Source: Rhodovarius crocodyli
GTDB lineage: Bacteria > Pseudomonadota > Alphaproteobacteria > Acetobacterales > Acetobacteraceae
Assembly (NCBI RefSeq): GCF_004005855.1
Contig: NZ_SACL01000007.1
Span: 62,001-126,000, forward strand
DNA length: 64,000 bases
Reading direction: 5' to 3'
Made by a program: the position numbers and the translations under genes. Under the pieces are notes generated by a model. It was not told the DNA's origin and searched no databases. It saw only the letters and a program-made list of their open reading frames with translations. Positions 1 through 64,000 of this stretch are shown here, in pieces. Position 1 is the stretch's first letter; each line of letters begins with the position of its first letter.

Positions 1-1140
1 ATCGGGGTTGCCGGTGTCGTTCTGGAAGAAGCGCATCGCCCCGTCCTTGTGATAGTGGTGGAACGGGCATTTCGGCGCGTTCACCGGCAGCGCCTCGTAA
101 TGCGTGCCCAGCCGGTAGCGATGGGCGTCGGCATAGGAGAAGATGCGCGCCTGCAGCATCTTGTCCGGGCTGGCGCCGATGCCGGGCACGAAGTTGGAGG
201 GGCTGAAGGCCGCCTGCTCGATCTCCGCGAAGTAGTTGCGCGGGTTCCGGTTCAGCTCCAGCACGCCGACGTCGATCACCGGGAAATCGGCATGCGGCCA
301 CACCTTCGTCAGGTCGAAGGGATTGAAGGGCGTCTGCTCGGCCTGTTCCTCGGTCATCACCTGGATCTGCATCTTCCAGCGCGGGAACTCGCCGCGCTGG
401 ATGCCGCCGAACAGCGCCTCCTGGTAGCTTTCGCGCGATTGGCCGATCACCTGGGCGGCCTCGGCATTGGTGTAGTGCCTGTGGCCCTGCATGGTCTTGA
501 AGTGGAACTTCACCCACACGCGCTCACCGGCCGCGTTCCACATGCCGTAGGTGTGGCTGCCGTAGCCGTTCATGAACATGGGCGCCACGGGCAGGCCGCG
601 GTCGCTCATCAGGATGGTGACCTGGTGCAGGCTCTCGGGGCTGAGGGACCAGAAATCCCACATCGCGGTCGGGCTGCGCAGGTTGGTCTGCGGGTGGCGC
701 TTCTGGGTGTGGATGAAGTCGGGGAATTTTAGCGGGTCGCGCACGAAGAACACCGGGGTGTTGTTGCCCACCAGGTCCCAGTTGCCTTCCTCGGTGTAGA
801 ACTTCATCGCGAAGCCGCGCACGTCGCGCTCGGCGTCGGCGGCACCCTGTTCGCCCGCGACGGTGGAAAAGCGCAGCAGCATCTCCGTCTGCTTGCCCAC
901 GGCCGAGAACAGGGAGGCGCGGGTATAGCGGCTGATGTCATGCGTGATGGTCAGCGTGCCATAGGCGCCCCAGCCCTTGGCGTGCACCACGCGTTCGGGG
1001 ATGCGCTCGCGGTTCTGGTGGGCCAGCTTCTCGATCAGCTGCCAATCCTGCAGCAGCACCGGGCCGCGCGGGCCGGCGGTCAGGCTGTTCTGGTTGTCGG
1101 CGACGGGCGCGCCGGCGGTGGTTGTCTGGCGAGGCGGCAT
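1..1140 (-). CDS. katA: Monofunctional haem catalase (3' end outside the window)
   Basis: Decomposes hydrogen peroxide to water and oxygen. The visible 380 residues start at an ATG and run off the window edge without a stop, so roughly the last 100 residues of a small-subunit (about 480-residue) catalase are missing. Catalytic His is H53 in RVVHAKG; the distal Asn lies in [10 protein letters not shown] (residues 123-132); the proximal haem-ligand Tyr is Y336 in the [14 protein letters not shown] segment. The gene diverges from an OxyR-type regulator across 118 bp, which fits peroxide-induced expression. Family is very clear. The exact symbol (katA or katE/B type) is a choice based on the short length; no C-terminal flavodoxin-like extension can be judged because the end is cut. 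Confidence 0.95.
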
Positions 1141-1258
1141 AAGCGGCTTCTCCTGGGTTGTGTCGTTGGAGGAAGCCTAGGCAAGCGTGCTCCGTCTTGG
1201 AAATTGCTGCCCTCAACCGGGCCGATAGCCAAACCGGATTGCGCTATAACCTCTCTCC
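1141..1258. promoter_or_regulatory. Divergent catalase/oxyR control region
   Basis: 118 bp between the two divergent starts, so it must hold both promoters. An ATAG half-site at 1225-1228 and a CTAT half-site at 1244-1247 form an interrupted dyad of the kind OxyR contacts. Their spacing does not match the classical four-element OxyR consensus, so the exact operator is uncertain. Confidence 0.4.
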
Positions 1259-2149
1259 ATGAACCTCAGAGAACTGCGCTATGTGCTGGCGGTTGCCGAG
1301 CACCTGCACTTCGGCAAGGCCGCGGAGGCCTGCGCCGTCAGCCAGCCGACCCTCTCCACCCAGCTGCGCAAGCTGGAGGATGAGCTGGGCATCGTGCTGT
1401 TCGAGCGTGGCGGGCGCGGGGTGGCGCTGACGCCGATCGGCGCGGAGATGCTGCCGCAGTTCCAGGCGGTGGTGACGGCGGCGGACGCCATCCAGCACCG
1501 GGCGGCGGCGGCGCGGGACCCGCTCTCGGGCCGGTTCCGCCTGGGCGTGATCCCGACGCTCGCGCCCTATCTGCTGCCGCTGGTGTTCGGTCCGCTGAGG
1601 GAGGCGCTGCCCTGCCTCAGCCTGGAGCCCTGGGAGGATGTGACCAACGCCGTCCTGGCCGGGCTGCGCGCGCATGAGCTGGATGCCGCGCTGATCGCGA
1701 CCCTGCCGGATGGGTCGGACCTGACGGGTGAGGAGCTGTTCCAGGAGCCCTTCCTGGCGGCCCTTCCGCCCGAGCACCCGCTGACGGCCCGGACCAAGGT
1801 GGCCGAGGCCGAGCTGGCCCCCGATGTGCTGGTGCTGTCTGACGGGCATTGCCTGCGGGAACAGGCATTGTCGGTATGCAGTGCCCAGCCGCCGGAGGAC
1901 GCGCAGCTGCGCGCGGCCAGCCTGCCCACCTTGCTGAACATGGTGGCCGCCGGCTACGGCACCACGCTGATCCCGGGGCTGGCCGCGGGCGTGGCGCAGG
2001 ATGCCGGGCTGGTGCTGAGGCCGCTGGCCGGCGGGGCAGGGCGCATGGTGCGCCTGGTCTGGCGCGCCAGCTTCCCGCGGCGCGAGGCCGTGGCGGCGAT
2101 CGCGGGGGTGATCCGCGACCGCCTGTCGGGGTTCAGTAGCCCACTGTGA
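1259..2149 (+). CDS. oxyR: Hydrogen-peroxide-sensing LysR regulator OxyR
   Basis: LysR-type regulator of 296 residues: N-terminal winged HTH (about residues 1-60, with the SQPTLSTQLRKLE recognition region) and a C-terminal co-inducer domain. Two cysteines, C198 and C207, sit in GHCLREQALSVC, nine residues apart exactly as the C199/C208 disulphide switch of E. coli OxyR. It diverges from a catalase gene, the classical target. In OxyR-family proteins peroxide oxidises the first Cys, forming a disulphide that remodels the DNA contact. Its 3' end overlaps the convergent reductase gene by 17 bp. Confidence 0.93.
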   Translation: MNLRELRYVLAVAEHLHFGKAAEACAVSQPTLSTQLRKLEDELGIVLFERGGRGVALTPIGAEMLPQFQAVVTAADAIQHRAAAARDPLSGRFRLGVIPTLAPYLLPLVFGPLREALPCLSLEPWEDVTNAVLAGLRAHELDAALIATLPDGSDLTGEELFQEPFLAALPPEHPLTARTKVAEAELAPDVLVLSDGHCLREQALSVCSAQPPEDAQLRAASLPTLLNMVAAGYGTTLIPGLAAGVAQDAGLVLRPLAGGAGRMVRLVWRASFPRREAVAAIAGVIRDRLSGFSSPL

Positions 2150-2741
2150 AGCGCGCGCGGGAATGGGCGGGCTTCTCCACCTCATCCAGCAGGGCGATGG
2201 CGTAGTCCTCGAAGGAGATGCTGCTGCCCTTCTCATTGGCCAGCAGCGTGTCCTTGCCCAGGCGGAAGCTGCCGGTGCGCTCACCGGGGATGAACAGGGC
2301 TGAGGGCGAGAGGAAGGTCCAGTCCAGCGCCGTCTCGGCCTTCAGCAGGTCGAGGAAGACAGCACCCGCGCTGGCCTCGGCATGGTATTGCGGCGGGAAA
2401 TCGGGCTGGTCCACCAGGCGCTTGCCGGGGGCCACTTCCAGGCTGCCGGCGCCGCCGACGACCAGATAGCGCGCAACGCCCGAGGCCTTCACGGCCGCGA
2501 TCAGGGTGGCCGCGTCGCTCGCCAGGAAATGCACGGCGCTGATCACCACGTCATGCCCGGCCAGCAGGGCGGCAAGCCCGGCCTGGTCGTAGACGTCGCC
2601 CTTGGCGGGGGTCACGCCGGGCAGGGCCGCGGTCTTTTCCGGGCTGCGGGAAATGGCGGTGACGGCGTGGCCGCGATCCGAGGCTTCCTTGAGGATGCGC
2701 GAGCCGGCATTGCCGGTGGCGCCGATGAGGGCGATGCGCAT
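2133..2741 (-). CDS. NmrA/YwnB-like NAD(P)-binding reductase
   Basis: A 202-residue atypical short-chain dehydrogenase with an N-terminal Rossmann motif, IGATGNAGS (about residues 5-13), and the following RSPEK segment that usually contacts the NADP phosphate. It lacks the YxxxK pair of classical SDRs, as expected for the NmrA/flavin-reductase-like atypical group. It is divergent from an HxlR regulator, a very common pairing in which the regulator represses an NAD(P)H-dependent quinone or electrophile reductase. Substrate cannot be read from sequence. The tail is convergent with oxyR and overlaps it. Confidence 0.8.
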   Translation of the reverse strand: MRIALIGATGNAGSRILKEASDRGHAVTAISRSPEKTAALPGVTPAKGDVYDQAGLAALLAGHDVVISAVHFLASDAATLIAAVKASGVARYLVVGGAGSLEVAPGKRLVDQPDFPPQYHAEASAGAVFLDLLKAETALDWTFLSPSALFIPGERTGSFRLGKDTLLANEKGSSISFEDYAIALLDEVEKPAHSRARFTVGY

Positions 2742-2844
2742 GGCATGCTCCTTGATGGTTTCCGATGGATACCAAGTTGCTTATGGTGAGGCAGGTCGTA
2801 AAGAACGCACCTGAATGTCACCTGGTAACCCGAAGGATACCGCC

Positions 2845-3216
2845 ATGCTCATCCCCGACGCCTACAGCGCGGATTGCCCGACCCGGCAGGTGCTGGACCG
2901 GGTGGCCGACAAATGGGCGGTGCTGCTGCTGGGGCTGCTGTCGCGGGAGCCCATGCGCTTCAACCGGCTGCGCCGCACGGTGGAGGGGCTGTCGCAGAAG
3001 GTGCTGGCCCAGACGCTGCGCAGCCTGGAGCGCGACGGGCTGGTCACGCGCAGCGTGTTTCCCACCGTGCCGGTCACGGTCGAATACGCCATCACGCCGC
3101 TGGGCATGACCCTGGCCCAGACGGTGGACCAGCTGCGCATCTGGGCCGAGACCCATATGCCCGAGGTCGCGGCCTGCCAGCGCCGCTATGATGCCGCGCG
3201 CGCCGAAGCAGCCTGA
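2845..3216 (+). CDS. HxlR-family (YodB/HypR-like) transcriptional regulator
   Basis: Single-domain winged-helix HxlR regulator of 123 residues from the chosen start. An ATG at 2815 would add ten residues, but the internal ATG has a good AAGGA ribosome site seven bases upstream (2833-2837) and puts the hallmark CP motif near the N terminus. C11 in ADCPTRQ is placed like the redox cysteine of YodB/HypR-type HxlR sensors, and LRRTVEGLSQKVLAQTLRSL is the usual HTH. It is divergent from the NAD(P)-binding reductase, which is its probable target. Redox sensing is inference from position. Confidence 0.85.
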   Translation: MLIPDAYSADCPTRQVLDRVADKWAVLLLGLLSREPMRFNRLRRTVEGLSQKVLAQTLRSLERDGLVTRSVFPTVPVTVEYAITPLGMTLAQTVDQLRIWAETHMPEVAACQRRYDAARAEAA

Positions 3217-3221
3217 ACGTG

Positions 3222-3251
3222 AAAAAGCCGCCCCGTTTCGGGGGCGGCCTT
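3222..3251. terminator. Bidirectional intrinsic terminator
   Basis: An 8-bp perfect stem (GCCGCCCC/GGGGCGGC) with a six-base loop is flanked by five A on the left and CTTT on the right. It lies just past the HxlR stop and before the convergent small secreted protein, so it can serve both. Confidence 0.7.
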
Positions 3252-3273
3252 TGCGTGGCGCCGTTCGGGTGGT

Positions 3274-3570
3274 TCAGCCGCGGCTGTTGACCCAAACGGT
3301 GCGGTCGGTGCCGGCGATGTTCTGCACCACCGGCGTCATGCCGGCCACACCCTGCTGCACCGGGCCGTTGGAGGCATAGCCCAGCACAGGGCGGCCCTCA
3401 TCCACACGGATCACGGCGACGGCGCCGCCACCCACGATGTTGCCCCGGTAGCTGTCGTCATAGACGACGTGCTGGCTGGCGAAGTCGCCTTCCAGGCGGG
3501 GAGACTGGGCGAAGGCGGGGGCGGAAGCCATCAGGCTGATGGCGGCGGCGGCGAAAGCGAAGCGGTTCAT
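3274..3570 (-). CDS. Small exported protein of unknown function
   Basis: 98 residues starting MNRFAFAAAAISLMASAPAFA, an evident Sec signal peptide with probable cleavage after AFA (residue 21). The mature part of about 77 residues contains no cysteine and no motif I recognise; it is rich in Gly, Val and Asp, with a central GNIVGGGAVAVIRVDEGRPVLG stretch likely to form beta strands. The ATG chosen is the one that places the signal peptide at the N terminus; in-frame sequence upstream of it does not look coding. It follows the cupin gene on the same strand, with a hairpin in the gap, so it may have its own promoter. Function unknown. Confidence 0.7.
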   Translation of the reverse strand: MNRFAFAAAAISLMASAPAFAQSPRLEGDFASQHVVYDDSYRGNIVGGGAVAVIRVDEGRPVLGYASNGPVQQGVAGMTPVVQNIAGTDRTVWVNSRG

Positions 3571-3594
3571 GGTCTCGGTCTCTTGTCTCTGAGG

Positions 3595-3612
3595 GGGCGG
3601 CCCGTGCCGCCC
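3595..3612. terminator. GC hairpin after the cupin operon
   Basis: A 7-bp perfect stem (GGGCGGC/GCCGCCC) with a four-base loop lies between the cupin stop and the small exported protein on the minus strand. There is no clear T-run, so it may be a weak terminator or an RNA-processing hairpin. Confidence 0.35.
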
Positions 3613-3686
3613 TTCGGTGAGACAGAGATGCGCCGCAGCATGATTTTTCTCCAATCGAGCCTCGGCATCGGCATCATACGCGGCGG

Positions 3687-4082
3687 TTATGATGCGTATT
3701 GCGCGTCCGAGACATGCTCCAGCCAATCCACCGCCTTGCCGTCCAGCGCCTCCTGGATCGCGATATGGGTCATCGCGGTGGTGGGGCCGGCGCCGTGCCA
3801 GTGCTTCTCGCCGGGCGGGAACCAGACGACGTCGCCGGGGCGGATCTCCTCGATCGGGCCGCCCTCTCGCTGCACGCGGCCCATGCCCGATGTCACGATC
3901 AGCGTCTGGCCCAGCGGATGGGTGTGCCAGGCGGTGCGCGCGCCCGGCTCGAAGGTGACGGTGGCGGCCGCGACCCGGGCGGGGGCGCCGGTCTGGATCA
4001 ACGGGTCGATGCGGACCGTGCCGGTGAACCATTCGGCCGGCCCACGGCCGGAGGGCTGGGAGCCCGCGCGCTTGATGTCCAT
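3687..4082 (-). CDS. Small Mn-type cupin, hydroxynitrile-lyase (GtHNL)-like
   Basis: Single-domain cupin of 131 residues. Metal ligands are visible at H53, H55 and Q59 (HTHPLGQT) and H94 (GEKHWHG). These are the same residue numbers that I recall for the Mn-dependent R-selective hydroxynitrile lyase GtHNL of Granulicella tundricola, and the N terminus (MDIKRxGSQxSGxGPA) and C terminus ([11 protein letters not shown]) also fit that family. Many such proteins are annotated only as cupin or carboxymuconolactone-decarboxylase-like, and the natural role is not settled. The start overlaps the stop of the PglD-like gene by ATGA, so it is the last gene of a three-gene unit. Confidence 0.85.
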
Positions 4083-4708
4083 CAGAAACTCCTTTCCTGG
4101 GCGGGAACGCCGGTGACGGTGGCACCGGGCGGCACATCCGCGATGACGGCGGCACCGACGCCCACCACGGCATCAGCGCCGATGCTGACGCCGGGTTTCA
4201 CCTGTGCGCCGACGCCGATCAGCGCCCGCGCCCCGACCCGCACGCCGCCTGCCAGGCTGCTGCCCGGCGCGGCGTGGGCGGCCGCACCCAGCACCGCGTC
4301 ATGGTCCAATATGGCGCCATGGTTCAGCAGGGCCAGGCCCTCGACCCGCGCATCGGCGGCGACCAGCGCGCGGGCCAGCACCTGCGCCCCCGCGCCGATC
4401 CGCGCGCTGGGTGAGACCAGCGCCGCCGGGTGAATGGCGGCCGGCAGCGCGAAGCCCAGTGCCGTGGCCTGGGCGCCCAGCCTTTCCCGCGTGCCGTTGT
4501 CGCCGACGGCCACGCAGGCATGGGCGACACCCTCGTTGCGCAGCACCTCCAGCAGCTCTGTCCCGCCCAGCACCGGCACGCCCAGCACGCCGGCGGGCCC
4601 TTCGGCATCGGAGAGGCAGCCCACCAGCTCCAGCGTGCCCAGCGCGCGCCACAGCTCGATCAGCACTTTGGCATGGCCGCCGGCGCCGATGAGCACCAGC
4701 CGCGTCAA
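4082..4708 (-). CDS. PglD/NeuD-family sugar O-/N-acyltransferase
   Basis: 208 residues starting at a TTG that overlaps the stop of the DUF445 gene (TTGA). N-terminal Rossmann-like part begins [17 protein letters not shown], the signature of NeuD/PglD acyltransferases. The C-terminal half is a left-handed beta-helix of hexapeptide repeats ([12 protein letters not shown] through [29 protein letters not shown]). Such enzymes transfer an acetyl group from acetyl-CoA to amino or hydroxyl groups of sugars. No other polysaccharide gene lies nearby, so the substrate is unknown. An upstream reading-frame extension exists but lies inside DUF445; the TTG start fits the overlap and family length. Confidence 0.8.
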
Positions 4709-5973
4709 TGCACCACGCGCCCGGCCAGCGCCTGGATGACCAGGTGCAGCACGCCGCCGGCCAGGAAGCCCACCAGCGTGCCGTTCATGCGCACATATTG
4801 CAGGTCCCGGCCCACGCGCAGCTCGATCTTGCTGACCAGCTCCGCGCTGTCCCAGCGGCCGACGATGCCCTCGACGAAGCCCGCGAGGCGCCCTTGCGCA
4901 CTGGGCACCAGCGCCATCAGCGCGCCGATCAGCGCGGCGTTCACGCGGTCCCGCGCGCCCTGGTCCTCGGCCAGCAGGGCGCCGGCATTGGCCAGGCCGC
5001 TCTCGATGATCTGCACGGTGCGGCCATCGGGGCGGGCGGCGTCCGCCAGCAGGGCGGCGCGCAGCCGGTCCCACACATCGCCCAGCCACAGGGCCACGGC
5101 CTCATGCTTCAGCGCGTTGCCGACCGCCTTGCCGAAGGCCGCGGCACGGTCCGGGTCGGTTTCCAGCTTCTCGATCTCGGCGATGATCCAGGCCTCGATG
5201 GCCTGGCGGATGGCGCTGTCGGGGGCTTCCATCCGGTCCAGCTCGGTATTGATCACGGCCAGGATCTTGCGCGCGGTATAGGCGCCGGCCATCCAGCCGA
5301 CGACGGCGCCGCCCTCGTCGCGAACTCTCCGGGCAATCGCCTCGCGCAGCTGGTCCTCCTTGCCGCGCAGGCCCTGGCGCAGGGCGGTGACGGCGGCATC
5401 CAGCACGGCCTGGTGGCGGCCGGAGGCCATCATGGCGCGCAGCGCGCGCGCCACTACCTGCGCCGTGCCCGGCCCGCCCGCCATGCGCGGCAGCAGCCGG
5501 ATCAGCAGGCGGCGGGCGCGCCCGTCCTCCAGCGTGGCCACGATGCGCGGCATGATGCCCGACAGCGCCTGGGCCGCCGGGCGCGTGGAGGCCGGGTCGG
5601 TCAGGAAGCCGCGCAGCACGCTGGCCAGATCGAGCCCGGACAGTAGCCGGCGCAGCTCGTTCTCGGTGAACACCTGGCCCGCGATGAAGCGCCCCAGGCC
5701 GCGCCCCAGCCTTTCCTTCTGCGCCGGGATGATGGCGGTGTGCGGGATGGGCAGGCCGAGCGGGCGGCGGAACAGCGCCGTGACGGCGAACCAGTCCGCG
5801 ATGCCGCCCACCACGCCGGCCTGGGCGGCGGCGGCCAGCAGCGCGGTGGCCGGCCCCTCCGGCAGGCGATAGGCCAGGACCACGAGCCCCACCATCAGGA
5901 TCAGCAGGAAGGTCGCGAAGGCGCGATGGCGGTTGAGGCTCTGGCGCAGCTCGGCGTCATGGTCTTGAGTCAT
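4705..5973 (-). CDS. DUF445 membrane protein
   Basis: 422 residues. The chosen ATG follows AAAGGAGCC, a strong ribosome site; an earlier in-frame ATG would add ten residues. An N-terminal hydrophobic helix (about residues 20-40) and a second one are followed by the DUF445 hallmark GGIADWFAVTALFRRPLGLP and HTAIIPAQKERLG. The C-terminal segment (VGFLAGGVLHLVIQAL) is another membrane helix. The long middle is alpha-helical and charged. The family is widespread in inner membranes and has no assigned function. It leads a translationally coupled unit with the PglD-like and cupin genes. Confidence 0.85.
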   Translation of the reverse strand: MTQDHDAELRQSLNRHRAFATFLLILMVGLVVLAYRLPEGPATALLAAAAQAGVVGGIADWFAVTALFRRPLGLPIPHTAIIPAQKERLGRGLGRFIAGQVFTENELRRLLSGLDLASVLRGFLTDPASTRPAAQALSGIMPRIVATLEDGRARRLLIRLLPRMAGGPGTAQVVARALRAMMASGRHQAVLDAAVTALRQGLRGKEDQLREAIARRVRDEGGAVVGWMAGAYTARKILAVINTELDRMEAPDSAIRQAIEAWIIAEIEKLETDPDRAAAFGKAVGNALKHEAVALWLGDVWDRLRAALLADAARPDGRTVQIIESGLANAGALLAEDQGARDRVNAALIGALMALVPSAQGRLAGFVEGIVGRWDSAELVSKIELRVGRDLQYVRMNGTLVGFLAGGVLHLVIQALAGRVVH

Positions 5974-6036
5974 GGCTCCTTTGTGGGGATTCAGGCGCCC
6001 CAAGGCCAGGGGTCTCTGGCAACGTCACCCATGTGT

Positions 6037-6051
6037 TGTTATATCGTAGCA
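6037..6051. promoter_or_regulatory. Zur-box-like site upstream of the metal ABC operon
   Basis: TGTTATATCGTAGCA matches an idealised TGTTATA-N-TATAACA dyad at 11 of 14 positions, with the left half perfect. It ends two bases before the first ATG of the downstream peptide gene, so it would overlap the transcription start or ribosome-loading region. The consensus is from memory of alphaproteobacterial Zur sites. Confidence 0.45.
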
Positions 6052-6053
6052 TC

Positions 6054-6161
6054 ATGATGGACCCCCTGGCCCTTTCCGCTGGTATCGGCGCGCGGCTCCT
6101 CGCCGCGGGCGCGGTGCTGGCCGTGCTGTGGGCGGGCGTGTTCTGGGCGATGCGCGCATGA
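6054..6161 (+). CDS. 35-residue membrane peptide upstream of a Zn/Mn ABC transporter
   Basis: Opens with MMDPLALSAGIGARLL and contains one hydrophobic helix (about residues 12-33, ending VLWAGVFWAMRA). Its TGA overlaps the ATG of the ABC ATPase gene by ATGA, so translation of the two is probably coupled. There is almost no leader between the Zur-like dyad and the ATG, so the mRNA may be leaderless. Not recognised as a named family. It could be a small transporter subunit or a leader peptide; the coding call rests on the precise overlap and the clean hydrophobic segment. Confidence 0.5.
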   Translation: MMDPLALSAGIGARLLAAGAVLAVLWAGVFWAMRA

Positions 6162-6892
6162 AGGCGGCCCCGATCACCCTGACCAACGTCACCTGCGGCT
6201 ATGAGGGGCGGCCGGCGGTGCATCATGTCTCGGGCGAGTTCGCTCCCGGGTCGCTGACGGCCGTGATCGGGCCGAACGGCGCCGGCAAATCCACCCTGCT
6301 GCGCGGCATCGCGGGGCTGCAGGCGCCGCTCTCGGGCGAGATTGCGGGGGCGGCCGGTCAGGTCGCGCTGCTGCCGCAGGCGGCGGGTCTCGACCGTTCC
6401 TTCCCGATTTCCTGCCTGGATGCGGTGTTGCTGGGGCTGTGGCCCAGCGCCGGCGCCTTCCGCGCCATTACCCGCGCCGAACGCGCCCGGGCCGCCGAGG
6501 CGCTGGCCGCCGTGGGGCTGTCGGGCTTCGCGGGGCGCATCGTCGGCACGCTCTCGGCCGGGCAGTTCCAGCGCCTGCTGTTCGCGCGGCTGCTGTTGCA
6601 GGATGCGCCGGTGCTGCTGCTGGACGAGCCCTTCACCGCGCTGGACGAGCGCACCGCCGCCGACATGCTGGCGCTGATCCATCGCTGGCATGGCGAGGGG
6701 CGGACCATCATCGCCGTGCTGCATGACATGGATCTGGTGACGCGCGATTTCCCGCGCACCCTGTTCCTGGCGCGCGACTGCCTGGGCTGGGGCCCGACCG
6801 ATACCGTGCTGACCCCGGAGAACCGCCTGCGCGCCCGCCGCATGGCCGAGGCCTGGCGCGAGGGTGCCGCCGACTGCCGGCGCGCCGCCTGA
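6158..6892 (+). CDS. Zn/Mn-type ABC transporter ATPase (ZnuC/AztA-like)
   Basis: 244-residue ATPase. Walker A GPNGAGKST (residues 38-46), signature LSAGQFQR, Walker B VLLLDEP and H-loop LHDMD are all present. The LPQAAGLDRSFPIS stretch is typical of metal-type (cluster A-I) importers. The chosen ATG forms an ATGA overlap with the 35-residue peptide gene; an in-frame extension upstream would lie inside that gene. The permease follows directly. No periplasmic metal-binding protein is encoded in this window, so the binding protein must be elsewhere. Zinc is favoured because of the Zur-like site, but manganese cannot be excluded. Confidence 0.85.
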   Translation: MKAAPITLTNVTCGYEGRPAVHHVSGEFAPGSLTAVIGPNGAGKSTLLRGIAGLQAPLSGEIAGAAGQVALLPQAAGLDRSFPISCLDAVLLGLWPSAGAFRAITRAERARAAEALAAVGLSGFAGRIVGTLSAGQFQRLLFARLLLQDAPVLLLDEPFTALDERTAADMLALIHRWHGEGRTIIAVLHDMDLVTRDFPRTLFLARDCLGWGPTDTVLTPENRLRARRMAEAWREGAADCRRAA

Positions 6893-6893
6893 C

Positions 6894-7751
6894 GTGTTCC
6901 TGACTGACCCGTTCCTGGAATTCGGCTTCCTGCGCCGGGCGCTGGTCGGCGGGCTCGCGCTGGCGCTGTCGGCGCCGCCGCTGGGCCTGTTCCTGATGCT
7001 GCGGCGCATGTCGCTCACGGCCGATGTGCTGGCCCACGGCATGCTGCCGGGTGTGGCGCTGGCCTATATCCTGGCGGGGCTGGCGGTGCCGGCGCTGGCC
7101 ACCGGCGGGCTGATCGCGGGCCTTCTGGTGGTGCTCGGGGCGGGTGCGCTGTCGCGCCTCTCCGGCGGGCGGGAGGATGCGTCGCTGGCCGCGCTCTATC
7201 TGGTGGCGCTGGCGGCCGGTGTCTCGCTGCTGTCCTGGCGGGGCAGCGCCGTGGAGTTGACGCAGGTGCTGTTCGGCTCCGTGCTGGGGGTGGACGACCC
7301 GGCGCTGCTACTGATGGCCGGCACGGCCACGGCCACCTGGCTGTTCCTGGCCCTGGCCTGGCGGCCGCTGGTGCTGGAATGCTTCGACCCATCCTTCGCG
7401 GCCGCAGTCGGCGCGCGGGGCGGGCTGTGGCACCTGGGCTTCCTGGCCATGGTGGTGCTGAACCTGGTGGCGGCCTTCGCGGCGCTCGGCACGCTGATGG
7501 CCGTGGGTGTCATGATGCTGCCGGCCATCGCAGCCCGGCACTGGGCGCGGCAGGTGGGCGGCATGGCCTATGCCAGCGTGCTGATCGCCATGGGCGCGGT
7601 GCTGGCGGGGCTGATCCTCAGCTATCGCGCCGACCTGCCGACCGGGCCCGCCATCGTGCTGACGGCGGGCGCCTTCTGGGCGTTGTCGCTGGTGGTGGGG
7701 CCGGTGGATGGGCTGCTGGGGCGGCTGCGGAAAGGGCACCGGGAGGGCTGA
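6894..7751 (+). CDS. Zn/Mn-type ABC transporter permease (ZnuB/AztB-like)
   Basis: ABC-3 family inner-membrane permease, 285 residues from the GTG two bases after the ATPase stop (another GTG at 6864 would give 295 residues and overlap the ATPase). Begins FLTDPFLEFGFLRRALVGG, the usual opening of this family, and has about eight hydrophobic helices. The conserved SLTADVLAHGMLPGVALAYIL and GTLMAVGVMMLPAIAAR segments mark the metal-permease fold. It works with the preceding ATPase to import zinc or manganese; a homodimer is expected. Ends six bases before the stop of the convergent P450 gene. Confidence 0.85.
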   Translation: MFLTDPFLEFGFLRRALVGGLALALSAPPLGLFLMLRRMSLTADVLAHGMLPGVALAYILAGLAVPALATGGLIAGLLVVLGAGALSRLSGGREDASLAALYLVALAAGVSLLSWRGSAVELTQVLFGSVLGVDDPALLLMAGTATATWLFLALAWRPLVLECFDPSFAAAVGARGGLWHLGFLAMVVLNLVAAFAALGTLMAVGVMMLPAIAARHWARQVGGMAYASVLIAMGAVLAGLILSYRADLPTGPAIVLTAGAFWALSLVVGPVDGLLGRLRKGHREG

Positions 7752-7757
7752 GCCCCC

Positions 7758-8969
7758 TCAGCGTGCCCGCAGCGGCAGCTTCCCGAAGCTGCGCAGGTTG
7801 TTGTTCAGCCGCCGTTCCGGCGCGCCCACCAGTTCCAGCGTCTCCACCCGGGCCGCAAGCGCCTTCAGCATCACCTCGCCCTCCAGCCGCGCCACCGCCT
7901 GGCCCACGCACATGTGGATGCCGTAGCCGAGGGCGACATGGCCCTGGGTCTTGCGGTCGATGTCGAACTCGTCGGGGTTCGCCCAGAAATCGGGGTCGCG
8001 GTTCGCGGCCGGCAGCATCACGATCACCTTGCTGTCGGCGGGGATCGTCACGTCATCCACCACCACGTCGCGCATGGTCAGCCGCCCGACATAGGGGATG
8101 GGCGTCTCGATGCGCATCGCTTCCTCGATGGCGTTCCGGGCGCGGTCGGGGTTGGCGCGCAGGGCCGCGTATTGGGCGGGATCCCGCGCCAGGTAATGCA
8201 GCGCGGCCGAGATGGTGGAGGAGGAGGTGTCGAGCCCGCCGCGCAGGAAGGAGCGGATCAGCAGGGGTGCGACCTCGGCCGGGATCTCGCCGGCATCGGC
8301 GGCCTCGAAGATCTTCAGGCCGAACCCGTCGGAGGCCTGGTTCTCCCGCTTCATCATCTCCTGGTGCCAGGGCTCGATGGCCGCCACGCGCCTGGTCGTG
8401 GCCTCCAGCCGGGCGTTGCGGGGGCCCTGGGCGTCGAAGTTCCACTCGCCGATCAGGAACAGGTTGTCGCGGCGCTCCGGCGAATCGGGCAGGCCCAGCG
8501 CATCGGGCAGCACGCGGGCGATGAAGGCCTCGCTGAGGTCGTGCACGCCGTCGAAGCTGCCGCGCTCCAGCATCTCATCGACCAGGCGGGCGGCTTCGGC
8601 CTCGAACTCCGCGCGCCATTGCCGCATCACGCTGGGCGACAGCACCTTGTTCATCACGCCGCGCACGCGGGTGTGGTCCGGCGGGTCGGTCTCCACGATC
8701 GGGCTGGGTGAGCGCCAGGCGCCGGGCTTGCGGATATCCGCGATGCCGGAACCGCCGGTCGAGGAGAAATCGCGCCAGTTCTTCAGCGCGGCCATCACGT
8801 CGCGATGGCGGCCGATGGCATAGACGCCGTGCTTTTCCAGATAGACGGCGGGCCCGGCGCGGCGGATCTCGTCATAGGCGGGGAAGGGGTCGGCCAGGAT
8901 CGCGTCGTCATACGGGTCTAACGTGATGACGGGCGCGGGGCGTCCCTCAAGGAGTGTATCGGTGGTCAC
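7758..8969 (-). CDS. Cytochrome P450, CYP199-like
   Basis: 403-residue soluble bacterial P450 with a GTG start preceded by AAGGA. Haem thiolate ligand is C354 in GYGIHMCVGQ; ExxR is EEAMR; I-helix oxygen-activation motif is GGLDTSSST. The haem loop and the following VARLEGEVMLKALA resemble CYP199A enzymes, which oxidise para-substituted benzoates. The usual Phe at the start of the haem signature is Leu here (ALGYG). No ferredoxin or ferredoxin reductase is encoded beside it, so redox partners must come from elsewhere. It lies 66 bp downstream of hyuA on the same strand, so it could be part of the large transporter-hyu operon. Substrate not determinable. Confidence 0.88.
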   Translation of the reverse strand: MTTDTLLEGRPAPVITLDPYDDAILADPFPAYDEIRRAGPAVYLEKHGVYAIGRHRDVMAALKNWRDFSSTGGSGIADIRKPGAWRSPSPIVETDPPDHTRVRGVMNKVLSPSVMRQWRAEFEAEAARLVDEMLERGSFDGVHDLSEAFIARVLPDALGLPDSPERRDNLFLIGEWNFDAQGPRNARLEATTRRVAAIEPWHQEMMKRENQASDGFGLKIFEAADAGEIPAEVAPLLIRSFLRGGLDTSSSTISAALHYLARDPAQYAALRANPDRARNAIEEAMRIETPIPYVGRLTMRDVVVDDVTIPADSKVIVMLPAANRDPDFWANPDEFDIDRKTQGHVALGYGIHMCVGQAVARLEGEVMLKALAARVETLELVGAPERRLNNNLRSFGKLPLRAR

Positions 8970-9000
8970 GGCGGTTCCTTCGGGTTGGGACGCTCGTGGG

Positions 9001-9023
9001 CTGGCGGGAAACTGTCCCGCCAG
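9001..9023. terminator. Hairpin between hyuA and the P450 gene
   Basis: A perfect 9-bp stem (CTGGCGGGA/TCCCGCCAG) with a five-base loop lies just after the hyuA stop on the minus strand. There is no T-run after it, so it may attenuate or process the transcript rather than end it. Confidence 0.4.
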
Positions 9024-9035
9024 CGCCTGGGGGTG

Positions 9036-11084
9036 TCAACCGCGAGCCAGCAGCAGCGCCCCCGAGGGATGCATGGTCGCGGTCCAGCCGGGGGCGACCA
9101 CGGTGGTCGCATCCAGCTGGGTGACGATGGCGGGGCCGGCGAAAACGGCACCGGCGGCCAGCCTTGCCCGGTCCAGCACCACCGCCTCCACGGCCCCTTC
9201 GGGCAGCAGCATGCGCTGGCGGCCGACCTCCGCACTGTCGCCGGCGGCACCCTGCGGCGGGCTTGCGGCCGGGGCGGGCAGGATGCCCACGGCTTCCAGG
9301 CGCAGCGTCACGATCTCGATCGCGACAGCCGGCAGGTCGAAGCCATATAGCGCGCGGTGAGCCTCGGCGAAGGCAGCACCCAGATCGGGCGCGTCCCAGG
9401 CAACGGCCAGCTCATGGCCCTGCTCCTCATAGCGCATCAGGGCCACGCGGCGCAGGCGGCGGTCGGGCCCGGCCACTTCCTCGGCGGCGAACCAGGCGGC
9501 GGCTTCGGCTTCAAGGGCCGTGAACACGCCGCCCAGGCGCGCCATGTCGGCGCCCTTCAGCGGCTCGGCGACGCTGCGGGTGAACTCGGCCTTCAGGTCC
9601 GCCGCCAGCAGCCCCTGGGCACACAGCACCCCCGGCGCGGGCGGCACCAGAACGCGGGTGACCCCCAGCAGCTCGGCCAGGGCGCAGCCGTGCAGCGGCC
9701 CCGCCCCGCCGAAGGGCACCAGGGTGAAGTCCCGCGGGTCATGCCCGCGTTCGACCGACACCACCCGGATCGCGCCCACCATGTTGTTGTCGGCGATGGC
9801 CAGGATCCCGCGCGCCGCCTGTTCCAGGGTCAGCCCCAGGGGCTCGGCCACCCGCGCCACGGCGGCCTCGGCCAAGGCCGGGTCAAGCGCCATCCGCCCG
9901 CCGAGCAGCGAGGGCGGCAGGTGCCCCAGCACCATATGGGCGTCGGTCACGGTGGGCTCGGTGCCGCCGCGCATGTAGCAGGCGGGGCCGGGGGCAGCGC
10001 CCGCGCTCTGCGGGCCGACGGTCAAGGCACCATCGGCGGCGACGCGCGCGAGGGAACCACCGCCCGCACCGATCGTGACCATATCGACCATCGGCAGCGA
10101 CAGCGGCCAGGGGCCGACGCGCCCGGTCTGGGTCAGGCCCAGCTCACCCTTCGCGATCAGGCAGATATCCGCGCTGGTGCCGCCGATATCGACGGTGATC
10201 AGGTTTTCCACCCCCGCTGCCGCGCAGACGGCGCGTGCGCCGACCACCCCGGCGGCGGGGCCGGAGAGGGCGGTCTGCGCCGGCGCCTGGCGGATGGAGG
10301 CCGCACCCGCCACGCCGCCATTTGATTTCATCAGCAGCAGCGGGGCGGCGATGCCCGCCCCCGCCAGCCGGTCCTCCAGCCGCGCGATATAGGTCGAGAC
10401 CGCCGGCATGACGGCCGCGTTCAGCACGGTGGCCATGCTGCGCTCATACTCGCGCACCACCGGGAACACATCGACCGAGGCCGACAGGGCGAGGCCCGGC
10501 GCTTCCTCACCCAGGATCGCGAGCGCGCGGCGTTCGTGGATGGGGTTGGTGAAGGCGTGCAGGAAGCAGACGGCAATGGCGCGCGCCCCGCCGGCGATGG
10601 CCGCGCGCGCGGCATCGCGCACCGCCTGTTCGTCGAGCGGCACCAGCTCCGTGCCATCGGCGGCGATGCGGCCCGCGGCCTCGAACACCAGGCCGGGCGG
10701 CACGGGGCGCTTCGGCTTGATCCAGGCCCAGAGATTGTCGCGGCGCGGCAGATCCGCGCGCCCGATCTCCAGCACATGGCGGAAGCCTGCATTGGTCAGC
10801 AGCGCGGTGGGCGCGGTGCGTCCTTCGAGGATCAGGTTGGTCGCAACCGTCGTGCCGTGCAGCACGCGCGCCGTCTCCGCCGCCGTGCGCCCGGCCGCTT
10901 CCAGCGCGAGGGTCACGCCGTTGAGGAACGCCTCTGACGGGTCATGCGGGGTGGAGGGGGTCTTGGCCGTCCAGGCCTGGCCGGTCGCCGCATCCTGCAG
11001 GGTGATGTCGGTGAAGGTGCCGCCGATATCGACGGCAACCAGCAGATTACGGGAAATTCCCGCGCGTGATTCACGCGACTGCAT
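9036..11084 (-). CDS. hyuA: Hydantoinase/5-oxoprolinase-type subunit A (HyuA)
   Basis: 682 residues, ATP-dependent amidohydrolase subunit of the hydantoinase A/oxoprolinase/acetone carboxylase family. The N-terminal phosphate-binding loop is DIGGTFTD, followed by HGTTVATN; a second ASKHA-fold loop is DIGGTSAD near the middle, and VPFGGAGPLH marks the C-terminal part. It pairs with HyuB, whose stop overlaps this start by 14 bp, and the two follow a complete peptide-type ABC importer, suggesting hydrolysis of an imported cyclic amide or lactam. An in-frame upstream ATG exists but would extend deep into hyuB; the chosen ATG fits the family N terminus. Exact substrate unknown. Confidence 0.88.
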   Translation of the reverse strand: MQSRESRAGISRNLLVAVDIGGTFTDITLQDAATGQAWTAKTPSTPHDPSEAFLNGVTLALEAAGRTAAETARVLHGTTVATNLILEGRTAPTALLTNAGFRHVLEIGRADLPRRDNLWAWIKPKRPVPPGLVFEAAGRIAADGTELVPLDEQAVRDAARAAIAGGARAIAVCFLHAFTNPIHERRALAILGEEAPGLALSASVDVFPVVREYERSMATVLNAAVMPAVSTYIARLEDRLAGAGIAAPLLLMKSNGGVAGAASIRQAPAQTALSGPAAGVVGARAVCAAAGVENLITVDIGGTSADICLIAKGELGLTQTGRVGPWPLSLPMVDMVTIGAGGGSLARVAADGALTVGPQSAGAAPGPACYMRGGTEPTVTDAHMVLGHLPPSLLGGRMALDPALAEAAVARVAEPLGLTLEQAARGILAIADNNMVGAIRVVSVERGHDPRDFTLVPFGGAGPLHGCALAELLGVTRVLVPPAPGVLCAQGLLAADLKAEFTRSVAEPLKGADMARLGGVFTALEAEAAAWFAAEEVAGPDRRLRRVALMRYEEQGHELAVAWDAPDLGAAFAEAHRALYGFDLPAVAIEIVTLRLEAVGILPAPAASPPQGAAGDSAEVGRQRMLLPEGAVEAVVLDRARLAAGAVFAGPAIVTQLDATTVVAPGWTATMHPSGALLLARG

Positions 11085-12819
11085 CGCGGTACTCCCAGCG
11101 ATGAAACAAGGCAGTGGCGGGGCGGGTGGCGCGGGCGGAGGTTTCGGGCGTGCCGTCCAGCATGGCCACCCCATAGTCCCGAAGTGCTGCCTCGGGCGTG
11201 ATGAAGCCGCCCTGGACGTCGCGCATGACCTCCTCGGCGGGTCGGTCGAACGGATGGCCCCAGCCGCCCCCGCCGCCGGTCTCGATGCGGAAGATGTCGC
11301 CGCGCTTCAGGATGGTGCCGTCCGACAGCGGGGCCAGCACGCGTTCCTCGGGCGTGCCCGGGTTCACCACCGCGCGCCCCGCACCGCCGTTCATGCCGCC
11401 GGCAACGCCCCAGGGCGGGTTCTGCACGCTGTCGATGCGCACGGCCAGCATCGCCTCATCGGCCAGCACCTCGAACTCCCGCACCACGCCGGAACCGCCG
11501 CGATAGCGCCCCGCGCCGGAGGAATTGGTGTTCAGCCCGTATTCGCGCAGCCGCACCGGGTAGGTCAGCTCCATGAACTCGGCCGGGTAGTTTTCCTGGG
11601 CCACGAAATACACGGCGTCGGTTCCATCGGCGAAGGGGCGCGCGCCATAGCCCACGCCGATGCCGTCGCTCATCAGGAAGCGTTTTCCGCCGGCCGTCCC
11701 GCGCAGCGTGATGACGACATAGGCGCAATGGGCGGCAGGTGCCTGCCCGTTGCGGGCCACGGCCACCAGCCCGTGAAAGGCCGCGAGCAGGCGCATCATG
11801 GTCAAGCCCCGCAGGCCGAGCGGCGCCGGGGAGCGCGGCATCAGCAGAGAGCCTTCGCGCAGGCGCACCTCGTCGATCGCGCGGGGGCCGCCCGCGTTCA
11901 GCACCTGGCCCTGGGTGCCCTGCAGCACATACAGCCCCAGCGCCATGCCCGGCACATCGGGGTGCATCAGCAGATTCACCGGGCCCGCCGCCTGGTCGTC
12001 GGTGGCGGTGGCATCCAGGATGAAGCGGTCATCGGGCGTGCGGGTCAGCGACAGGCGGATGGCGAAGGGGCCGTTGCCCTGGCCGTCGGTGTCGATCGCG
12101 TCCGCGAAGCTGGTGGTGCCGACGGGGAAGATTTCCTTCAGCTTCTGCCGCACCGTCTGCTCGGTGCGGGACAGCAACTGCGCCAGCGCATCGGCCAATG
12201 TGTCCGCACCGAAGCGCCCGGCCATTTCCGCCAACCGCTTCTCGCCCAGCCTGACGGCGGCCATCAGCGCGCGGGTATCGCCCTGGGACTGGGTGGGGAA
12301 GCGGCTGTTGCGCCAGAAGGCCCGCAGCAGATCCTCATTCGTCTCACCCCCGCGCATCAGGCGCACGGGGGGGATGATGATGCCTTCCTGGAAATGGTCC
12401 GTGGCATCGGGGCTGAGCGAGCCGGGGCGCAGGCCGCCGATATCGGAGAAATGCGCCCAACCCATCACGAAGCCCACGCGCACGCCCTGGTGAAAGGCGG
12501 GTGCGAGAAAGACCTGGTCGTTGGAATGGGAGACAGCGCCCCGGCTGCCGTAGCAGTCATTGTACCAATACAGGTCTCCTTCCTGCATCGTCTCGATCGG
12601 GAATTGCGCCGCGACCGGGGCCACGATGTCGCCGAAGATCGGCAGGTCGCTGCCGACCGCCATGGCGCCGCTGGCATCGAATAGGGCGGTGTAGAAATCC
12701 TTCTTCTCGCGGATGAAGGCGGACATGGCGGTGCGCTCCAGCAGCGCCTCCATCTCCGCCTGCGCGGCGCGCGCGGCGCCCCGGATGATTTCCAGCGTGA
12801 CGGGATCGCAGTGGGTCAT
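11071..12819 (-). CDS. hyuB: Hydantoinase/5-oxoprolinase-type subunit B (HyuB)
   Basis: 582 residues, the usual length for free-standing HyuB. Opens with the family pattern CDPVTLEIIRGA and ERTAMSAFIREKKDFYTALFD, and carries glycine-rich GGGGGWGHPFDRP near the C terminus, also typical. It forms the heteromeric amidohydrolase with HyuA encoded immediately downstream. The start has GAGAGG seven bases upstream and sits eight bases after the stop of the OppF-like ATPase, so it is part of the same transcription unit. The reaction is presumably ATP-driven ring opening of a hydantoin-, pyroglutamate- or related imide-type compound. Confidence 0.87.
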   Translation of the reverse strand: MTHCDPVTLEIIRGAARAAQAEMEALLERTAMSAFIREKKDFYTALFDASGAMAVGSDLPIFGDIVAPVAAQFPIETMQEGDLYWYNDCYGSRGAVSHSNDQVFLAPAFHQGVRVGFVMGWAHFSDIGGLRPGSLSPDATDHFQEGIIIPPVRLMRGGETNEDLLRAFWRNSRFPTQSQGDTRALMAAVRLGEKRLAEMAGRFGADTLADALAQLLSRTEQTVRQKLKEIFPVGTTSFADAIDTDGQGNGPFAIRLSLTRTPDDRFILDATATDDQAAGPVNLLMHPDVPGMALGLYVLQGTQGQVLNAGGPRAIDEVRLREGSLLMPRSPAPLGLRGLTMMRLLAAFHGLVAVARNGQAPAAHCAYVVITLRGTAGGKRFLMSDGIGVGYGARPFADGTDAVYFVAQENYPAEFMELTYPVRLREYGLNTNSSGAGRYRGGSGVVREFEVLADEAMLAVRIDSVQNPPWGVAGGMNGGAGRAVVNPGTPEERVLAPLSDGTILKRGDIFRIETGGGGGWGHPFDRPAEEVMRDVQGGFITPEAALRDYGVAMLDGTPETSARATRPATALFHRWEYRDAVA

Positions 12820-12827
12820 GATGCCTC

Positions 12828-13781
12828 TCAGGCGGCGTCGCGCCAGCGATGGCAGGCGACGGAATGGCCGGGGCCGGCGGTTTCAGGAACGGGGTCGCGC
12901 GTGGCGCATTCCGGCGTGGCCAGGCCGCAGCGCGGGTGAAAGCGGCAGCCGCTGGGCACGGCGCGCAGGCTCGGCGGGTCGCCGGGCAAGGCCGGGCCGG
13001 TCTCGGCGCCGTCCAGCCGGGGGGCGGCCGCCAGCAGCGCGCGGGTATAGGGATGGCGCGGGGCGGCGAACAGCTCAGCGGCGCTGCCTTCCTCGACCAC
13101 GCGGCCCAGATACATCACCGCCACCCGGTCGCACACGCGGCGCACGACGGACAGGTCATGGCTGATGAACAGGTAGGTCAGGCCGAACTTCTCGCGCATG
13201 TCGCGCAGCAGCCGCAGCACGGCGGCCTGCACGGACAAATCGAGGCCCGCGGTGGGCTCGTCGAGGATCACGACGCGCGGGCGCAGCAGCAGGATGCGGG
13301 CAAGCCCCACCCGGCGCTGCTGCCCGCCCGACAGTTCATGGGGGTAGCGTTCAGCCAGGGCAGGGTCCAGCCCGACGGCCGCCAGCATGTCGCGGATGCG
13401 CGCCTGGCGTTCCGCGCTGTCCGCCACGCCATGGATCTTGAGCCCCTCGGCCAGCGTGGCACCCACCCGCCACCAGGGGTCGAGCGCGGCACCCGGGTCC
13501 TGATGCACGTACTGCACGGCTTCGCGCCCGACGCGCCCCGATCGGGACACATCCGCGCCCTGCAGCGTGATGCGCCCGGCGGATTCCCGCTGCAGGCCGA
13601 GCAGCGTGCGCGCCAGCGTGGTCTTGCCGCAGCCGCTTTCGCCGACGATGCCGAAGGTCTCACCCTCATTCACCGAGATCGACACGCCATCCACCGCCGT
13701 CACGCCGGGGCGGTTCTTCAGCAGGCCGCGCTTGGCGCCGAGTTCGACCGACAGCGCCTCTGCACCGATGATCTCAGGCAA
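12828..13781 (-). CDS. Oligopeptide/dipeptide ABC importer ATPase 2 (OppF/DppF-like)
   Basis: 317 residues from a TTG start that overlaps the 3' end of the first ATPase gene by 8 bp. Walker A GESGCGKTT, signature LSGGQQRR and Walker B VVILDEP are intact. The C-terminal oligopeptide-transporter extension includes CRFHPRCGLATPECA, the cysteine-containing region of this family. Energises uptake together with the other ATPase, two permeases and a periplasmic binding protein encoded just upstream. A longer in-frame reading upstream of the TTG is out of register with the family and overlaps the other ATPase. Confidence 0.87.
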   Translation of the reverse strand: MPEIIGAEALSVELGAKRGLLKNRPGVTAVDGVSISVNEGETFGIVGESGCGKTTLARTLLGLQRESAGRITLQGADVSRSGRVGREAVQYVHQDPGAALDPWWRVGATLAEGLKIHGVADSAERQARIRDMLAAVGLDPALAERYPHELSGGQQRRVGLARILLLRPRVVILDEPTAGLDLSVQAAVLRLLRDMREKFGLTYLFISHDLSVVRRVCDRVAVMYLGRVVEEGSAAELFAAPRHPYTRALLAAAPRLDGAETGPALPGDPPSLRAVPSGCRFHPRCGLATPECATRDPVPETAGPGHSVACHRWRDAA

Positions 13782-14745
13782 GGGCGTTCTCCGGCAGCGG
13801 CGTCTCGAAATGGGGGCAGGCCACGGCCCGGCCGCCCGGCAGGGCGACCAGCGGCGGCGGGGCGGTGGCGCAATCAGGCCGCGCGATGGGGCAGCGGGGG
13901 TGAAACCGGCAGCCCGGCGGCTGGGCGGTGGCGGCGGGGACGGTTCCCGGAATACCAGAGAGGTCGGCCGAACGGTCGGGGTGGCAGGCCAGCAGCATCC
14001 GCGTGTAGGGGTGCCGCGGGTCGTCCAGCACCTGGCGCGTCGGGCCGGTTTCGGCCACGCGCCCGGCATAGAGCACCGTCACGCTCTCGCACACCGAAGC
14101 CAGCACGCCGAAGTCGTGCGTCACGAACAGCAGCGACAGCCCGCGTTCGGCCACCAGGCGGCGCAGCAGCGCCAGGATCTCACGCTGGGTGGTGACGTCG
14201 AGCGCGGTGGTCGGCTCATCGGCCACCACCAAGGCCGGGTCGCAGGCCAGGGCGGCCGCGATCAGCAGGCGCTGGCGCTGCCCGCCCGAGAATTGGTGCG
14301 GGTATTTGCGCAGCGCCCCCTCGGGGTCGGGCAACTGCACGGCGCGGAACAATTCCACGATCTTGCGCTTGTGGTCGGCCCGGCTGCCGGGGGCGTGGCG
14401 GCGCATGATCTCCAGTATCTGGTCGCCGGCGCGGAACACCGGGTTCAGCGACAGATACGGGTCCTGCGGGACGAAGCCGATGCGCCCGCGGGCCGAGGCG
14501 GCGCGGTCGGTCAAGATGTCCTGCCCGTCGAACAGGATGGCCCCGCGCGGGGTTTCGGCACCCTTCGGCATGATGCCGAGGATGCTGCGCAGCAGTGTCG
14601 ACTTGCCGCAGCCGCTTTCGCCCACGATCCCCATCGTGCCGCCGCGCGGGATGGCGAAGGACACATCCTGCAGGATCTGCGCCGTGCCGCGTTCAGAGCG
14701 GATCTGAACGTCCAGCCCCTCGACCTGAAGCATCGGGCCGCTCAT
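13774..14745 (-). CDS. Oligopeptide/dipeptide ABC importer ATPase 1 (OppD/DppD-like)
   Basis: 323 residues. Walker A GESGCGKST, Q-loop FVPQDPYLSLNP, signature FSGGQRQR, Walker B ALVVADEP and the C-terminal extension GCRFHPRCPIARPDC are all present, as expected for the D-type ATPase of peptide importers. Start overlaps the stop of the permease gene by ATGA and its end overlaps the second ATPase, showing tight translational coupling. The cysteines in the C-terminal extension are the type that can hold an Fe-S cluster in some members; whether they do here is unknown. Confidence 0.9.
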   Translation of the reverse strand: MSGPMLQVEGLDVQIRSERGTAQILQDVSFAIPRGGTMGIVGESGCGKSTLLRSILGIMPKGAETPRGAILFDGQDILTDRAASARGRIGFVPQDPYLSLNPVFRAGDQILEIMRRHAPGSRADHKRKIVELFRAVQLPDPEGALRKYPHQFSGGQRQRLLIAAALACDPALVVADEPTTALDVTTQREILALLRRLVAERGLSLLFVTHDFGVLASVCESVTVLYAGRVAETGPTRQVLDDPRHPYTRMLLACHPDRSADLSGIPGTVPAATAQPPGCRFHPRCPIARPDCATAPPPLVALPGGRAVACPHFETPLPENALA

Positions 14746-15584
14746 CGGCGGGACCGCCGCAGGCGCGGGTCGGCGGCGTCGCGCAAGCCATCACCCAGCA
14801 GGTTGAAGCCCAGCACCAGCAGCAGGATGGCCAGGCCTGGAAAGGTCGGGAACCACCAGGCTTCCGGCAGGTGCTGCCGCGCCTCGGAGACCGCCAGCCC
14901 CCAATCGGGCGAAGGCGGGGCGGCCCCCACGCCCAGAAAGCCCAGTATGGCGGCGGTCAGGATCGTGAAGCCCATGCCGATGGTGGCCCGCACCAGGATG
15001 GCAGGGGCGGCATTGGGCAGCACATGCAGGAACAGGATGCGCGCGGGGCCGGCGCCGATGCCGGCCAGCGCGTCCACGAACAGCGCCCCGCGCAGGCGGC
15101 GGGTTTCGGCGAAGACCGTGCGCGCGAAGAACGGCCAATAGGTCAATGACAGCGCGACCATCGCCGCCCCGATGCCCGGCGCGATCAGCTGGCCGAGCGC
15201 GAGTGCGAGGATCAGCTGCGGCACGGCGAGGAACACGTCGGTCACGCGCATGAGCACTTCCGACAGCCAGCCCTCGCGCCAGCCGGCCGCGAGCCCGATC
15301 GGCACCCCGATCGCCATGGCCGCCAGCACCACCGACAGCGCGACGGTGATGGCGCTGCGGGTGCCGAGGATCACGCGCGAGAGGATGTCGCGCCCGAGAT
15401 TGTCGGTGCCGAAGGGAAACTCCGCCGAGGGCGGGCGCAGCCGCTGCAGCAGGTGGCTTTCAAAGGCATCGTCGGGGTAGGGCGCAAGCCAGGGCGCGAA
15501 GATCGCGATCACCACCGCCGCCAGCACGATCAACAGGCCAAGCGCGGCGACGGGGTCGCGGAAGATGTGGCGCAGGGCGGTCAT
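14742..15584 (-). CDS. Peptide-type ABC importer permease (OppC/DppC-like)
   Basis: 280 residues with about six membrane helices. The N terminus carries the OppC_N-type segment followed by FGTDNLGRDILSRVILGTRSA, the hallmark of DppC/OppC permeases, and the cytoplasmic EAA loop appears as DALAGIGAGPARILFLHVLPN. Starts within the stop of the DppB-like gene (ATGA). Forms the transmembrane channel with the DppB-like partner. Confidence 0.9.
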   Translation of the reverse strand: MTALRHIFRDPVAALGLLIVLAAVVIAIFAPWLAPYPDDAFESHLLQRLRPPSAEFPFGTDNLGRDILSRVILGTRSAITVALSVVLAAMAIGVPIGLAAGWREGWLSEVLMRVTDVFLAVPQLILALALGQLIAPGIGAAMVALSLTYWPFFARTVFAETRRLRGALFVDALAGIGAGPARILFLHVLPNAAPAILVRATIGMGFTILTAAILGFLGVGAAPPSPDWGLAVSEARQHLPEAWWFPTFPGLAILLLVLGFNLLGDGLRDAADPRLRRSRR

Positions 15585-16594
15585 CGGGCATCCTCCGCCA
15601 CGCGGGGGTCGATCAGCGCCTGGGCGACATCCACCAGCACATTCACCACCGCATAGACCACGCCGACAACCAGCGTGACGGCCAGCAGCGCCTTGTAGTC
15701 GGCAGACAGGATCGCCTGCACCGCATAGGTGCCGAGGCCCGGCCAGTCAAAGATCGCCTCGACCGCGACGGCGCCCGAGATCAGCGCGCCGAACAGCAGA
15801 CCGATCTGGGTGACGACCATGTTCACCGCGTTGCGCAGCACGTAGATGGCGTTGAGCCGCACCCGGCCATAGCCGGCGGCGCGCGCGTACAGCACGAAAT
15901 CCTTCTGCAGCGTCTCGAGCACGCCCGAGCGCGTGAAGCGTGCGATGGTGGCAAGCCCCGGCAGGCACAGCGTGACCGCCGGCAGCACCAGATGCAGCAG
16001 CCCATCCCAGAACATGTCGAGCCGCCCGGCCAACAGGCTGTCGATCAGCACGAGGCCGGTGCGCCAGGGCGGCATCCCGATCTCCACATCCACCCGCCCG
16101 CGCAGGGGCAGGATGTCGAGGTCCATGGAAAAGACGAGTTGCAGCATGATCGCCAGCCAGAAGCTGGCCATGGCGAGCCCGCCCACCGACAGCAGCCGCA
16201 CCAGATGATCGACCGGGCCGTTATGGTTGACGGCCGCCAACAGCCCGAGCGGGATGCCCAGGATGGTCGACAGGAACAGGGCCGCGAAGGTCAGTTCCAG
16301 CGTGGCGGGCAGGCGCTGGCCGATTTCCTCGGCGACCGGGCGGCCCGAAAACACGCTGCGCCCGAAATCGCCCGTCAGCACCTGGCGGATATGGATGACC
16401 GCCTGTTCCAGGATGGGCCGATCCAGGCCGTATTGCGCGCGGATCTCCGCCAGCTGGGCCGGGGTCGCGGCGTCGCCGGCCAGCGTCGCCGCCGGATCAC
16501 CGGGGATGACGCGCGACAGCACGAAGGTCAGGAACACCAGCCCCAGCAGGGCGGGCAGCGCCAGCAACAGCCGGCGCACCACATAGGAAAGCAT
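15581..16594 (-). CDS. Peptide-type ABC importer permease (OppB/DppB-like)
   Basis: 337 residues, six predicted membrane helices, opening LSYVVRRLLLALPALLGL and followed by the conserved VIPGDPA. The EAA-like loop is YARAAGYGRVRLNAIYVLRNA. It begins 13 bases after the stop of the binding-protein gene and overlaps the next permease gene by four bases. Length and motifs match DppB/OppB/GsiC-type permeases. Ligand class cannot be read from the permease, but the downstream hyuB-hyuA genes suggest an N-acyl or cyclic amide compound. Confidence 0.9.
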   Translation of the reverse strand: MLSYVVRRLLLALPALLGLVFLTFVLSRVIPGDPAATLAGDAATPAQLAEIRAQYGLDRPILEQAVIHIRQVLTGDFGRSVFSGRPVAEEIGQRLPATLELTFAALFLSTILGIPLGLLAAVNHNGPVDHLVRLLSVGGLAMASFWLAIMLQLVFSMDLDILPLRGRVDVEIGMPPWRTGLVLIDSLLAGRLDMFWDGLLHLVLPAVTLCLPGLATIARFTRSGVLETLQKDFVLYARAAGYGRVRLNAIYVLRNAVNMVVTQIGLLFGALISGAVAVEAIFDWPGLGTYAVQAILSADYKALLAVTLVVGVVYAVVNVLVDVAQALIDPRVAEDAR

Positions 16595-16607
16595 CAGTTG
16601 GCGGCCA

Positions 16608-18188
16608 TCAGTTCGCCAGCGACATCAGCCGCATCTCGCCGCCCGAACCGACGGGGGAGAACTGATAGCCCTGCACCCGGCGCGACAGCCCGCGCAGGTT
16701 CAGCGTGTTGTAGACCCAGATGTCGGGGCTGTCGGCCACCACGAGGCGCGTGGCCTGCTGGTACAGGGTCTGGCGTTCCGCCTGATCGAGGCTCGCGCGG
16801 GCGCGGCGCAGCAGCGTGTCCACCTCGGCGTTGGAGTACCAGGAACTGGCCTTCCAGGTGCCGTGGAACTGGCTGTCATACATCTGGCCGATCCAGTTCT
16901 CGGGATCGACGAAATAGGTGGAGACCCAGTGGACCCACATGTCGGGGGTGGATTCCGCCCGGCCCGTGGCGCCGGTGATGCCGGCCCAGGTGTTGGGGAC
17001 GATGCGCAGGTTCACGCCCACGCGCCGCAGATCGGCCTGATACATCTGGGCGGCCTGGACGGTCTGCTCCAGCTCGTTCTGGACATGCACCTCGATCTCC
17101 CGGTCGAGCGGCGCGCCGGCCGCGCGGGCGCGGTCGCAATGCTGCCGGGCGAGCGCCAGGTCATAGGTGTAGGGCTGCAGGTCCGGCGGGTTGCCCCACA
17201 GATTGTTGGGGTTGGGGCTGCCGTTGCGCACCACCAGGCCCCGCAGGATGGTGTTGTTGAAGCCCTCGTAGTTGAAGGCATGGGCGAAGCACAGCCGCGC
17301 GTCGCGGTTGTCGAAGGGCGGCTTGCGGTTGTTCATGCGGATGATGAACACGCGCATGCTTTCGTCGCGCGCGACCCGGGTGCGGTTGTTGCGCTCCACC
17401 CGTTCCACCTGGTCGGTCGGCAGGTAGCTGTCGGTCGCGTCGATCTCACCGCGCAGCAGGGCCAGCACGCGGGTCGACGTTTCCATCACCGGGCGAGAGC
17501 GCACCTGCTCGATCGGGCGCTGGTTGTGGCCCCAGCCGAGGAAGTGGTCGGCGAAGCGCGTCATGTCCATCGACACGCGGGCCTGATAGGTCGCGGGATC
17601 GATGCGGTAGGCGCCCGAGCCCGCGGAGTTCGAGGCAAGCCAGGCCGCGCCCCAATCATTGTTGACCGTGTGCTGGGCCAGCACGCGCGGGTTCACGATG
17701 GCCACCAGCGGGATGGCGGACAGGAACGGCGCATAGGGGCTGGAAAGCACGAAGCGCACCGTGCGCGGGCCGGTCGCCGTCACGTTCTCGGGGCGCAATA
17801 CCGGTGAGAAGGCGGCCGCCGGCGCGCGGTTCATCGAAAGCAGGCGGCGGAAGGAATAGACGACGTCCTCCGCCGTCATCTCGCTGCCGTCCTGGAACTT
17901 GATGCCCGCGCGCAGGGTGAATTCCCAGCTCAGGCCGTCGGCGCTGGTGGTGTGGCTCTCGGCCAGCCAGGGCCGCAGGTCGGGCGGGTTGCCCTGATAG
18001 CGGTACAGCCCGTCGTAGGCGTTGAGCAGCACGAACTGGCTCGGCACGTCGAAGATCGCGTGGGGGTCGAGGGTCGCGGGCAGGCTGTCGCCCCACACCA
18101 TGGGGCGCTGCTGCTGGGCCAGGGCGGGCGTCGCCACCACACCCAGGGCAGCCGCGAGAATGGCGGCACGCAGACGACGGAAACCCAT
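16608..18188 (-). CDS. Periplasmic substrate-binding protein, family 5 (peptide/nickel type)
   Basis: 526 residues. N-terminal signal peptide (RRLRAAILAAALGVVATPALA, cleavage near residue 25, before QQQRP). Typical SBP-5 pattern follows: DSLPATLDPHAIFD, YDGLYRY, and the WEFTLRAGIKFQDGSEMTAEDVVYSFRR region that identifies the family. It is the first gene of the run binding protein, two permeases, two ATPases, hyuB, hyuA and captures the ligand in the periplasm. A 177-bp gap separates it from the upstream deacetylase gene, so it probably has its own promoter. Confidence 0.9.
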   Translation of the reverse strand: MGFRRLRAAILAAALGVVATPALAQQQRPMVWGDSLPATLDPHAIFDVPSQFVLLNAYDGLYRYQGNPPDLRPWLAESHTTSADGLSWEFTLRAGIKFQDGSEMTAEDVVYSFRRLLSMNRAPAAAFSPVLRPENVTATGPRTVRFVLSSPYAPFLSAIPLVAIVNPRVLAQHTVNNDWGAAWLASNSAGSGAYRIDPATYQARVSMDMTRFADHFLGWGHNQRPIEQVRSRPVMETSTRVLALLRGEIDATDSYLPTDQVERVERNNRTRVARDESMRVFIIRMNNRKPPFDNRDARLCFAHAFNYEGFNNTILRGLVVRNGSPNPNNLWGNPPDLQPYTYDLALARQHCDRARAAGAPLDREIEVHVQNELEQTVQAAQMYQADLRRVGVNLRIVPNTWAGITGATGRAESTPDMWVHWVSTYFVDPENWIGQMYDSQFHGTWKASSWYSNAEVDTLLRRARASLDQAERQTLYQQATRLVVADSPDIWVYNTLNLRGLSRRVQGYQFSPVGSGGEMRLMSLAN

Positions 18189-18331
18189 GGCTGTTCTCCC
18201 CGGACAATGTCGGACAGGAGTGAACGGCGAGCGGGAGGTACGGACAAGCGCGCTGGCGCCCGTAAACCATGCGGGTGGACCGGCAATGCCCAGAGGGAAG
18301 GCGGGTGTGCGCGTTGGGAGGGCAAGGCCCA

Positions 18332-18386
18332 GGGGCGTTGCCCCCGGGGCCCCGGACCAGGGGCTCTAGCCCCGGCACCCCCGCCA
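18332..18386. repeat. REP-like two-hairpin unit
   Basis: GGGGC-GTT-GCCCC is followed by GGGGCTCTAGCCCC and then CACCCCCGCC. This matches the first two hairpins of the three-hairpin arms described at 23516 and 31172. It overlaps the last codons of the deacetylase gene and lies before the binding-protein promoter. Confidence 0.55.
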
Positions 18387-19271
18387 ATGCCGCGCGATAT
18401 CCCGTCGCCGCGCCACCCAGATATCCGGCCGCCCTGCGACATAGCGCAGGATCGCCTCCAGCCCCGCCATGCGCCCGGGCCGGGCGATCAGCCGCAGATG
18501 CAGCCCGATCGACAGCATCCGCCCGGGCCCCGGCTGCCCCAGCAGCCAGTCGATGGCACCGATGCAATAGCGCGAGAAATCCTCCGCCTGCACGAAGCCG
18601 CCGCCCGGGGCGAAGCGCATGTCGTTGGTGTCGAAGCAATAGGGCAGGATGACGTGCCGGCTGCCCGGCGCGAAGCGCGGGATCTCGTCGTCATAGGCGT
18701 CGCTGTCATACAGGAAGCCGCCTTCCTCGATCAGCAGGCGGCGGGTGTTGAGCGAGGCGGCGGATTTGCTGTGCCAGCCCACCGGCCGCTCGCCGGTCGC
18801 CTTCCGGATGGCGTCCACCGTGGCCGCGATGACGGCGCGCTCGGTGTTCTCCTGCATGCCGGCCTGCACTTCCCAGCGCCATCCATGGGCGCTGACCTCG
18901 TGCCCGCGCTCATGCGGAGCCGCCGCCAGCACGGGCGTCGCCGCGATGGCGCGCCCGCAGCAGGAAAAGGTGGCCTTCAGACCGTAACGGTCGAAGGCAT
19001 CGAGGATGCGCCACAGCCCGACGCGCGCACCGTAGTCGAAATGCGATTCCATGCCGGGATCGGGCGCGCCCTCGATGCGTTGCGCGGCCTCGGGCAGGGA
19101 CTCGTTGCGGTCATCGCCGCTGAGCAGCGACAGTTCCGCCCCTTCCTCCACATTCACCACGAAGGAAAGGGCGAGCCTGGCCCCGCCCGGCCAGTGAGGA
19201 TTGGGCGGGTTGGGGCCGTGGCCCAGCAGGTCACGAGAGGCGGCGGGCATGCCGCCGGGCAGTGACGTCAT
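18366..19271 (-). CDS. PuuE-like polysaccharide deacetylase-family hydrolase
   Basis: 301 residues in the NodB/PuuE fold. Key regions: ALSFVVNVEEGAELSLLSGD (metal-site segment typical of PuuE/allantoinase-like members rather than chitin deacetylases), GLKATFSCCGRAIAATP, and GHEVSAHGWRW with the metal-binding His. Members act on C-N bonds, including allantoin in the PuuE group. Its start overlaps the stop of the upstream Bug-type protein (ATGA), so both are co-transcribed. Neighbouring amide-hydrolysing genes make a cyclic amide or ureide substrate plausible, but this is inference. Confidence 0.82.
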   Translation of the reverse strand: MTSLPGGMPAASRDLLGHGPNPPNPHWPGGARLALSFVVNVEEGAELSLLSGDDRNESLPEAAQRIEGAPDPGMESHFDYGARVGLWRILDAFDRYGLKATFSCCGRAIAATPVLAAAPHERGHEVSAHGWRWEVQAGMQENTERAVIAATVDAIRKATGERPVGWHSKSAASLNTRRLLIEEGGFLYDSDAYDDEIPRFAPGSRHVILPYCFDTNDMRFAPGGGFVQAEDFSRYCIGAIDWLLGQPGPGRMLSIGLHLRLIARPGRMAGLEAILRYVAGRPDIWVARRRDIARHWRGCRG

Positions 19272-20251
19272 CCGGGCTGCACCCCGGCCGTGCGCACCAC
19301 GCGGCCCCAGCGCTCGCCCTCGCTCGCGACGAAGGACTGGATCTCGGCGGGCGGGGGCGCGCCGAGGTCCACGATGGCGGCGTTGTTGAGGCGCGTGCGG
19401 GTCGCGGCCTCGGCGTTGTTCTCGCCCACCACCTGGCGCAGTTTCTCCACCACCTGCGCGTCCAGCCCGGCGGGGGCGGCCAGCAGGAACCAGTTGGTGG
19501 AGGTGACGGCGCGGAAGCCGGCCTCGGCCACGGTGGGCACATCCGGCAGGGCGGCCACGCGCTGGGCCGAGGTGATGGCCAGGCCGCGCAGCAGCCCCGC
19601 CTTCACGGCCTCCACCTGCGGGGAGGCACTGTCCCAGAGCGAGATGGTGTTGCCGCCCAGGATGGATTGCTGGGCCTCGGCCGCGGAGCGGAAGGGGATG
19701 TGCAGCAGGCTGGCGCCGGCCTCGATGCCGAAAAGGGAGCCCGTGAGGTGCCCCGCGCTGCCGATGCCGGAGGAGCCGAAGGTGATGCTGTCGGCCTCCC
19801 GCTTTGCGGCGGCGAGGTAGTCGGCCAGCGTCCGGTGCGGGCTGTCGCCCTTCACGGCGCACAGGATGGGCGCACCGCCCAGCATGGCGATGTAGCTGAA
19901 GGAACGGCGCGGGTCATAGGCCAGGTTGCGGAACAGGGTGGGGGCCACGGCCAGCGGGCCGGTGTTGGTCACCAGCAGGGTGTGGCCGTCCGGGCGTTCC
20001 GACGCGACGGAGGCGGTGCCGACGCTGCCGCCGGCGCCGGGCTTGTTCTCGATGATGAAGGGGCGGCCGAAGGCGCGCTCCAGCTTCTCGGCCAGGGGGC
20101 GGACCATGATGTCCGAGGTGCCGCCGGGACCATAGGGGTTGATGATGCGCACGGGCCGGTTGGGCCAGGGGCCGGATTGCGCGCGCAGATGAGCGGGAGC
20201 GGCGATGACAGACGCGGAACCGGCCAGCAGATGGCGACGGGAGAGGCGCAT
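19268..20251 (-). CDS. Bug/TctC-family periplasmic binding protein
   Basis: 327 residues. Starts MRLSRRHLLAGSASVIAAPA, a Tat-like twin-arginine signal peptide. Mature protein has the Bug hallmarks: WPNRPVRIINPYGPGGTSDIM and ENKPGAGGSVGTASVA near the N terminus and ADYLAAAKREADSITFGSSG in the middle. Bug proteins bind small carboxylates for tripartite tricarboxylate transport, but no TctA/TctB membrane genes lie nearby. It is translationally coupled to the PuuE-like hydrolase, so it may deliver or sense that enzyme's substrate. Confidence 0.9.
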   Translation of the reverse strand: MRLSRRHLLAGSASVIAAPAHLRAQSGPWPNRPVRIINPYGPGGTSDIMVRPLAEKLERAFGRPFIIENKPGAGGSVGTASVASERPDGHTLLVTNTGPLAVAPTLFRNLAYDPRRSFSYIAMLGGAPILCAVKGDSPHRTLADYLAAAKREADSITFGSSGIGSAGHLTGSLFGIEAGASLLHIPFRSAAEAQQSILGGNTISLWDSASPQVEAVKAGLLRGLAITSAQRVAALPDVPTVAEAGFRAVTSTNWFLLAAPAGLDAQVVEKLRQVVGENNAEAATRTRLNNAAIVDLGAPPPAEIQSFVASEGERWGRVVRTAGVQPG

Positions 20252-20405
20252 GGGCTGCTTCCTTCGAGGGAGGGAGCCCGGGGCATTGCAAAACCCATGC
20301 CAGAGAAATCGCCCGTCTGGACAGTCATCGGGCGAATTTCATGCACACGGATTGGCCATTTGAGCGGCCCTGTGCCTTGGTAAAACGCTAAATCGATCTG
20401 TTGTC

Positions 20406-20439
20406 ATGTCTAGACATAAGGAGTGTTTGTGTCAAGACA
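20406..20439. promoter_or_regulatory. Two spaced operator-like palindromes
   Basis: ATGTCTAGACAT (20406-20417) is a perfect 12-bp palindrome, and a related TGTC-AA-GACA dyad lies at 20430-20439; centres are 23 bp apart, about two helical turns. The first sits upstream of the Bug/deacetylase operon; the second overlaps the last codons of the GNAT gene. The form suits a GntR/FadR-type repressor. Confidence 0.45.
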
Positions 20440-20980
20440 TGGTATCGTCGTTCAGCCGTGCCAGCAGGCATTGGTCGTGCCAGACCTCCCCCACGCGCAG
20501 GTGCCCGCGCAGCAGCCCCTCCCGCCGGAAGCCCAGCCGCGCGGCCAAGGCGAGGGACGCCGTGTTCTCCGGATGGATCAGCAGCTGCAGCCGGTGCAGG
20601 CGCAGCTCCGTGAAGCAGAAACCGACCAGGGCGCCGACGGCCTCCGTGCCCAACCCCCGGCGCTGGTGCGCCGGGTGGATCATGTAGCCCAGATCGGCAC
20701 GGCGGCTGCGTATATGCCCGTCGTGATAGGAGGCAAGCCCGATGCAGCGGTCGTCCTGCGCATCGGCCACCGCCCAGAACCGGTAATAGGCGGGCGTGCA
20801 GTCCATCATCCGCAGCACGGCCCGTTCGGTTTCCAGCGGCCGCGTGTGGGGCGGGGTGTTCCAGAACCGCATCGTGCCGGGGTCTGCCAGGCACTGGTGC
20901 AGGCCCTCCGCATCCTCGGGGCGAAAGCGGCGCAGCCGCAGCCGGGCGGTCTGAAGTTCGGGATGGGGAGGTTTCGCCAT
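20432..20980 (-). CDS. GNAT N-acetyltransferase (RimJ/RimL type)
   Basis: 182 residues. Begins with the usual LQTARLRLRRFRPEDAEGL and has the acetyl-CoA pyrophosphate loop HPAHQRRGLGTEAVGAL, then NTASLALAARLGFRREGLLRG. This is the RimJ/RimL subfamily that acetylates protein N termini or small amines. The chosen ATG fits the family N terminus; in-frame sequence continues upstream but overlaps the YbaN-like gene. That gene lies only eight bases upstream, so the two are co-transcribed. Target unknown. Confidence 0.85.
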   Translation of the reverse strand: MAKPPHPELQTARLRLRRFRPEDAEGLHQCLADPGTMRFWNTPPHTRPLETERAVLRMMDCTPAYYRFWAVADAQDDRCIGLASYHDGHIRSRRADLGYMIHPAHQRRGLGTEAVGALVGFCFTELRLHRLQLLIHPENTASLALAARLGFRREGLLRGHLRVGEVWHDQCLLARLNDDTMS

Positions 20981-20988
20981 GGCCAGCC

Positions 20989-21345
20989 TCAACCGGAGGG
21001 ACGGGTGAATACATAGGCCAGCCCGCCGAGCTGCAGCCCCAGCACCGCCAGCACCAGCCACAGCCCGTGATGGCCGCCCATCATGAACAGCGCGAAGCCC
21101 AGCGCATTGCCCGCCAGTGCCATCAGCTTGGCCCGGCGCGAGATCGCGCCCCTTTCCCGCCAGCGCCGCAGCGCCGGCCCGAAACGCGGATGCCGCAGCA
21201 GCCAAGCCTCGAAGCGCGGCGAGGAGCGGGCGAAGCAGGCCGTGGCCAGGATCAGGAAAGGGGTGGTGGGCAGCAGCGGCAGGAAGGCCCCGATGAAGCC
21301 CAGCGCCACGAAGGCCCAGCCCGCTGCGAGAAGCAGGGCGCGCAT
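20989..21345 (-). CDS. YbaN-family (DUF454) small membrane protein
   Basis: 118 residues with three or four hydrophobic segments. The DUF454 signature is clear: GWAFVALGFIGAFLPLLPTTPFLILATACFARSSPRFEAWLL split over residues 9-50, then the second half with two membrane helices. Inner-membrane family without assigned function. The chosen ATG places the first membrane helix at the start; the sequence before it is proline-rich and unlike the family. Divergent from the GntR fusion regulator across about 106 bp. Confidence 0.82.
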   Translation of the reverse strand: MRALLLAAGWAFVALGFIGAFLPLLPTTPFLILATACFARSSPRFEAWLLRHPRFGPALRRWRERGAISRRAKLMALAGNALGFALFMMGGHHGLWLVLAVLGLQLGGLAYVFTRPSG

Positions 21346-21451
21346 CAGTTCAGCGGCGCGGCAGGGTGGAGGGCATGGGCCGATGGTGGGCCCGGCTGCC
21401 GGGCCTAGGCAAGCCCGCGCGATTGACGCCGTCGCATCCCCTCGCTTCGAT

Positions 21452-22468
21452 ATGCGCATGAGCAGCACGCCCAAGGCCCGGCTGGCCTGGATCGCCGCCT
21501 ATGAGCAGGGGCAGGACGCGGCCGCCGTCTGCGCCCGCTTCGGCATTTCACCCGCCACGCTGCGCAAGTGGTGGAACCGCTATCGGGAGGGCGGGGCAGG
21601 GGCGCTGGCCGATCGGGACCGCGCGCCCCGCACATCCCCCACCCGCAAGGCCGGCGCGGCGGAGGCCGAGGCGATCCGTGGCCTGCGCGCCCGGGGGCTC
21701 AGTCTTTCCGGCATCCGCGCCGCCCTGCTCGCGGAGCACGCGACGGAACTGTCCATCCCCACCATCCGGCGCGTGCTGGCGCGCGAGCTGCCCGCGCCCG
21801 TGGCACCGCGCCCGCGCCCCACCCAGCCCCGCGCCGGCATCGTTTCCGCCGGCACGCTGGAGGAGGAGCTGTCCGCCGCCATCGCCGAGGCCATCGGGCG
21901 CGGCCGATACCGCCCCGGCGACAAGCTGACCGAGGAAGGGCTGGCGCGTGACTTCGGCGCGGGCCGCACCCGGGTGCGGGAGGCCCTGCGCAGCCTGGCC
22001 CATCTGGGGCTGGTCACGCTGGAGCGGCATCGCGGTGCCTCCGTGGCGTTCCCCTCGGAGGCGGACCTGGCGCGTGCCTATGAGGCGCGGCGCACCATCG
22101 AGGCCGGCGTGCTGGAACAGGTGGCCCGCCGCTGCGACCATGCCGGCATCGCGACTCTGCGCGCGCATATCGCCCGGCAGGAGGACGCGCTGGCCACCGG
22201 CAACCGGCTGCGCTTCGTGCAGCTGCTGACGGATTTCCACCTGGTGCTGGGCGGGCTGGCGGGAAACCCCTTCCTGCTGGGCTTCCTGGAGCGGCTGGTC
22301 GCCGTCACCTCGCTCTCCTTCCTCATCAAGGGGCAGATGGGCGACCCGCATTGCGCCGTCGCCGACCATGCCGGGATCGTGGAGGCGCTGGCCGAGGGGC
22401 GCCTGGCCGAGGCGCGGGCGCTGATGGATGCGCATCTGGGCGGCGGGCGCGTGTGCGAGCCGGTCTGA
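21452..22468 (+). CDS. GntR/FadR-type regulator with an extra transposase-like double HTH
   Basis: 338 residues with three parts. Residues 1-65 form an HTH as found in IS/transposase DNA-binding domains (ARLAWIAAYEQGQDAAAVCARF, ISPATLRKWWNRYREGG). Residues 70-115 look like a second HTH of the same transposase type (LSLSGIRAALLAEH, SIPTIRRVLAREL). From about residue 135 a normal GntR wHTH (GRYRPGDKLTEEGLARDFGAGRTRVREALRSL) and an FCD ligand domain (YEARRTIEAGVLEQVA, FHLVLGGLAGNPFL) follow. No DDE catalytic domain is present. Two ATGs six bases apart could start it. It precedes a Bug-type binding protein by 68 bp, a likely target. Confidence 0.85.
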   Translation: MRMSSTPKARLAWIAAYEQGQDAAAVCARFGISPATLRKWWNRYREGGAGALADRDRAPRTSPTRKAGAAEAEAIRGLRARGLSLSGIRAALLAEHATELSIPTIRRVLARELPAPVAPRPRPTQPRAGIVSAGTLEEELSAAIAEAIGRGRYRPGDKLTEEGLARDFGAGRTRVREALRSLAHLGLVTLERHRGASVAFPSEADLARAYEARRTIEAGVLEQVARRCDHAGIATLRAHIARQEDALATGNRLRFVQLLTDFHLVLGGLAGNPFLLGFLERLVAVTSLSFLIKGQMGDPHCAVADHAGIVEALAEGRLAEARALMDAHLGGGRVCEPV

Positions 22469-22536
22469 AACGCCCTTGGCGTGGGCTGCGCAAACGCTAA
22501 ACTGGCGGCAACCATACACGTCCAAGGATATCGCAG

Positions 22537-23514
22537 ATGACCGGCACCGCGCTGGGCCGACGTGGCCTGCTCGCCGCTACCGTTGCCGCCCCGATGGTGG
22601 CCCCCGGACTGGGCCAGGCCCAGGGGGCATTCCCCAACAAGCCGATCACGCTGATCGTGCCCTTCCCGCCGGGCGGCACCACCGACATCTCCATGCGGGC
22701 GCTGGCGGAGGCTGCCTCCAAGCAGCTGCCGCACCCGATCATGATCGACAACAAGCCGGGGGCGGCCAACACGCTGGGGGCGGCGCAGGTGGCCCGCGCC
22801 CGGCCCGACGGCTATCTGCTGACGCAGTTCCCGGCCTCGGCCATCCGGGTGCAGATCCTGCAGCGGCTGGCCTATGACACGCTGCGCGACTTCACGCCGA
22901 TCGCCTGCATCACCGGCTATCCCTTCGTGGTCGCGGCCAACAAGGGGCGCTTCCGCGACGGCTGGCGCGGCTTCATCGCGGAGGCCAAGGCCAACCCCGG
23001 CAAGCTGTCCTATGGCAGCACCGGCGCCAACGGCACGCCCCACGTCACCATGGCCGAGCTGCTGCAGAGAGAGGGCGTTGAGTGCACCCATGTGCCCTTC
23101 CGCGGCGATTCCGACGGCTCCCAGGCGATGCTGGGCGGGCATATCGACCTGATGGCGGGTTCCACCAGCCTGGGCGGGCTGGTCGATGGCGGCCAGGCGG
23201 AGTTCCTGAACGTCTGGACGCCCGAGCGCCTGACACGCTGGCCGGATGCGCCCACCCTGAAGGAGCTGGGCTATGGCATGACCGTGACCACGCCCTTCGG
23301 CATCATGGCGCCGGCAGGGCTGGACCCGGCCATCGCCCGCACCCTGCACGGCGCCTTCGCAGCCGCCACGCGGGACCAGCAGTTCCAGGACCTGCTGAAG
23401 CGCTACGACATGATCTCCGAATACCGGAACAGCGAGGACTACACCGCGCTGCTGCGGGAAATGGTGCAGCATGAGACGGCGCTGATCCAGCGGCTGGGCC
23501 TGCGGGCGGGGTGA
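22537..23514 (+). CDS. Bug/TctC-family periplasmic binding protein
   Basis: 325 residues with a signal peptide containing GRRGLLAATVAAPMVAPGLGQA. Mature part shows ITLIVPFPPGGTTDISMRALA and DNKPGAANTLGAAQVARARPDGY, the Bug signature, plus KANPGKLSYGSTGANGTPH. It lies 68 bp after the transposase-HTH/GntR regulator on the same strand, with no TctAB genes nearby. Like other orphan Bug proteins it could serve a distant TTT permease or a sensor. A REP-like element begins immediately after its stop and may end the transcript. Confidence 0.9.
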   Translation: MTGTALGRRGLLAATVAAPMVAPGLGQAQGAFPNKPITLIVPFPPGGTTDISMRALAEAASKQLPHPIMIDNKPGAANTLGAAQVARARPDGYLLTQFPASAIRVQILQRLAYDTLRDFTPIACITGYPFVVAANKGRFRDGWRGFIAEAKANPGKLSYGSTGANGTPHVTMAELLQREGVECTHVPFRGDSDGSQAMLGGHIDLMAGSTSLGGLVDGGQAEFLNVWTPERLTRWPDAPTLKELGYGMTVTTPFGIMAPAGLDPAIARTLHGAFAAATRDQQFQDLLKRYDMISEYRNSEDYTALLREMVQHETALIQRLGLRAG

Positions 23515-23515
23515 A

Positions 23516-23775
23516 GCCGGGGGCCTTGCCCCCGGACCCCCACCGAGGGGCTCTGCCCCTCGGCACCCCGCCAAAGGCCGAAGGGCCTTTGGAAACCGGG
23601 GGCTGAAAGTTTGAGGAAGGGGCACGAAGCGTGCTTCTGCTCCGCACGCCCTCGCAGCCCCTTCCTCAAACTTTCAGATAACCCATGGGTTCGAAGGGTC
23701 GTTACGACCCTTCGCGGGTTCCAAGGGCGGCGCCCTTGGTCAGGGGCCTGGGGGCGACGCCCCCAGCCTTCAGCG
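23516..23775. repeat. Composite inverted REP-like element A
   Basis: Two three-hairpin arms in opposite orientation flank a core. Left arm: CCGGGGGC/GCCCCCGG hairpin, ACCCCC, CCGAGGGGC/GCCCCTCGG hairpin, CACCCCGC, then CCAAAGGCC/GGCCTTTGG. Right arm read on the minus strand: GGGGGCGTCGCCCCC, then CCAAGGGC/GCCCTTGG, then CGAAGGGTCG/CGACCCTTCG. The core holds a perfect 21-bp inverted repeat, CTGAAAGTTTGAGGAAGGGGC and its complement, with a loop of roughly 35 bases. No coding capacity for a transposase. The right arm overlaps the 3' end of the downstream GntR gene. Confidence 0.75.
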
Positions 23776-24436
23776 CCGCCAGGATCGCCGCCGACCCGTG
23801 GCGCACGTGCCGGCGCATCACCAGTACCGCCATCTCCGCATCGCGTTCGCGCACGGTTTCCATCAGCCGGGCGTGGTCGGCGCGCAGCACTTCCTCGGGC
23901 AGCGGAGCGGGGTGCAGCAGGTTGCGATAGCGTGTGGAGTGGTCCCACAGCATCTGGTGGAACAGGTTCTGGATGAAGTGCCGCCCGCCCGAGGCGAGCT
24001 CGTAGTGAAAGCGCAAATGCGCATGGCGCCAGTCGAGGTTCAGCTCCCGGCATTCGGCATCCAGATACATGGGCAGGGCCGCGAGCGTGTCGTGCGCGGC
24101 CTCGGTGCGGGCCAGCCAGGCGGCGTCGCCGTCGCGGATCGCATCCTCCAGCAGCAGGCATTCCAGGCGCTCACGCGCGCTGATCACCTGCTCGAAGTGA
24201 GAGAGGCCGATATCGGCGACGCGGAAGCCCCGCTGGTCATGGGCCTCGATCAGCAGGGTGGAGGTGAGGCGGTACAATGCCTCCCGCAGCGGGGTCATGC
24301 CCACGCCGTAGCGCGCCCGCAGGCTGTCCAGATGCAGCTTTGACCCGGGCGGCAGCGCGCCCGAGATCACATCCTCCCGCAGCCGGGCATAGACCTGGGA
24401 GCCGATGGTGGAGGAGGCGGTGTCGTGATCGGCCAA
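23702..24436 (-). CDS. GntR-family (FadR/FCD-type) transcriptional regulator
   Basis: 244 residues from a TTG start with GAGGA about eight bases upstream; there is no ATG or GTG before the HTH. N-terminal wHTH: VYARLREDVISGALPPGSKLHLDSLRARYGVGMTPLREAL. Ligand domain of the FCD type: EQVISARERLECLLLEDA, LDWRHAHLRFHYELASG. The final 20 or so residues (ending in LTKGAALGTREGS) are encoded by one arm of the REP-like element and probably are an acquired tail. It is the last gene after the Bug protein and the class II aldolase on the same strand and is likely to regulate them. Confidence 0.82.
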   Translation of the reverse strand: MADHDTASSTIGSQVYARLREDVISGALPPGSKLHLDSLRARYGVGMTPLREALYRLTSTLLIEAHDQRGFRVADIGLSHFEQVISARERLECLLLEDAIRDGDAAWLARTEAAHDTLAALPMYLDAECRELNLDWRHAHLRFHYELASGGRHFIQNLFHQMLWDHSTRYRNLLHPAPLPEEVLRADHARLMETVRERDAEMAVLVMRRHVRHGSAAILAALKAGGVAPRPLTKGAALGTREGS

Positions 24437-24483
24437 GCGGGTCCTCGCCAGAAATTCGAAATTCCGACGAGGAGTGTAGCCCT

Positions 24484-25236
24484 TTACCGGTCCTTGCGCA
24501 CCAGCTTCGGGTACATCACCGCATCGCCATGGGCATACATGTGCGCCAGCTGCTCGTCGGTGATGTATTCGGGCGTGCGGCCGGTGGCGGCGCACAGCTG
24601 TTCGACGATGATGTTGCGCTTCACCTCGCTCACCAGCACGCAGGTGCGGTGATAGGCCTCTGACACGCTGCGGCCGAGCACGGTGAAGCCGTGGCGGCGC
24701 ATGATGATGCAGTTCGTGTCGGCGATGAAGGTCTTGATCGGGGCCACATCCTCCTCGACGTTGATGCTGGCCGGCAGGTAGTGCGCGGGCTTCTGCATCA
24801 GGTAGCCGTAGGTCAGGCTGAAGCTGCGGATCTCCTCGAAGCCGGCCGCCAGGAAGGCGATGGTCTCGTCGTGGTGCAGGTGGATCACGCAGTTCACGTC
24901 GGGGCGCAGCCGCATGATCTCGCGGTTCATCTGGTGGCCCACGGTGGTCGCGCGCTCACCCGCCAGGATGCGGCCGTAGGGGATGTCGGTGATGACCAGG
25001 TCCTCGGCCTCCACCTCCTCCAGGCTCACGCCCTGGGGCTTGGCGTAGCAGATGCCCTGCTCGTAATCCGGGTGCGCGGCGCGGATGACCATGCCGCCCA
25101 CGCTGCTGTTCACCAGCCCGCGCGCGGCCAGGCGGTGGGCATAGGTGATGTAGTCCTTCACCACCTTGGGGTCGAAGGCGACATTCGGGTCGGGCGTCAG
25201 TTCGTTGACGCGATAGGCGGGGCTGATGCCGTCCAT
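24484..25236 (-). CDS. Class II aldolase/adducin-family protein
   Basis: 250 residues. The class II aldolase fold is shown by LAARGLVNSSVGGMVIRA near the N terminus, the zinc-binding HLHH motif in VNCVIHLHHDETIAF, and the second metal region MRRHGFTVLG. Such enzymes cleave or epimerise sugar phosphates or act on related hydroxy-acids; the free-standing members in Bug-rich operons usually lack an assigned substrate. The start has GGAGA upstream, and it lies 13 bp after the Bug gene and 47 bp before the GntR gene, forming a three-gene unit. Confidence 0.85.
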   Translation of the reverse strand: MDGISPAYRVNELTPDPNVAFDPKVVKDYITYAHRLAARGLVNSSVGGMVIRAAHPDYEQGICYAKPQGVSLEEVEAEDLVITDIPYGRILAGERATTVGHQMNREIMRLRPDVNCVIHLHHDETIAFLAAGFEEIRSFSLTYGYLMQKPAHYLPASINVEEDVAPIKTFIADTNCIIMRRHGFTVLGRSVSEAYHRTCVLVSEVKRNIIVEQLCAATGRTPEYITDEQLAHMYAHGDAVMYPKLVRKDR

Positions 25237-25249
25237 GATGGTTTCTCCC

Positions 25250-26212
25250 TTACTCGGGCTGGATGTTGAGCTGGCGGGCCAGGGCGCTCCAGCGCTCGGC
25301 GTCCTCGGCGATGGTGCGCGCGAAGGCGGCGGGGGTGATCATGGCCGGGATCACGTCCATGGCCCGCATTTCCGCCAGGCCCGGCCCGGACAGGAAGGCG
25401 CCCGCCAGCGCCTGCTGGATGCGGGTCGCGATCGCCTCGGGCAGGCCGGCGGGGGCCACCAGCCCGTACCAGAAGGCGGCATCGAAGCCGCGCACGCCCA
25501 GGCTCTCGAAGGTCGGCACATTCGGCATCAGCGCGGAGGGGCGGGTGAGGGCGAAGGCCTTCAGCTTGCCGTCCGCCACCAGCGCGGAGGAGCCGGGCGG
25601 GTTGTCCAGCAGCACGGCCACCGTGCCGTTCATCAGGTCCGGATAGACCTGCGACGAACCGCGATAGGGCACATGGCCCATCTGCGTGCCGGTCAGCAGT
25701 TCAAGCTGGCGCGTCAGCAGGTAGCCGAGGGTGGAGACGCCGACCGAGGCGAAGTTGATCTGCCCCGGATTGGCGCGCACCCGGGCCAGGAAGCCGTTCA
25801 GGTCATCGGCGCCCGCGGCGCTGCCGCCGACCAGCACATAGGGCGTGTTGCCCAGCAGGGTGATGGCGCTGAAGGAGCTGACGGGGTTGTAGGGCACGTC
25901 CCGCCGCAGCACCGGCGCCACCGGGTGGCTACTGGTGGTGGCCAGGCCCAGTGTGTAGCCGTCCGGGGCGGCGCGGGCCACCGCCTCGCTGCCCACCGTG
26001 CCGCCGGCGCCGGGGCGGTTCTCGATGACCACGGGCTGGCCCAGCGCCTCGGAAAGCCGGCGCATCGCGAGCCGCGCCACGGCATCGGTGCCCCCGCCCG
26101 GCGGCAGGGGCACGATGCAGCGGATGGGGCGGCTGGGCCAGGATTCCTGGGCAAGGGCCGGGGCGGCCAGCACGGTGCCGGCCAGGACCGCGCGGCGAGA
26201 GATCTGCTGCAT
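25250..26212 (-). CDS. Bug/TctC-family periplasmic binding protein
   Basis: 320 residues, signal peptide MQQISRRAVLAGTVLAAPALA with an RR pair (Tat-like). Bug signature: WPSRPIRCIVPLPPGGGTDAVARLA and ENRPGAGGTVGSEAVARAAPDGY; ARVRANPGQINFASVG in the middle. It heads the unit with the class II aldolase and a GntR regulator, and its promoter region holds a strong GntR-type palindrome shared with the divergent HutC-type regulator. No tripartite membrane components are seen. Confidence 0.9.
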   Translation of the reverse strand: MQQISRRAVLAGTVLAAPALAQESWPSRPIRCIVPLPPGGGTDAVARLAMRRLSEALGQPVVIENRPGAGGTVGSEAVARAAPDGYTLGLATTSSHPVAPVLRRDVPYNPVSSFSAITLLGNTPYVLVGGSAAGADDLNGFLARVRANPGQINFASVGVSTLGYLLTRQLELLTGTQMGHVPYRGSSQVYPDLMNGTVAVLLDNPPGSSALVADGKLKAFALTRPSALMPNVPTFESLGVRGFDAAFWYGLVAPAGLPEAIATRIQQALAGAFLSGPGLAEMRAMDVIPAMITPAAFARTIAEDAERWSALARQLNIQPE

Positions 26213-26289
26213 CGGCGTCTCTTTCCTGATGTGACTCGCCTCTCCCGGTGAGAGGCGGAATCTGCCATAACCGGAGCAGTGATGACTGC

Positions 26290-26309
26290 TTGTCCGGTAT
26301 ACCAGACAA
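26290..26309. promoter_or_regulatory. Near-perfect 20-bp operator palindrome
   Basis: TTGTCCGGTATACCAGACAA reads the same on the other strand except for one C/T mismatch pair. It lies between the divergent Bug operon and the HutC-type GntR gene, ending 15 bp before the GTG start, so it probably binds that regulator and controls both directions. Confidence 0.7.
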
Positions 26310-26324
26310 CTTTAGTGAGGGCGT

Positions 26325-27047
26325 GTGAAACCGCAAGTTCCAAAATACGTCACCATCAAGGCCCTGCTGCAGGCGCGGTGGGAGCGTGAGATGCTGCGCG
26401 GAGACCGCCTGCCGTCGGAGAAGGAGCTGTGCGAGCAGTTCCAGGTCAGCCGCGCCACGGTGCAGCAGGCCCTTGCGCTGTTCGAGCAGGAAGGGCTGAT
26501 CCGCCGCGACCAGGGGCGCGGCAGCTTCTACATCGGCCCCCAGGAGCCCCGGACCCGCCAGGAGCCCAGCCGCCCGCTGGAAGCCGTGATCCGCGACCGC
26601 GACGGCACCGAGACCCGCGTGCTGCGCCGGGGCATCGAGCGCCCGCCCGCCCGGGTGGCCGCCCTGCTGGGGCTGCCGCGCGATGAGCGCGTTGTGGTGC
26701 TGGAGCGCCTGGGCCTGGTCGAGGGCGCGCCGCTCGTCTTCATCTACAGCTACCTGCCCATGGCCGTGGGCCAGCGCCTGCTGGAGAGCGAGGCGGAGAT
26801 GAGCCAGATGAGCCTGGCCTCCGTGCTGAACGACCGCCATGGCGCGGGCATCGACCGGGTGGACCAGGTGATCGCGGCCCGCCTGTCGGACCCCATGTTC
26901 GCGCAGGAGCTTGGCGTGGATGTCGGCGTGCCGGTGCTGGAGGGCGAGCGCGTCTACTATGCCGGCGAAAGGCCGGTGTTCTGCGCGCTGTCCTATTACC
27001 GCGGCGACCGGCACTACTTCACCCTGTCGGTGAAGGACTGGCGGTAA
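26325..27047 (+). CDS. GntR-family HutC/UTRA transcriptional regulator
   Basis: 240 residues from a GTG start with GAGGG just upstream. N-terminal wHTH is clear (REMLRGDRLPSEKELCEQFQVSRATVQQAL, then LIRRDQGRGSFYIG). The C-terminal UTRA ligand domain covers about residues 90-235. It diverges from the Bug-aldolase-GntR operon and sits above the binding-protein/flavin-monooxygenase genes on its own strand; either side may be its target, with autoregulation through the palindrome at its promoter. Confidence 0.88.
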   Translation: MKPQVPKYVTIKALLQARWEREMLRGDRLPSEKELCEQFQVSRATVQQALALFEQEGLIRRDQGRGSFYIGPQEPRTRQEPSRPLEAVIRDRDGTETRVLRRGIERPPARVAALLGLPRDERVVVLERLGLVEGAPLVFIYSYLPMAVGQRLLESEAEMSQMSLASVLNDRHGAGIDRVDQVIAARLSDPMFAQELGVDVGVPVLEGERVYYAGERPVFCALSYYRGDRHYFTLSVKDWR

Positions 27048-27062
27048 AATTTCGAAAATCCA

Positions 27063-27090
27063 TTGACGCCTTCCCCCGATCCCCTAGGCT
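27063..27090 (+). promoter_or_regulatory. Candidate sigma-70 promoter for the binding-protein operon
   Basis: TTGACG, a 16-bp spacer and TAGGCT stand 58 bp before the ATG of the binding-protein gene. A TTTCGAAA palindrome lies just upstream at 27050-27057 and could be a regulator site. Assigned by eye only. Confidence 0.4.
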
Positions 27091-27147
27091 GGCCTCCAGG
27101 AAACGCGACAATCGCGGCGTGACATCCAGGCTTTCGGGGGCATCAGG

Positions 27148-28731
27148 ATGATTGGACGCAGAGGCGCGCTGGCTACGGCGGGCGCCATGACGATGGGCGC
27201 GCCCGCCCTGGTGGCGGCGCAGTCGGATCGGGTGGTGCGGTTCATTCCGCAGACGGATATCACCAGCTACGATCCGATCTTCAGCTCGACGCAGGTGACG
27301 CGGAACTACGCGTATCTCGTCTACGACACGCTGTTCGGCCTGGATAAGAACCTGCTGCCGCAGCCGCAGATGGCCGAGGGCTATACGGTCGAGAACGACC
27401 AGACGCTCTGGACCATCAAGCTGCGCGCCGGGCTGATGTTCCATGACGGCACCCCGGTGCTGGCGCGGGACTGCGTGGCGAGCATCCGCCGCTGGGGCGG
27501 GCGCGACAGCTTCGGCCGCCTGCTGATGGCCGCGACCGACGAGCTGACCGCGACCGACGACCGCACCATCGTCTTCCGCATGAAGCGGCCTTTCCCGCTG
27601 CTGACCTTCGGCCTCGCGAAATCCACCGCCCAGGCCATGGTCGTGATGCCGGAGCGTCTGTCCAACACCCCGGGCCACACCCAGGTGACGGAGGTCGTGG
27701 GCAGCGGCCCCTACAAGTTCATGCGCGAGCAGAGCGTGACCGGCGCGCGCATCGTCTTTGCGAAGAACGACGCCTACCGCCCGCGTGAGGGCGGAGAGCT
27801 GGGCTGGACCGCCGGCCCCAAGGTCGCGCATTTCGAGCGCGTCGAGTGGGTGATCATCCCCGATGCGGCCACCGCCGCGGGCGCGCTGCAGAATGGTGAG
27901 GTCGATTGGTGGGAAACCCCCACGCCGGACTACCTGCCGCTGCTGTCGCGCCGGCGCGAGGTGAAGGTGGAGGTCAACGATCCCTCCGGCGGCCTGCCGA
28001 TCATGCGCTTCAACTTCCTGCACGCGCCGTTCAACAACCCCGAAATCCGCCGCCTGGTGCTGGCCGGCACCAGCCAGCTGGAATTCATGCACGCCATGGC
28101 GGGCACGGACCCCAGCCATTTCCGCACCGGCGTGGGCTTCTTCCCGCCCGGCACGCCCTATGCGTCCGAGGTGGGCACGGGCGCGCAGGTGAATGAGCCC
28201 GACATCGCGCGCATCAAGCAGCAGATCATCGATGCCGGGTACAAGGGTGAGCGCATCGTCGTGATGGGCCCGGCCGACCGTGCCTCGGTGAAGGCAGCCA
28301 GCGACGTCGCGGCCGACATGCTCACGCGGCTCGGCTTCAACGTGGACTACCAGATCGCGGATTGGGGCACCGTCAGTGCGCGCGCCGTGAAGAAGGAGCC
28401 GGTGGAGCAGGGCGGCTGGAGCGTCTATTTCGGCATCTGGTCGGGGCTTTCCTGCATTAACCCGGCCGTGCACCAGTCCCTTCAGGGCACCGGCGCCAAT
28501 GCCTGGACCGGCTGGCCCGACCTGCCTGAGCTGGAGGCGCTGCGCCAATCCTGGCTGAGCGCGCCGGATCTGGCGACGCAGCAGCGCATCGCCGCCGCGA
28601 TCCAGGAACAGTCCTACAAGGACGTGCCCTATGTGCCGCTCGGCCAGTTCTTCGCGCCCGTGGCCTATCGCCGGAACCTGACCGGCATGGTCACCGGCTT
28701 CCCTGTGTTCTGGAACGTGAAACGAGGCTGA
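27148..28731 (+). CDS. Orphan periplasmic substrate-binding protein, family 5
   Basis: 527 residues with signal peptide MIGRRGALATAGAMTMGAPALVAA (RR pair, Tat-like). The SBP-5 pattern is present: RFIPQTDITSYDPIFSS, YLVYDTLFGLDKN, WTIKLRAGLMFHDGTPVLARDCVASIRRW. Unlike the family 5 protein at 16608 it has no permease or ATPase genes beside it; the next gene, four bases later, is a flavin monooxygenase. Binds a peptide-like or xenobiotic solute, presumably the substrate of that monooxygenase, for a transporter encoded elsewhere. Confidence 0.88.
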   Translation: MIGRRGALATAGAMTMGAPALVAAQSDRVVRFIPQTDITSYDPIFSSTQVTRNYAYLVYDTLFGLDKNLLPQPQMAEGYTVENDQTLWTIKLRAGLMFHDGTPVLARDCVASIRRWGGRDSFGRLLMAATDELTATDDRTIVFRMKRPFPLLTFGLAKSTAQAMVVMPERLSNTPGHTQVTEVVGSGPYKFMREQSVTGARIVFAKNDAYRPREGGELGWTAGPKVAHFERVEWVIIPDAATAAGALQNGEVDWWETPTPDYLPLLSRRREVKVEVNDPSGGLPIMRFNFLHAPFNNPEIRRLVLAGTSQLEFMHAMAGTDPSHFRTGVGFFPPGTPYASEVGTGAQVNEPDIARIKQQIIDAGYKGERIVVMGPADRASVKAASDVAADMLTRLGFNVDYQIADWGTVSARAVKKEPVEQGGWSVYFGIWSGLSCINPAVHQSLQGTGANAWTGWPDLPELEALRQSWLSAPDLATQQRIAAAIQEQSYKDVPYVPLGQFFAPVAYRRNLTGMVTGFPVFWNVKRG

Positions 28732-28735
28732 CCCC

Positions 28736-30070
28736 ATGCCCATGGTCCTCGCCGCCAACGCCAACGCCTCCGGCAGCCATGTCGGCGAGTGGCGCCACCC
28801 GACCGCCTGGAACAACCCGGCGGCCAATATCGAGAACGCCAAGCGCCTGGCGCAGATCGCGGAGGCCGGGAAGTTCGACCTGATCTTCCTGGCGGACGGC
28901 AACGGCGTGCGCCAGCTCGACAAGCCCGCCCTGTTCGCGGCCACCAGCCCGTCCGACCGGCCCGGCGTGTTCGAGCCGGTGACGCTGCTCTCGGCGCTAT
29001 CGATGGTGACGAGCCATATCGGCCTCGTGGCCACCGCCACCACCACCTATGACGAGCCCTTCCATGTGGCGCGGCGCTTCGCCTCGCTGGATCATCTCAG
29101 CGGCGGGCGCGCGGGGTGGAACCTGGTCACCACCTCCAACCCCGACGACGCGCTCAACTTCTCCCACACGGAGCATATGGAGCGCGGCAACCGCTACGAA
29201 CGTGCGGCCGAATTCGCCGATGTGGTGAAGGGGCTGTGGGACAGTTGGGACGACGGCGCCTTCCCGCAGGACAAGGAAGCCGGCCAGTTCCTGGTGCCGG
29301 AGAAAGTGCATGTGCTGGCGCATAAGGGCACGCATTTCCAGGTGCGCGGCCCGCTGAACGCGCCGCGCCCGCCGCAGGGCCACCCGCTGATCTTCTCGGC
29401 CGGCCAGTCCGAGACGGGCAAGGACCTGTCCGCCCAGCATGCCGATTGCGTCTTCGCGATCGAGGGCAGCATGCCCGCGGCCCAGCGCCTGTATGCCGAC
29501 ATCAAGGGCCGGCTGCCGAAATTCGGGCGCACCGCCGATGACATGCGCATCCTGTCGGGTGTCACCATCTTCGTGGGTGAGACGGCCGAGGAAGCCGAGG
29601 CGCTGTTCCAGCAGCTTGAGGACCTCGTCTCACCGGCCGTGGGCGTCGACTATCTGTCGAAGATGCTGGGCCGGAAAATGCAGGGCTATGCGCTGGATGA
29701 GCCCATGCCGAAATTCGACGAGGAGCATGTGGGCCACACCGGCATCGGCAAGGCCATCCTGAACATGGCCTATGAGGAAGGGCTGACGGTGCGGCAGACC
29801 TATCGCCGCATCCTGCCGCAGATGGGCGGCAACATGTTCAAGGGCGACGCGAAGCAGATCGCTGACACCATGGAGGAATGGTACACCACCAAGGCCTGCG
29901 ACGGCTTCATGATCGCGGCCCCGGTGGTGCCGACGGGGCTTGAGCGCTTCATCAGGCTGGTGGTGCCGGAGCTGCAGAAGCGCGGCCTGTTCCGCAAGGA
30001 GTATGAGGGCACCACCCTGCGCGACAATCTGGGCCTCGGCCGGCCGGCGAACCGCTTCTTCGCCGCCTGA
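28736..30070 (+). CDS. Flavin-dependent monooxygenase, NtaA/SnaA/DszA type
   Basis: 444 residues, bacterial luciferase-like fold of the nitrilotriacetate-monooxygenase group. Recognisable parts: HPTAWNNPAANIENAKRLA at the N terminus, FDLIFLADG, SLDHLSGGRAGWNLVTTSN (FMN phosphate and active-site region) and PLIFSAGQSETGKDLSAQHAD. It needs FMNH2 from a separate reductase, which is not encoded here. Four bases separate it from the binding-protein gene, so uptake and oxidation of the same compound is likely. Typical substrates are aminopolycarboxylates or sulphur heterocycles; the one here is unknown. Confidence 0.88.
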   Translation: MPMVLAANANASGSHVGEWRHPTAWNNPAANIENAKRLAQIAEAGKFDLIFLADGNGVRQLDKPALFAATSPSDRPGVFEPVTLLSALSMVTSHIGLVATATTTYDEPFHVARRFASLDHLSGGRAGWNLVTTSNPDDALNFSHTEHMERGNRYERAAEFADVVKGLWDSWDDGAFPQDKEAGQFLVPEKVHVLAHKGTHFQVRGPLNAPRPPQGHPLIFSAGQSETGKDLSAQHADCVFAIEGSMPAAQRLYADIKGRLPKFGRTADDMRILSGVTIFVGETAEEAEALFQQLEDLVSPAVGVDYLSKMLGRKMQGYALDEPMPKFDEEHVGHTGIGKAILNMAYEEGLTVRQTYRRILPQMGGNMFKGDAKQIADTMEEWYTTKACDGFMIAAPVVPTGLERFIRLVVPELQKRGLFRKEYEGTTLRDNLGLGRPANRFFAA

Positions 30071-30097
30071 TAACCGTTCCGGGGCTGGCGCGTTACG

Positions 30098-30111
30098 GGT
30101 CTGACCAGACC
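30098..30111. promoter_or_regulatory. Short palindrome before the ROK-type gene
   Basis: GGTCTG-AC-CAGACC, a six-base inverted repeat with a two-base centre, lies 15 bp before the ATG of the ROK-type gene. It could be an operator of the GntR/FadR kind or a weak hairpin. Confidence 0.3.
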
Positions 30112-30125
30112 TTGGAAGCCAGCCC

Positions 30126-31163
30126 ATGTCGGACCCCGTTCTCGCTTCTCCCATCGCCAGCCACGGTGCCGCCACCCTCACCAGCGTCACCGTGGATGCC
30201 TATAACGCCGAGCTGCGCGACAAGGACGGCTTCCTGGGTGACCGCGCGAGCCGCCGCGCCTTCTGGTCCATCCTGGACCAGTGGCGCGACAAGCTGGACG
30301 GCGACGACCCGTTCGGTGAGGCCGAGACCGCCGATATCTCCAAGCGCAAGCTGGACAAGCTGCTGACCGATGAGCGCCCGGAGGCCGTGGCCTTCGTCCA
30401 TGGCGTGATCGAGGAATTCGCGCAGGAGCTGGCCGGCGTCACCCGACGCTTCCTGAAGCTGAAGGGCTGGAAGGATACCCAGCGTATCGTGGTCGGCGGC
30501 GGCATGAGCGGCAGCCGCGCGGGGCAGATCGCCATCGCCCGCGCCTCCCTGCTGCTGAAGGCAGAGGCGCTGGGGGTGGAGTTGCGCCCCATCACCCATG
30601 AACCCGACCAGGCCGCGCTGATCGGCGCCGTGCACCTGGCGCCCAGCTGGATCTTCAGCGGCCATGACAGCCTGCTGGCCGTCGATATCGGCGGCACCAA
30701 CATCCGCGCGGGGCTGGTGGAGCTGGGCAAGAAGAAGGACCAGTCGCGCACCAAGGTCGCGGGCATCGAGATCTGGCGCCACCGGGAGGATGAGCCCAGC
30801 CGCGAACAGGCCGTGGCCCGCATCGGCGCGATGCTGGAAAGCCTGGCCGCCCAGGCCAAGGCCGAGAAGCGGGCGCTGGCGCCCTTCATCGGCATCGGCT
30901 GCCCGGGCATCATCGAGGCGGACGGCCGCATCGACCGCGGCGGCCAGAACCTGCCCGGGAACTGGGAAAGCGCGCGCTTCAACCTGCCGCAGGCGCTGAC
31001 GGACATTCTGCCGAAGATCGGCGGGCACGCGACCACGGTGCTGATGCACAACGACGCGGTGCTGCAGGGATTGAGCGAAATTCCGAACATGCAGGATGTG
31101 GAACGCTGGGGGGTGATGACGATCGGGACCGGGTTGGGGAATGCGCGGTTCAGCAATCGGTAG
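30126..31163 (+). CDS. ROK-family kinase-like protein with circularly permuted motif order
   Basis: 345 residues of the sugar-kinase/HSP70 fold, but in an unusual order. The adenosine-type region that normally ends a ROK kinase comes first: a helix (EEFAQELAGVTRRFLKLKG, residues 97-115), VVGGGMSGS at 122-130, then a terminal-type IGAVHLAP at 166-173. The normally N-terminal phosphate-1 loop DIGGTNIRAG is at 187-196, followed by GIGCPGIIE (256-264), NLPGNW (275-280), the catalytic-type ND (309-310) and the phosphate-2 loop GTGLG (334-338), after which the protein ends. The CxCGxxGCxE zinc motif is absent. Whether it phosphorylates a sugar is unknown. It follows the monooxygenase by 55 bp. Confidence 0.8.
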   Translation: MSDPVLASPIASHGAATLTSVTVDAYNAELRDKDGFLGDRASRRAFWSILDQWRDKLDGDDPFGEAETADISKRKLDKLLTDERPEAVAFVHGVIEEFAQELAGVTRRFLKLKGWKDTQRIVVGGGMSGSRAGQIAIARASLLLKAEALGVELRPITHEPDQAALIGAVHLAPSWIFSGHDSLLAVDIGGTNIRAGLVELGKKKDQSRTKVAGIEIWRHREDEPSREQAVARIGAMLESLAAQAKAEKRALAPFIGIGCPGIIEADGRIDRGGQNLPGNWESARFNLPQALTDILPKIGGHATTVLMHNDAVLQGLSEIPNMQDVERWGVMTIGTGLGNARFSNR

Positions 31164-31171
31164 GCGGAGTA

Positions 31172-31421
31172 AGGCCCGGGGGGCGTTGCCCCGAGACCCC
31201 CAGTCAGGGGCTCCGCCCCTGACCACCCCGCCAGGAGATCATATCTCCTGGACCTGATATCAGCTTGGCGCCGGAGCTTCGCAGAGGCGCCGTTTTAATT
31301 ATAAAAATCAACCGCAAGTGCCCCGGGGTCCAGGGCCGCTACGGTCCTGGCGGGGATGCAAGGGGCAGCGCCCCTTGCTGGGGGTTCGGGGGCAAAGCCC
31401 CTGTTCCTACCCCCGCCCGAA
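31172..31421. repeat. Composite inverted REP-like element B
   Basis: Same design as element A. Left arm: GGGGCGTTGCCCC, GACCCCC, GTCAGGGGC/GCCCCTGAC hairpin, CACCCCGC, CCAGGAGAT/ATCTCCTGG hairpin. Right arm on the minus strand: GGGGCTTTGCCCC, GAACCCCC, GCAAGGGGC/GCCCCTTGC, ATCCCCGC, then a hairpin with CCAGGACC and GGCCCTGG. The core has a GGCGCC pair and an AT-rich TTTTAATTATAAAAA stretch. The right arm overlaps the last codons of the hyuB gene. No coding capacity seen. Confidence 0.75.
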
Positions 31422-33353
31422 ATTCTTCTCTCGCCTGATCACATCCGCTGCCGGGTCCTGACTGGCGCGCACCTTGGCGAACAGATGCCGCTTCAGCCGC
31501 CCGCGCCAGGCGCTGGGCACTTCGGCCATCGCCTCGCCCATCGCGGCATAGGCGCTCGCGTCCCAGCGGGCTTCGTGGGCGGCACGGTTGGGGCCGCCGT
31601 CGAAGCCCTCGCGGGCGGGCTGCTGCGCGCGCAGGGCCTCGGTGGCGGCCGTGTCCACGGCGCCATCCGCGATCACCACGCCATAGTCGCGCGCGGCGGC
31701 CTCGGTGGTCACGCGGCCGGCCTGCCAGTCGCGCAGCACGGCCTCGGGCTTGCGGGTCATCGGGTCACCGCGCCCGCCGCCGCCCGGCGAGACGATGCGC
31801 ACCACATCGCCCGGGGCGGGGTTCAGGATATCGGTGTTGCGCAGATCGTGCTCGTTCGCGGCACCCGGGTTCAGGGTGAAGCTGCTGGCAGCACCCGGCC
31901 GGCCGCCCAGGATGCCCCAGGGCTGGAAGATGGAGCGGTCGCGGTTGCGGGCCGTCACGGTGGCATCCGGGGCGTCGGTGGTGAATTCCAGCACGGTGGC
32001 CAGGCCCCCGCGATGCGCGCCCGGGCCGCCCGTATCCGGCATCAGGCCATAGCGCAGGATGCGGATGGCGGCCTCGGCCTCGGTGATCTCGATCGGGCTG
32101 TTCTTCAGATAGGCCGCATCGGCGCCGGACCCGTCGGTGCCGTCACGATGCGGCATGCCGCCGCCGCCGCCCACGATGGGGGCGATGGCGGAAATCACGC
32201 GGCGGCCGGTGCGGCGGTTCTCGGCCGCCAGGTTGATGATGGAGGAGGAACCGGCGGGGGCGGCCGGCAGGCGCTCGGGCGCTGCCTGGGCAAAGGCGCC
32301 GAAGACCAGGCTGCGCAGCCGCGCGCAGGTCAGGCTGCGCATGCCCACAGCGGCCGGGTGCGCCGGGTTCACCACGCTGCCCTCGGGCAGGATGCAGGTG
32401 AAGGCGCGGACGGTCCCGAAGTTCAGCGTTATCTTGGGGCTCAGCGCCGACAGCACGTAGTACACGCCCACCAGCACCAGCGAATGATGCGGATGCCCGC
32501 CGGTGGGCACATTCATCGAGCACAGGGTCTGCGGGTCGGTGCCGGTGAAGTCCAGCTCCGCGCTGTCGCCCTGGATGCGCAGGGCGAGCTTCAGCCGCAG
32601 CGGGTCGCCGCCCACGCCGTCCTCGTCGCAATAGTCGGCGAAGTGATAGGTACCGTCGGGCAGGCTGGCCAGCACGGCACGGGCCTGGGCCTCGCCGTAA
32701 TCCAGCAGATCGGCCAGCCCGTCCTTCAGCGTCTCGACGCCGAAGCGGCGGGCGAGTTCCAGGATACGCCTCTCACCGGTGTTCACGGCGGCGACCAGCG
32801 CCTTCAGGTCGCCCCAGTTCTGCTCGGGCACGCGCACATTGGCGGTGATTGTCCGCAGCAGCGTCTCGTCCAGCACGCCCGCGCGATACAGCTTGCTGGG
32901 CGGGATGCGCAGCCCTTCCTGATGCACCTCGGTCAGGGTGCGGGAGAGGCTGGCGGGCACCGCGCCGCCCACGTCCACATTGTGGATATGCCCGCCGGCG
33001 AAGGCGATGATCTCGCCCTCATGGAACACCGGCTTCCACATGTTGGTGTCGGGCGAATGGGTGGACAGAAACCCGGAATACGGGTCGCTGGTCATGCAGA
33101 TGTCGCCGGGCTCATAGCCACCGGGCACCAGCTTGATCGCGTCCTCATAATCCACGCCGGGATACCAGGTGGCGCCCAGGTCCAGCGGCACGGCGCAGGT
33201 CTTGCCGTGGCGGTCCAGCAGCTGGATCGTGAAGTCCTCGGTTTCCTTCACGAAGGTGGAATGCGCGGTGCGGTAGAGCGTGGTGGCCATGCTCTCGGCG
33301 GCGGCGCGACAATGGTTGCGCAGCACCTGAAGGGTGACGGGATCGGTGCGCAT
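31407..33353 (-). CDS. hyuB: Hydantoinase/oxoprolinase-type subunit B (first twin pair)
   Basis: 648 residues, longer than the HyuB at 11071. Starts TDPVTLQVLRNHCRAAAESMA and contains YRTAHSTFVKETEDFTIQLLD, the conserved N-terminal region of HyuB; GGGGRGDPMTRKPEAVLRDW is the C-terminal glycine-rich segment. About 60 additional C-terminal residues follow. Its ATG overlaps the TGA of the HyuA gene (ATGA), so the two subunits are made in a coupled way. The final codons run into REP-like element B. Confidence 0.87.
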   Translation of the reverse strand: MRTDPVTLQVLRNHCRAAAESMATTLYRTAHSTFVKETEDFTIQLLDRHGKTCAVPLDLGATWYPGVDYEDAIKLVPGGYEPGDICMTSDPYSGFLSTHSPDTNMWKPVFHEGEIIAFAGGHIHNVDVGGAVPASLSRTLTEVHQEGLRIPPSKLYRAGVLDETLLRTITANVRVPEQNWGDLKALVAAVNTGERRILELARRFGVETLKDGLADLLDYGEAQARAVLASLPDGTYHFADYCDEDGVGGDPLRLKLALRIQGDSAELDFTGTDPQTLCSMNVPTGGHPHHSLVLVGVYYVLSALSPKITLNFGTVRAFTCILPEGSVVNPAHPAAVGMRSLTCARLRSLVFGAFAQAAPERLPAAPAGSSSIINLAAENRRTGRRVISAIAPIVGGGGGMPHRDGTDGSGADAAYLKNSPIEITEAEAAIRILRYGLMPDTGGPGAHRGGLATVLEFTTDAPDATVTARNRDRSIFQPWGILGGRPGAASSFTLNPGAANEHDLRNTDILNPAPGDVVRIVSPGGGGRGDPMTRKPEAVLRDWQAGRVTTEAAARDYGVVIADGAVDTAATEALRAQQPAREGFDGGPNRAAHEARWDASAYAAMGEAMAEVPSAWRGRLKRHLFAKVRASQDPAADVIRREKNFGRG

Positions 33354-35368
33354 CAGACGTTCTCCATCACGAGGTTGCCGAGCGCGTCGGTTTCCGCGCT
33401 CCAGCCAGGGGGCACCAGCACGGTGCAGTCGGATTGGGTGACGATGGCGGGGCCGGTGAAACGCCCGCCGGGGTTCAGTGCTGCGCGGCGATACAGCCCC
33501 GCCTGGCGCGTGGCGCCACCCATGGTCAGCGGCACCAGCTTTTCCGGGGTTTCCTCATGCTCGCCGCCCGGGTTGGACAGGAAGGGCAGGGGAGGCGCCG
33601 CGCGGCGGGCGACGGCTCGCAGGCTGACCACCTCGACGGGGGCGCCGGGCTCGCTGTGGCCGAAGGCTTCCTCATGCGCCGCGTGGAAGTTCTCGGCGAG
33701 CGCCGCGATGCTGTCGCCGGCGGGCACGGTCAGCTCGAAGGACTGGCCGCGATAGCGCAGATCGGCGGCCAGCGTCGTCTCGGCCTCACCCGCGCCGCCC
33801 ATCTCGGCGAGCGCCGCCCCGGCCTCGGCGGCAAGCTCCGCCAGGCCGGACTGGATGGTGGGCCAGAAGGCGGGTTCCAGCGGCATCAGCACGGTGCGCA
33901 TGGTGTCGCGCCGCAGGTCCGCGGCCAGGGCGCCCAGCGCGCACAGCGTGCCGGGCACGGGCGGCACCAGCACGCGGCGGATGCCGGCGGTCTCCGCCAG
34001 CAGCGCGCCCAGCATGGGGCCGGCGCCGCCGAAGGGCATCAGCGTCAGCTCGCTGGCATGCATGCCAGCGCGGGCCAGCAGCTTGTCGATCTCGACCAGC
34101 ATGCCGCTGATGGCCACCTGCAGCACGCCCTCCGCAGCACCGGCGGCGTCGGTCTTGAGCGCCGCGGCGATGGGGGCGATCGCCTTTTCCGACAGGGACT
34201 TGTCAGGCGCGATGGCGCCGAAGCCCAGCTCGCCCTGGCCCAGGATGCCGCAGAGCAGCGCGGCGTCGGTCACGGTGCAGCGTTCGCCCCCGCGCCCGAA
34301 ACAGGCCGGGCCGGGGGTGGAGCCGGCGCTCTCGGGCCCCACCTGCAGCACGCCCTGCGCGTCGATCCGCGCGATGGACCCGCCGCCCTGGCCGCTGGAG
34401 ACGACCGCGACGCTCGGGATGGAGAGCGGGAAGTCGCCGATATTGTGCCCCGTGCCGAAGGCGGGGCGCCCGTCGATCAGCAGGGCCACATCGGCGCTGG
34501 TGCCGCCGACATCCAGCGTCAGCACGGCACCCACGCCGGCGGCCTTCGCCACCACGCCGGCACCGACGACGCCCGAGGCCGTGCCCGACAGCAGCATGCC
34601 CACGCAGTCCCGCCGGCCGCGCTGCGCCGTCATGGTGCCGCCGGCCGAGGTGGTCAGCAGCAGCGGCGCCGCGATGGCGGCCGCGCGCAGCTGGTTCTCC
34701 ACCCGCTCCAGATAGGCATCGATGCGCGGGTGCACATAGGCGTTCAGCACGGCGGTCGTCGTGCGCTCATACTCGCGGATGGCGGGCCAGACCTCGGCGC
34801 CATGGAAGGTGAACAGGTCGGGCGCGATCTCGTTGATCATCGCGACCACCGCGCGCTCATGCGCATCATTGCGCCAGGCGTGCAGGAAGGAGACGACGAT
34901 GCCCCGGGCGCCCGCGGCCTGGGCGGCGGAGACGGCGGCGGCCACGCTGTCGCGCTCAGGGGCCAGGACGGTGTTGCCCTCGGCATCCATGCGCTCGGCG
35001 ATGCCGAACACGTGCTCGCGCGGCACCAGCGGCTCCGGGCGCTCGCAGAACAGGCTGTAGGTGTCGGGCATGCGCAGGCGTGCCAGCTCCAGCATGTCCG
35101 TGAAGCCCTGGGTGGTGAACAGCGCCAGCGGCGCGCCCCTGCGCTGGATGATGGTGTTCACGCCCACCGTGGTGCCGTGCACGAAGCGCTCCACCGCGGC
35201 GGGCACCAGCCCTTCGGCCGTCAGGCGGCGCAGCCCCTCGGCCACGTCGTCGCCCGGGGCGTTGGGGGTGGTCAGCACCTTCAGCGTGCGCAGATCGCCC
35301 GTGTCGGTGTCGAGCGCGGTGAAATCCGCGAAGGTGCCGCCGATATCCACGCCGATACGCCAAGCCAT
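33353..35368 (-). CDS. hyuA: Hydantoinase/oxoprolinase-type subunit A (first twin pair)
   Basis: 671 residues. The first phosphate loop is DIGGTFADF, with Ala where most HyuA have Thr (GGTFTD); HGTTVGVNTIIQR and the second loop DVGGTSADVALL are canonical. C-terminal LMPFGGAGPML is present. Encodes one subunit of an ATP-dependent amidohydrolase with the HyuB immediately downstream. No transporter adjoins this pair. Substrate unknown; hydantoins, pyroglutamate and related lactams are the known substrates of the family, while acetone/acetophenone carboxylases are related but have extra subunits. Confidence 0.87.
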   Translation of the reverse strand: MAWRIGVDIGGTFADFTALDTDTGDLRTLKVLTTPNAPGDDVAEGLRRLTAEGLVPAAVERFVHGTTVGVNTIIQRRGAPLALFTTQGFTDMLELARLRMPDTYSLFCERPEPLVPREHVFGIAERMDAEGNTVLAPERDSVAAAVSAAQAAGARGIVVSFLHAWRNDAHERAVVAMINEIAPDLFTFHGAEVWPAIREYERTTTAVLNAYVHPRIDAYLERVENQLRAAAIAAPLLLTTSAGGTMTAQRGRRDCVGMLLSGTASGVVGAGVVAKAAGVGAVLTLDVGGTSADVALLIDGRPAFGTGHNIGDFPLSIPSVAVVSSGQGGGSIARIDAQGVLQVGPESAGSTPGPACFGRGGERCTVTDAALLCGILGQGELGFGAIAPDKSLSEKAIAPIAAALKTDAAGAAEGVLQVAISGMLVEIDKLLARAGMHASELTLMPFGGAGPMLGALLAETAGIRRVLVPPVPGTLCALGALAADLRRDTMRTVLMPLEPAFWPTIQSGLAELAAEAGAALAEMGGAGEAETTLAADLRYRGQSFELTVPAGDSIAALAENFHAAHEEAFGHSEPGAPVEVVSLRAVARRAAPPLPFLSNPGGEHEETPEKLVPLTMGGATRQAGLYRRAALNPGGRFTGPAIVTQSDCTVLVPPGWSAETDALGNLVMENV

Positions 35369-35475
35369 GCCGAAATCACCTCAAATGACTGAGGCGCAGC
35401 ATGGCCGGGCGCGGCGCGGGGCGCGAGTTCCGATGCGGGCGCGCGTGATAGCCTGCGGTTATACGCGCGCCGGGC

Positions 35476-37458
35476 TCACTCGGCCGCCAGGGCTTCGTCC
35501 AGCCCGTGCTTGCGGCGCATGTCCTCGGCCAGGCGGCGCATCTGGGCGCGCTCGCCGAGTTCGGCATGGGTGCCGGCGGCGACGGCGCGGAAGAACTCGC
35601 CCTTCAGGTAGTGGCGCCACTGCACCGGCAGCTGCGCCAGGGCCGTGGTCATTTCCTCATAGCGCGCGCGGGTCCAGACCGCCTCGAAGGCATCGCGCCT
35701 CGCGCCATAGTCGAAGCCCTGGCGCGGGGTGTGGCCGGCGCGCAGGGCCAGCGTCGCGGCGCTGTCCACCGCGCCGTCCACGATCGCCACGCCATAGTCG
35801 CGCGCGGCGGCCTCCATGGAGACGAAGCCGCGCTTCACATCGGTCAGCACCGCCTCTGGCGCACGGGCGAAGGCATCGCCATAGCCGCCCGCGCCCGGGC
35901 CGATGACGCGGACGATGTCGCCCGGGTTGCACTTCACCAGGTCGGTGTTGCCCAGGCTCAGTTCCTCGGGCGTGCCGGGGTTGCGCAGGAAGCGCGAGGT
36001 ATTGCCCGCCCGCCCGCCGCAGGCGCCCCAGGATTGGAACACCGACCTGTTGCGGTTGCGCGCCGTGACGACGGAGCCAGGCGAGAACACCTGGAACTCC
36101 ATCACCGCCGCCAGGCCGCCGCGATACTGGCCGGGGCCCGCGCTGTCGCGTTCCAGCCCATAGCGCAGGATGCGGATAGGCACCTCGGCCTCGTTGATCT
36201 CGACCGGCGTGTTCTTCAGGAAGGCCTGGGCGCCGCCCGCGCCGTTCGGCCCGTCATGCCGGGGTGTGCCGCCGCCGCCGCCGCCCACGGCACCCAGAGA
36301 GGCCATGACGGTGCGCCCGTCCCGGCCAGAGGTCCGCACGTTCAGGATGGCATTGCCGCCCGGGGAGGTGGTGGCCAGCTTCTCGGGCACCGCCTGCAGG
36401 AAGGCGCCGAACGTCACGATCTGCGTCATCATGCAGGTCAGGCTGCGCATGCCGACGGCCGCCCCCGGCTCCGCATTCACGATGGTGCCGCGCGGCAGCA
36501 CGGCGCGCGCCGGCCGCAGCGTGCCGGCATTGAGCAGCAGCTGCGGGTTCAGCGTGAACAGCACATAGGTCAGCCCCACCATCACGATCGGGTGCCGCAC
36601 CTCACCGCCCGTGGGCATGTTCAGCGAGGACGCCAGCTGCGGGTCGCTGCCGGTATAGTCCAGCTCGACCTCATCACCCTGCACCCGCACCGTGAGGGCC
36701 ATGCGGCAGGGGTTGCCGCCCTCGCCATCCTCATCGGCGTAGTCCGCGAAGAAATACTCGCCATCGGGGATGTCGCGGATGACGCGCCGCGCCTGTTCCT
36801 CGGCATAGTCCAGGATCTGCTCGATGCCCGAGGCGAAGGCCGGGTAGCCGAAGCGGGCGATGATCTCGTGGATGCGGCGTTCACCGATGTTGACGGAGGC
36901 GAATTGCGCCATCAGGTCGCCGTGGTTCTGCTCGGGCATGCGCACGTTGATGCGCAGGATCTCCATGACGTCCTGGTTGATCTCACCCCGGCGGACCAGC
37001 TTCAGCGGCGGGATGCGGATGCCTTCCTGCTCGATCTCGGTCAGCGTGCGCGACAGGCTGGCGGGCACGGCGCCGCCCACATCGGTGTTGTGGATGTGGC
37101 CCACCACGAAGCAGGCGATCTTTCCCTCATGGAACACCGGCTTCCAGATATGGATGTCGGGCGAATGGGTGCAGACATAGCCGCTGTACGGGTCGTTGGT
37201 CGCGCAGATGTCGCCTTCCTCATAGTGGTCGATCATCCGAAGCACCGGGCCGTAATCGATGCCGCTGTACCAGGGCGCGCCGAAATGCCGCGGGGAGGCG
37301 AAGGCCTTCCCATCAGGCGTGACCAGCGTGCAGGAGAAATCCTCCGTCTCCTTCACGAAGGTGGAATGCGCGGTGCGCATCAGCGTGAAGGCCATGGCAT
37401 CGGCGGCGGCCGCGCAATGATTGGCCAGGATCTGCAGGTTGCGGCGGTCGAGGCTCAT
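35476..37458 (-). CDS. hyuB: Hydantoinase/oxoprolinase-type subunit B (second twin pair)
   Basis: 660 residues. DRRNLQILANHCAAAADAMA and MRTAHSTFVKETEDFSCTLV match the first twin HyuB closely in layout, as does GAGGYGDAFARAPEAVLTDV near the C terminus with a similar extra tail of about 70 residues. The start overlaps the stop of the partner HyuA (ATGA). A gap of about 107 bp separates it from the next HyuA. The two pairs look like an old tandem duplication that has diverged in sequence. Confidence 0.87.
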   Translation of the reverse strand: MSLDRRNLQILANHCAAAADAMAFTLMRTAHSTFVKETEDFSCTLVTPDGKAFASPRHFGAPWYSGIDYGPVLRMIDHYEEGDICATNDPYSGYVCTHSPDIHIWKPVFHEGKIACFVVGHIHNTDVGGAVPASLSRTLTEIEQEGIRIPPLKLVRRGEINQDVMEILRINVRMPEQNHGDLMAQFASVNIGERRIHEIIARFGYPAFASGIEQILDYAEEQARRVIRDIPDGEYFFADYADEDGEGGNPCRMALTVRVQGDEVELDYTGSDPQLASSLNMPTGGEVRHPIVMVGLTYVLFTLNPQLLLNAGTLRPARAVLPRGTIVNAEPGAAVGMRSLTCMMTQIVTFGAFLQAVPEKLATTSPGGNAILNVRTSGRDGRTVMASLGAVGGGGGGTPRHDGPNGAGGAQAFLKNTPVEINEAEVPIRILRYGLERDSAGPGQYRGGLAAVMEFQVFSPGSVVTARNRNRSVFQSWGACGGRAGNTSRFLRNPGTPEELSLGNTDLVKCNPGDIVRVIGPGAGGYGDAFARAPEAVLTDVKRGFVSMEAAARDYGVAIVDGAVDSAATLALRAGHTPRQGFDYGARRDAFEAVWTRARYEEMTTALAQLPVQWRHYLKGEFFRAVAAGTHAELGERAQMRRLAEDMRRKHGLDEALAAE

Positions 37459-39500
37459 GCGGCTTTCTCCGGCACGGCAATGATGAGGTTGCCGAAGCCG
37501 TCCACCCGCACGGTGAAGCCGGCCGGCACGCAGGTGGTGCAGTCGGGTTGCGCGATGATGGCGGGGCCGGGGAAGGTATGGCCTGCCCGCAGCGCCTCGC
37601 GCCGATACAGCGCGGCCCGGGTGTGCGCGCCGTCGAGATAGACGGGCACCAGGCGGTCAGGTTCGGCCGGCCCTTCGGCGGGCGGGCAGGGGCGCAGCCG
37701 CGGCTTGGGCGTGGCACCGGCGACCACCAGGCGCAGCGTGATCAGCTGCACCGCCGCCTTTTCGTCGGCATGGCCGAACATGACGCGGTGACGGTCATGG
37801 AAGGCACGGGTGATGGCCGGGATGTCCGTGATGGCATCCAGTTCCAGCGGCACCGCGATTTCATGCGACTGGCCGCGATAGCGCATTTCGGCCGACAGGT
37901 TCAGGGTCGCTTCGCCGGCGAAGCCCTGCTCCTCATGCAGCCAATGCAGCGCCTGGGCCTTCATGCCTTCCAGTGCCTCCGCCAGGCGCGGGGCCACGGC
38001 GGGCGCCAATGTCGCGTAGACGATGCGGATGAAGTCGTTGCGCAGATCGGCGATCAGCCCGCCCATGGCGCTGAGCACGCCAGGCGCCGGCGGCACCACG
38101 ACCGAGGCCATGTTCAGCTCCCGCGCCAGGAAGCAGGCCAGCATCGGCCCCGCGCCGCCGAAGGCCAGCAGCGAGAATTCCCGCACATCGATGCCGAAGC
38201 GCGACACCAGGGCCGAGGTGTCGGTGTACATGCCCGACACCGCGAGCTCGATGATCTCGCCCGCCGCCTGTTCCAGCGGAATGCCGAGCGGGCCGGCGAC
38301 CGTGCCGACAGCGGCCTTGGCGCGATCGAGGTCGAGCGTGACGGCGCCATAGCCCAGCCCCGCATGGCCGATGAGCCCCGAGACGGCCACCGCATCGGTG
38401 ATGGTCGGGCGTTCCCCGCCGCGCCCGTAGCAGGCCGGGCCGGGCAGGGAGCCGGCACTTTCCGGCCCCACCTTCAACACGCCGAATTCGTCCACCGAGG
38501 CGATCGACCCGCCACCCTGGCCGATCGAGGTGACGGAGACCGAGGGGATGTGGATCTGGAAATCGCCGATCACCTCGCCCGAACCGTATTCCGGCTGGCC
38601 GTCGATGATGACCGCGACATCGGCGCTTGTGCCGCCGATATCCAGGCTCATGATGCGGGGCAGGCCGGCGGCCTGGGCCACGAAGGCAGCCCCGATGACG
38701 CCGGAGGCGGTGCCCGACAGCAGCATCTGCACGCATTCGGCCCGCGCCTGGGCAGCACCCATCACGCCGCCGTTGGATTTGGTGATGCGCAGGCCGCAAT
38801 TCACGCCGAGCTCACGCAGCCGGTCCTCGAAGGCATCCAAATACAGCGCCACGCGCGGCTGCACATGGCCGCTGATGGCGGCCGTCATGGTGCGCTCATA
38901 TTCGCGGATGATGGGCCAGATGGCGGCCGAGCGGAATACCGGCAGTTCCGGCGCCAGGCGGCGGATCATGGCCTCGGCCGCCTGTTCATGGGCCGGGTTG
39001 CGCCAGGCATGCAGGAAGGCGATCAGGATGCCCTGCGCACCGGAAGCAATGGCCCCGTGCACCGCCCCGGCCACGCTGGCTTCCTCGATCGGCGTCAGCA
39101 CGGCGCCCTCGGCATCCACCCGTTCCTCGATGCCGAACACGCGTTCACGCGGGATCAGCGGGTCCGGCCTGCGGGAGAACAGGTTGTGGTAGGCCGCCAT
39201 CTTCAGGCGGGCCAGTTCCAGCACATCCTCGAAGTTGCGGGTGGTGAACAGCGCCAGCTTCAACCCGTTGCGCTGGATGACGGTGTTGATCCCCACCGTG
39301 GTGCCATGGGTGAAATAGCCCACATCGGCGGCCTGGATGCCGTGGCGGGCGGCCAGCTGGCGCATGCCTTCCACGATCTCCTGCCCCGGCGCGTCGGGGC
39401 GCGAGAACACCTTCAAGGTGGTCAGGCTGCCATCCGCATCGTCCAGCACCGCGAAATCGGTGAAGGATCCGCCCACATCCACGCCCACGCGCAACGCCAT
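37455..39500 (-). CDS. hyuA: Hydantoinase/oxoprolinase-type subunit A (second twin pair)
   Basis: 681 residues. First phosphate loop DVGGSFTDFAVLDD has Ser in place of the usual Thr (GGTFTD), and the second loop is DIGGTSADVAVI. HGTTVGINTVIQRNG and LLAFGGAGPMLA are conserved. First gene of the second twin pair; its promoter must lie in the 167-bp gap shared with the divergent glycosyltransferase gene. Catalyses ATP-dependent amide-ring hydrolysis together with its HyuB, by family. Confidence 0.87.
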   Translation of the reverse strand: MALRVGVDVGGSFTDFAVLDDADGSLTTLKVFSRPDAPGQEIVEGMRQLAARHGIQAADVGYFTHGTTVGINTVIQRNGLKLALFTTRNFEDVLELARLKMAAYHNLFSRRPDPLIPRERVFGIEERVDAEGAVLTPIEEASVAGAVHGAIASGAQGILIAFLHAWRNPAHEQAAEAMIRRLAPELPVFRSAAIWPIIREYERTMTAAISGHVQPRVALYLDAFEDRLRELGVNCGLRITKSNGGVMGAAQARAECVQMLLSGTASGVIGAAFVAQAAGLPRIMSLDIGGTSADVAVIIDGQPEYGSGEVIGDFQIHIPSVSVTSIGQGGGSIASVDEFGVLKVGPESAGSLPGPACYGRGGERPTITDAVAVSGLIGHAGLGYGAVTLDLDRAKAAVGTVAGPLGIPLEQAAGEIIELAVSGMYTDTSALVSRFGIDVREFSLLAFGGAGPMLACFLARELNMASVVVPPAPGVLSAMGGLIADLRNDFIRIVYATLAPAVAPRLAEALEGMKAQALHWLHEEQGFAGEATLNLSAEMRYRGQSHEIAVPLELDAITDIPAITRAFHDRHRVMFGHADEKAAVQLITLRLVVAGATPKPRLRPCPPAEGPAEPDRLVPVYLDGAHTRAALYRREALRAGHTFPGPAIIAQPDCTTCVPAGFTVRVDGFGNLIIAVPEKAA

Positions 39501-39667
39501 CGCCGTATCGTCCCGTAGTGATGCGAGTGGCTTGCCATGCGGGGCGGGCCTGCCGCCAATATCGTTTTGGCGGCGGGGCCAAACCCGGGGTTATGCCCGC
39601 GCCGCATGCCTTCGCATCCTTGGCGCATGCGTTAAGCTGAGCCCCGCCAGAACGTCCGGAGCCCCCA

Positions 39668-41506
39668 CTGCCTCACGATCCTCCCCCGCCCACCGTCCCC
39701 GCCGAGGCGGTCGCCCGCGCCTTCTATGAGGCGCTGCTGCTGCGTTCGCCCGATGCCGGGGGGCTGGCCTTTCATGCCGGCAGGCTGGCCGAGGGCTATC
39801 CGGTGACGCTGGCGATGCAGGAGTTCGTGGGCAGCGGCGAATTCGCCGCGCGCTTCGAGGAGATAGCCCGCGCCTACAACCTGCCGCGCGAGGCGCCCCG
39901 GCCGGTGGTGCCCGCGGAGCCGCTGTTCCAGCTGGCCCAGCGCAGCGAGGACACCGCCACCATCGCCACCCTGTGCGAGACGGTGCTGGCGCTGGACCCC
40001 AGCCACCGGCACGCCCGCTTCCTGCTGGCCCATGCGCGGGAGAGGATGTGGCGGCCGGACCTGGCGCTGGCCGGCTACGATGCCGCCCTGGCGCTGGCGC
40101 CCGACGACACCGACGCGCTGTTCCGCCAGGCCATGCTGCTGGGCCGGCTGGGCTGCCACGCGGCGCGCCTGGCCCCATTGCGGCGGCTGGTGAGCCTGAA
40201 CCCAGCGCATCCGCAGAACTGGTTCGAGCTGGGCCATGCCTGGCTGCAGCTGGAAATGCCCGGCCCCGCCATGGCGGCCTTGTCGCAGCTGGGCGTGGTG
40301 CGTGACCCTTATTGGCTTTCCGTCATCGAGCAGGCGCGGCGTGCGCGCGATGACGCACGCCGGCAGGCCCTGGTGCTGCTGCGCGGCCGGGCGCCCCAGG
40401 AAGCAGCCCAGGATGCGCCGCAACTGGCGCGGCTGCTGGTGCGGCTGGGCCGGGGGCGGGCCGGGCGCGCGCTGTTGCGCACCGAAGCACCGGATACCGA
40501 GGCCCTGCACGCCCTGCACCTGCTGGAAGGCGATCTGCCGGGCGCTTTGGCGGTGCTGCGCCAGGCGCTTCCCGCCCGGCCCGGGCTGCTTCAGTCGCTG
40601 GTGCAGTTCTGCCTGCTGGCAGGGGATTTCCGCGCCGCCCACACCCTGCTGGCCGGGATGCGGCCGCAGCCGCCGAATGCCCCCGCCCTGCGGGCCGCCA
40701 TCGCGACAGGCTGCCCCGAGCTGCGGCCCGCGATCACCCATGAGGTCGCCCAGGGCATCGCGGGCGCCGCGCCCGATACCCTGTCCTGCCAGGCCTGGCT
40801 GACCCTGGAACTGGCGGAGGGGCGCCTGGCACCCCAGCAGCCCGACCGCCTGCCGGCCCTGGCACCTCCCTCGCCGCAGGATATTCCGTTCCGGGTCTTC
40901 CAGTACTGGAACAGCCCGGCGGTGCCGCCGGATGTCGCCGCCTGCATTGCCAGCTGGCGCCAGGTCGGCGGTGCCGAGCATGTGCTGTTCGACGACGCGG
41001 CGGCCGAGGCCTTCCTGCGGGCCGAATACGGCGCGGAGCACGCCCGGGCCTTCCTGCGCTGCTATCATCCCGCCATGCGGTCGGATTTCATCCGCATCGC
41101 CTGGCTGCACCGGCATGGCGGCATCTACACCGATGCCGATGAGCGTTGCCTGGCCCCGTTGTGGGGCGAGTACCAGAGCTGGAAACACGCAGCCGTGGTG
41201 CTGGTGCCCGACGTGACGGTGCCTTCCTATCTGCACAACTGGTTCATCGCCGCCCGGCCGGGCACGGCCCTGCTGCAGGCCGCGCTGCAGGACATGATGG
41301 CCGTGCTGGGCAGCGGGCCGCCCGGCGGGCGGCCGGACATCTGGCAGACCACGGGCCCCGGCCTGATCACCCGCGCCTTCGTGGCCGCCCGCGGCAAGCA
41401 GCCGGTGGTCCTGCTGGACATCGACCGTTATCGCCGCATCTGCGGCAATGAGACCGCGCTGGCCTACAAGGCGACGGCCGAAGGCAACTGGCGCCTCGCG
41501 CGCTAG
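39668..41506 (+). CDS. DUF4214-TPR-GT32 (OCH1-like, DXD) glycosyltransferase, CTG start
   Basis: About 612 residues if translation starts at CTG. The frame has no ATG, GTG or TTG between the stop at 39638 and a GTG at 39803, yet codons before that GTG encode a DUF4214-like unit (FYEALLLRSPDAGGLAFHAG, then FVGSGEFAARF). CCGGAG lies a few bases before the CTG. Residues 95-370 form TPR-like helical repeats (CETVLALDPSHRHARFLLAH, YDAALALAPDDTDALFRQ). The C-terminal 240 residues are a GT32-type transferase with FQYWNSPAVPPDV, MRSDFIRIAWLHRHGGIY and D489-A-D491. A cytoplasmic sugar transferase is likely. Starting at GTG 39803 would cut the first domain; an indel upstream is the alternative. Confidence 0.78.
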   Translation: MPHDPPPPTVPAEAVARAFYEALLLRSPDAGGLAFHAGRLAEGYPVTLAMQEFVGSGEFAARFEEIARAYNLPREAPRPVVPAEPLFQLAQRSEDTATIATLCETVLALDPSHRHARFLLAHARERMWRPDLALAGYDAALALAPDDTDALFRQAMLLGRLGCHAARLAPLRRLVSLNPAHPQNWFELGHAWLQLEMPGPAMAALSQLGVVRDPYWLSVIEQARRARDDARRQALVLLRGRAPQEAAQDAPQLARLLVRLGRGRAGRALLRTEAPDTEALHALHLLEGDLPGALAVLRQALPARPGLLQSLVQFCLLAGDFRAAHTLLAGMRPQPPNAPALRAAIATGCPELRPAITHEVAQGIAGAAPDTLSCQAWLTLELAEGRLAPQQPDRLPALAPPSPQDIPFRVFQYWNSPAVPPDVAACIASWRQVGGAEHVLFDDAAAEAFLRAEYGAEHARAFLRCYHPAMRSDFIRIAWLHRHGGIYTDADERCLAPLWGEYQSWKHAAVVLVPDVTVPSYLHNWFIAARPGTALLQAALQDMMAVLGSGPPGGRPDIWQTTGPGLITRAFVAARGKQPVVLLDIDRYRRICGNETALAYKATAEGNWRLAR

Positions 41507-41518
41507 GCGGGACGCAGG

Positions 41519-42391
41519 CTAGACGCAGGCCCTGATATGCTTGGTGAATTCCCGCACGAAACGGGCCGGCGGCCGGCCGCCATTGGTCACCAGCGACAGG
41601 CTCATCAGCACCGTGGGCAGGAAGGGGCGCGCGACGATGCCCGGGAAATCTGCCCAGGGCATCAGCCCGTCGACCAGCGCGACGCCCAGCCCCGCCCGCA
41701 CCAGCGGCACGGCGGAGATGGAGGGCGTGATCTCGATATGCACGGTCCGCGTCATGCCCGCGCGCTCGAAGGCCTGGTCCATCGGCGGGCCGACATCGGC
41801 GTGGGAGCCATAGGAGATCAGCGTCTCCCCCTTCAGGTCCGGCGGGGTCACGTGCGGCAGCCCGGCCAGAGGGTGGTCAGGGTGCATCAGCACCACCACG
41901 GGTGAGGCACGCAGCAGCTCCGTCCGGACCATGGGCGCGCGGATGGTGGAGAGGGTGAGGCCCAGATCCACCTCGCCCACCGCGATCATCTCGCTCAGCT
42001 CCTCGGCCGGCAGGGTGCGCACGATCAGCTTCACCTCCGGGTTGCGGGCCTTGAAGCGGGCGATCACGCCGGGCAGCAGGGCGAAGGTGGGCGGCGCGCT
42101 GGCGCCGATGCGCAGCAGCCCCACCTTGCGCTCGCGGATGCGCACGGCCAGGTCGCGCACCACCTCGAACTCGCGGAACAGGTGGTCGGCATCGGCGAAC
42201 AGCAGCTCGGCCTCCGCCGTCGGCACCAGCCGCCCGCCGATGCGGTCGAACAGCGCATAGCCCAGCTGGCTTTCGAAATGGCGCAGCATCTTGCTGACGG
42301 CGGGCTGGGAGATGTGCAGCGTCTCGGCTGCCGCGGTCAGGGTGCCGCTGCGCATGATGGCGCGGAAGATTTCCAGCTGGCGGATGTTCAC
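41519..42391 (-). CDS. LysR-family transcriptional regulator
   Basis: 290 residues from a GTG start that gives the standard VNIRQLEIFRAIMRSGTLTAAAE opening. HTH: HISQPAVSKMLRHFESQLGYALFDR. The effector domain follows (residues 90-290). It diverges from an HcnABC-like operon across 128 bp containing a T-N11-A palindrome, so it most probably controls that operon. Similar LysR proteins regulate opine and amino-acid oxidase genes; ligand unknown. The end is 12 bp from the convergent glycosyltransferase stop. Confidence 0.88.
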   Translation of the reverse strand: MNIRQLEIFRAIMRSGTLTAAAETLHISQPAVSKMLRHFESQLGYALFDRIGGRLVPTAEAELLFADADHLFREFEVVRDLAVRIRERKVGLLRIGASAPPTFALLPGVIARFKARNPEVKLIVRTLPAEELSEMIAVGEVDLGLTLSTIRAPMVRTELLRASPVVVLMHPDHPLAGLPHVTPPDLKGETLISYGSHADVGPPMDQAFERAGMTRTVHIEITPSISAVPLVRAGLGVALVDGLMPWADFPGIVARPFLPTVLMSLSLVTNGGRPPARFVREFTKHIRACV

Positions 42392-42427
42392 CGGGCCATT
42401 CCTGCACCGGGCGCGCGGCGATGTCGA

Positions 42428-42440
42428 TAACCTGAGGTTA
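42428..42440. promoter_or_regulatory. LysR-type T-N11-A operator
   Basis: TAACCTGAGGTTA is a perfect 13-bp dyad of the T-N11-A form recognised by LysR proteins, 36 bp from the LysR start and about 80 bp before the divergent operon. Confidence 0.6.
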
Positions 42441-42519
42441 GGGCAGCCGCCCGGATTGCGATTGGACCGGGGGCGGGGGCGGGATAATCCTGGCCGTTCT
42501 GTGGGCGCGGGGGTGCGGC

Positions 42520-42816
42520 GTGAGACTGAGGCGTGTGGCGGAAACGGGCAGGGCGCCCGTGGGGCTGGTGATAGACGGCGAACCCGCCACGGCGCTGGCC
42601 GGCGACACGCTGCTGACGGCGGTGCTGACCAACGGGCGGCAACTGCGGGTTTCCGAATTCGGCGATGGCGCGCGGGCGGGTTTCTGCCTGATGGGCGCCT
42701 GCCAGGATTGCTGGGTCTATACCGAGGATGGCGACCGCCTGCGCGCCTGTTCCACCCCCGTGGCCGAGGGCATGCGCATCGTGACGAAGGGGGCGACATG
42801 GCCGCGCCTCGGGTAG
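42520..42816 (+). CDS. Small [2Fe-2S] protein, HcnA-like subunit
   Basis: 98 residues from a GTG start. Four cysteines in the plant-ferredoxin arrangement C56-x4-C61-x2-C64-x12-C77 (FCLMGACQDCWV, then RACST). This is the small iron-sulphur subunit of HcnABC/opine-oxidase-type dehydrogenases, passing electrons from the flavin subunits. Its last 19 bases overlap the start of the next gene, so the three subunits are translated together. Hydrogen cyanide production itself should not be assumed, because many homologous sets oxidise other amino acids or opines. Confidence 0.85.
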   Translation: MRLRRVAETGRAPVGLVIDGEPATALAGDTLLTAVLTNGRQLRVSEFGDGARAGFCLMGACQDCWVYTEDGDRLRACSTPVAEGMRIVTKGATWPRLG

Positions 42817-44177
42817 TCATCGTCGGCGCGGGCCCTGCCGGGGTGCGCGCGGCGGAACGGCTGGTGGCGGCGGGGCTGCGCCCGACCGTGGTGGATGAGG
42901 GCATGCGCGCGGGCGGGCAGATCTATCGCCAGCAGCCGCCGGGCTTCACCCGCAGGCCGGAGGAACTCTACGGCACCGAGGCCGGGCGGGCGGTGGCCGT
43001 GCACGGCGCCTTCGCGGCGCTGGCCGGGCGCATCGACTACCTGCCCGAAACCCTCGCCTGGAACATCGAGCCCGGGCTGCTGCATGTGGCGCGCGACGGC
43101 GTCGCCCGGAAGCTGCCCTATGACGCCGTCATCCTGGCCACGGGCGCGACAGACCGGCTGCTGCCGGTGCCGGGCTGGACGCGGGCGGGCGTCTATTCCC
43201 TGGGCGGGTCGCAGGTCTCGTTGAAGGCGCAGGCCTGCGCCATCGGTGCCAGGGTCGCGTTCCTGGGCACGGGGCCGCTGCTGTATCTGGTCGCCTCCCA
43301 ATACCTGAAGGCGGGGGTGGAGGTGGCGGCGGTGCTCGACACCTCGCCCGCCTCGGCGCGGTTCAAGGCGCTGCCGCTGATGGCGTCGCGCCCCGGCCTG
43401 CTGGTGAAGGGCGCGGCCCTGATGTGGAAGCTGCGCGGGGTGCCCATCCTCCGCGGCGTGACGCCGCTTGCCATCGACGGCGACGACAGCGGCGTGACCG
43501 GCATCCGCGTGAAGGATGCCGGGGGCCGCGAGCACCGCTTCGCGGCCGATGCGGTCGCCATGGGCTGGCACCTGCGCCCCGAGACCCAGCTGGCCGACCT
43601 GGCCGGCGTGCCGTTCGAGCATGATGCGCTCTCGGGGCTTTGGATGGCGCAGGTGCAGGCCGATGGCCGCACTGCCGTGAAGGGCGTCTACCTGGCGGGC
43701 GACGGCGCGCGCATCCTGGGTGCCGATGGCGCCGAGATCGCGGGCACGCTCGCCGCCACTTCCGTGCTGGCCGACCATGGCATTCAGGTGCCGGTGGCCG
43801 AGGTCGTGGAGCTGATCGGCCGGCGCGCCGTGATGGACCGCTTCCGGCGCGGGCTGCTGCGCGCCTTTCCCTGGCCCGGCCATCTGGCCGCCGCCGTGCC
43901 GGACGACACGCTGCTGTGCCGCTGCGAGGCGATCACGGCAGGCGAGTTGCGCCGTTCCGCGAGCGACCTGGGCGCGCCGGAGGTGAACCGCGCCAAGGCC
44001 CTGACGCGGGTCGGGATGGGCCGCTGCCAGGGGCGCTACTGCGGCCCGGCGGGCCAGGAAATCCTGGCCGCCGCGCGCGGCGTGGCCCTGCCCGAGGTCG
44101 GCCGCCTGCGCGGCCAGGCGCCGGTCAAGCCGCTCTCCATCGCCACCGTTGTCCCCCTTGGGGTGGAGGACGCCTGA
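42798..44177 (+). CDS. FAD/NAD(P)-binding oxidoreductase with C-terminal Cys cluster, HcnB-like
   Basis: 459 residues. The ATG overlaps the ferredoxin-like gene; in-frame sequence upstream belongs to that region and the LysR promoter. N-terminal dinucleotide motif VVIVGAGPAG (6-15), ATGATDRLLPVPGW, a second GXG motif (VAFLGTGPLLYLV), and a FAD-binding GVYLAGDGARILGAD. The C-terminal part carries LLCRCEA and GRCQGRYCGP, cysteines of a BFD-like [2Fe-2S] domain. Middle subunit of an HcnABC/OoxA-type dehydrogenase. Electron acceptor presumably the respiratory chain. Confidence 0.87.
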   Translation: MAAPRVVIVGAGPAGVRAAERLVAAGLRPTVVDEGMRAGGQIYRQQPPGFTRRPEELYGTEAGRAVAVHGAFAALAGRIDYLPETLAWNIEPGLLHVARDGVARKLPYDAVILATGATDRLLPVPGWTRAGVYSLGGSQVSLKAQACAIGARVAFLGTGPLLYLVASQYLKAGVEVAAVLDTSPASARFKALPLMASRPGLLVKGAALMWKLRGVPILRGVTPLAIDGDDSGVTGIRVKDAGGREHRFAADAVAMGWHLRPETQLADLAGVPFEHDALSGLWMAQVQADGRTAVKGVYLAGDGARILGADGAEIAGTLAATSVLADHGIQVPVAEVVELIGRRAVMDRFRRGLLRAFPWPGHLAAAVPDDTLLCRCEAITAGELRRSASDLGAPEVNRAKALTRVGMGRCQGRYCGPAGQEILAAARGVALPEVGRLRGQAPVKPLSIATVVPLGVEDA

Positions 44178-45304
44178 TGCACCAGTCCGATGTGATCGTC
44201 GTGGGCGGCGGGCTGATGGGGGCGGCCACCGCCTTCTTCCTGCGCAAGCGCGGGCTTTCCGTCACGCTGCTGGAGCGCGGCCTCTGCGGCCAGCAGGCCA
44301 GCGGCACCAATTTCGGCAACGTCCGCCGCCAGGGGCGCTTCCTGCCGCAGCTGCCGCTCGCCAACCGCTCGCGTGAGATCTGGGGCCGCCTGCCGGAGCT
44401 GATCGGCGAGGATGTGGAGTTCATCCGCACCGGCCACCTGCGCGTGGGCTACCGGCCCGAACATGTGGGCATGATGGAGGCCTATCGCGACAACGCCGCC
44501 CCCTATGGGCTGGAGCTGGAGCTGATCAGCGCCAACGCGTTGCGGGAACGTTTCCCCTTCATCGGGCCGGAGGCGATCGCCGGCTCCTACTCGCCGAATG
44601 ACGGCCATGCCAACCCGCGCCTCTCGGCCCCCGCCTTCGCCCGTGCCGCCACCCGCGCCGGCGCGAAGGTGGTCGAGAACTGCGAGGTGATCTCCATCGA
44701 GCGCGGCGTCGAGGACTTCCGCGTCGAGACGAAAACCGGCGACATCTATCGCGCGCCGATGGTGCAGGTCTCGGCCGGGGCCTGGGGCGGGCGCATGGCG
44801 GCCGCGATGGGTGAGCCCGTGCCGATCCAGGTGAAGGGCCCGCAGATGGGCGTCACGGAGCCCGTGCCCTATGCCATCACCCCCGTGCTGGGCGTGACGA
44901 CCAAGGACCTGCCGGAGGTGATCTACGCCCGCCAGGTGACCCGCGGGAACATCGTGTTCGGCGGCGTGGGCCATGGCCCGGCGGATCTGGACACCATCCG
45001 CGCCCGTGTGCGGCCGGAGGTGACGTTGCAGCAGTTCGGCCAGTTGAAGCGCATCGTGCCGGCGCTGGCCAAGCTGAACATCATCCGGGTCTGGAGCGGC
45101 ATCGAGGGCTATATGCGCGACGACATCCCCGTGATGGGGCCGAGCGCGAAGGTGCCCGGGCTGTTCTATGCCTTCGGCTTCTGCGGCGCGGGCTTCCAGC
45201 TGGGCCCGGGCGTGGGCGACGTGATGGCGGAGCTGATCGCGACCGGTGCCACCACCACGCCGATCGAGCCTTTCTCCATCGCCCGCTTCGCGGAGAAGGC
45301 CTGA
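44177..45304 (+). CDS. DadA/glycine-oxidase-type FAD dehydrogenase, HcnC-like catalytic subunit
   Basis: 375 residues, FAD-dependent D-amino-acid/glycine oxidase fold. Starts SDVIVVGGGLMGAATAFFLRKRG with the Rossmann motif; FGNVRRQGRFLPQLPLA and SAGAWGGRMAAAMG are typical, and YAFGFCGAGFQLGPGVG closes the FAD site. TGATG joins it to the previous gene. It is the substrate-oxidising subunit of the three-part dehydrogenase. With the amidase and peptide-type binding protein downstream, the substrate may be an amine or amino acid released from an amide; this is inference. Confidence 0.87.
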   Translation: MHQSDVIVVGGGLMGAATAFFLRKRGLSVTLLERGLCGQQASGTNFGNVRRQGRFLPQLPLANRSREIWGRLPELIGEDVEFIRTGHLRVGYRPEHVGMMEAYRDNAAPYGLELELISANALRERFPFIGPEAIAGSYSPNDGHANPRLSAPAFARAATRAGAKVVENCEVISIERGVEDFRVETKTGDIYRAPMVQVSAGAWGGRMAAAMGEPVPIQVKGPQMGVTEPVPYAITPVLGVTTKDLPEVIYARQVTRGNIVFGGVGHGPADLDTIRARVRPEVTLQQFGQLKRIVPALAKLNIIRVWSGIEGYMRDDIPVMGPSAKVPGLFYAFGFCGAGFQLGPGVGDVMAELIATGATTTPIEPFSIARFAEKA

Positions 45305-45306
45305 CC

Positions 45307-45759
45307 ATGCTGGGTTTCGAGACGGGGGTGTTTGAGACCCGCCATGGCGACTACCTGATTTCGACGGACCGCGAGAAGCTGGACTTCGCGGCGATCCATC
45401 GCTTCCTGGCCACCGAATCCTATTGGGCGCAGGGGATGGACCCGGCGCTGCTGCGCCGGGGCATCGACAATTCCCTGCCCTTCGCTGCCTATGATGCCTC
45501 GGGCGCGCTGGCCGGCTTCTGCCGCGTGGTCACGGACGGGACGCTATTCGCCTATCTGCGCGACGTGTTCGTGCTGGCGCGGCATCGCGGCACGGGCCTC
45601 GGGCGCGCCATCACCCGGGCCGCGCTGGACCACCCGGACCTGGCAGGCATGAAGAACTGGACGCTGGCGACCAGGGACGCCCACGGCGTCTATGCGGCAC
45701 TCGGCTTCAGGCCCGTGCCCGATCCCACGATGTACATGCAGAAGAAGGAAACGCCCTGA
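45307..45759 (+). CDS. GNAT acetyltransferase
   Basis: 150 residues. Acetyl-CoA loop is VLARHRGTGLGRAITRAAL, preceded by LAYLRDVFV-type beta strand (FAYLRDVFVLA) and followed by RDAHGVYAALGFRPV. Small-molecule acetyltransferase of unassigned target. It starts two bases after the HcnC-like stop and its TGA overlaps the amidase ATG, so it belongs to the same operon and might acetylate the amine substrate or product. Confidence 0.83.
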   Translation: MLGFETGVFETRHGDYLISTDREKLDFAAIHRFLATESYWAQGMDPALLRRGIDNSLPFAAYDASGALAGFCRVVTDGTLFAYLRDVFVLARHRGTGLGRAITRAALDHPDLAGMKNWTLATRDAHGVYAALGFRPVPDPTMYMQKKETP

Positions 45760-47177
45760 TGGCGCAGGAACCTTGGGCCATGGGGGCGGTCGAGCTCGCC
45801 GCCGCGATCCGCACCGGTCAGCTCTCCAGCCGCGAGGCGACCGAAAGCGCGCTGTCCCGCATGGCCGCCGTGAACCCCGCGCTCAACGCGGTGGTGGAGC
45901 CCATGATCGAGCAGGCCCGCGCCGCCGCCGATGCGGCCGATGCTGCGATCGCGCGCGGTGACGTGCTGGGCGCCCTGCACGGCGTGCCGGTGACGATCAA
46001 GATGAACGTCGACCAGACGGGCATGCCGCGCACCAACGGGCTGAACGCCTACAGGGACCGCGTGGCCACCGATGACAGCCCGGTGGTGACCAACATGCTG
46101 AAGGCGGGCGGCGTGGTGCTGGGCCGCACCAACTGCCCGGCCTTCGCCGCGCGCGGCTTCACCAGCAACGAGCTGCATGGCGCCACCTACAACCCGTTCA
46201 GCCGCGACGTGACGCCGGGCGGTTCCTCGGGCGGGGCGGCGGCGGCGGTGGCGGCCGGCATCGGTGCCGTGGCGCATGGCAATGACCTGGGCGGTTCCGT
46301 GCGCCAGCCGGCCGCGCTGTGCGGCGTGGTGGGGCTGCGCTGCACGCCCAGCCGCATCCCGAACTACAACCCCTCCGTGGCGCTCGACCGGCCCTATATC
46401 CATCAATCCACCACCTCTCAGGGGCCGCTGGCGCGCAGCATCGCCGACGCCCGGCTGGGCTTCGAGGCGATGGCCGGACGCGACCCGCGTGACCCCTGGT
46501 GGGTGCCCGCCCTGCCGGCCTCCGACCGCCCGAGCCTGCCGGCGCGCGTGGCGCTGTATCTTGGCCGCGATGACGGCCCGGAACCGGTGGACCCCGTGGT
46601 GCGCGACGCGCTGACCCGCGCGGCGCTGGCCTTCCAGGCCGCCGGCTGGGTGGTCGAGGAAGCCGAGCCCCCGATGTGGGAGGAGGCGCTGGCCCTCCAT
46701 CGCTCCCTGCTGTTCGCCGAGCGTGAACTCGGTACCAACCGCGACATCATGGCCCATGGCGACATCATGGTCCGCCGCAGCATGCAGGGCCGGGCCGCGA
46801 TGAAGCCCGACCCGATCCCGGACATGGAGGCCTATGTCCGCGCCGTCGCCCGGCGCAGCACCATCCTGCGCGCCTGGAACCTCTTCTTCGAGAAGTACCC
46901 CCTGCTGCTGATGCCCAATGCCTGGCTGAACGCGCTTCCCTTCGAGTACGATCAGCAGGGCGATGAGGCGGTGGCCCGCACCCAATGGGCGTTGGCGCCG
47001 CATCATGTGACCGCGCTGCTGGCGCTGCCGGGCCTGTCGGTGCCGACCGGCCTGCACGCCGGCCTGCCCACCCATGTGCAGCTGGTGGCCGGGCGCATGC
47101 AGGATGAGTTCCTGTTCGACGCCGGCCAGATCATCGAGGATGCCTGCGGCATCCTGACCCCCATCGACCCCCGCTGA
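45759..47177 (+). CDS. Amidase-signature-family amidase
   Basis: 472 residues. The Ser-cis-Ser-Lys triad is clear: K81 in VTIKMNVDQTG, S156 in TPGGSSGGA and S180 in NDLGGSVRQ, with the 75 and 24 residue spacing of the family. Hydrolyses an amide bond to a carboxylate and ammonia or amine. Its ATG overlaps the GNAT stop (TGATG) and a peptide-type binding protein follows by 14 bp, so an imported amide is a reasonable substrate. GatA is unlikely because no gatB or gatC is nearby. Confidence 0.9.
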   Translation: MAQEPWAMGAVELAAAIRTGQLSSREATESALSRMAAVNPALNAVVEPMIEQARAAADAADAAIARGDVLGALHGVPVTIKMNVDQTGMPRTNGLNAYRDRVATDDSPVVTNMLKAGGVVLGRTNCPAFAARGFTSNELHGATYNPFSRDVTPGGSSGGAAAAVAAGIGAVAHGNDLGGSVRQPAALCGVVGLRCTPSRIPNYNPSVALDRPYIHQSTTSQGPLARSIADARLGFEAMAGRDPRDPWWVPALPASDRPSLPARVALYLGRDDGPEPVDPVVRDALTRAALAFQAAGWVVEEAEPPMWEEALALHRSLLFAERELGTNRDIMAHGDIMVRRSMQGRAAMKPDPIPDMEAYVRAVARRSTILRAWNLFFEKYPLLLMPNAWLNALPFEYDQQGDEAVARTQWALAPHHVTALLALPGLSVPTGLHAGLPTHVQLVAGRMQDEFLFDAGQIIEDACGILTPIDPR

Positions 47178-47191
47178 GACGGAGAGACACC

Positions 47192-48745
47192 ATGCGCCTG
47201 ACCGCCATCGCCCTGGGCTGTTGCCTTTCCATCCCGGCCTGGGCGCAGACGCTGACGCTCGGTGTCAGTGCCACGCCGAACTCGGTGGACCCGCATTTCA
47301 ACTACGGCACCTCCACCCAGACCCTGACCTATCATCTGTTCGACACGCTGTTCCAGCGCCAGCCGGACAGCACGCTGGCGCCCGGCCTCGCGCTGTCCTG
47401 GCACGCGGTGGAGCCCACGGTGTGGGAGATCAAGCTGCGGCCCGACGTGCGCTTCACCAACGGCGCGGCCTTCACCGCCGATGACGTGGTGTTCAGCATC
47501 GCCCGCGCGCCCAATGTGCCCAATGCCACGGCCAGCTATGCCGGTGCCGTGCGTTCGGTCGACCGGGTGGAGGTGATCGACCCCCTGACCATCCGCATCC
47601 ACACCCGCGGCCCGGCCCCCACCATGCCGATGGACATGGCCCCGCTCGGCATCGTCTCCCGCCAGGTGGGTGAGGGTGCCGCGACCGAGGACTACAATGC
47701 AGGCCGCGCCGCCATCGGCACCGGCCCCTACCGGCTGATCCGCTTCATCCCCGGCCAGCAGGCCGAGCTGGAGCGCAACCCGAACTGGTGGGGCCCCGCC
47801 CAGCCGTGGGAGAGGGTGGTGCTGCGCTTCCTGCCCAATGCGGGAACCCGCACCGCAGCCCTTCTCTCGGGCGATGTGGACCTGATCGACACGCCATCCC
47901 CGAACGACCTGCCGCGCCTGCGCGGCGACAACCGCTTCGCGGTGTTCTCCGGGGCCAGCATGCGGCTGGTCTATCTGGCGCCGAACCAGCAGGCGCAGGT
48001 CGCGCCCTTCATCACCGACAATGCGGGCAACCCGCTGCCCGCCAACCCGCTGCGCGACCAGCGCGTGCGCCAGGCGCTGTCGATGGCCATCAACCGCGAG
48101 GCGCTGGCCACCCGCATCATGCAGGGCACGGCCAGCCCCGCCGGGCAATGGATGCCGGCCGGCACCTACTCCCACAATCCCGCCGTGCCCGTGCCCGCGC
48201 AGGATATCGAGGGCGCGCGCCGGCTGCTGGCCGCCGCCGGCTATCCGGACGGCTTCCGCATGACCATGCATGTGCCCAACAATGCCCGCCCGACCGACCC
48301 GATCTCGGCCCAGGCGATCGCGCAGATGTGGACGCGGGTGGGTGTGCGCACGGAGGTGGAGGCCCAGCCGCTCGCGGCCTACTCCCCGCGCGCGGCGCGG
48401 ATGGAGTACGCCATGACCATGCATGGCTGGGGCAGCATCGGCCATTCGGGCCACCCGATGGTGAACATGGTGGCCACCAATGACCGCCAGCGCCTGACCG
48501 GCGGCTTCAACCGCTCGGGCTACTCCAACCCCGCCATCGACGAGATGATCGCGACCGCCATGGCCGAGATGGACGACGCGAAGCGCGAGCAGCTGCTGAA
48601 CCAGGCGGTGGCTGCCTCGATCCAGGATGGGGCGGTGATCCCGCTCTATAACCTGACCAATTTCTGGGCCGCGCGCCGGGGGGTTGAATACCGGCCGACG
48701 ACCTATGACTACACGCTGGCGATCAATGCGCGGCCGGTCAGGTAG
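47192..48745 (+). CDS. Orphan periplasmic substrate-binding protein, family 5
   Basis: 517 residues with signal peptide MRLTAIALGCCLSIPAWA. The SBP-5 motif is TLTLGVSATPNSVDPHFNYG, then YHLFDTLFQRQ and WEIKLRPDVRFTNGAAFTADDVVFSIAR. Last gene of the operon begun by the HcnA-like gene. No permease or ATPase genes follow: the operon ends in an AT-rich double hairpin. Probably binds the compound broken down by the amidase and dehydrogenase. Confidence 0.88.
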   Translation: MRLTAIALGCCLSIPAWAQTLTLGVSATPNSVDPHFNYGTSTQTLTYHLFDTLFQRQPDSTLAPGLALSWHAVEPTVWEIKLRPDVRFTNGAAFTADDVVFSIARAPNVPNATASYAGAVRSVDRVEVIDPLTIRIHTRGPAPTMPMDMAPLGIVSRQVGEGAATEDYNAGRAAIGTGPYRLIRFIPGQQAELERNPNWWGPAQPWERVVLRFLPNAGTRTAALLSGDVDLIDTPSPNDLPRLRGDNRFAVFSGASMRLVYLAPNQQAQVAPFITDNAGNPLPANPLRDQRVRQALSMAINREALATRIMQGTASPAGQWMPAGTYSHNPAVPVPAQDIEGARRLLAAAGYPDGFRMTMHVPNNARPTDPISAQAIAQMWTRVGVRTEVEAQPLAAYSPRAARMEYAMTMHGWGSIGHSGHPMVNMVATNDRQRLTGGFNRSGYSNPAIDEMIATAMAEMDDAKREQLLNQAVAASIQDGAVIPLYNLTNFWAARRGVEYRPTTYDYTLAINARPVR

Positions 48746-48869
48746 CGTCCGAGTTCTTTTTTGTAAAAAAGAGCCAAAAAACTTTTAATAAATAAGAGGC
48801 GCGCCTGATGGTCGGCGCGCCCTAAAACTCAGGAAGTCTTTTTGCTTCTTTTTCTTCAGAAAAAGAAGA
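48746..48869. terminator. AT-rich palindromic terminator island between convergent operons
   Basis: Contains TCTTTTTT-GT-AAAAAAGA (48755-48772), a GGCGCGCC pair spaced by eight bases (48798-48821), and CTTCTTTTTCT-TC-AGAAAAAGAAG, a perfect 11-bp stem (48845-48868) two bases from the enoyl-CoA-hydratase stop. Base composition is unlike its surroundings. The outer hairpins probably terminate the two converging operons. Confidence 0.65.
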
Positions 48870-49646
48870 TCACCTGTTCTTCCACTCCGGCTTGCGCTTC
48901 TCCGCAAACGCCTTCGGCCCTTCGACGTAATCCTCGCTGTCGATGTTGCGCTGCTGTGCCGGATAGATGGTGCCGATCGCCTGCGGCAGTGTCGGCTGAT
49001 CAAGCCCCGCATAGACCGCCTGCTTGGACGCCCGCACCGCCAGCGGCGAGCATTCCAGGATCTGCGCCGCCCAGCGCTTAGCCCCCTCCAGCGCCTGGCC
49101 CTCGGGCACCACCTCGTTCACGAAGCCCAGGGTCTTGGCTTCCTGCGCGGGCACGCGGCGGCCGGTCAGGATCATGCCCAGCGCCTGCTTCTGGCCGATC
49201 ATCCGCGGCAGGCGATGCACGCCGCCCGCGCCCGCGATCAAGCCCACGCGGGGTTCCGGCAGGGCGAACAGCGCGTTCTCGGCGGCGATGATCAGGTCGC
49301 AGGCCAGCGCGATCTCGAAGCCGCCGCCCATGGCGATGCCGTTCACGGCGGCGATCAAGGGCTTGTCCAGGTCATAGCGCGTGGTCAGCCCGGCGAAGCC
49401 GGTGGGCGGGCCGGGGCGGCGCTTGCCGGCGGCCTGCACCTTCAGGTCGTTGCCGGCGGAAAAGGCCCGGTCGCCCGCCCCGGTCACGATCGCCACCCAC
49501 AGGTCGGGGTTGGCGGCGAACTCGTCCCATACCTGGCTCAGCTCGAAATGCGCATCGGCGTGCAGGGCGTTCATCACCTCCGGCCGGTTGAGGGTGACGA
49601 TGCGCAGGCGGCCTTCATCCCGGACGGTGCAGTACTGATGGGTCAT
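48870..49646 (-). CDS. Enoyl-CoA hydratase/isomerase-family protein
   Basis: 258 residues, crotonase fold. Oxyanion-hole segments are FSAGNDLKVQ and AMGGGFEIALACDLIIAAENA; the active-site glutamate is likely in LPEPRVGLIAGAGGVHRLPR. The last gene of the SDR-ACAD-APH-DUF6285 operon, starting in an ATGA overlap with DUF6285. It hydrates or isomerises an enoyl-CoA, the step after the acyl-CoA dehydrogenase. Carnitinyl-CoA-dehydratase-like members look similar; the actual acyl group is unknown. Confidence 0.87.
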   Translation of the reverse strand: MTHQYCTVRDEGRLRIVTLNRPEVMNALHADAHFELSQVWDEFAANPDLWVAIVTGAGDRAFSAGNDLKVQAAGKRRPGPPTGFAGLTTRYDLDKPLIAAVNGIAMGGGFEIALACDLIIAAENALFALPEPRVGLIAGAGGVHRLPRMIGQKQALGMILTGRRVPAQEAKTLGFVNEVVPEGQALEGAKRWAAQILECSPLAVRASKQAVYAGLDQPTLPQAIGTIYPAQQRNIDSEDYVEGPKAFAEKRKPEWKNR

Positions 49647-49951
49647 GGCGTTTTTTCCCTGATGGCGCGCGGGTCGCTGACGGCGCAGCGGGCGCGGAGT
49701 TCCTCGCGGATCGCGGCCAGAAGGGCCGCATGGGCGGGCTCGCCCGGGTCGGCCTGGCCCGCGCGGATCATGGCGGTGGCGCCCGCCAGCACGGTGGCCG
49801 CGGGCGGGGCGGGGCGGGCCGCGATCTCCATGGCGCGCGCGATCATGCGGGCTTCCAGCTGGCGCTCGCGCGGCAGGGCGGGCAGCAGGCTTTCCAGCAG
49901 CAGGGCCCGGGCGGTGGCCAGCAGATCCGGGGCGTCAGGGCGTTCCGGCAT
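49643..49951 (-). CDS. DUF6285 small protein
   Basis: 102 residues, helical and arginine/alanine-rich, with LLATARALLLESLLPALP and RMIARAMEIAAR. I recognise it as the small family typically encoded between an APH-type phosphotransferase and acyl-CoA genes. Overlaps the phosphotransferase gene by 17 bp and the enoyl-CoA hydratase by four, so it is made in fixed ratio with them; a subunit or chaperone of the kinase-like partner is a fair guess. Function unknown. Confidence 0.7.
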   Translation of the reverse strand: MPERPDAPDLLATARALLLESLLPALPRERQLEARMIARAMEIAARPAPPAATVLAGATAMIRAGQADPGEPAHAALLAAIREELRARCAVSDPRAIREKTP

Positions 49952-50912
49952 TCGCCATCTCCAGCACTTCCCATTCCAGCCCGGGCACCATGTGGCCCGT
50001 CAGCGCCAATTCGAGGCTGCGTTCCTGGCCCGAGATGTGGCGCAGCGCCTGGTCGGCCGCGATCACGGCCCAGCGGATGGTGGCCCCCAGCTGCCAGTAG
50101 CGCACGCGGGCGGGGTCGGGCGTCCAGCCGGCCTCGGCGGCATAGCCCGCCAGGAAGGCATCCAGCGGCCCGATGCCGCCGGCCTCCAGATGGTCCTGGC
50201 CGAAACGCCAGCATCGGGCGGTGAACCAGCCGAGATCCTCATAGGGGTCGCCCCAGCCGGCGAATTCCCAGTCGAGCACTGCGGTCACGGCATCGCCGTC
50301 GACCATGACGTTGCCGCTGCGGAAGTCCCGGTGCAGCAGCACGGGCGGCAGGGCAGGGGGGGCGTTGCGTTCCATGTGGCGCAGCCCCCATTCCAGGGCC
50401 GGACGCGGGGTGCCCGCATCGTCCAGCCGGGCGCGCATCTCGGCGATGAAGTCGTTGTGGCCGAGGAAGGCCAGCTCCGCGCGCGGCGGCCGGATGCGGT
50501 GGATGCGCGCCAGCTCCCGCCCATGGGCGGCGGCCAGTGCCGTATTGCCCCCCCGCGCCGCGGCCGCCTTGGCCAGCGCATGGCCGGAAGCCGTGCCCGC
50601 CACACGGCGCATGACGAAGAAGGGCGCGCCCGCCACGCCGGCGTCGGCGCAGCAGAACAGCGGTTCGGCCACCGTCACGCCTGCCTCATGCGCCGCGCGC
50701 AGCAGGGCGAATTCCTCCACCCGGCTGCGGCTGACGGCCAGCGTCGTGGCGTTGTCCGTGCGCAGCACCCAGCGTTGCGGGGCGCTGTCCAGCGTGGCCT
50801 CCACGCCCCAGTTCTGCTGGATGGCACCGCCCGAGAGCCGCGCCATGGACTGGATCGCGACTGGCGCCCCTGCCGCAGCCGACAGCCAGTGTTCGAGGGC
50901 CGCCTTATCCAT
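49935..50912 (-). CDS. APH-family phosphotransferase of an acyl-CoA operon
   Basis: 325 residues, aminoglycoside-phosphotransferase/choline-kinase fold. Catalytic loop VLLHRDFRSGNVMV (HxDxxxxN) and metal motif AVLDWEFAGWGDPYEDLG are complete. The ATG chosen lies just inside the 3' end of the acyl-CoA dehydrogenase gene (8-bp overlap). This clade accompanies acyl-CoA dehydrogenases (the ACAD10/11-like pairing) and in characterised cases phosphorylates 4-hydroxy-acyl-CoAs; antibiotic resistance is not implied. Confidence 0.85.
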   Translation of the reverse strand: MDKAALEHWLSAAAGAPVAIQSMARLSGGAIQQNWGVEATLDSAPQRWVLRTDNATTLAVSRSRVEEFALLRAAHEAGVTVAEPLFCCADAGVAGAPFFVMRRVAGTASGHALAKAAAARGGNTALAAAHGRELARIHRIRPPRAELAFLGHNDFIAEMRARLDDAGTPRPALEWGLRHMERNAPPALPPVLLHRDFRSGNVMVDGDAVTAVLDWEFAGWGDPYEDLGWFTARCWRFGQDHLEAGGIGPLDAFLAGYAAEAGWTPDPARVRYWQLGATIRWAVIAADQALRHISGQERSLELALTGHMVPGLEWEVLEMANAGTP

Positions 50913-52107
50913 CCACGCCCCAGGCGAAGAAGTCGCTGCCGCGCGCGCGCAGTTCCTGGGCGAGGACCATGCGGTGCACCTCGCTGGCGCCATCCACCAG
51001 GCGCGCCTGGCGGGCGTAGCGGTACATCCACTCGACCGGCGTGTCCTTGGAGTAGCCCTTGGCGCCCAGCAACTGCAGCGCCGTGTCGGCCGCCTTGTGC
51101 AGGGCATCGGCGGCCACGATCTTGGCCATCGAGACCTCGCGCTTCGCCCGGTCGCCCTGGTCCAGCTTCCAGGCCGCGCGCATGGTCAGCAGGCGCGAGA
51201 TATCGAGCTGCAAGGCAGCCTCGCCCATCAGGGTCTGCACGCTCTCGCGGTCGGCCAGCGTCATGCCGAAGCTCTTGCGGGTCTCGATATGCGCCTGCGC
51301 GATTTCCAGCGCGCGGCGGCCCATGCCGGTCCAGCGCATGCAATGGGTCAGGCGGGCGGGGCCGAGGCGGATCTGCGCCATCTTCAGCCCGTCGCCGGGC
51401 TTCATCAGCACATTCTCCTCCGGGATCTCCAGCCCGTCGAAGGACAGTTCGCAATGCCCGCCATGCTCCTCCGGGCCCATGATCGGGATGCGGCGGATGA
51501 TCTCCCAGCCCGGCTGGTCCTTGTGGAACAGGAAGGCGCTGATGCCTTTCCGGTCATCGTCACTGGTGCGGGCCAGCAGGATGAAATGGGTGCTTTCGCC
51601 GGCGCCGGTGATGAACCATTTGCGCCCCGTCACGCGCCAGCGGTCGCCCACCTTCTCGGCGCGGGTATAGGTCTGGGTGGGGTCGCTTCCGGCGCCGCCG
51701 GGCTCGGTCATCGCGAAGCTGGACTGCACGGTGCCGTCGATGACGGGCTGCAGCCACCATTGCTTCTGCGCGTCGGTCGCGACCTTTTCCATCACCATCA
51801 TGTTGCCGTCGTCGGGGGCGGCGCTGTTGAAGGTGACGGGGCCGAAGATGGAGCGGTTCATCTCCTCATAGCAGGCGGCCATGCCGATGAAGGGCAGTTC
51901 CGCCCCGCCGCGATACTTCTTGGACTGCATGGCCCAGAGGCCGGCCGACTTCACCTCCGCCCGCAATGTCTTCAGCAGGGCCGGGTTGATGTTCTCATGC
52001 TCGTCATAGCTGGCGCGGTCGGCTTCCAGCGGGATCAGCCGGTCCTCGACGAATTCGCGCACGCGGCGGCGGATGGCGTCCAGTTCGGGCGGCAGGGCGA
52101 AATCCAT
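50905..52107 (-). CDS. Acyl-CoA dehydrogenase
   Basis: 400 residues. ATG preceded by AAGGA; a longer reading upstream lacks family similarity. FAD and substrate regions: FAMTEPGGAGSDPT, WFITGAG, LGPARLTHCMRW, and C-terminal QLLGAKGYSKDTPVEWMYRYAR followed by the VHRM segment. ACAD10/11-like rather than short-chain types. Converts a saturated acyl-CoA, perhaps produced from a phosphorylated 4-hydroxyacyl-CoA, to the enoyl-CoA used by the hydratase at the end of the operon. Ten bases separate it from the upstream SDR stop. Confidence 0.9.
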   Translation of the reverse strand: MDFALPPELDAIRRRVREFVEDRLIPLEADRASYDEHENINPALLKTLRAEVKSAGLWAMQSKKYRGGAELPFIGMAACYEEMNRSIFGPVTFNSAAPDDGNMMVMEKVATDAQKQWWLQPVIDGTVQSSFAMTEPGGAGSDPTQTYTRAEKVGDRWRVTGRKWFITGAGESTHFILLARTSDDDRKGISAFLFHKDQPGWEIIRRIPIMGPEEHGGHCELSFDGLEIPEENVLMKPGDGLKMAQIRLGPARLTHCMRWTGMGRRALEIAQAHIETRKSFGMTLADRESVQTLMGEAALQLDISRLLTMRAAWKLDQGDRAKREVSMAKIVAADALHKAADTALQLLGAKGYSKDTPVEWMYRYARQARLVDGASEVHRMVLAQELRARGSDFFAWGVDG

Positions 52108-52117
52108 GCGGAAGTCC

Positions 52118-52858
52118 TTACAGGCTGGAAACGGAATGGCCGCCATCGACGGTGATGGTGCTGCCGGTCATATGCGCGCCGGCGTCGCTGGCCAGCAGCA
52201 GCAGGGGGCCCGTCAGGTCCCCGGGCTGGCCCAGCCGGCGCTGCGGCACGCGGCGGATCATGGCCTGGCCGGGCTCCGAGGCGAAGAACTCCGCATTGAT
52301 GTCGGAGGCGATGTAGCCCGGCGCGATGGCGTTCACCCGGATGGAGTGGCGCGCCAGTTCGACGGCCATCTGCCGCGTCAGGTGCAGCAGCCCGGCCTTG
52401 GCGGCGGTATAGCCCGCGACGCCGGGGATGATGCGCTCACCCAGGATGGAGGCGATGTTGACGATGCTGCCCGGGCGCTTGCCGGCCACCATGCGCCTGG
52501 CGGCCTCCTGCGCGACCAGGAAGCAGCCGCGTAGGTCCACATCCAGCACCTGGTCGAAATCCTCGGGCGTCTGGGCCAGCACGGGCTTGGTGACGGCGAT
52601 GCCGGCGTTGTTCACCAGGATGTCGATGGGGCCCGCGGCATCGAAGGCGGCGGCGATGGAGGCGGGGTCCGTCACGTCCAGCCGGACGGCCTCGGCGCTG
52701 ATCTCGGTCGCGGTCTCGGCCATGGCGTCCAGGCGCCGGGCGGCCATCACCACCCGCGCGCCGGCATCGGCCAGCACGCGGGCGAAATGGGCGCCGAGAA
52801 GCCCCGATGCGCCTGTCACGAGCGCGGAGCGCCCGGAGAGATCGAAAAGAGCGGACAT
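52118..52858 (-). CDS. Classical short-chain dehydrogenase/reductase
   Basis: 246 residues. Nucleotide motif TGASGLLGAHFA (residues 15-26), NNAG, active-site Ser in IVNIASILG and YTAAK as the YxxxK pair; C-terminal GSTITVDGGH. Classical NAD(P)-dependent SDR, probably acting on a hydroxyacyl intermediate. First gene of the acyl-CoA operon; divergent from the MarR-GNAT gene. A long in-frame extension upstream lies in the opposite gene and is not coding. Confidence 0.88.
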   Translation of the reverse strand: MSALFDLSGRSALVTGASGLLGAHFARVLADAGARVVMAARRLDAMAETATEISAEAVRLDVTDPASIAAAFDAAGPIDILVNNAGIAVTKPVLAQTPEDFDQVLDVDLRGCFLVAQEAARRMVAGKRPGSIVNIASILGERIIPGVAGYTAAKAGLLHLTRQMAVELARHSIRVNAIAPGYIASDINAEFFASEPGQAMIRRVPQRRLGQPGDLTGPLLLLASDAGAHMTGSTITVDGGHSVSSL

Positions 52859-52937
52859 GGACGTTCCTGTTTGCGCGGAGCCTGCCCCGGTTTCGGGTGC
52901 GGTGCAACGCTTGCGCGTCTTGCCGTGGTCAGGAATA

Positions 52938-52956
52938 TATCTGACAAAAGCAGATA
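52938..52956. promoter_or_regulatory. MarR-type operator dyad
   Basis: TATCTG-N7-CAGATA is a perfect six-base inverted repeat in an AT-rich patch, between the SDR operon and the MarR-GNAT gene. Its position just before the regulator's start suggests autorepression and control of the divergent acyl-CoA operon. Confidence 0.6.
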
Positions 52957-52972
52957 AATGCCCGAGGACGCC

Positions 52973-53908
52973 ATGCCCGATCCCGACCCCGCCCCCGACG
53001 CCGCCATCGCCGCTGTCAGGCGCTTCAGCCGCTTCTACACCCGCCGCATCGGCCTGCTGCATGGCGGGCTGCTCGGCGGTCCGCTCAGCCTGCCGGAGGC
53101 CCGGCTCGTTTATGAAATCGCCCAGTCCGGCACCAGCACGGCCAAGGCGCTGGGGGCGGGGCTCGGTCTCGACTCGGGCTATCTGAGCCGGCTGCTGCGC
53201 GGGCTGGAGGAAGCAGGGCTGATCCTGCGACGCCCCTCGGCCGAGGATGGGCGGCAGGTGCTGCTGAGCCTGACCGATGCCGGCAACCAGGTCTTCGCCG
53301 CGATGGATGCGCGCTCGGCCGAGGAGATCGGCGTGATGCTGGAGCGCCTGCCTGAGGCCGGGCGGCGCCGCCTGGTGTCGGCGCTGGAGGAGGCCGAGCA
53401 GCTGCTGGGCGGCGCCCCGCCCGCCCCGCAGCCCTTCATCCTGCGCCCGCCGCGCCCGGGCGACATGGGCTGGGTGGTGCATCGCCAGGCCGTGCTCTAC
53501 GCCCGTGAGTACGGCTTCGACACCAGCTTCGAGGCGCTGCTGGCTGAGATCGTCGCCGGCTTCATCCGCGATTTCGACCCCGCGCGGGAGGCGTGCTGGA
53601 TCGCGGAGCATCAGGGTGAGGCCGTGGGCAGCGTGTTCCTGGTCAATGCGGGGGAAGGGGTGGCCAAGCTGCGCATGCTCTATGTCGAGCCCACGGCGCG
53701 GGGCTTGGGCATCGGGCGGCGGCTGGTGGGGGAATGCATCGCGACCGCCCGCGCGCTCGGCTACCGGCGGATGACGCTGTGGACCAACGATATCCTGGTC
53801 GCGGCGCGCGGCATCTACGCCGCGGCGGGTTTCAGCCTGATCTCGGAGGAGCCGGTCGAGAGCTTCGGCGCGCGGATGGTGAGCGAGATCTGGGAGCGAG
53901 AGCTTTAG
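52973..53908 (+). CDS. MarR-GNAT fusion regulator/acetyltransferase
   Basis: 311 residues from the ATG preceded by GAGGA; another ATG at 52958 lies immediately after the operator dyad and has no ribosome site. Residues about 10-140 are a MarR wHTH (SLPEARLVYEIAQSG, LGLDSGYLSRLLRGLEEAGLI, RRPSAEDGRQVLLSLTDAG). Residues about 150-310 are a GNAT domain (MLYVEPTARGLGIGRRLVGECI acetyl-CoA loop within about 240-262; IYAAAGFSLI). Such MarR-GNAT fusions are known, but the link between ligand, acetylation and DNA binding is unclear. It faces the acyl-CoA operon and likely controls it. Confidence 0.87.
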   Translation: MPDPDPAPDAAIAAVRRFSRFYTRRIGLLHGGLLGGPLSLPEARLVYEIAQSGTSTAKALGAGLGLDSGYLSRLLRGLEEAGLILRRPSAEDGRQVLLSLTDAGNQVFAAMDARSAEEIGVMLERLPEAGRRRLVSALEEAEQLLGGAPPAPQPFILRPPRPGDMGWVVHRQAVLYAREYGFDTSFEALLAEIVAGFIRDFDPAREACWIAEHQGEAVGSVFLVNAGEGVAKLRMLYVEPTARGLGIGRRLVGECIATARALGYRRMTLWTNDILVAARGIYAAAGFSLISEEPVESFGARMVSEIWEREL

Positions 53909-53917
53909 GCCAGCGCC

Positions 53918-54871
53918 TCAGCCCGCGCTGATCCGCGCCGCGATCGGCGCCCAGCGCGCCACCTCGGCCTCCACATGCCGGGCGGCGGCGGCGGGCGTGG
54001 GGTCGGGCCAGACCTCGACGCTGGCGGTCAGCAGGCGTTGGCGCACCGGCTCCTGCGCCAGGGCGGCGAGCGTGGCGTCACGGATCATCGCATCGGCTTC
54101 GGGCGGCGCGCCGGGGCGGCTGAACAGCACCTGCCAGGCCGTCAGCGCATAGCCCGGCACGGACTGCGCCAGGGTCGGCAGGCCCGGCAGCAGGGCGGAG
54201 GTCGTGGGGCCGGAACCGGCCAGCAGCTTCACCCGCCCATCCCGCGCGAGCGGGGCCAGCAGGGTGGGGCTGTCGATCGTGAAATGCACCCGCCCCGCCA
54301 CCAGGTCCTGCACGGCATTCGCGGCCGTGCGGTACTGCACGATGGTGAAGCTGCCCCTGGTCAGCTGCTTCAGCAGCTCTCCGGCCATGTGGTTGGTGGC
54401 GCCGGGGTTGGTGGAGCCGTAATTCGCCGCATCGCCCTGCTGCGCCAGCCAGCCGAGCAGCCCCGCCACATCCTGCACCGGCAGCTGCGGGCTGACGGCC
54501 AGCGCGAAGGGCTGGTTGCCGACCAGGGCCAGCGGCGTGAAGTCCCGCACCGGGTTCAGCGGGAAACTCGGATAGACCGCCTGCATCACCGGGTGGTTGT
54601 TGGTGCCGATGAAGTACGCGGTGCCGTCATTGGGCGCGCGGTGGAAGGCCTGCGCCCCCACGGTGCTGCCGGCGCCTGGAACATTCTCGGGCACCACGGG
54701 CCGGCCGAGCTGGGCCTGCAGCGCCTCGGCCAGGATGCGCCCCACCACGTCGGTCACGCCCGCGACCCCCACGGGGATGATCAGCCTGATCGGCCGGCGT
54801 TCCTGCGCCAGGACGGGAGTGACCAGCGCAGGGGTCGCCAGGAACGGCAGCAGGCGGCGGGCGACACGCAT
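53918..54871 (-). CDS. Bug/TctC-family periplasmic binding protein
   Basis: 317 residues. Signal peptide MRVARRLLPFLATPALVTPVLA. Bug signature is somewhat divergent: IRLIIPVGVAGVTDVVGRIL (the usual PPGG loop is VGVAG here) and ENVPGAGSTVGAQAFHRAPNDG; YGSTNPGATNHM follows. Convergent with the MarR-GNAT gene (nine-base gap) and divergent from the NMT1-like protein. No TctAB genes. The altered loop may mean an altered ligand. Confidence 0.87.
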   Translation of the reverse strand: MRVARRLLPFLATPALVTPVLAQERRPIRLIIPVGVAGVTDVVGRILAEALQAQLGRPVVPENVPGAGSTVGAQAFHRAPNDGTAYFIGTNNHPVMQAVYPSFPLNPVRDFTPLALVGNQPFALAVSPQLPVQDVAGLLGWLAQQGDAANYGSTNPGATNHMAGELLKQLTRGSFTIVQYRTAANAVQDLVAGRVHFTIDSPTLLAPLARDGRVKLLAGSGPTTSALLPGLPTLAQSVPGYALTAWQVLFSRPGAPPEADAMIRDATLAALAQEPVRQRLLTASVEVWPDPTPAAAARHVEAEVARWAPIAARISAG

Positions 54872-54943
54872 GGGCGGCATCTCCGGGTTTCGTCGGGCGC
54901 GCACATGGTGCAGCCTGCGCGGCGGTCGAGAAAGGTGGAAAAG

Positions 54944-55834
54944 ATGCGTCCGATACGTTTGCAGGAAACCTTCCGCGCGGTGTTCTACGTGCCGTTCTAT
55001 GCCGCCATCCTGCGCGGCGCCTATGCCGCGGAGGGCGTGGAGGTGACGCTGCTGGACGGCAGCGAGCCCGCCCATGCCAAGGATTCCGTGCTGCAGGGCC
55101 GTGCCGAGGTCGCCTGGGGCGGCCCCATGCGCATGATGCTGGCCCATGATGCCGACCCCGATTGCCCGCTGCGCAATTTCGGCGCCGCCGTGCTGGGTGA
55201 CCCGTTCTTCCTGGTCGGCCGCGGCCCGCGCCCCGACTTCCGCCTGAGGGACCTTGCGGGGCTGCGCTTCGCCACCGTCTCCGAGGTGCCGACCCCCTGG
55301 TGGGCGCTGCAGGAGGACATCCGCCAGGACGGGCTCGACCCCGAGAGCCTCAGCCGCCACACCACCGGCACCATGCAGCAGAACGCCGAGGCGCTGGTCG
55401 CGGGCGAGCTGGACGTGATCCAGGTGTTCGAGCCCTTCGTCTCGCGGCTGGAGGACCAGGGCTGCCAGGTGTGGCATGCGGCGGCCAGCCGGGGCCCCAC
55501 CGCCTACACCACCTTCATGTCCACCACGGCCAACCTGCGCGAATACGCCCCCGAGTTCCGCGCCATGCTGAAGGGGCTGGGCAAGACGCTGGAATGGCTG
55601 CACGCCACCCCGGATGCCGAGGTGGCGGCCACGGTGAAGCCACTGTTCCCCGAGCTGGACGTGTCGTTGATCGAGCGCGCCATCGCGCGCTATCGCCCGC
55701 TGAAGATTTGGACGCCCACGCCCTATTTCCCGGCCGAGCCGTGGGAGAAGCTGGAACACGCCATGTTCACGGCCGGCGCCATCAAGCGGAAGCCCGGCTG
55801 GGCGCATTGCGTGGACAACAGCCTGATGGCCTAG
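54944..55834 (+). CDS. NMT1/THI5/SsuA-like protein without a signal peptide
   Basis: 296 residues. Fold assigned from FRAVFYVPFYAAILRGAYAAEGVEVTL, PTPWWALQEDIRQDGLDPES and GELDVIQVFEPFVSRLEDQG, patterns of SsuA/ThiY-type binding proteins. It begins MRPIRLQETFRAVFYVP directly, with no hydrophobic leader, so it is predicted cytoplasmic; GGAAAAG stands just before the ATG. In-frame sequence upstream is antisense to the Bug gene. It could be a sulphonate/pyrimidine-type ligand binder or a THI5-like enzyme; no ssuBC or thi genes are adjacent. Confidence 0.78.
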   Translation: MRPIRLQETFRAVFYVPFYAAILRGAYAAEGVEVTLLDGSEPAHAKDSVLQGRAEVAWGGPMRMMLAHDADPDCPLRNFGAAVLGDPFFLVGRGPRPDFRLRDLAGLRFATVSEVPTPWWALQEDIRQDGLDPESLSRHTTGTMQQNAEALVAGELDVIQVFEPFVSRLEDQGCQVWHAAASRGPTAYTTFMSTTANLREYAPEFRAMLKGLGKTLEWLHATPDAEVAATVKPLFPELDVSLIERAIARYRPLKIWTPTPYFPAEPWEKLEHAMFTAGAIKRKPGWAHCVDNSLMA

Positions 55835-55857
55835 CTCCGGGGGCAGGGCCCCCGGAG
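55835..55857. terminator. Strong GC hairpin between convergent genes
   Basis: CTCCGGGGGC-AGG-GCCCCCGGAG, a perfect 10-bp stem with a three-base loop, sits directly after the NMT1-like stop and before the RND pump stop on the other strand. It resembles the first hairpin of the REP-like arms. No T-run. Confidence 0.55.
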
Positions 55858-55865
55858 AGCGCGCC

Positions 55866-58800
55866 TCAGTCGTCGCCCGCCACGGTCGCGGCCTCCGCCG
55901 CCGGGCGGCGCTGGCGGGCGGGGCCCACCAGGTCGATCATCACCGGCAGCAGCAGCAGCACGATGAAGGGCAGCAGGGTGGTGCCGCCCACGACCACGAC
56001 GGCCAGCGGGCGCTGCAGGTCGCTGCCGATGCCGGTGGCCAGCGCCATCGGCAGCAGCCCGACCATCGCGGCCATGCAGGTCATCATCACGGGCCGCATC
56101 CGGTCCTCGCCGGCCTGGTCCAGCGCCTGGCGCCAGGGCAGGCCGTCATGGTCCAGCAGGTGCTTGAAGTGGGAGAGCATGATGATCCCCTCCATCACCG
56201 TGATGCCGAACAGCGCGAGGAAGCCGATGGCGGCGGGGACCGAGAAGTTCAGCCCCCAGCCCAGCAGCGCGACCACGCCGCCGATGCAGCTGAAGGGCAG
56301 CACCATCATGATCAGCACGGCGTCGCGCACATTGCCGAACTGGATGTAGAGCAACATGGCGATCAGCAGCAGCGCCATCGGCACCACCACCTTCAGCCGC
56401 GCCACCGCTTCCTGCAGGTTGCGGAACTCACCCACCCATTCGACGGTGTAGCCCGCCGGGATCTGCACGTTGCGCGCCACGCGCTCCTGCGCTTCCAGCA
56501 CCGCGCTCTGCGGGTCACGACCGCGCACCGAGAACTTCACCGGCACATAGCGGGCGCTGTTCTCGCGGTAGATCGTGCTGGCGCCGGAGCTGAGGCGGAT
56601 ATCGGCCACATCGCCCAGCGTCGCGCCGGAGGTCGAGCTGATGGGAATGCGTGCGATGGCCGTGGTATCCGCGCGCTGGGCGGGTTCCAGGCGGACCATG
56701 ATGGGGAAGTTGCGGTCGCCGCCTTCCTCATACAGTCGCCCCGATTCCTGGCCGCCGATCGCGCTCTGGATCACGGCGTTGATGTCGTTGATCGACAGGC
56801 CGTAGCGCGCGGCCCGGACACGGTCGATGCGGATGGAAAGCGTGGGCTGGCCCAGCGTGCGGAAGGCCGCGAGGTCGGCGATGCCCTGCACCTCGGCGAG
56901 TTCGCGCCGCAGCTGTTCGCCGATCCGCGCCAGGGTGGGCAGGTCGGGCCCCGAGATGCGCACCGCATTGGCACCCTTCACGCCCGAGGCCGCTTCCTGG
57001 ACGTTGTCCGAGATCGCCTGGGAGAAGTTGAACTCCACGCCCAGGAACTCGCGCTCCAGCCGGGCCTGGATGGCGGCCACCAGCGCGTCCTTGGTGCGGG
57101 CGGTCGTCCATTGGTCCATGGGGCGCAGCGGAATGAAGAACTCGGCGTTGTTGAAGCCGGCGGTGTCCGTGCCGTCATCCGGCCGGCCCTGCTGCGAGGT
57201 GATGGTCACCACCTCCGGGAACTCCATCACGGCGCGGCGCATGCGGTTCACCGTGGCGTTGCCCTCATCCAGGCTGATGGTGGCCGGCATGGTGGCGCGC
57301 ATCCAGATCGAGCCTTCCTCCAGCGTGGGCAGGAACTCACCGCCCAGCCGCGTGAAGCCGATGCCGCCGAGGGCGAGCATGGCGCCGAAGATGCCGACCA
57401 CCAGGCCGCGGCGGGCCATGCCCTTGAAGTGCAGCCACAGATGCACCCGGCCCATCCAGCGCACGATGGGCATGATCTTCTCTTCCGCGTTCTCGCGGAA
57501 CAGCAGGGCGGCCATGGCGGGGGCGATGGTGAAGGTGGCCAGCATCGCGCCGGCGATAGCGTAGGCATAGGTCATGGCCATCGGGCCGAAGATGCGGCCC
57601 TCGATGCCGCCCATGGTGAACAGCGGCAGGAAGGCGGCCACGATGATGAGGGCGGAGAAGAAGATCGCCCCGCCCACCTCCGTGCTCGCGGTCAGGATGG
57701 TCTGCTGCAGGCGGCTGAACGGGCCGGTCCGATGCACCGCCCCGTGCCCATGCGCGCGATGGCCGAGATGCAGGTGGCGGTAGATGTTCTCGACCATGAT
57801 GACGGTCGCATCCACCAGCAGGCCGAAATCCAGGCTGCCGAGGGAGAGCAGGTTCGCGCTCTCGCCGCGCGCCAGCATGACCAGCACCGCGAAGAAGAAG
57901 GCGAAGGGGATGGTGGCGCCCACCACCAGCGCGCCGCGCAGGTCGCCCAGGAACAGCCACTGGATCAGCACCACCAGCGACACGCCGATGATGATGTTGT
58001 GCACCACATGGTGCGTCGTCAGCTCCACCAGCTCCTTGCGGTCATACAGCACCTGGATGCGCACGCCCGGCGGCAGGGAGCCGTCGGAGTTGATCTCATG
58101 GACCGCGGCCTCGACCGCGCGGATGGTGGGCAGCGTCTGCTCGCCACGGCGCATCAGCACCACGCCCAGCACCGCGTCGTCAGACGCCTCGTGCCCGGCG
58201 ATGCCCAGCCGCGGCAGGGAGGAAGTCTCGACCCGGCCCACATCGCGCAGCAGCACCGGAAGCCCGCCATGGGTGCCGAGCACGACCTGCTCGATCTCCT
58301 CCACGCTGCGGATCAGGCCGACACCCTGCACCACGGCCGATTGCGGGCCGATGTTGAGCACGCCGGCGCCGACCGTGGCGCCGCCTTGCCCGATCGCGGC
58401 CACCACATCGGGCACGTCCAGGCCGAAGGCGGTCAGGCGCGGCAGGTCCAGCACGACGCTGTACGCCTTGGTCGGCCCGCCGAAGGCCGTCACGTCCACC
58501 ACGCCCGGCACGCGGCGGAAGCGCCGCTGCAGCACCCAGTCCTGGATCACGCGCAGGTCGGTGGGGGAGAAGCCGGGCGGGCCCACCACGCGATAGCGCA
58601 TGATCTCACCGATCGGGGACCAGGGGCTGATGGAGGGCTGCACCCCGGCCGGCAGGCCCGACAGCTGGCCCAGCCGGTTCAGCACCTGCTGCAGCGCCTG
58701 CTCGTAGTTGTAGGCGTAGGTGAACTGCGCCTGGACCACGGACAGGCCGAACAGCGACTGGCTGCGCACGCGCGTCAGGTTCGGCATGCCGGACAGGCCG

Positions 58801-59012
58801 ACCTCGATCGGGACCGTGATGTAGCGCTCGATTTCCTCGGCGCTCTGCCCGGAATTCTGCGTGATCACCACCACGGTGGGCGGCACGGGGTCCGGGTAGG
58901 CCTCGATGTTGAGGTGGTTGAAGCCCCAGGCACCCGCGCCCAGGAAACCGATGAACAGCAGCAGCAGCAAGGCGCGCTTGGACAGCGAGAAGGCGACGAG
59001 GTGACGCAGCAT
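55866..59012 (-). CDS. Heavy-metal-efflux RND pump, CzcA-like
   Basis: 1048 residues, 12 membrane helices with two large periplasmic loops. TM4 carries LDFGLLVDATVIMVEN, keeping both Asp and the Glu of CzcA-type (HME) proton relay, unlike the CusA-like pump at 61267. A histidine-rich cytoplasmic stretch (RHLHLGHRAHGHGAVHR) follows TM4 and could bind metal. Exports divalent or monovalent metal ions from cytoplasm or periplasm as the inner-membrane part of a tripartite complex. No adaptor or outer-membrane gene is beside it; the CusB-like adaptor at 60145 might be shared. Four 11-bp direct repeats stand before its start. Confidence 0.9.
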   Translation of the reverse strand: MLRHLVAFSLSKRALLLLLFIGFLGAGAWGFNHLNIEAYPDPVPPTVVVITQNSGQSAEEIERYITVPIEVGLSGMPNLTRVRSQSLFGLSVVQAQFTYAYNYEQALQQVLNRLGQLSGLPAGVQPSISPWSPIGEIMRYRVVGPPGFSPTDLRVIQDWVLQRRFRRVPGVVDVTAFGGPTKAYSVVLDLPRLTAFGLDVPDVVAAIGQGGATVGAGVLNIGPQSAVVQGVGLIRSVEEIEQVVLGTHGGLPVLLRDVGRVETSSLPRLGIAGHEASDDAVLGVVLMRRGEQTLPTIRAVEAAVHEINSDGSLPPGVRIQVLYDRKELVELTTHHVVHNIIIGVSLVVLIQWLFLGDLRGALVVGATIPFAFFFAVLVMLARGESANLLSLGSLDFGLLVDATVIMVENIYRHLHLGHRAHGHGAVHRTGPFSRLQQTILTASTEVGGAIFFSALIIVAAFLPLFTMGGIEGRIFGPMAMTYAYAIAGAMLATFTIAPAMAALLFRENAEEKIMPIVRWMGRVHLWLHFKGMARRGLVVGIFGAMLALGGIGFTRLGGEFLPTLEEGSIWMRATMPATISLDEGNATVNRMRRAVMEFPEVVTITSQQGRPDDGTDTAGFNNAEFFIPLRPMDQWTTARTKDALVAAIQARLEREFLGVEFNFSQAISDNVQEAASGVKGANAVRISGPDLPTLARIGEQLRRELAEVQGIADLAAFRTLGQPTLSIRIDRVRAARYGLSINDINAVIQSAIGGQESGRLYEEGGDRNFPIMVRLEPAQRADTTAIARIPISSTSGATLGDVADIRLSSGASTIYRENSARYVPVKFSVRGRDPQSAVLEAQERVARNVQIPAGYTVEWVGEFRNLQEAVARLKVVVPMALLLIAMLLYIQFGNVRDAVLIMMVLPFSCIGGVVALLGWGLNFSVPAAIGFLALFGITVMEGIIMLSHFKHLLDHDGLPWRQALDQAGEDRMRPVMMTCMAAMVGLLPMALATGIGSDLQRPLAVVVVGGTTLLPFIVLLLLPVMIDLVGPARQRRPAAEAATVAGDD

Positions 59013-59040
59013 GGCGGATGTCCCGGCAAGGGTGGTCCAG

Positions 59041-59079
59041 CTGAACCGAAACTGAACGGCAGCTGAACGCTATCTGAAC
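59041..59079. promoter_or_regulatory. Four CTGAAC repeats at exact 11-bp spacing
   Basis: CTGAAC begins at 59041, 59052, 59063 and 59074, GTTCAG on the coding strand of the RND gene, 29-67 bp before its ATG. Exact 11-bp direct-repeat spacing is how OmpR/PhoB-type response regulators bind. TTGACA on the minus strand (59105 down to 59100) may be a -35 box, placing the repeats over or after the promoter. Confidence 0.65.
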
Positions 59080-59127
59080 CGTTTTCCGCGCAATGCAAGT
59101 GTCAAATGGCTGAATGTGCTGTCATCT

Positions 59128-59145
59128 GGGGGGCGGGTGCCCCCC
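59128..59145. terminator. GC hairpin after the YdfG-like gene
   Basis: GGGGGGC-GGGT-GCCCCCC, a perfect seven-base stem, lies just past the stop of the YdfG-like gene on the minus strand, between it and the RND promoter. Confidence 0.5.
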
Positions 59146-59151
59146 GTCCGT

Positions 59152-59901
59152 TCAGCCTTTATGCACTTTCAGCCCGGCGAAGCTCTGCGTCACGGGCATC
59201 ACCTGGACGAAATTGATGTTCACGCGGGCGGGCAGCATGGCCGTCCAGCGCACCGTCTCGGCAATGTCCTCGGGCGTCAGGGCGTTGGCGTCCTCATACA
59301 CGCCGGCCGCCTTGGCGTCGTCGCCCTTGAAGCGGATGTTGCTGAACTCCGTCCCGCCCACCAGGCCGGGCTCCACATTGGTCACGCGGATGGGCGTGCC
59401 GAACAGGTCCGCGCGCAGGTTCAGGCTGAACTGCTTCACGAAGGCCTTGGTGGCGCCATAGGTGTTGCCGCCCGGATAGGCGTAATCGCCCGCCGTGCTG
59501 CCGATGTTGATGATGTGGCCGCGGCCGCGCGCGATCATGCCGGGCAGCATGGCGCGGGTCATGGTCAGCAGGCCCTTGATGTTGGTGTCCACCATCTGGT
59601 CCCAGTCATCCAGATTGGCGGCCTGGGCCATTTCCAGCCCCAGGGCCAGGCCGGCATTGTTCACCAGCACATCCACGGCGGCCCATTCGGCCGGGATCGA
59701 TTCGATGGCGGACAGGGTGGCCGCGCGGTCGGTCACATCGAAGGCCAGGGGCAGCACCTTGTCCGCGCCGAGCTCCGCCACCAGCGCATCCAGCCTTTCC
59801 TTGCGGCGGCCGGTGGCGATCACGCGCGCGCCCTCGGCCACGAAGACCCGTGCGATGGCCTGGCCGAAACCGGCCGTGGCGCCGGTGATGAGAACGATCA
59901 T
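59152..59901 (-). CDS. ydfG: YdfG-like NADP-dependent 3-hydroxy acid dehydrogenase
   Basis: 249 residues from an ATG with GGAG upstream. Classical SDR: VLITGATAGFGQAIAR, NNAG, YGATK active-site pair, and the diagnostic EPGLVGGTEFSNIRFKGDD that marks the YdfG/serine-malonic semialdehyde group. Interconverts 3-hydroxy acids and malonic-semialdehyde-type oxo acids. Transcribed towards the RND gene but separated from it by a hairpin and that gene's own repeat array, so probably independent. Confidence 0.85.
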   Translation of the reverse strand: MIVLITGATAGFGQAIARVFVAEGARVIATGRRKERLDALVAELGADKVLPLAFDVTDRAATLSAIESIPAEWAAVDVLVNNAGLALGLEMAQAANLDDWDQMVDTNIKGLLTMTRAMLPGMIARGRGHIINIGSTAGDYAYPGGNTYGATKAFVKQFSLNLRADLFGTPIRVTNVEPGLVGGTEFSNIRFKGDDAKAAGVYEDANALTPEDIAETVRWTAMLPARVNINFVQVMPVTQSFAGLKVHKG

Positions 59902-59982
59902 GGGGGGCTCCTGCTCTGCGTGGGCCACAGGGTTAGGGCAGGGCGGGCGGCGCGAAAAGCCCTGCCATGCTGCACTGCAATC

Positions 59983-60013
59983 TTGACCTTTCCGTCAGAT
60001 GAACCATTAGTAA
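59983..60013 (+). promoter_or_regulatory. Candidate promoter for the adaptor/pump operon
   Basis: TTGACC is followed about 18 bases later by TTAGTAAT. The -35 match is good and the -10 poor. A leader of about 130 bases would precede the adaptor ATG; I see no recognisable riboswitch in it, only GC-rich dyads. Confidence 0.3.
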
Positions 60014-60144
60014 TGTGTCAGCCGGCGCCTACGACCGCCCCAAGGCGGCTTCCCGTGCAAGTCCAACGCGGGGGCCTGTTCAGCTGGCAGCCGCTTGGCG
60101 GCCTGGCGCACGGGCGCCGGGACGCCCTCTGAGGACGAGCACGA

Positions 60145-61263
60145 ATGAACCAAGCCCTGCGCGCCAGCCTGCTGGCCTGCACCGTTTTCCTTTTCCCCGG
60201 CGCCGTCATGGCCCAGGGCCCACGGGAGATCCTGATCCCGATGGAGGAGCGGCAGCTGAGGCCGGCCGGGATCGAGCTGGCGTCGCCGGAGGCCGAGGGC
60301 GGCCAGGCCGAGATCGTGCTGCCCGGCCAGGTCGTGGTGCCGCCGTTGCAGCTGCGCGTGGTCGCGGCCCCGGCCAACGGCCTGATCGAGGCGCTGCTGG
60401 TCGGCCCCGACGAACGCGTGAACGAGGGCCAGCCCATCGCCCGCATCCGCAGCCCCGAGCTGGTGGAGGCCCAGCGCCTGTACCTGCAGGCCGTGACGGC
60501 CGGGGCGCTTGCGGCCGAATCGCTGCGCCGCGACGAGACCCTGTTCCGTGAGCGCGTGATCGCCGAGCGCCGCCTGCTGGTCACCCGCGCCGAGGCCGCC
60601 GGCGCCTCCGCGGCGCTGGAGGAACGCGCCCAGGCGCTGGCGCTGGTCGGCATGTCCCAGGAAGCCATCGACGAGCTGCGCCGCACCCGGCGGATCTCCC
60701 CCGCGCTGACCGTCACGGCCCCCATCAGCGGCATCGTGCTGACGCGCCAGGCCACGACCGGTGAGCGCATCGCGGCATCGGCGGCCATCATCACGGTGGC
60801 GGACCTGTCGCCGCTGTGGGTCAACATCCAGGTGCCGATCGCGCGCGCCAATGCCATGCGCATCAACAACCGCGTCCTGCTGCCCAACCCGGGGGCCGAG
60901 GGCAACATCATCATGATCGGCCGCAGCGCCGATGCCGCCACCCAGTCCGTCATCGCGGTGGCCGAGATCACGGAGAACACCGAGCTGCTGCGCCCGGGCC
61001 AGGCATTGACCGCCATGGTGCAGCTGGCGCGTGAGGGCAGCGGCGGGCAGTGGCGTGTGCCGGCCGGTGCCGTCATCCGCCACCGCGACCGCAGCTGGGT
61101 GTTCGTGCGCAACGGCGAGGGCTTCTACGCCCGCCCCGTCACGGTGCTGAACGAGACCGCGCAGGTCACTTCCATCCGCGCGGAATTCACCGGCCAGGAG
61201 CGCATCGCGGTGCGGGGCGTGCTGTCCCTGCTCTCGGAACTCGCGCAGTCGGAAGAGTCCTGA
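60145..61263 (+). CDS. RND periplasmic adaptor (membrane fusion protein), CusB/CzcB-like
   Basis: 372 residues with signal peptide (LRASLLACTVFLFPGAVMA, cleavage near residue 22). Lipoyl/barrel-sandwich part: VVAAPANGLIEALLVGPDERVNEGQ and LTVTAPISGIVLTRQATTGER; a helical hairpin between them (about residues 105-180) and a beta-barrel segment after. No metal-binding Met or His cluster is evident. Bridges inner-membrane pump and outer-membrane channel. ATG four bases before the next gene's start region; clearly co-transcribed with the pump. Confidence 0.9.
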   Translation: MNQALRASLLACTVFLFPGAVMAQGPREILIPMEERQLRPAGIELASPEAEGGQAEIVLPGQVVVPPLQLRVVAAPANGLIEALLVGPDERVNEGQPIARIRSPELVEAQRLYLQAVTAGALAAESLRRDETLFRERVIAERRLLVTRAEAAGASAALEERAQALALVGMSQEAIDELRRTRRISPALTVTAPISGIVLTRQATTGERIAASAAIITVADLSPLWVNIQVPIARANAMRINNRVLLPNPGAEGNIIMIGRSADAATQSVIAVAEITENTELLRPGQALTAMVQLAREGSGGQWRVPAGAVIRHRDRSWVFVRNGEGFYARPVTVLNETAQVTSIRAEFTGQERIAVRGVLSLLSELAQSEES

Positions 61264-61266
61264 TCC

Positions 61267-64000
61267 ATGCTGCTTCGCCTGGTTGAACTGGCGCTCCGCC
61301 AGCGCCTGCTGGTGGTGCTTGCCGCCATCGCCATCGCGGTGTGGGGTGCCAACTCCTATCGCAACCTGTCCATCGATGCCTTCCCCGACGTGTCGCCGCC
61401 GCAGGTGCTCGTCTCCATGCGTGCCCCGGGCCTGACGCCGGAGGAGCTGGAGGCGCGGGTGACCACCCCCATCGAGCTCGCGATGCGCGGCATTCCGGGG
61501 CTGGAATCCATCCGCTCCGTCACGCGCTATGCCGTCACGCTCATGACCTTCCAGTTCCAACCCGGCACCGACGTGTTCTGGGCGCGTGCCCAGGTGAATG
61601 AGCGGCTGAACCAGGTCGAGAACTCGCTGCCAGATGGGGTGGATGGCGGGCTGGCGCCGGTCGTCACGGCGCTGGGCGAGATGCTGATGTTCACGCTCGA
61701 AGGCGACAACCTGACCGTCACGGAAGCGCGCACCCTGATGGACTGGACGATCCGTCCGATCCTGCGCGGCGTGCCGGGCGTGGCCGATGTGAACACCATG
61801 GGCGGCTATGTCCGTACCTATGAGGTCGTGCCGAGCGGCGCCGCCATGGCGGCCCGCGGCATCACCACCAAGCAGCTTGAGGAAGCGCTGGAGCGCAACA
61901 ACCGCAATGACGGCGCGGGGCGGCTTTCCGACGGTGAGGAGGCGCTGCTGGTGCGCGCCGAGGGCCGTATCCGCAGCCTGGACGACGTGCGCGGCATCGT
62001 GGTGGTGGCGCGCAACGGCCAGGTGGTCCGGGTGGGTGACATCGCGGATGTCCGCTTCGGTTCGCTGGCCCGCAACGGCGTCGTGGCCCGCAACGGCCAG
62101 GGCGAGGCGGTGTGGGGCACGGTGCTGGGCCTGCAGGGCGCCAACGCGGCCTCGGTCGTGACGGGCGTGCGTGCGCGCCTGCCCGAGATCCAGGCCCGGC
62201 TGCCCGAGGGCGTGCACATCCACTTCTTCTATGACCGCTCCGAGCTGATCGGCAAGGCGGTCTGGACGGTGCAGAAGGTGCTGCTGGAAGCCATCGTGCT
62301 GGTGGTGGTGCTGCTTGTGCTGTTCCTGGGCAACATGCGCGCGGCCATGGTGGTCAGCCTGATGCTGCCGCTCGCGGTGCTGGGCACCTTCGGCATCATG
62401 AAATGGTACGGGCTGACGGCGAACATCATGTCGCTCGGCGGCCTAGCCATCGCCATCGGCCTGCTGGTGGATTGCGGCGTGGTGGTCGTCGAGAACGTGG
62501 CCCACAAGCTGAACCACCATCACGGCAAGACCGACCTCCGCGCCAGGCTGGCCGTGGTGAACGAGGCGGTGCGCGAGGTGATGGTGCCGCTGGTCTCCGG
62601 CGTCATGATCATCGTGACCGTCTTCGTGCCGCTGCTGTCCCTGCAGGGTGTCGAGGGGCGGCTGTTCGGCCCGGTGGCGCTGACCATCGCCTTCGCCCTG
62701 ATCGCGGCGCTGCTGCTGGCCATCACGGTGGTGCCGGTGATGAGCGTCTACATGCTCAAGAAGGGCAGCACGGAGGAGCCCTGGCTCGTCCGCAAGCTGC
62801 ACAAGGGCTACGACCCGGCGCTGGAATGGGCGCTGAAGCGGCCGCTGGCCATCGCGGGCGTCGTCGCGGTGGGCGTGGTCTGCGCCTACCTCGCTTTCGG
62901 GCGGCTGGGCAGCACCTTCATGCCCACCATGGATGAGGGCAACCCGGTCATCACCATCCGCAGCCACCCGACCATCGGCGTGGACGACAGCGGCGAGACG
63001 ATGCGCCGCATCCAGCAGGAGCTGATGACCCGCGTGCCCGAGATCGTGGGCATCATGGGCCGCGCGGGCGCCGACGAGCTGGGCATCGACCCCGTGGGCC
63101 TGAACGACAGCGACATGTTCCTGCAGCTGAAGCCGCAGGACCAGTGGCGCCCCGAGGGCCAGCGCGGCGGCACCGCATGGCTGATGGAGCAGCTGCGCCT
63201 CGTGCTCGACAATGTGCCGGGCATTACCTTCTCCTTCGCGCAGCCCATCGACATGCGCGTGCAGGAAATGATCATCGGCGCGCGCGGCGACGTGGTGGTG
63301 AAGGTGTTCGGTCCCGACCTGGACGAGCTGAACCGCATCGGCCGCGAGGTGGCGGAGGCCATCCGCAGTGTGCCCGGTTCCAGCGACGTCTTCGCCCTGC
63401 GCAACGACGGCATGAAGTACCTGACCATCGACCTTGACCGGCTCGCGCTCGGCCGCCTCGGCCTGAATGCCGCCGATGTGCAGGACGCGCTGCGCGTGTG
63501 GGTGGACGGCCGGCAGGTGGGCATCGTGCTGGAAGGCGAGATGCGCATCCCCGTGCAGATCCGTGGCGAGGCGGCGGACCGCCGCACCGTGGCGGCGCTC
63601 GCCGCCGTGCCCATCGCGCTGCCGGGCGGCGGCACCGTGCCGCTGACCCAGATCGCCCAGGTGCGAGAGGAGGAAGGCCCCATCGAGGTGCGCCGCGAGG
63701 AGGTGCAGCGTCTGTCCACCGTGCTGTCCAACGTCAGCGGCCGCGACCTGGTGGGCTTCGTGGACGACGCGAAGGCCGCGGTGGCCCAGCGTGTGCAGAT
63801 GCCGCAGGGCTACTCCCTGGTCTGGGGCGGTCAGTTCGAGAACCAGCAGCGCGCCTCCGCCCGGTTGGCGGTGGTGGTGCCGATCGCGCTCGGCGTGATC
63901 TTCCTGCTGCTCTACCTCACCTTCAACTCCGGCCGGCAGGCGGCGCTGGTGTTCTGCAATGTGCCCTTCGCGCTCATCGGCGGGATCATCGCGCTGTACC
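61267..64000 (+). CDS. Heavy-metal-efflux RND pump, CusA-like (3' end outside window)
   Basis: 911 residues visible of an expected 1030 or so; no stop before the window edge. Starts three bases after the adaptor stop. TM1 region RLLVVLAAIAIAVWGANSY, then DAFPDVSPPQVLV. In TM4, GGLAIAIGLLVDCGVVVVEN keeps one Asp and the Glu, with Ala in place of the first Asp, the CusA pattern rather than CzcA. HKLNHHHGK follows. Periplasmic domains and TM7-TM10 regions follow in order. Probably exports copper, silver or another metal with the CusB-like adaptor; ion specificity is not resolvable here. Confidence 0.9.
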   Translation, partial: MLLRLVELALRQRLLVVLAAIAIAVWGANSYRNLSIDAFPDVSPPQVLVSMRAPGLTPEELEARVTTPIELAMRGIPGLESIRSVTRYAVTLMTFQFQPGTDVFWARAQVNERLNQVENSLPDGVDGGLAPVVTALGEMLMFTLEGDNLTVTEARTLMDWTIRPILRGVPGVADVNTMGGYVRTYEVVPSGAAMAARGITTKQLEEALERNNRNDGAGRLSDGEEALLVRAEGRIRSLDDVRGIVVVARNGQVVRVGDIADVRFGSLARNGVVARNGQGEAVWGTVLGLQGANAASVVTGVRARLPEIQARLPEGVHIHFFYDRSELIGKAVWTVQKVLLEAIVLVVVLLVLFLGNMRAAMVVSLMLPLAVLGTFGIMKWYGLTANIMSLGGLAIAIGLLVDCGVVVVENVAHKLNHHHGKTDLRARLAVVNEAVREVMVPLVSGVMIIVTVFVPLLSLQGVEGRLFGPVALTIAFALIAALLLAITVVPVMSVYMLKKGSTEEPWLVRKLHKGYDPALEWALKRPLAIAGVVAVGVVCAYLAFGRLGSTFMPTMDEGNPVITIRSHPTIGVDDSGETMRRIQQELMTRVPEIVGIMGRAGADELGIDPVGLNDSDMFLQLKPQDQWRPEGQRGGTAWLMEQLRLVLDNVPGITFSFAQPIDMRVQEMIIGARGDVVVKVFGPDLDELNRIGREVAEAIRSVPGSSDVFALRNDGMKYLTIDLDRLALGRLGLNAADVQDALRVWVDGRQVGIVLEGEMRIPVQIRGEAADRRTVAALAAVPIALPGGGTVPLTQIAQVREEEGPIEVRREEVQRLSTVLSNVSGRDLVGFVDDAKAAVAQRVQMPQGYSLVWGGQFENQQRASARLAVVVPIALGVIFLLLYLTFNSGRQAALVFCNVPFALIGGIIALY

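Follow-up and report, generated by a model that had tools for sequence, protein, structure and literature searches.

The kinases of the ROK family (PF00480), such as AlsK, NanK, NagK and the glucokinase-like enzymes, are the closest described relatives of the protein that we analyse here. In canonical ROK proteins the phosphate-1 loop comes before the adenosine-side motif, and the GGG region is the last motif of the chain. Our protein is like them in carrying the DxGGT, GxxxPG, ND, GTGxG and GGG motifs and in having the same predicted fold when its halves are taken separately. Nevertheless, it does not keep their linear order, its halves being swapped, and it lacks both the ExGH motif and the CxCGxxGC zinc motif. 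The absence of the zinc motif is not exclusive to the permuted clade, because zinc-less ROK proteins are known. The NanK of Fusobacterium nucleatum (PDB 5nck) lacks the zinc-binding cysteines, as the permuted protein does, but it has the canonical order and retains the ExGH motif, including His159 (PMC5458393, in excerpt). The seven canonical-order frames of our own collection that we labelled PPGK-like are also without the zinc motif. Furthermore, the polyphosphate/ATP glucomannokinase 1woq and frame L160 have an N-x-x-x-x-W segment that resembles the NLPGNW of the permuted protein; however, 1woq and the PPGK-like frames are in canonical order, and neither the tree nor the profiles place the permuted family with them. 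Frame L160 is a canonical-order, zinc-less, polyphosphate-glucokinase-like frame of 245 aa in the same genome as the Labilithrix MAG locus L036.

More distant ASKHA kinases are the human tandem hexokinases I and II, whose duplicated lobes seem a natural doubled template, although both lobes are complete and unpermuted. The textbook route to a circular permutation is a duplication followed by the loss of the outer parts. Regarding permuted ROK proteins, none was named in the titles and abstract openings of the open-licence PMC papers that our searches listed, and a term search found none in the available excerpts of PMC12696579, PMC2213659, PMC12667903 and PMC1079889.

The gene lies at 30126-31163 on the forward strand of the window, that is, the whole stretch of 64,000 nucleotides of Rhodovarius crocodyli DNA that was analysed, and we describe it as a circularly permuted ROK-family kinase gene of 345 aa plus stop. 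All the features below are on the same strand. In the translation, the adenosine-side GGG motif (residues 124-126, 30495-30503, within VVGGGMSGS at 122-130) comes first and is followed by the DIGGTN phosphate-1 loop (187-192, 30684-30701), GIGCPG (256-261), NLPGNW (275-280), the N309-D310 pair (31050-31055) and the GTGLG phosphate-2 loop (334-338, 31125-31139). The last residues before the stop are GTGLGNARFSNR, and GTGLG ends 7 residues earlier. The chain can thus be read as four segments: a new N terminus (residues 1-68, 30126-30329) with the invariant H13, F36, G38, D39 and R54; the equivalent of the canonical C-terminal part (residues 69-173, 30330-30644), with the GGG motif, the terminal helix and the old C terminus HLAP; a linker SWIFSGHDS between the old C and the old N terminus (residues 174-182, 30645-30671, with limits that are approximate and taken from alignments); and the equivalent of the canonical N-terminal part, from the phosphate-1 to the phosphate-2 loop, as placed by Pfam and hhalign (residues 183-345, 30672-31160). 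The original prediction had put the part with the GGG motif and the terminal helix before the part from DIGGTN to GTGLG, and the translation, Pfam and 113 aligned frames all confirm this order.

The Pfam ROK profile matches the whole protein with 40.4 bits against a cut-off of 22.9, and it does so as a swapped pair of blocks, residues 184-344 falling on profile positions 2-141 and residues 44-173 on positions 182-292. The C-half alone gives an E-value of 5.3e-7. For the profile-profile comparisons we used an alignment of 37 canonical ROKs (38 were collected and one was dropped for its length), and the hhalign E-values given throughout refer to one pairwise comparison and not to a database search. 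The C-half fell on columns 16-160 (E 8.1e-13). When the canonical alignment was joined to itself, the permuted family followed it in one path, profile positions 72-353 (residues 69-345 of our protein) lying on columns 215-464, with a score of 133.9 (E 4.5e-17) against 88.1 for the undoubled alignment and 11.5-17.9 for seven controls, two reversed and five column-shuffled. The same pattern appeared in phmmer with P0001, which matched 8 canonical ROKs, three of them (L121, L122 and L123) as a pair of swapped blocks, and in the Bradyrhizobium orthologue L161, where the canonical HMM matched columns 211-303 and then 7-154. We also looked for more permuted ROKs by scanning 13 regions, mostly half-matching ROK, together with L158-L162. 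A canonical-HMM match was present in 16 of these 18 loci, and the sole one in swapped order was the already known L161. L014, which had looked like a paralogue, by eye reads as an ABC transporter ATPase.

The AlphaFold2 model from a 47-row alignment had a mean pLDDT of 91.3 and a pTM of 0.90. Among the 50 Foldseek matches listed, single ROK chains (2yhy, 2yhw, 3r8e, 4htl, 3lm2, 2qm1 and 5nck) aligned over 163-177 columns; the alignment to 2yhy, for example, is sequential and covers about half of the chain (168 columns, rmsd 2.1, TMq 0.39). The tandem-lobed human hexokinases aligned over 373-442 columns in 7 of the 8 chains listed (rmsd 31-37), the exception being 5hex_A with only 222 columns. 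These long alignments would fit a model that matches the closing part of the first lobe and the opening part of the second. DnaK, Ppx and the one-lobed human glucokinase had similar scores in the same list, and a search of the viral structure library was uninformative, returning chiefly Hsp70-like and Holliday-junction-resolvase-like folds. Sequence and model together show the swapped order, its conservation, the intact motifs and a confidently predicted fold.

Regarding conservation, we aligned 113 frames, a set that includes the window frame and some duplicates between collections; another 10 loci, which scored below 250 bits and were canonical ROKs or unrelated, were excluded. The residues G124-G126, D187, G189, G190, N309, D310, G334, T335, G336, L337 and G338 are invariant in 113/113, and residue 191 is T in 96 frames and S in 17. 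The CxCGxxGC zinc motif is in none of the 113 permuted frames, compared with 35 of 38 canonical ROKs, and any cysteine at all in the N-half was found in 20/113. The original prediction had called the protein zinc-less and this is correct, although the loss of zinc itself had already been described in the Fusobacterium NanK. The ExGH motif is present in 37/38 canonical ROKs; the string occurs in only two permuted frames (L005 and L026), around residue 151 and thus away from the expected place. Three orthologues, two from Bradyrhizobium and one from a Hyphomicrobiales MAG (L031, L083 and L093), have a lysine-rich C-terminal tail of up to about 35 residues past the conserved end.

We consider it quite probable that this is a natural circularly permuted kinase of the ROK (ASKHA) type, for which we propose the role of a stress-induced hexose kinase, perhaps serving trehalose synthesis. 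In such a protein the old termini would be bridged by the short linker, giving HLAP-SWIFSGHDS-LLAVDIGGTN, where the corresponding old ends in the canonical L123 are GAAHIA and VLAADIGGTN. The chain would have been opened past the phosphate-2 hairpin, behind the strand following GTG and near the site of the ExGH sugar-binding motif, so that the new termini probably lie beside the active site, and the usual two-domain clamp fold is expected. The GTG and GGG loops would hold the nucleotide, D187 of DIGGT would hold the metal, and D310 of the ND pair would act as the base while the gamma-phosphate is moved onto a sugar hydroxyl. These two aspartates correspond to D6 and D105 of NagK, and their expected roles as metal ligand and catalytic base are assigned by this homology; in NagK both are essential by mutation (PMC10031466, in excerpt). 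Because the phosphoryl-transfer residues are intact, an active sugar kinase is likely, and the protein probably works like other ROK kinases.

Canonical ROKs have their ExGH motif and zinc knuckle after GTG and ahead of the part equivalent to residues 69 and beyond, and residues 1-68 are the probable remnant of this region. Where the alignment is of low confidence, GFLGDRAS is in register with the canonical GCLEAYAS, and the zinc-knuckle segment has probably been retained at the new N terminus with its cysteines lost. H13 aligns two residues before the canonical histidine, again where confidence in the alignment is low, and the block 11-20 that contains it has a pLDDT of 93 in the AlphaFold model. 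Thus, being invariant and in a confidently modelled stretch, H13 may replace the ExGH histidine, and together with the invariant D39 it is a candidate to stand in for the missing ExGH and zinc-knuckle residues. As ExGH is absent at its expected place, the activity or the substrate may differ from those of canonical enzymes.

The missing ExGH motif also leaves room for a permuted ROK fold that is not a kinase but a sensor of sugars or nucleotides, or a regulator, under stress control. Repressors do occur in the ROK family (PMC4856308), and our gene stands alone, with no sugar operon common across genera. Nevertheless, non-catalytic regulators need not retain D187, G189, G190, N309, D310 and GTG, which are kept in 113/113 frames, and the only Pfam families matched by the full-length protein are ROK and Hexokinase_1, with no DNA-binding domain. 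We therefore regard a sensor or regulator as rather unlikely.

That the protein is a permuted polyphosphate-dependent glucokinase, with its origin among the zinc-less PPGK enzymes, was suggested to us by the NCBIfam counts and by 1woq, and in our judgement it is improbable. The polyphosphate-glucose phosphotransferase model NF045942 matched 32 of 47 members, the top count, but far under its cut-off (the window protein reaches 20.6 bits against an equivalog cut-off of 250), and no match over the cut-off was found in the genomes searched for it. The best PDB sequence match was 1woq (E 2.7e-4). However, neither the tree nor the subgroup comparisons support this origin. In the tree, built from sequences cut back to the canonical order, the 22 permuted rows chosen for it are monophyletic (100/100), with a long stem of 3.27 changes per column, and this clade does not group with the seven PPGK-like rows; its sister is poorly supported (52/81), being one long-branched ROK-like row and possibly false. 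Doubling the target lifted the hhalign score in 3 of 5 ROK subgroups: from 116.7 to 133.8 (E 3.4e-17) in a group that we labelled AlsK-like (L117, L119-L123, L178 and L181), from 46.6 to 78.0 in the 25 zinc ROKs and from 65.9 to 88.6 in a five-member group. In contrast, there was no gain for the PPGK-like (86.3 to 86.7) or regulator (18.3 to 18.3) alignments.

Less probable still is that an unrelated N-terminal domain was fused to a truncated ROK, namely its phosphate-binding half, so that the GGG of the N-part would be a coincidence. This would agree with the single-profile searches, in which the N-half alone stays under the Pfam ROK cut-off (E 0.017). Even with filters off, the N-half HMM reached at best E 0.0097 against the 37 canonical ROKs, the best match to PDB sequences had an E-value of 0.91, and ROK was matched at E up to 1 in only 17 of 47 members (best 0.0019). 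Other families also match a few members at E up to 1, at most 6/47 for any one of them, and hhalign of the N-half with the subgroup closest to the C-half gave only E 0.004. Since the plain HMM searches are weak, the claim for the N-half rests on the profile-profile and structural evidence. Against the 37 canonical ROKs it fell on the correct columns, 215-313, with E 1.4e-6 and a score of 48.5, the five shuffled controls scoring 11.5-14.7, and the rise from 88 to 134 on doubling also speaks against a fusion. Folded alone (residues 1-178, pLDDT 83.4), it had ROK proteins as its eight best PDB matches in Foldseek, seven sugar kinases and one ROK regulator, with weak E-values (0.0042-0.055, none below 0.001) and probabilities of 0.96-1.00; the alignment to 3vgk covered 151 columns with a TMq of 0.54. 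Furthermore, the N-half residues E96 and G167 are, like GGG, invariant in the 113 frames. Finally, the orthologues in the genome survey keep the whole length and the same order, and the gene therefore cannot be read as a truncated ROK joined to an unrelated domain. A fusion is thus largely refuted, and the permuted ROK of the original prediction is supported: both halves fall separately on the expected ROK columns, the best structural matches of residues 1-178 are ROK, if with weak E-values, and the order is kept among orthologues.

An assembly or gene-calling artefact is already refuted and hardly conceivable, as the same order is found in the best 80 of 544 loci of a GTDB genome scan, in 204 of 206 matching plasmids and, at full length, in 22 of 398 phylum genomes. 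The scan gave 544 coding stretches out of 569, and those best 80 all span at least residues 13-344 with 59-79% identity. The 204 plasmid matches cover no less than 80% of the query. Rhizobium and Sinorhizobium account for 190 of the 206 plasmids, and the database annotates the plasmid copies as 'ROK family protein' or 'hypothetical protein'. The phage records had no match. The full-length gene is in 10 of 147 relatives, a count that, like the 22/398, includes the source genome; the remaining 25 of the 47 matching phylum genomes had partial matches, mostly to the C-half, with E 1.3e-5 or worse. The distribution is patchy, because the gene is absent from the eight other genomes of its own genus that were searched. 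As the swapped order is kept in many soil and root-associated bacteria, the comparison of sequences tells us that the rearrangement is genuine and old rather than an error. The source genome holds both a permuted and a canonical ROK. Of five named carriers, three (G535, G536 and G539) have a permuted gene that PF00480 does not detect at E 0.001; in the Methylobacterium G539 no match passes at all, and in the Bradyrhizobium G538 the permuted gene is the sole ROK match.

Upstream of the window gene there is a candidate ECF/EcfG-type promoter, ATAAC-N16-CGTT (30070-30094, forward strand), whose AAC starts 54 nt upstream of the initiation codon, a distance that, like all those from motif to start, is approximate because the start codons were picked by script. 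Its -35 element differs at two bases from GGAAC, the EcfG1 motif of R. etli being GGAAC-N16-CGTT (PMC3892343, in excerpt). The strict stress motif was found upstream of 10/113 genes, compared with 0.54 in shuffles and 2 on the other strand. In a non-redundant set of 52 genes with less than 88% mutual identity, strict GGAAC-N16-18-CGTT occurred in 7 (2/731 control genes). A relaxed AAC-N16/17-CGTT pattern, which is partly post hoc as it was picked after viewing four upstream sequences, occurred in 31 of the 52 (10/713 controls, 0.24 on shuffling, 0/52 with wrong spacings) and was missing in the other 21. Regulation of the gene by EcfG would be consistent with these counts. In its own genome NepR was not found at E 0.001, and PhyR-like matches were below the cut-off only.

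Regarding the neighbours, there is no operon common to different genera. The original prediction placed the gene with a binding protein and a flavin monooxygenase; these frames are indeed present in the window, but they are not kept beside the gene in other genera. The upstream region (25253-30070) has what we take to be a Bug-type tripartite receptor-like protein on the minus strand, a GntR-like regulator, a dipeptide-type binding protein and an LLM-type flavin monooxygenase. On the other side, 31407-37458 on the minus strand is presumably a run of hydantoinase/oxoprolinase-type genes, HyuB-like (31407-33353), HyuA-like (33353-35368) and a second HyuB-like frame (about 35479-37458). In a Bradyrhizobium-rich sample, a gene for what we assume is an L21-like ribosomal protein is situated upstream, on the opposite strand, in 54/81 loci, and a presumably GNAT-like gene lies near the kinase in 53 of the 81; we considered a conserved operon here and took these neighbours as chromosome synteny instead. 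The trehalose-phosphatase gene otsB is the immediate and divergently oriented neighbour in L154 and L156 (annotated Rhizobiaceae plasmids, from Rhizobium and Shinella records), and by tblastn it is also beside the gene in L108, which is 97% identical to L154. It was not seen on two other annotated plasmids, a further record being without annotation, and tblastn did not find it in the window or in any other locus searched, many of them having only about 1.5 kb of flank.

We propose a stress-induced hexose kinase because the gene stands alone and is often behind an EcfG-like general-stress promoter. A general replacement of glucokinase was also considered: the source genome is without PF02685, but other carriers (G029, G032, G044, G057 and G103) have it, and therefore this role was rejected. 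OtsA uses glucose-6-phosphate. Trehalose synthesis is under the control of the stress sigma factor EcfG in Bradyrhizobium (PMC8092242, in excerpt). For these two reasons, a stress-induced hexokinase that would supply glucose-6-phosphate for trehalose is a reasonable conjecture, though unproven. The fuller account, in which an ancient single permutation led to a separate and widespread Pseudomonadota clade of active hexose kinases with a sugar site rebuilt out of the new N terminus, free of zinc and ExGH, and recruited to stress, for example through trehalose, is possible and we offer it tentatively.

Thus, this is a ROK protein by descent and by most of its motifs that departs from the family in its order and in two of its signature motifs. 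If a sugar kinase has been naturally permuted across its active-site clamp and this form has become fixed in many species, the ASKHA halves would not need a particular order, and the ExGH/zinc sugar site would be shown to be replaceable. Genomes with both a permuted and a canonical ROK offer a natural pair for the effects of permutation on domain closure and catalysis. Furthermore, the finding indicates a candidate stress gene in nitrogen-fixing rhizobia.
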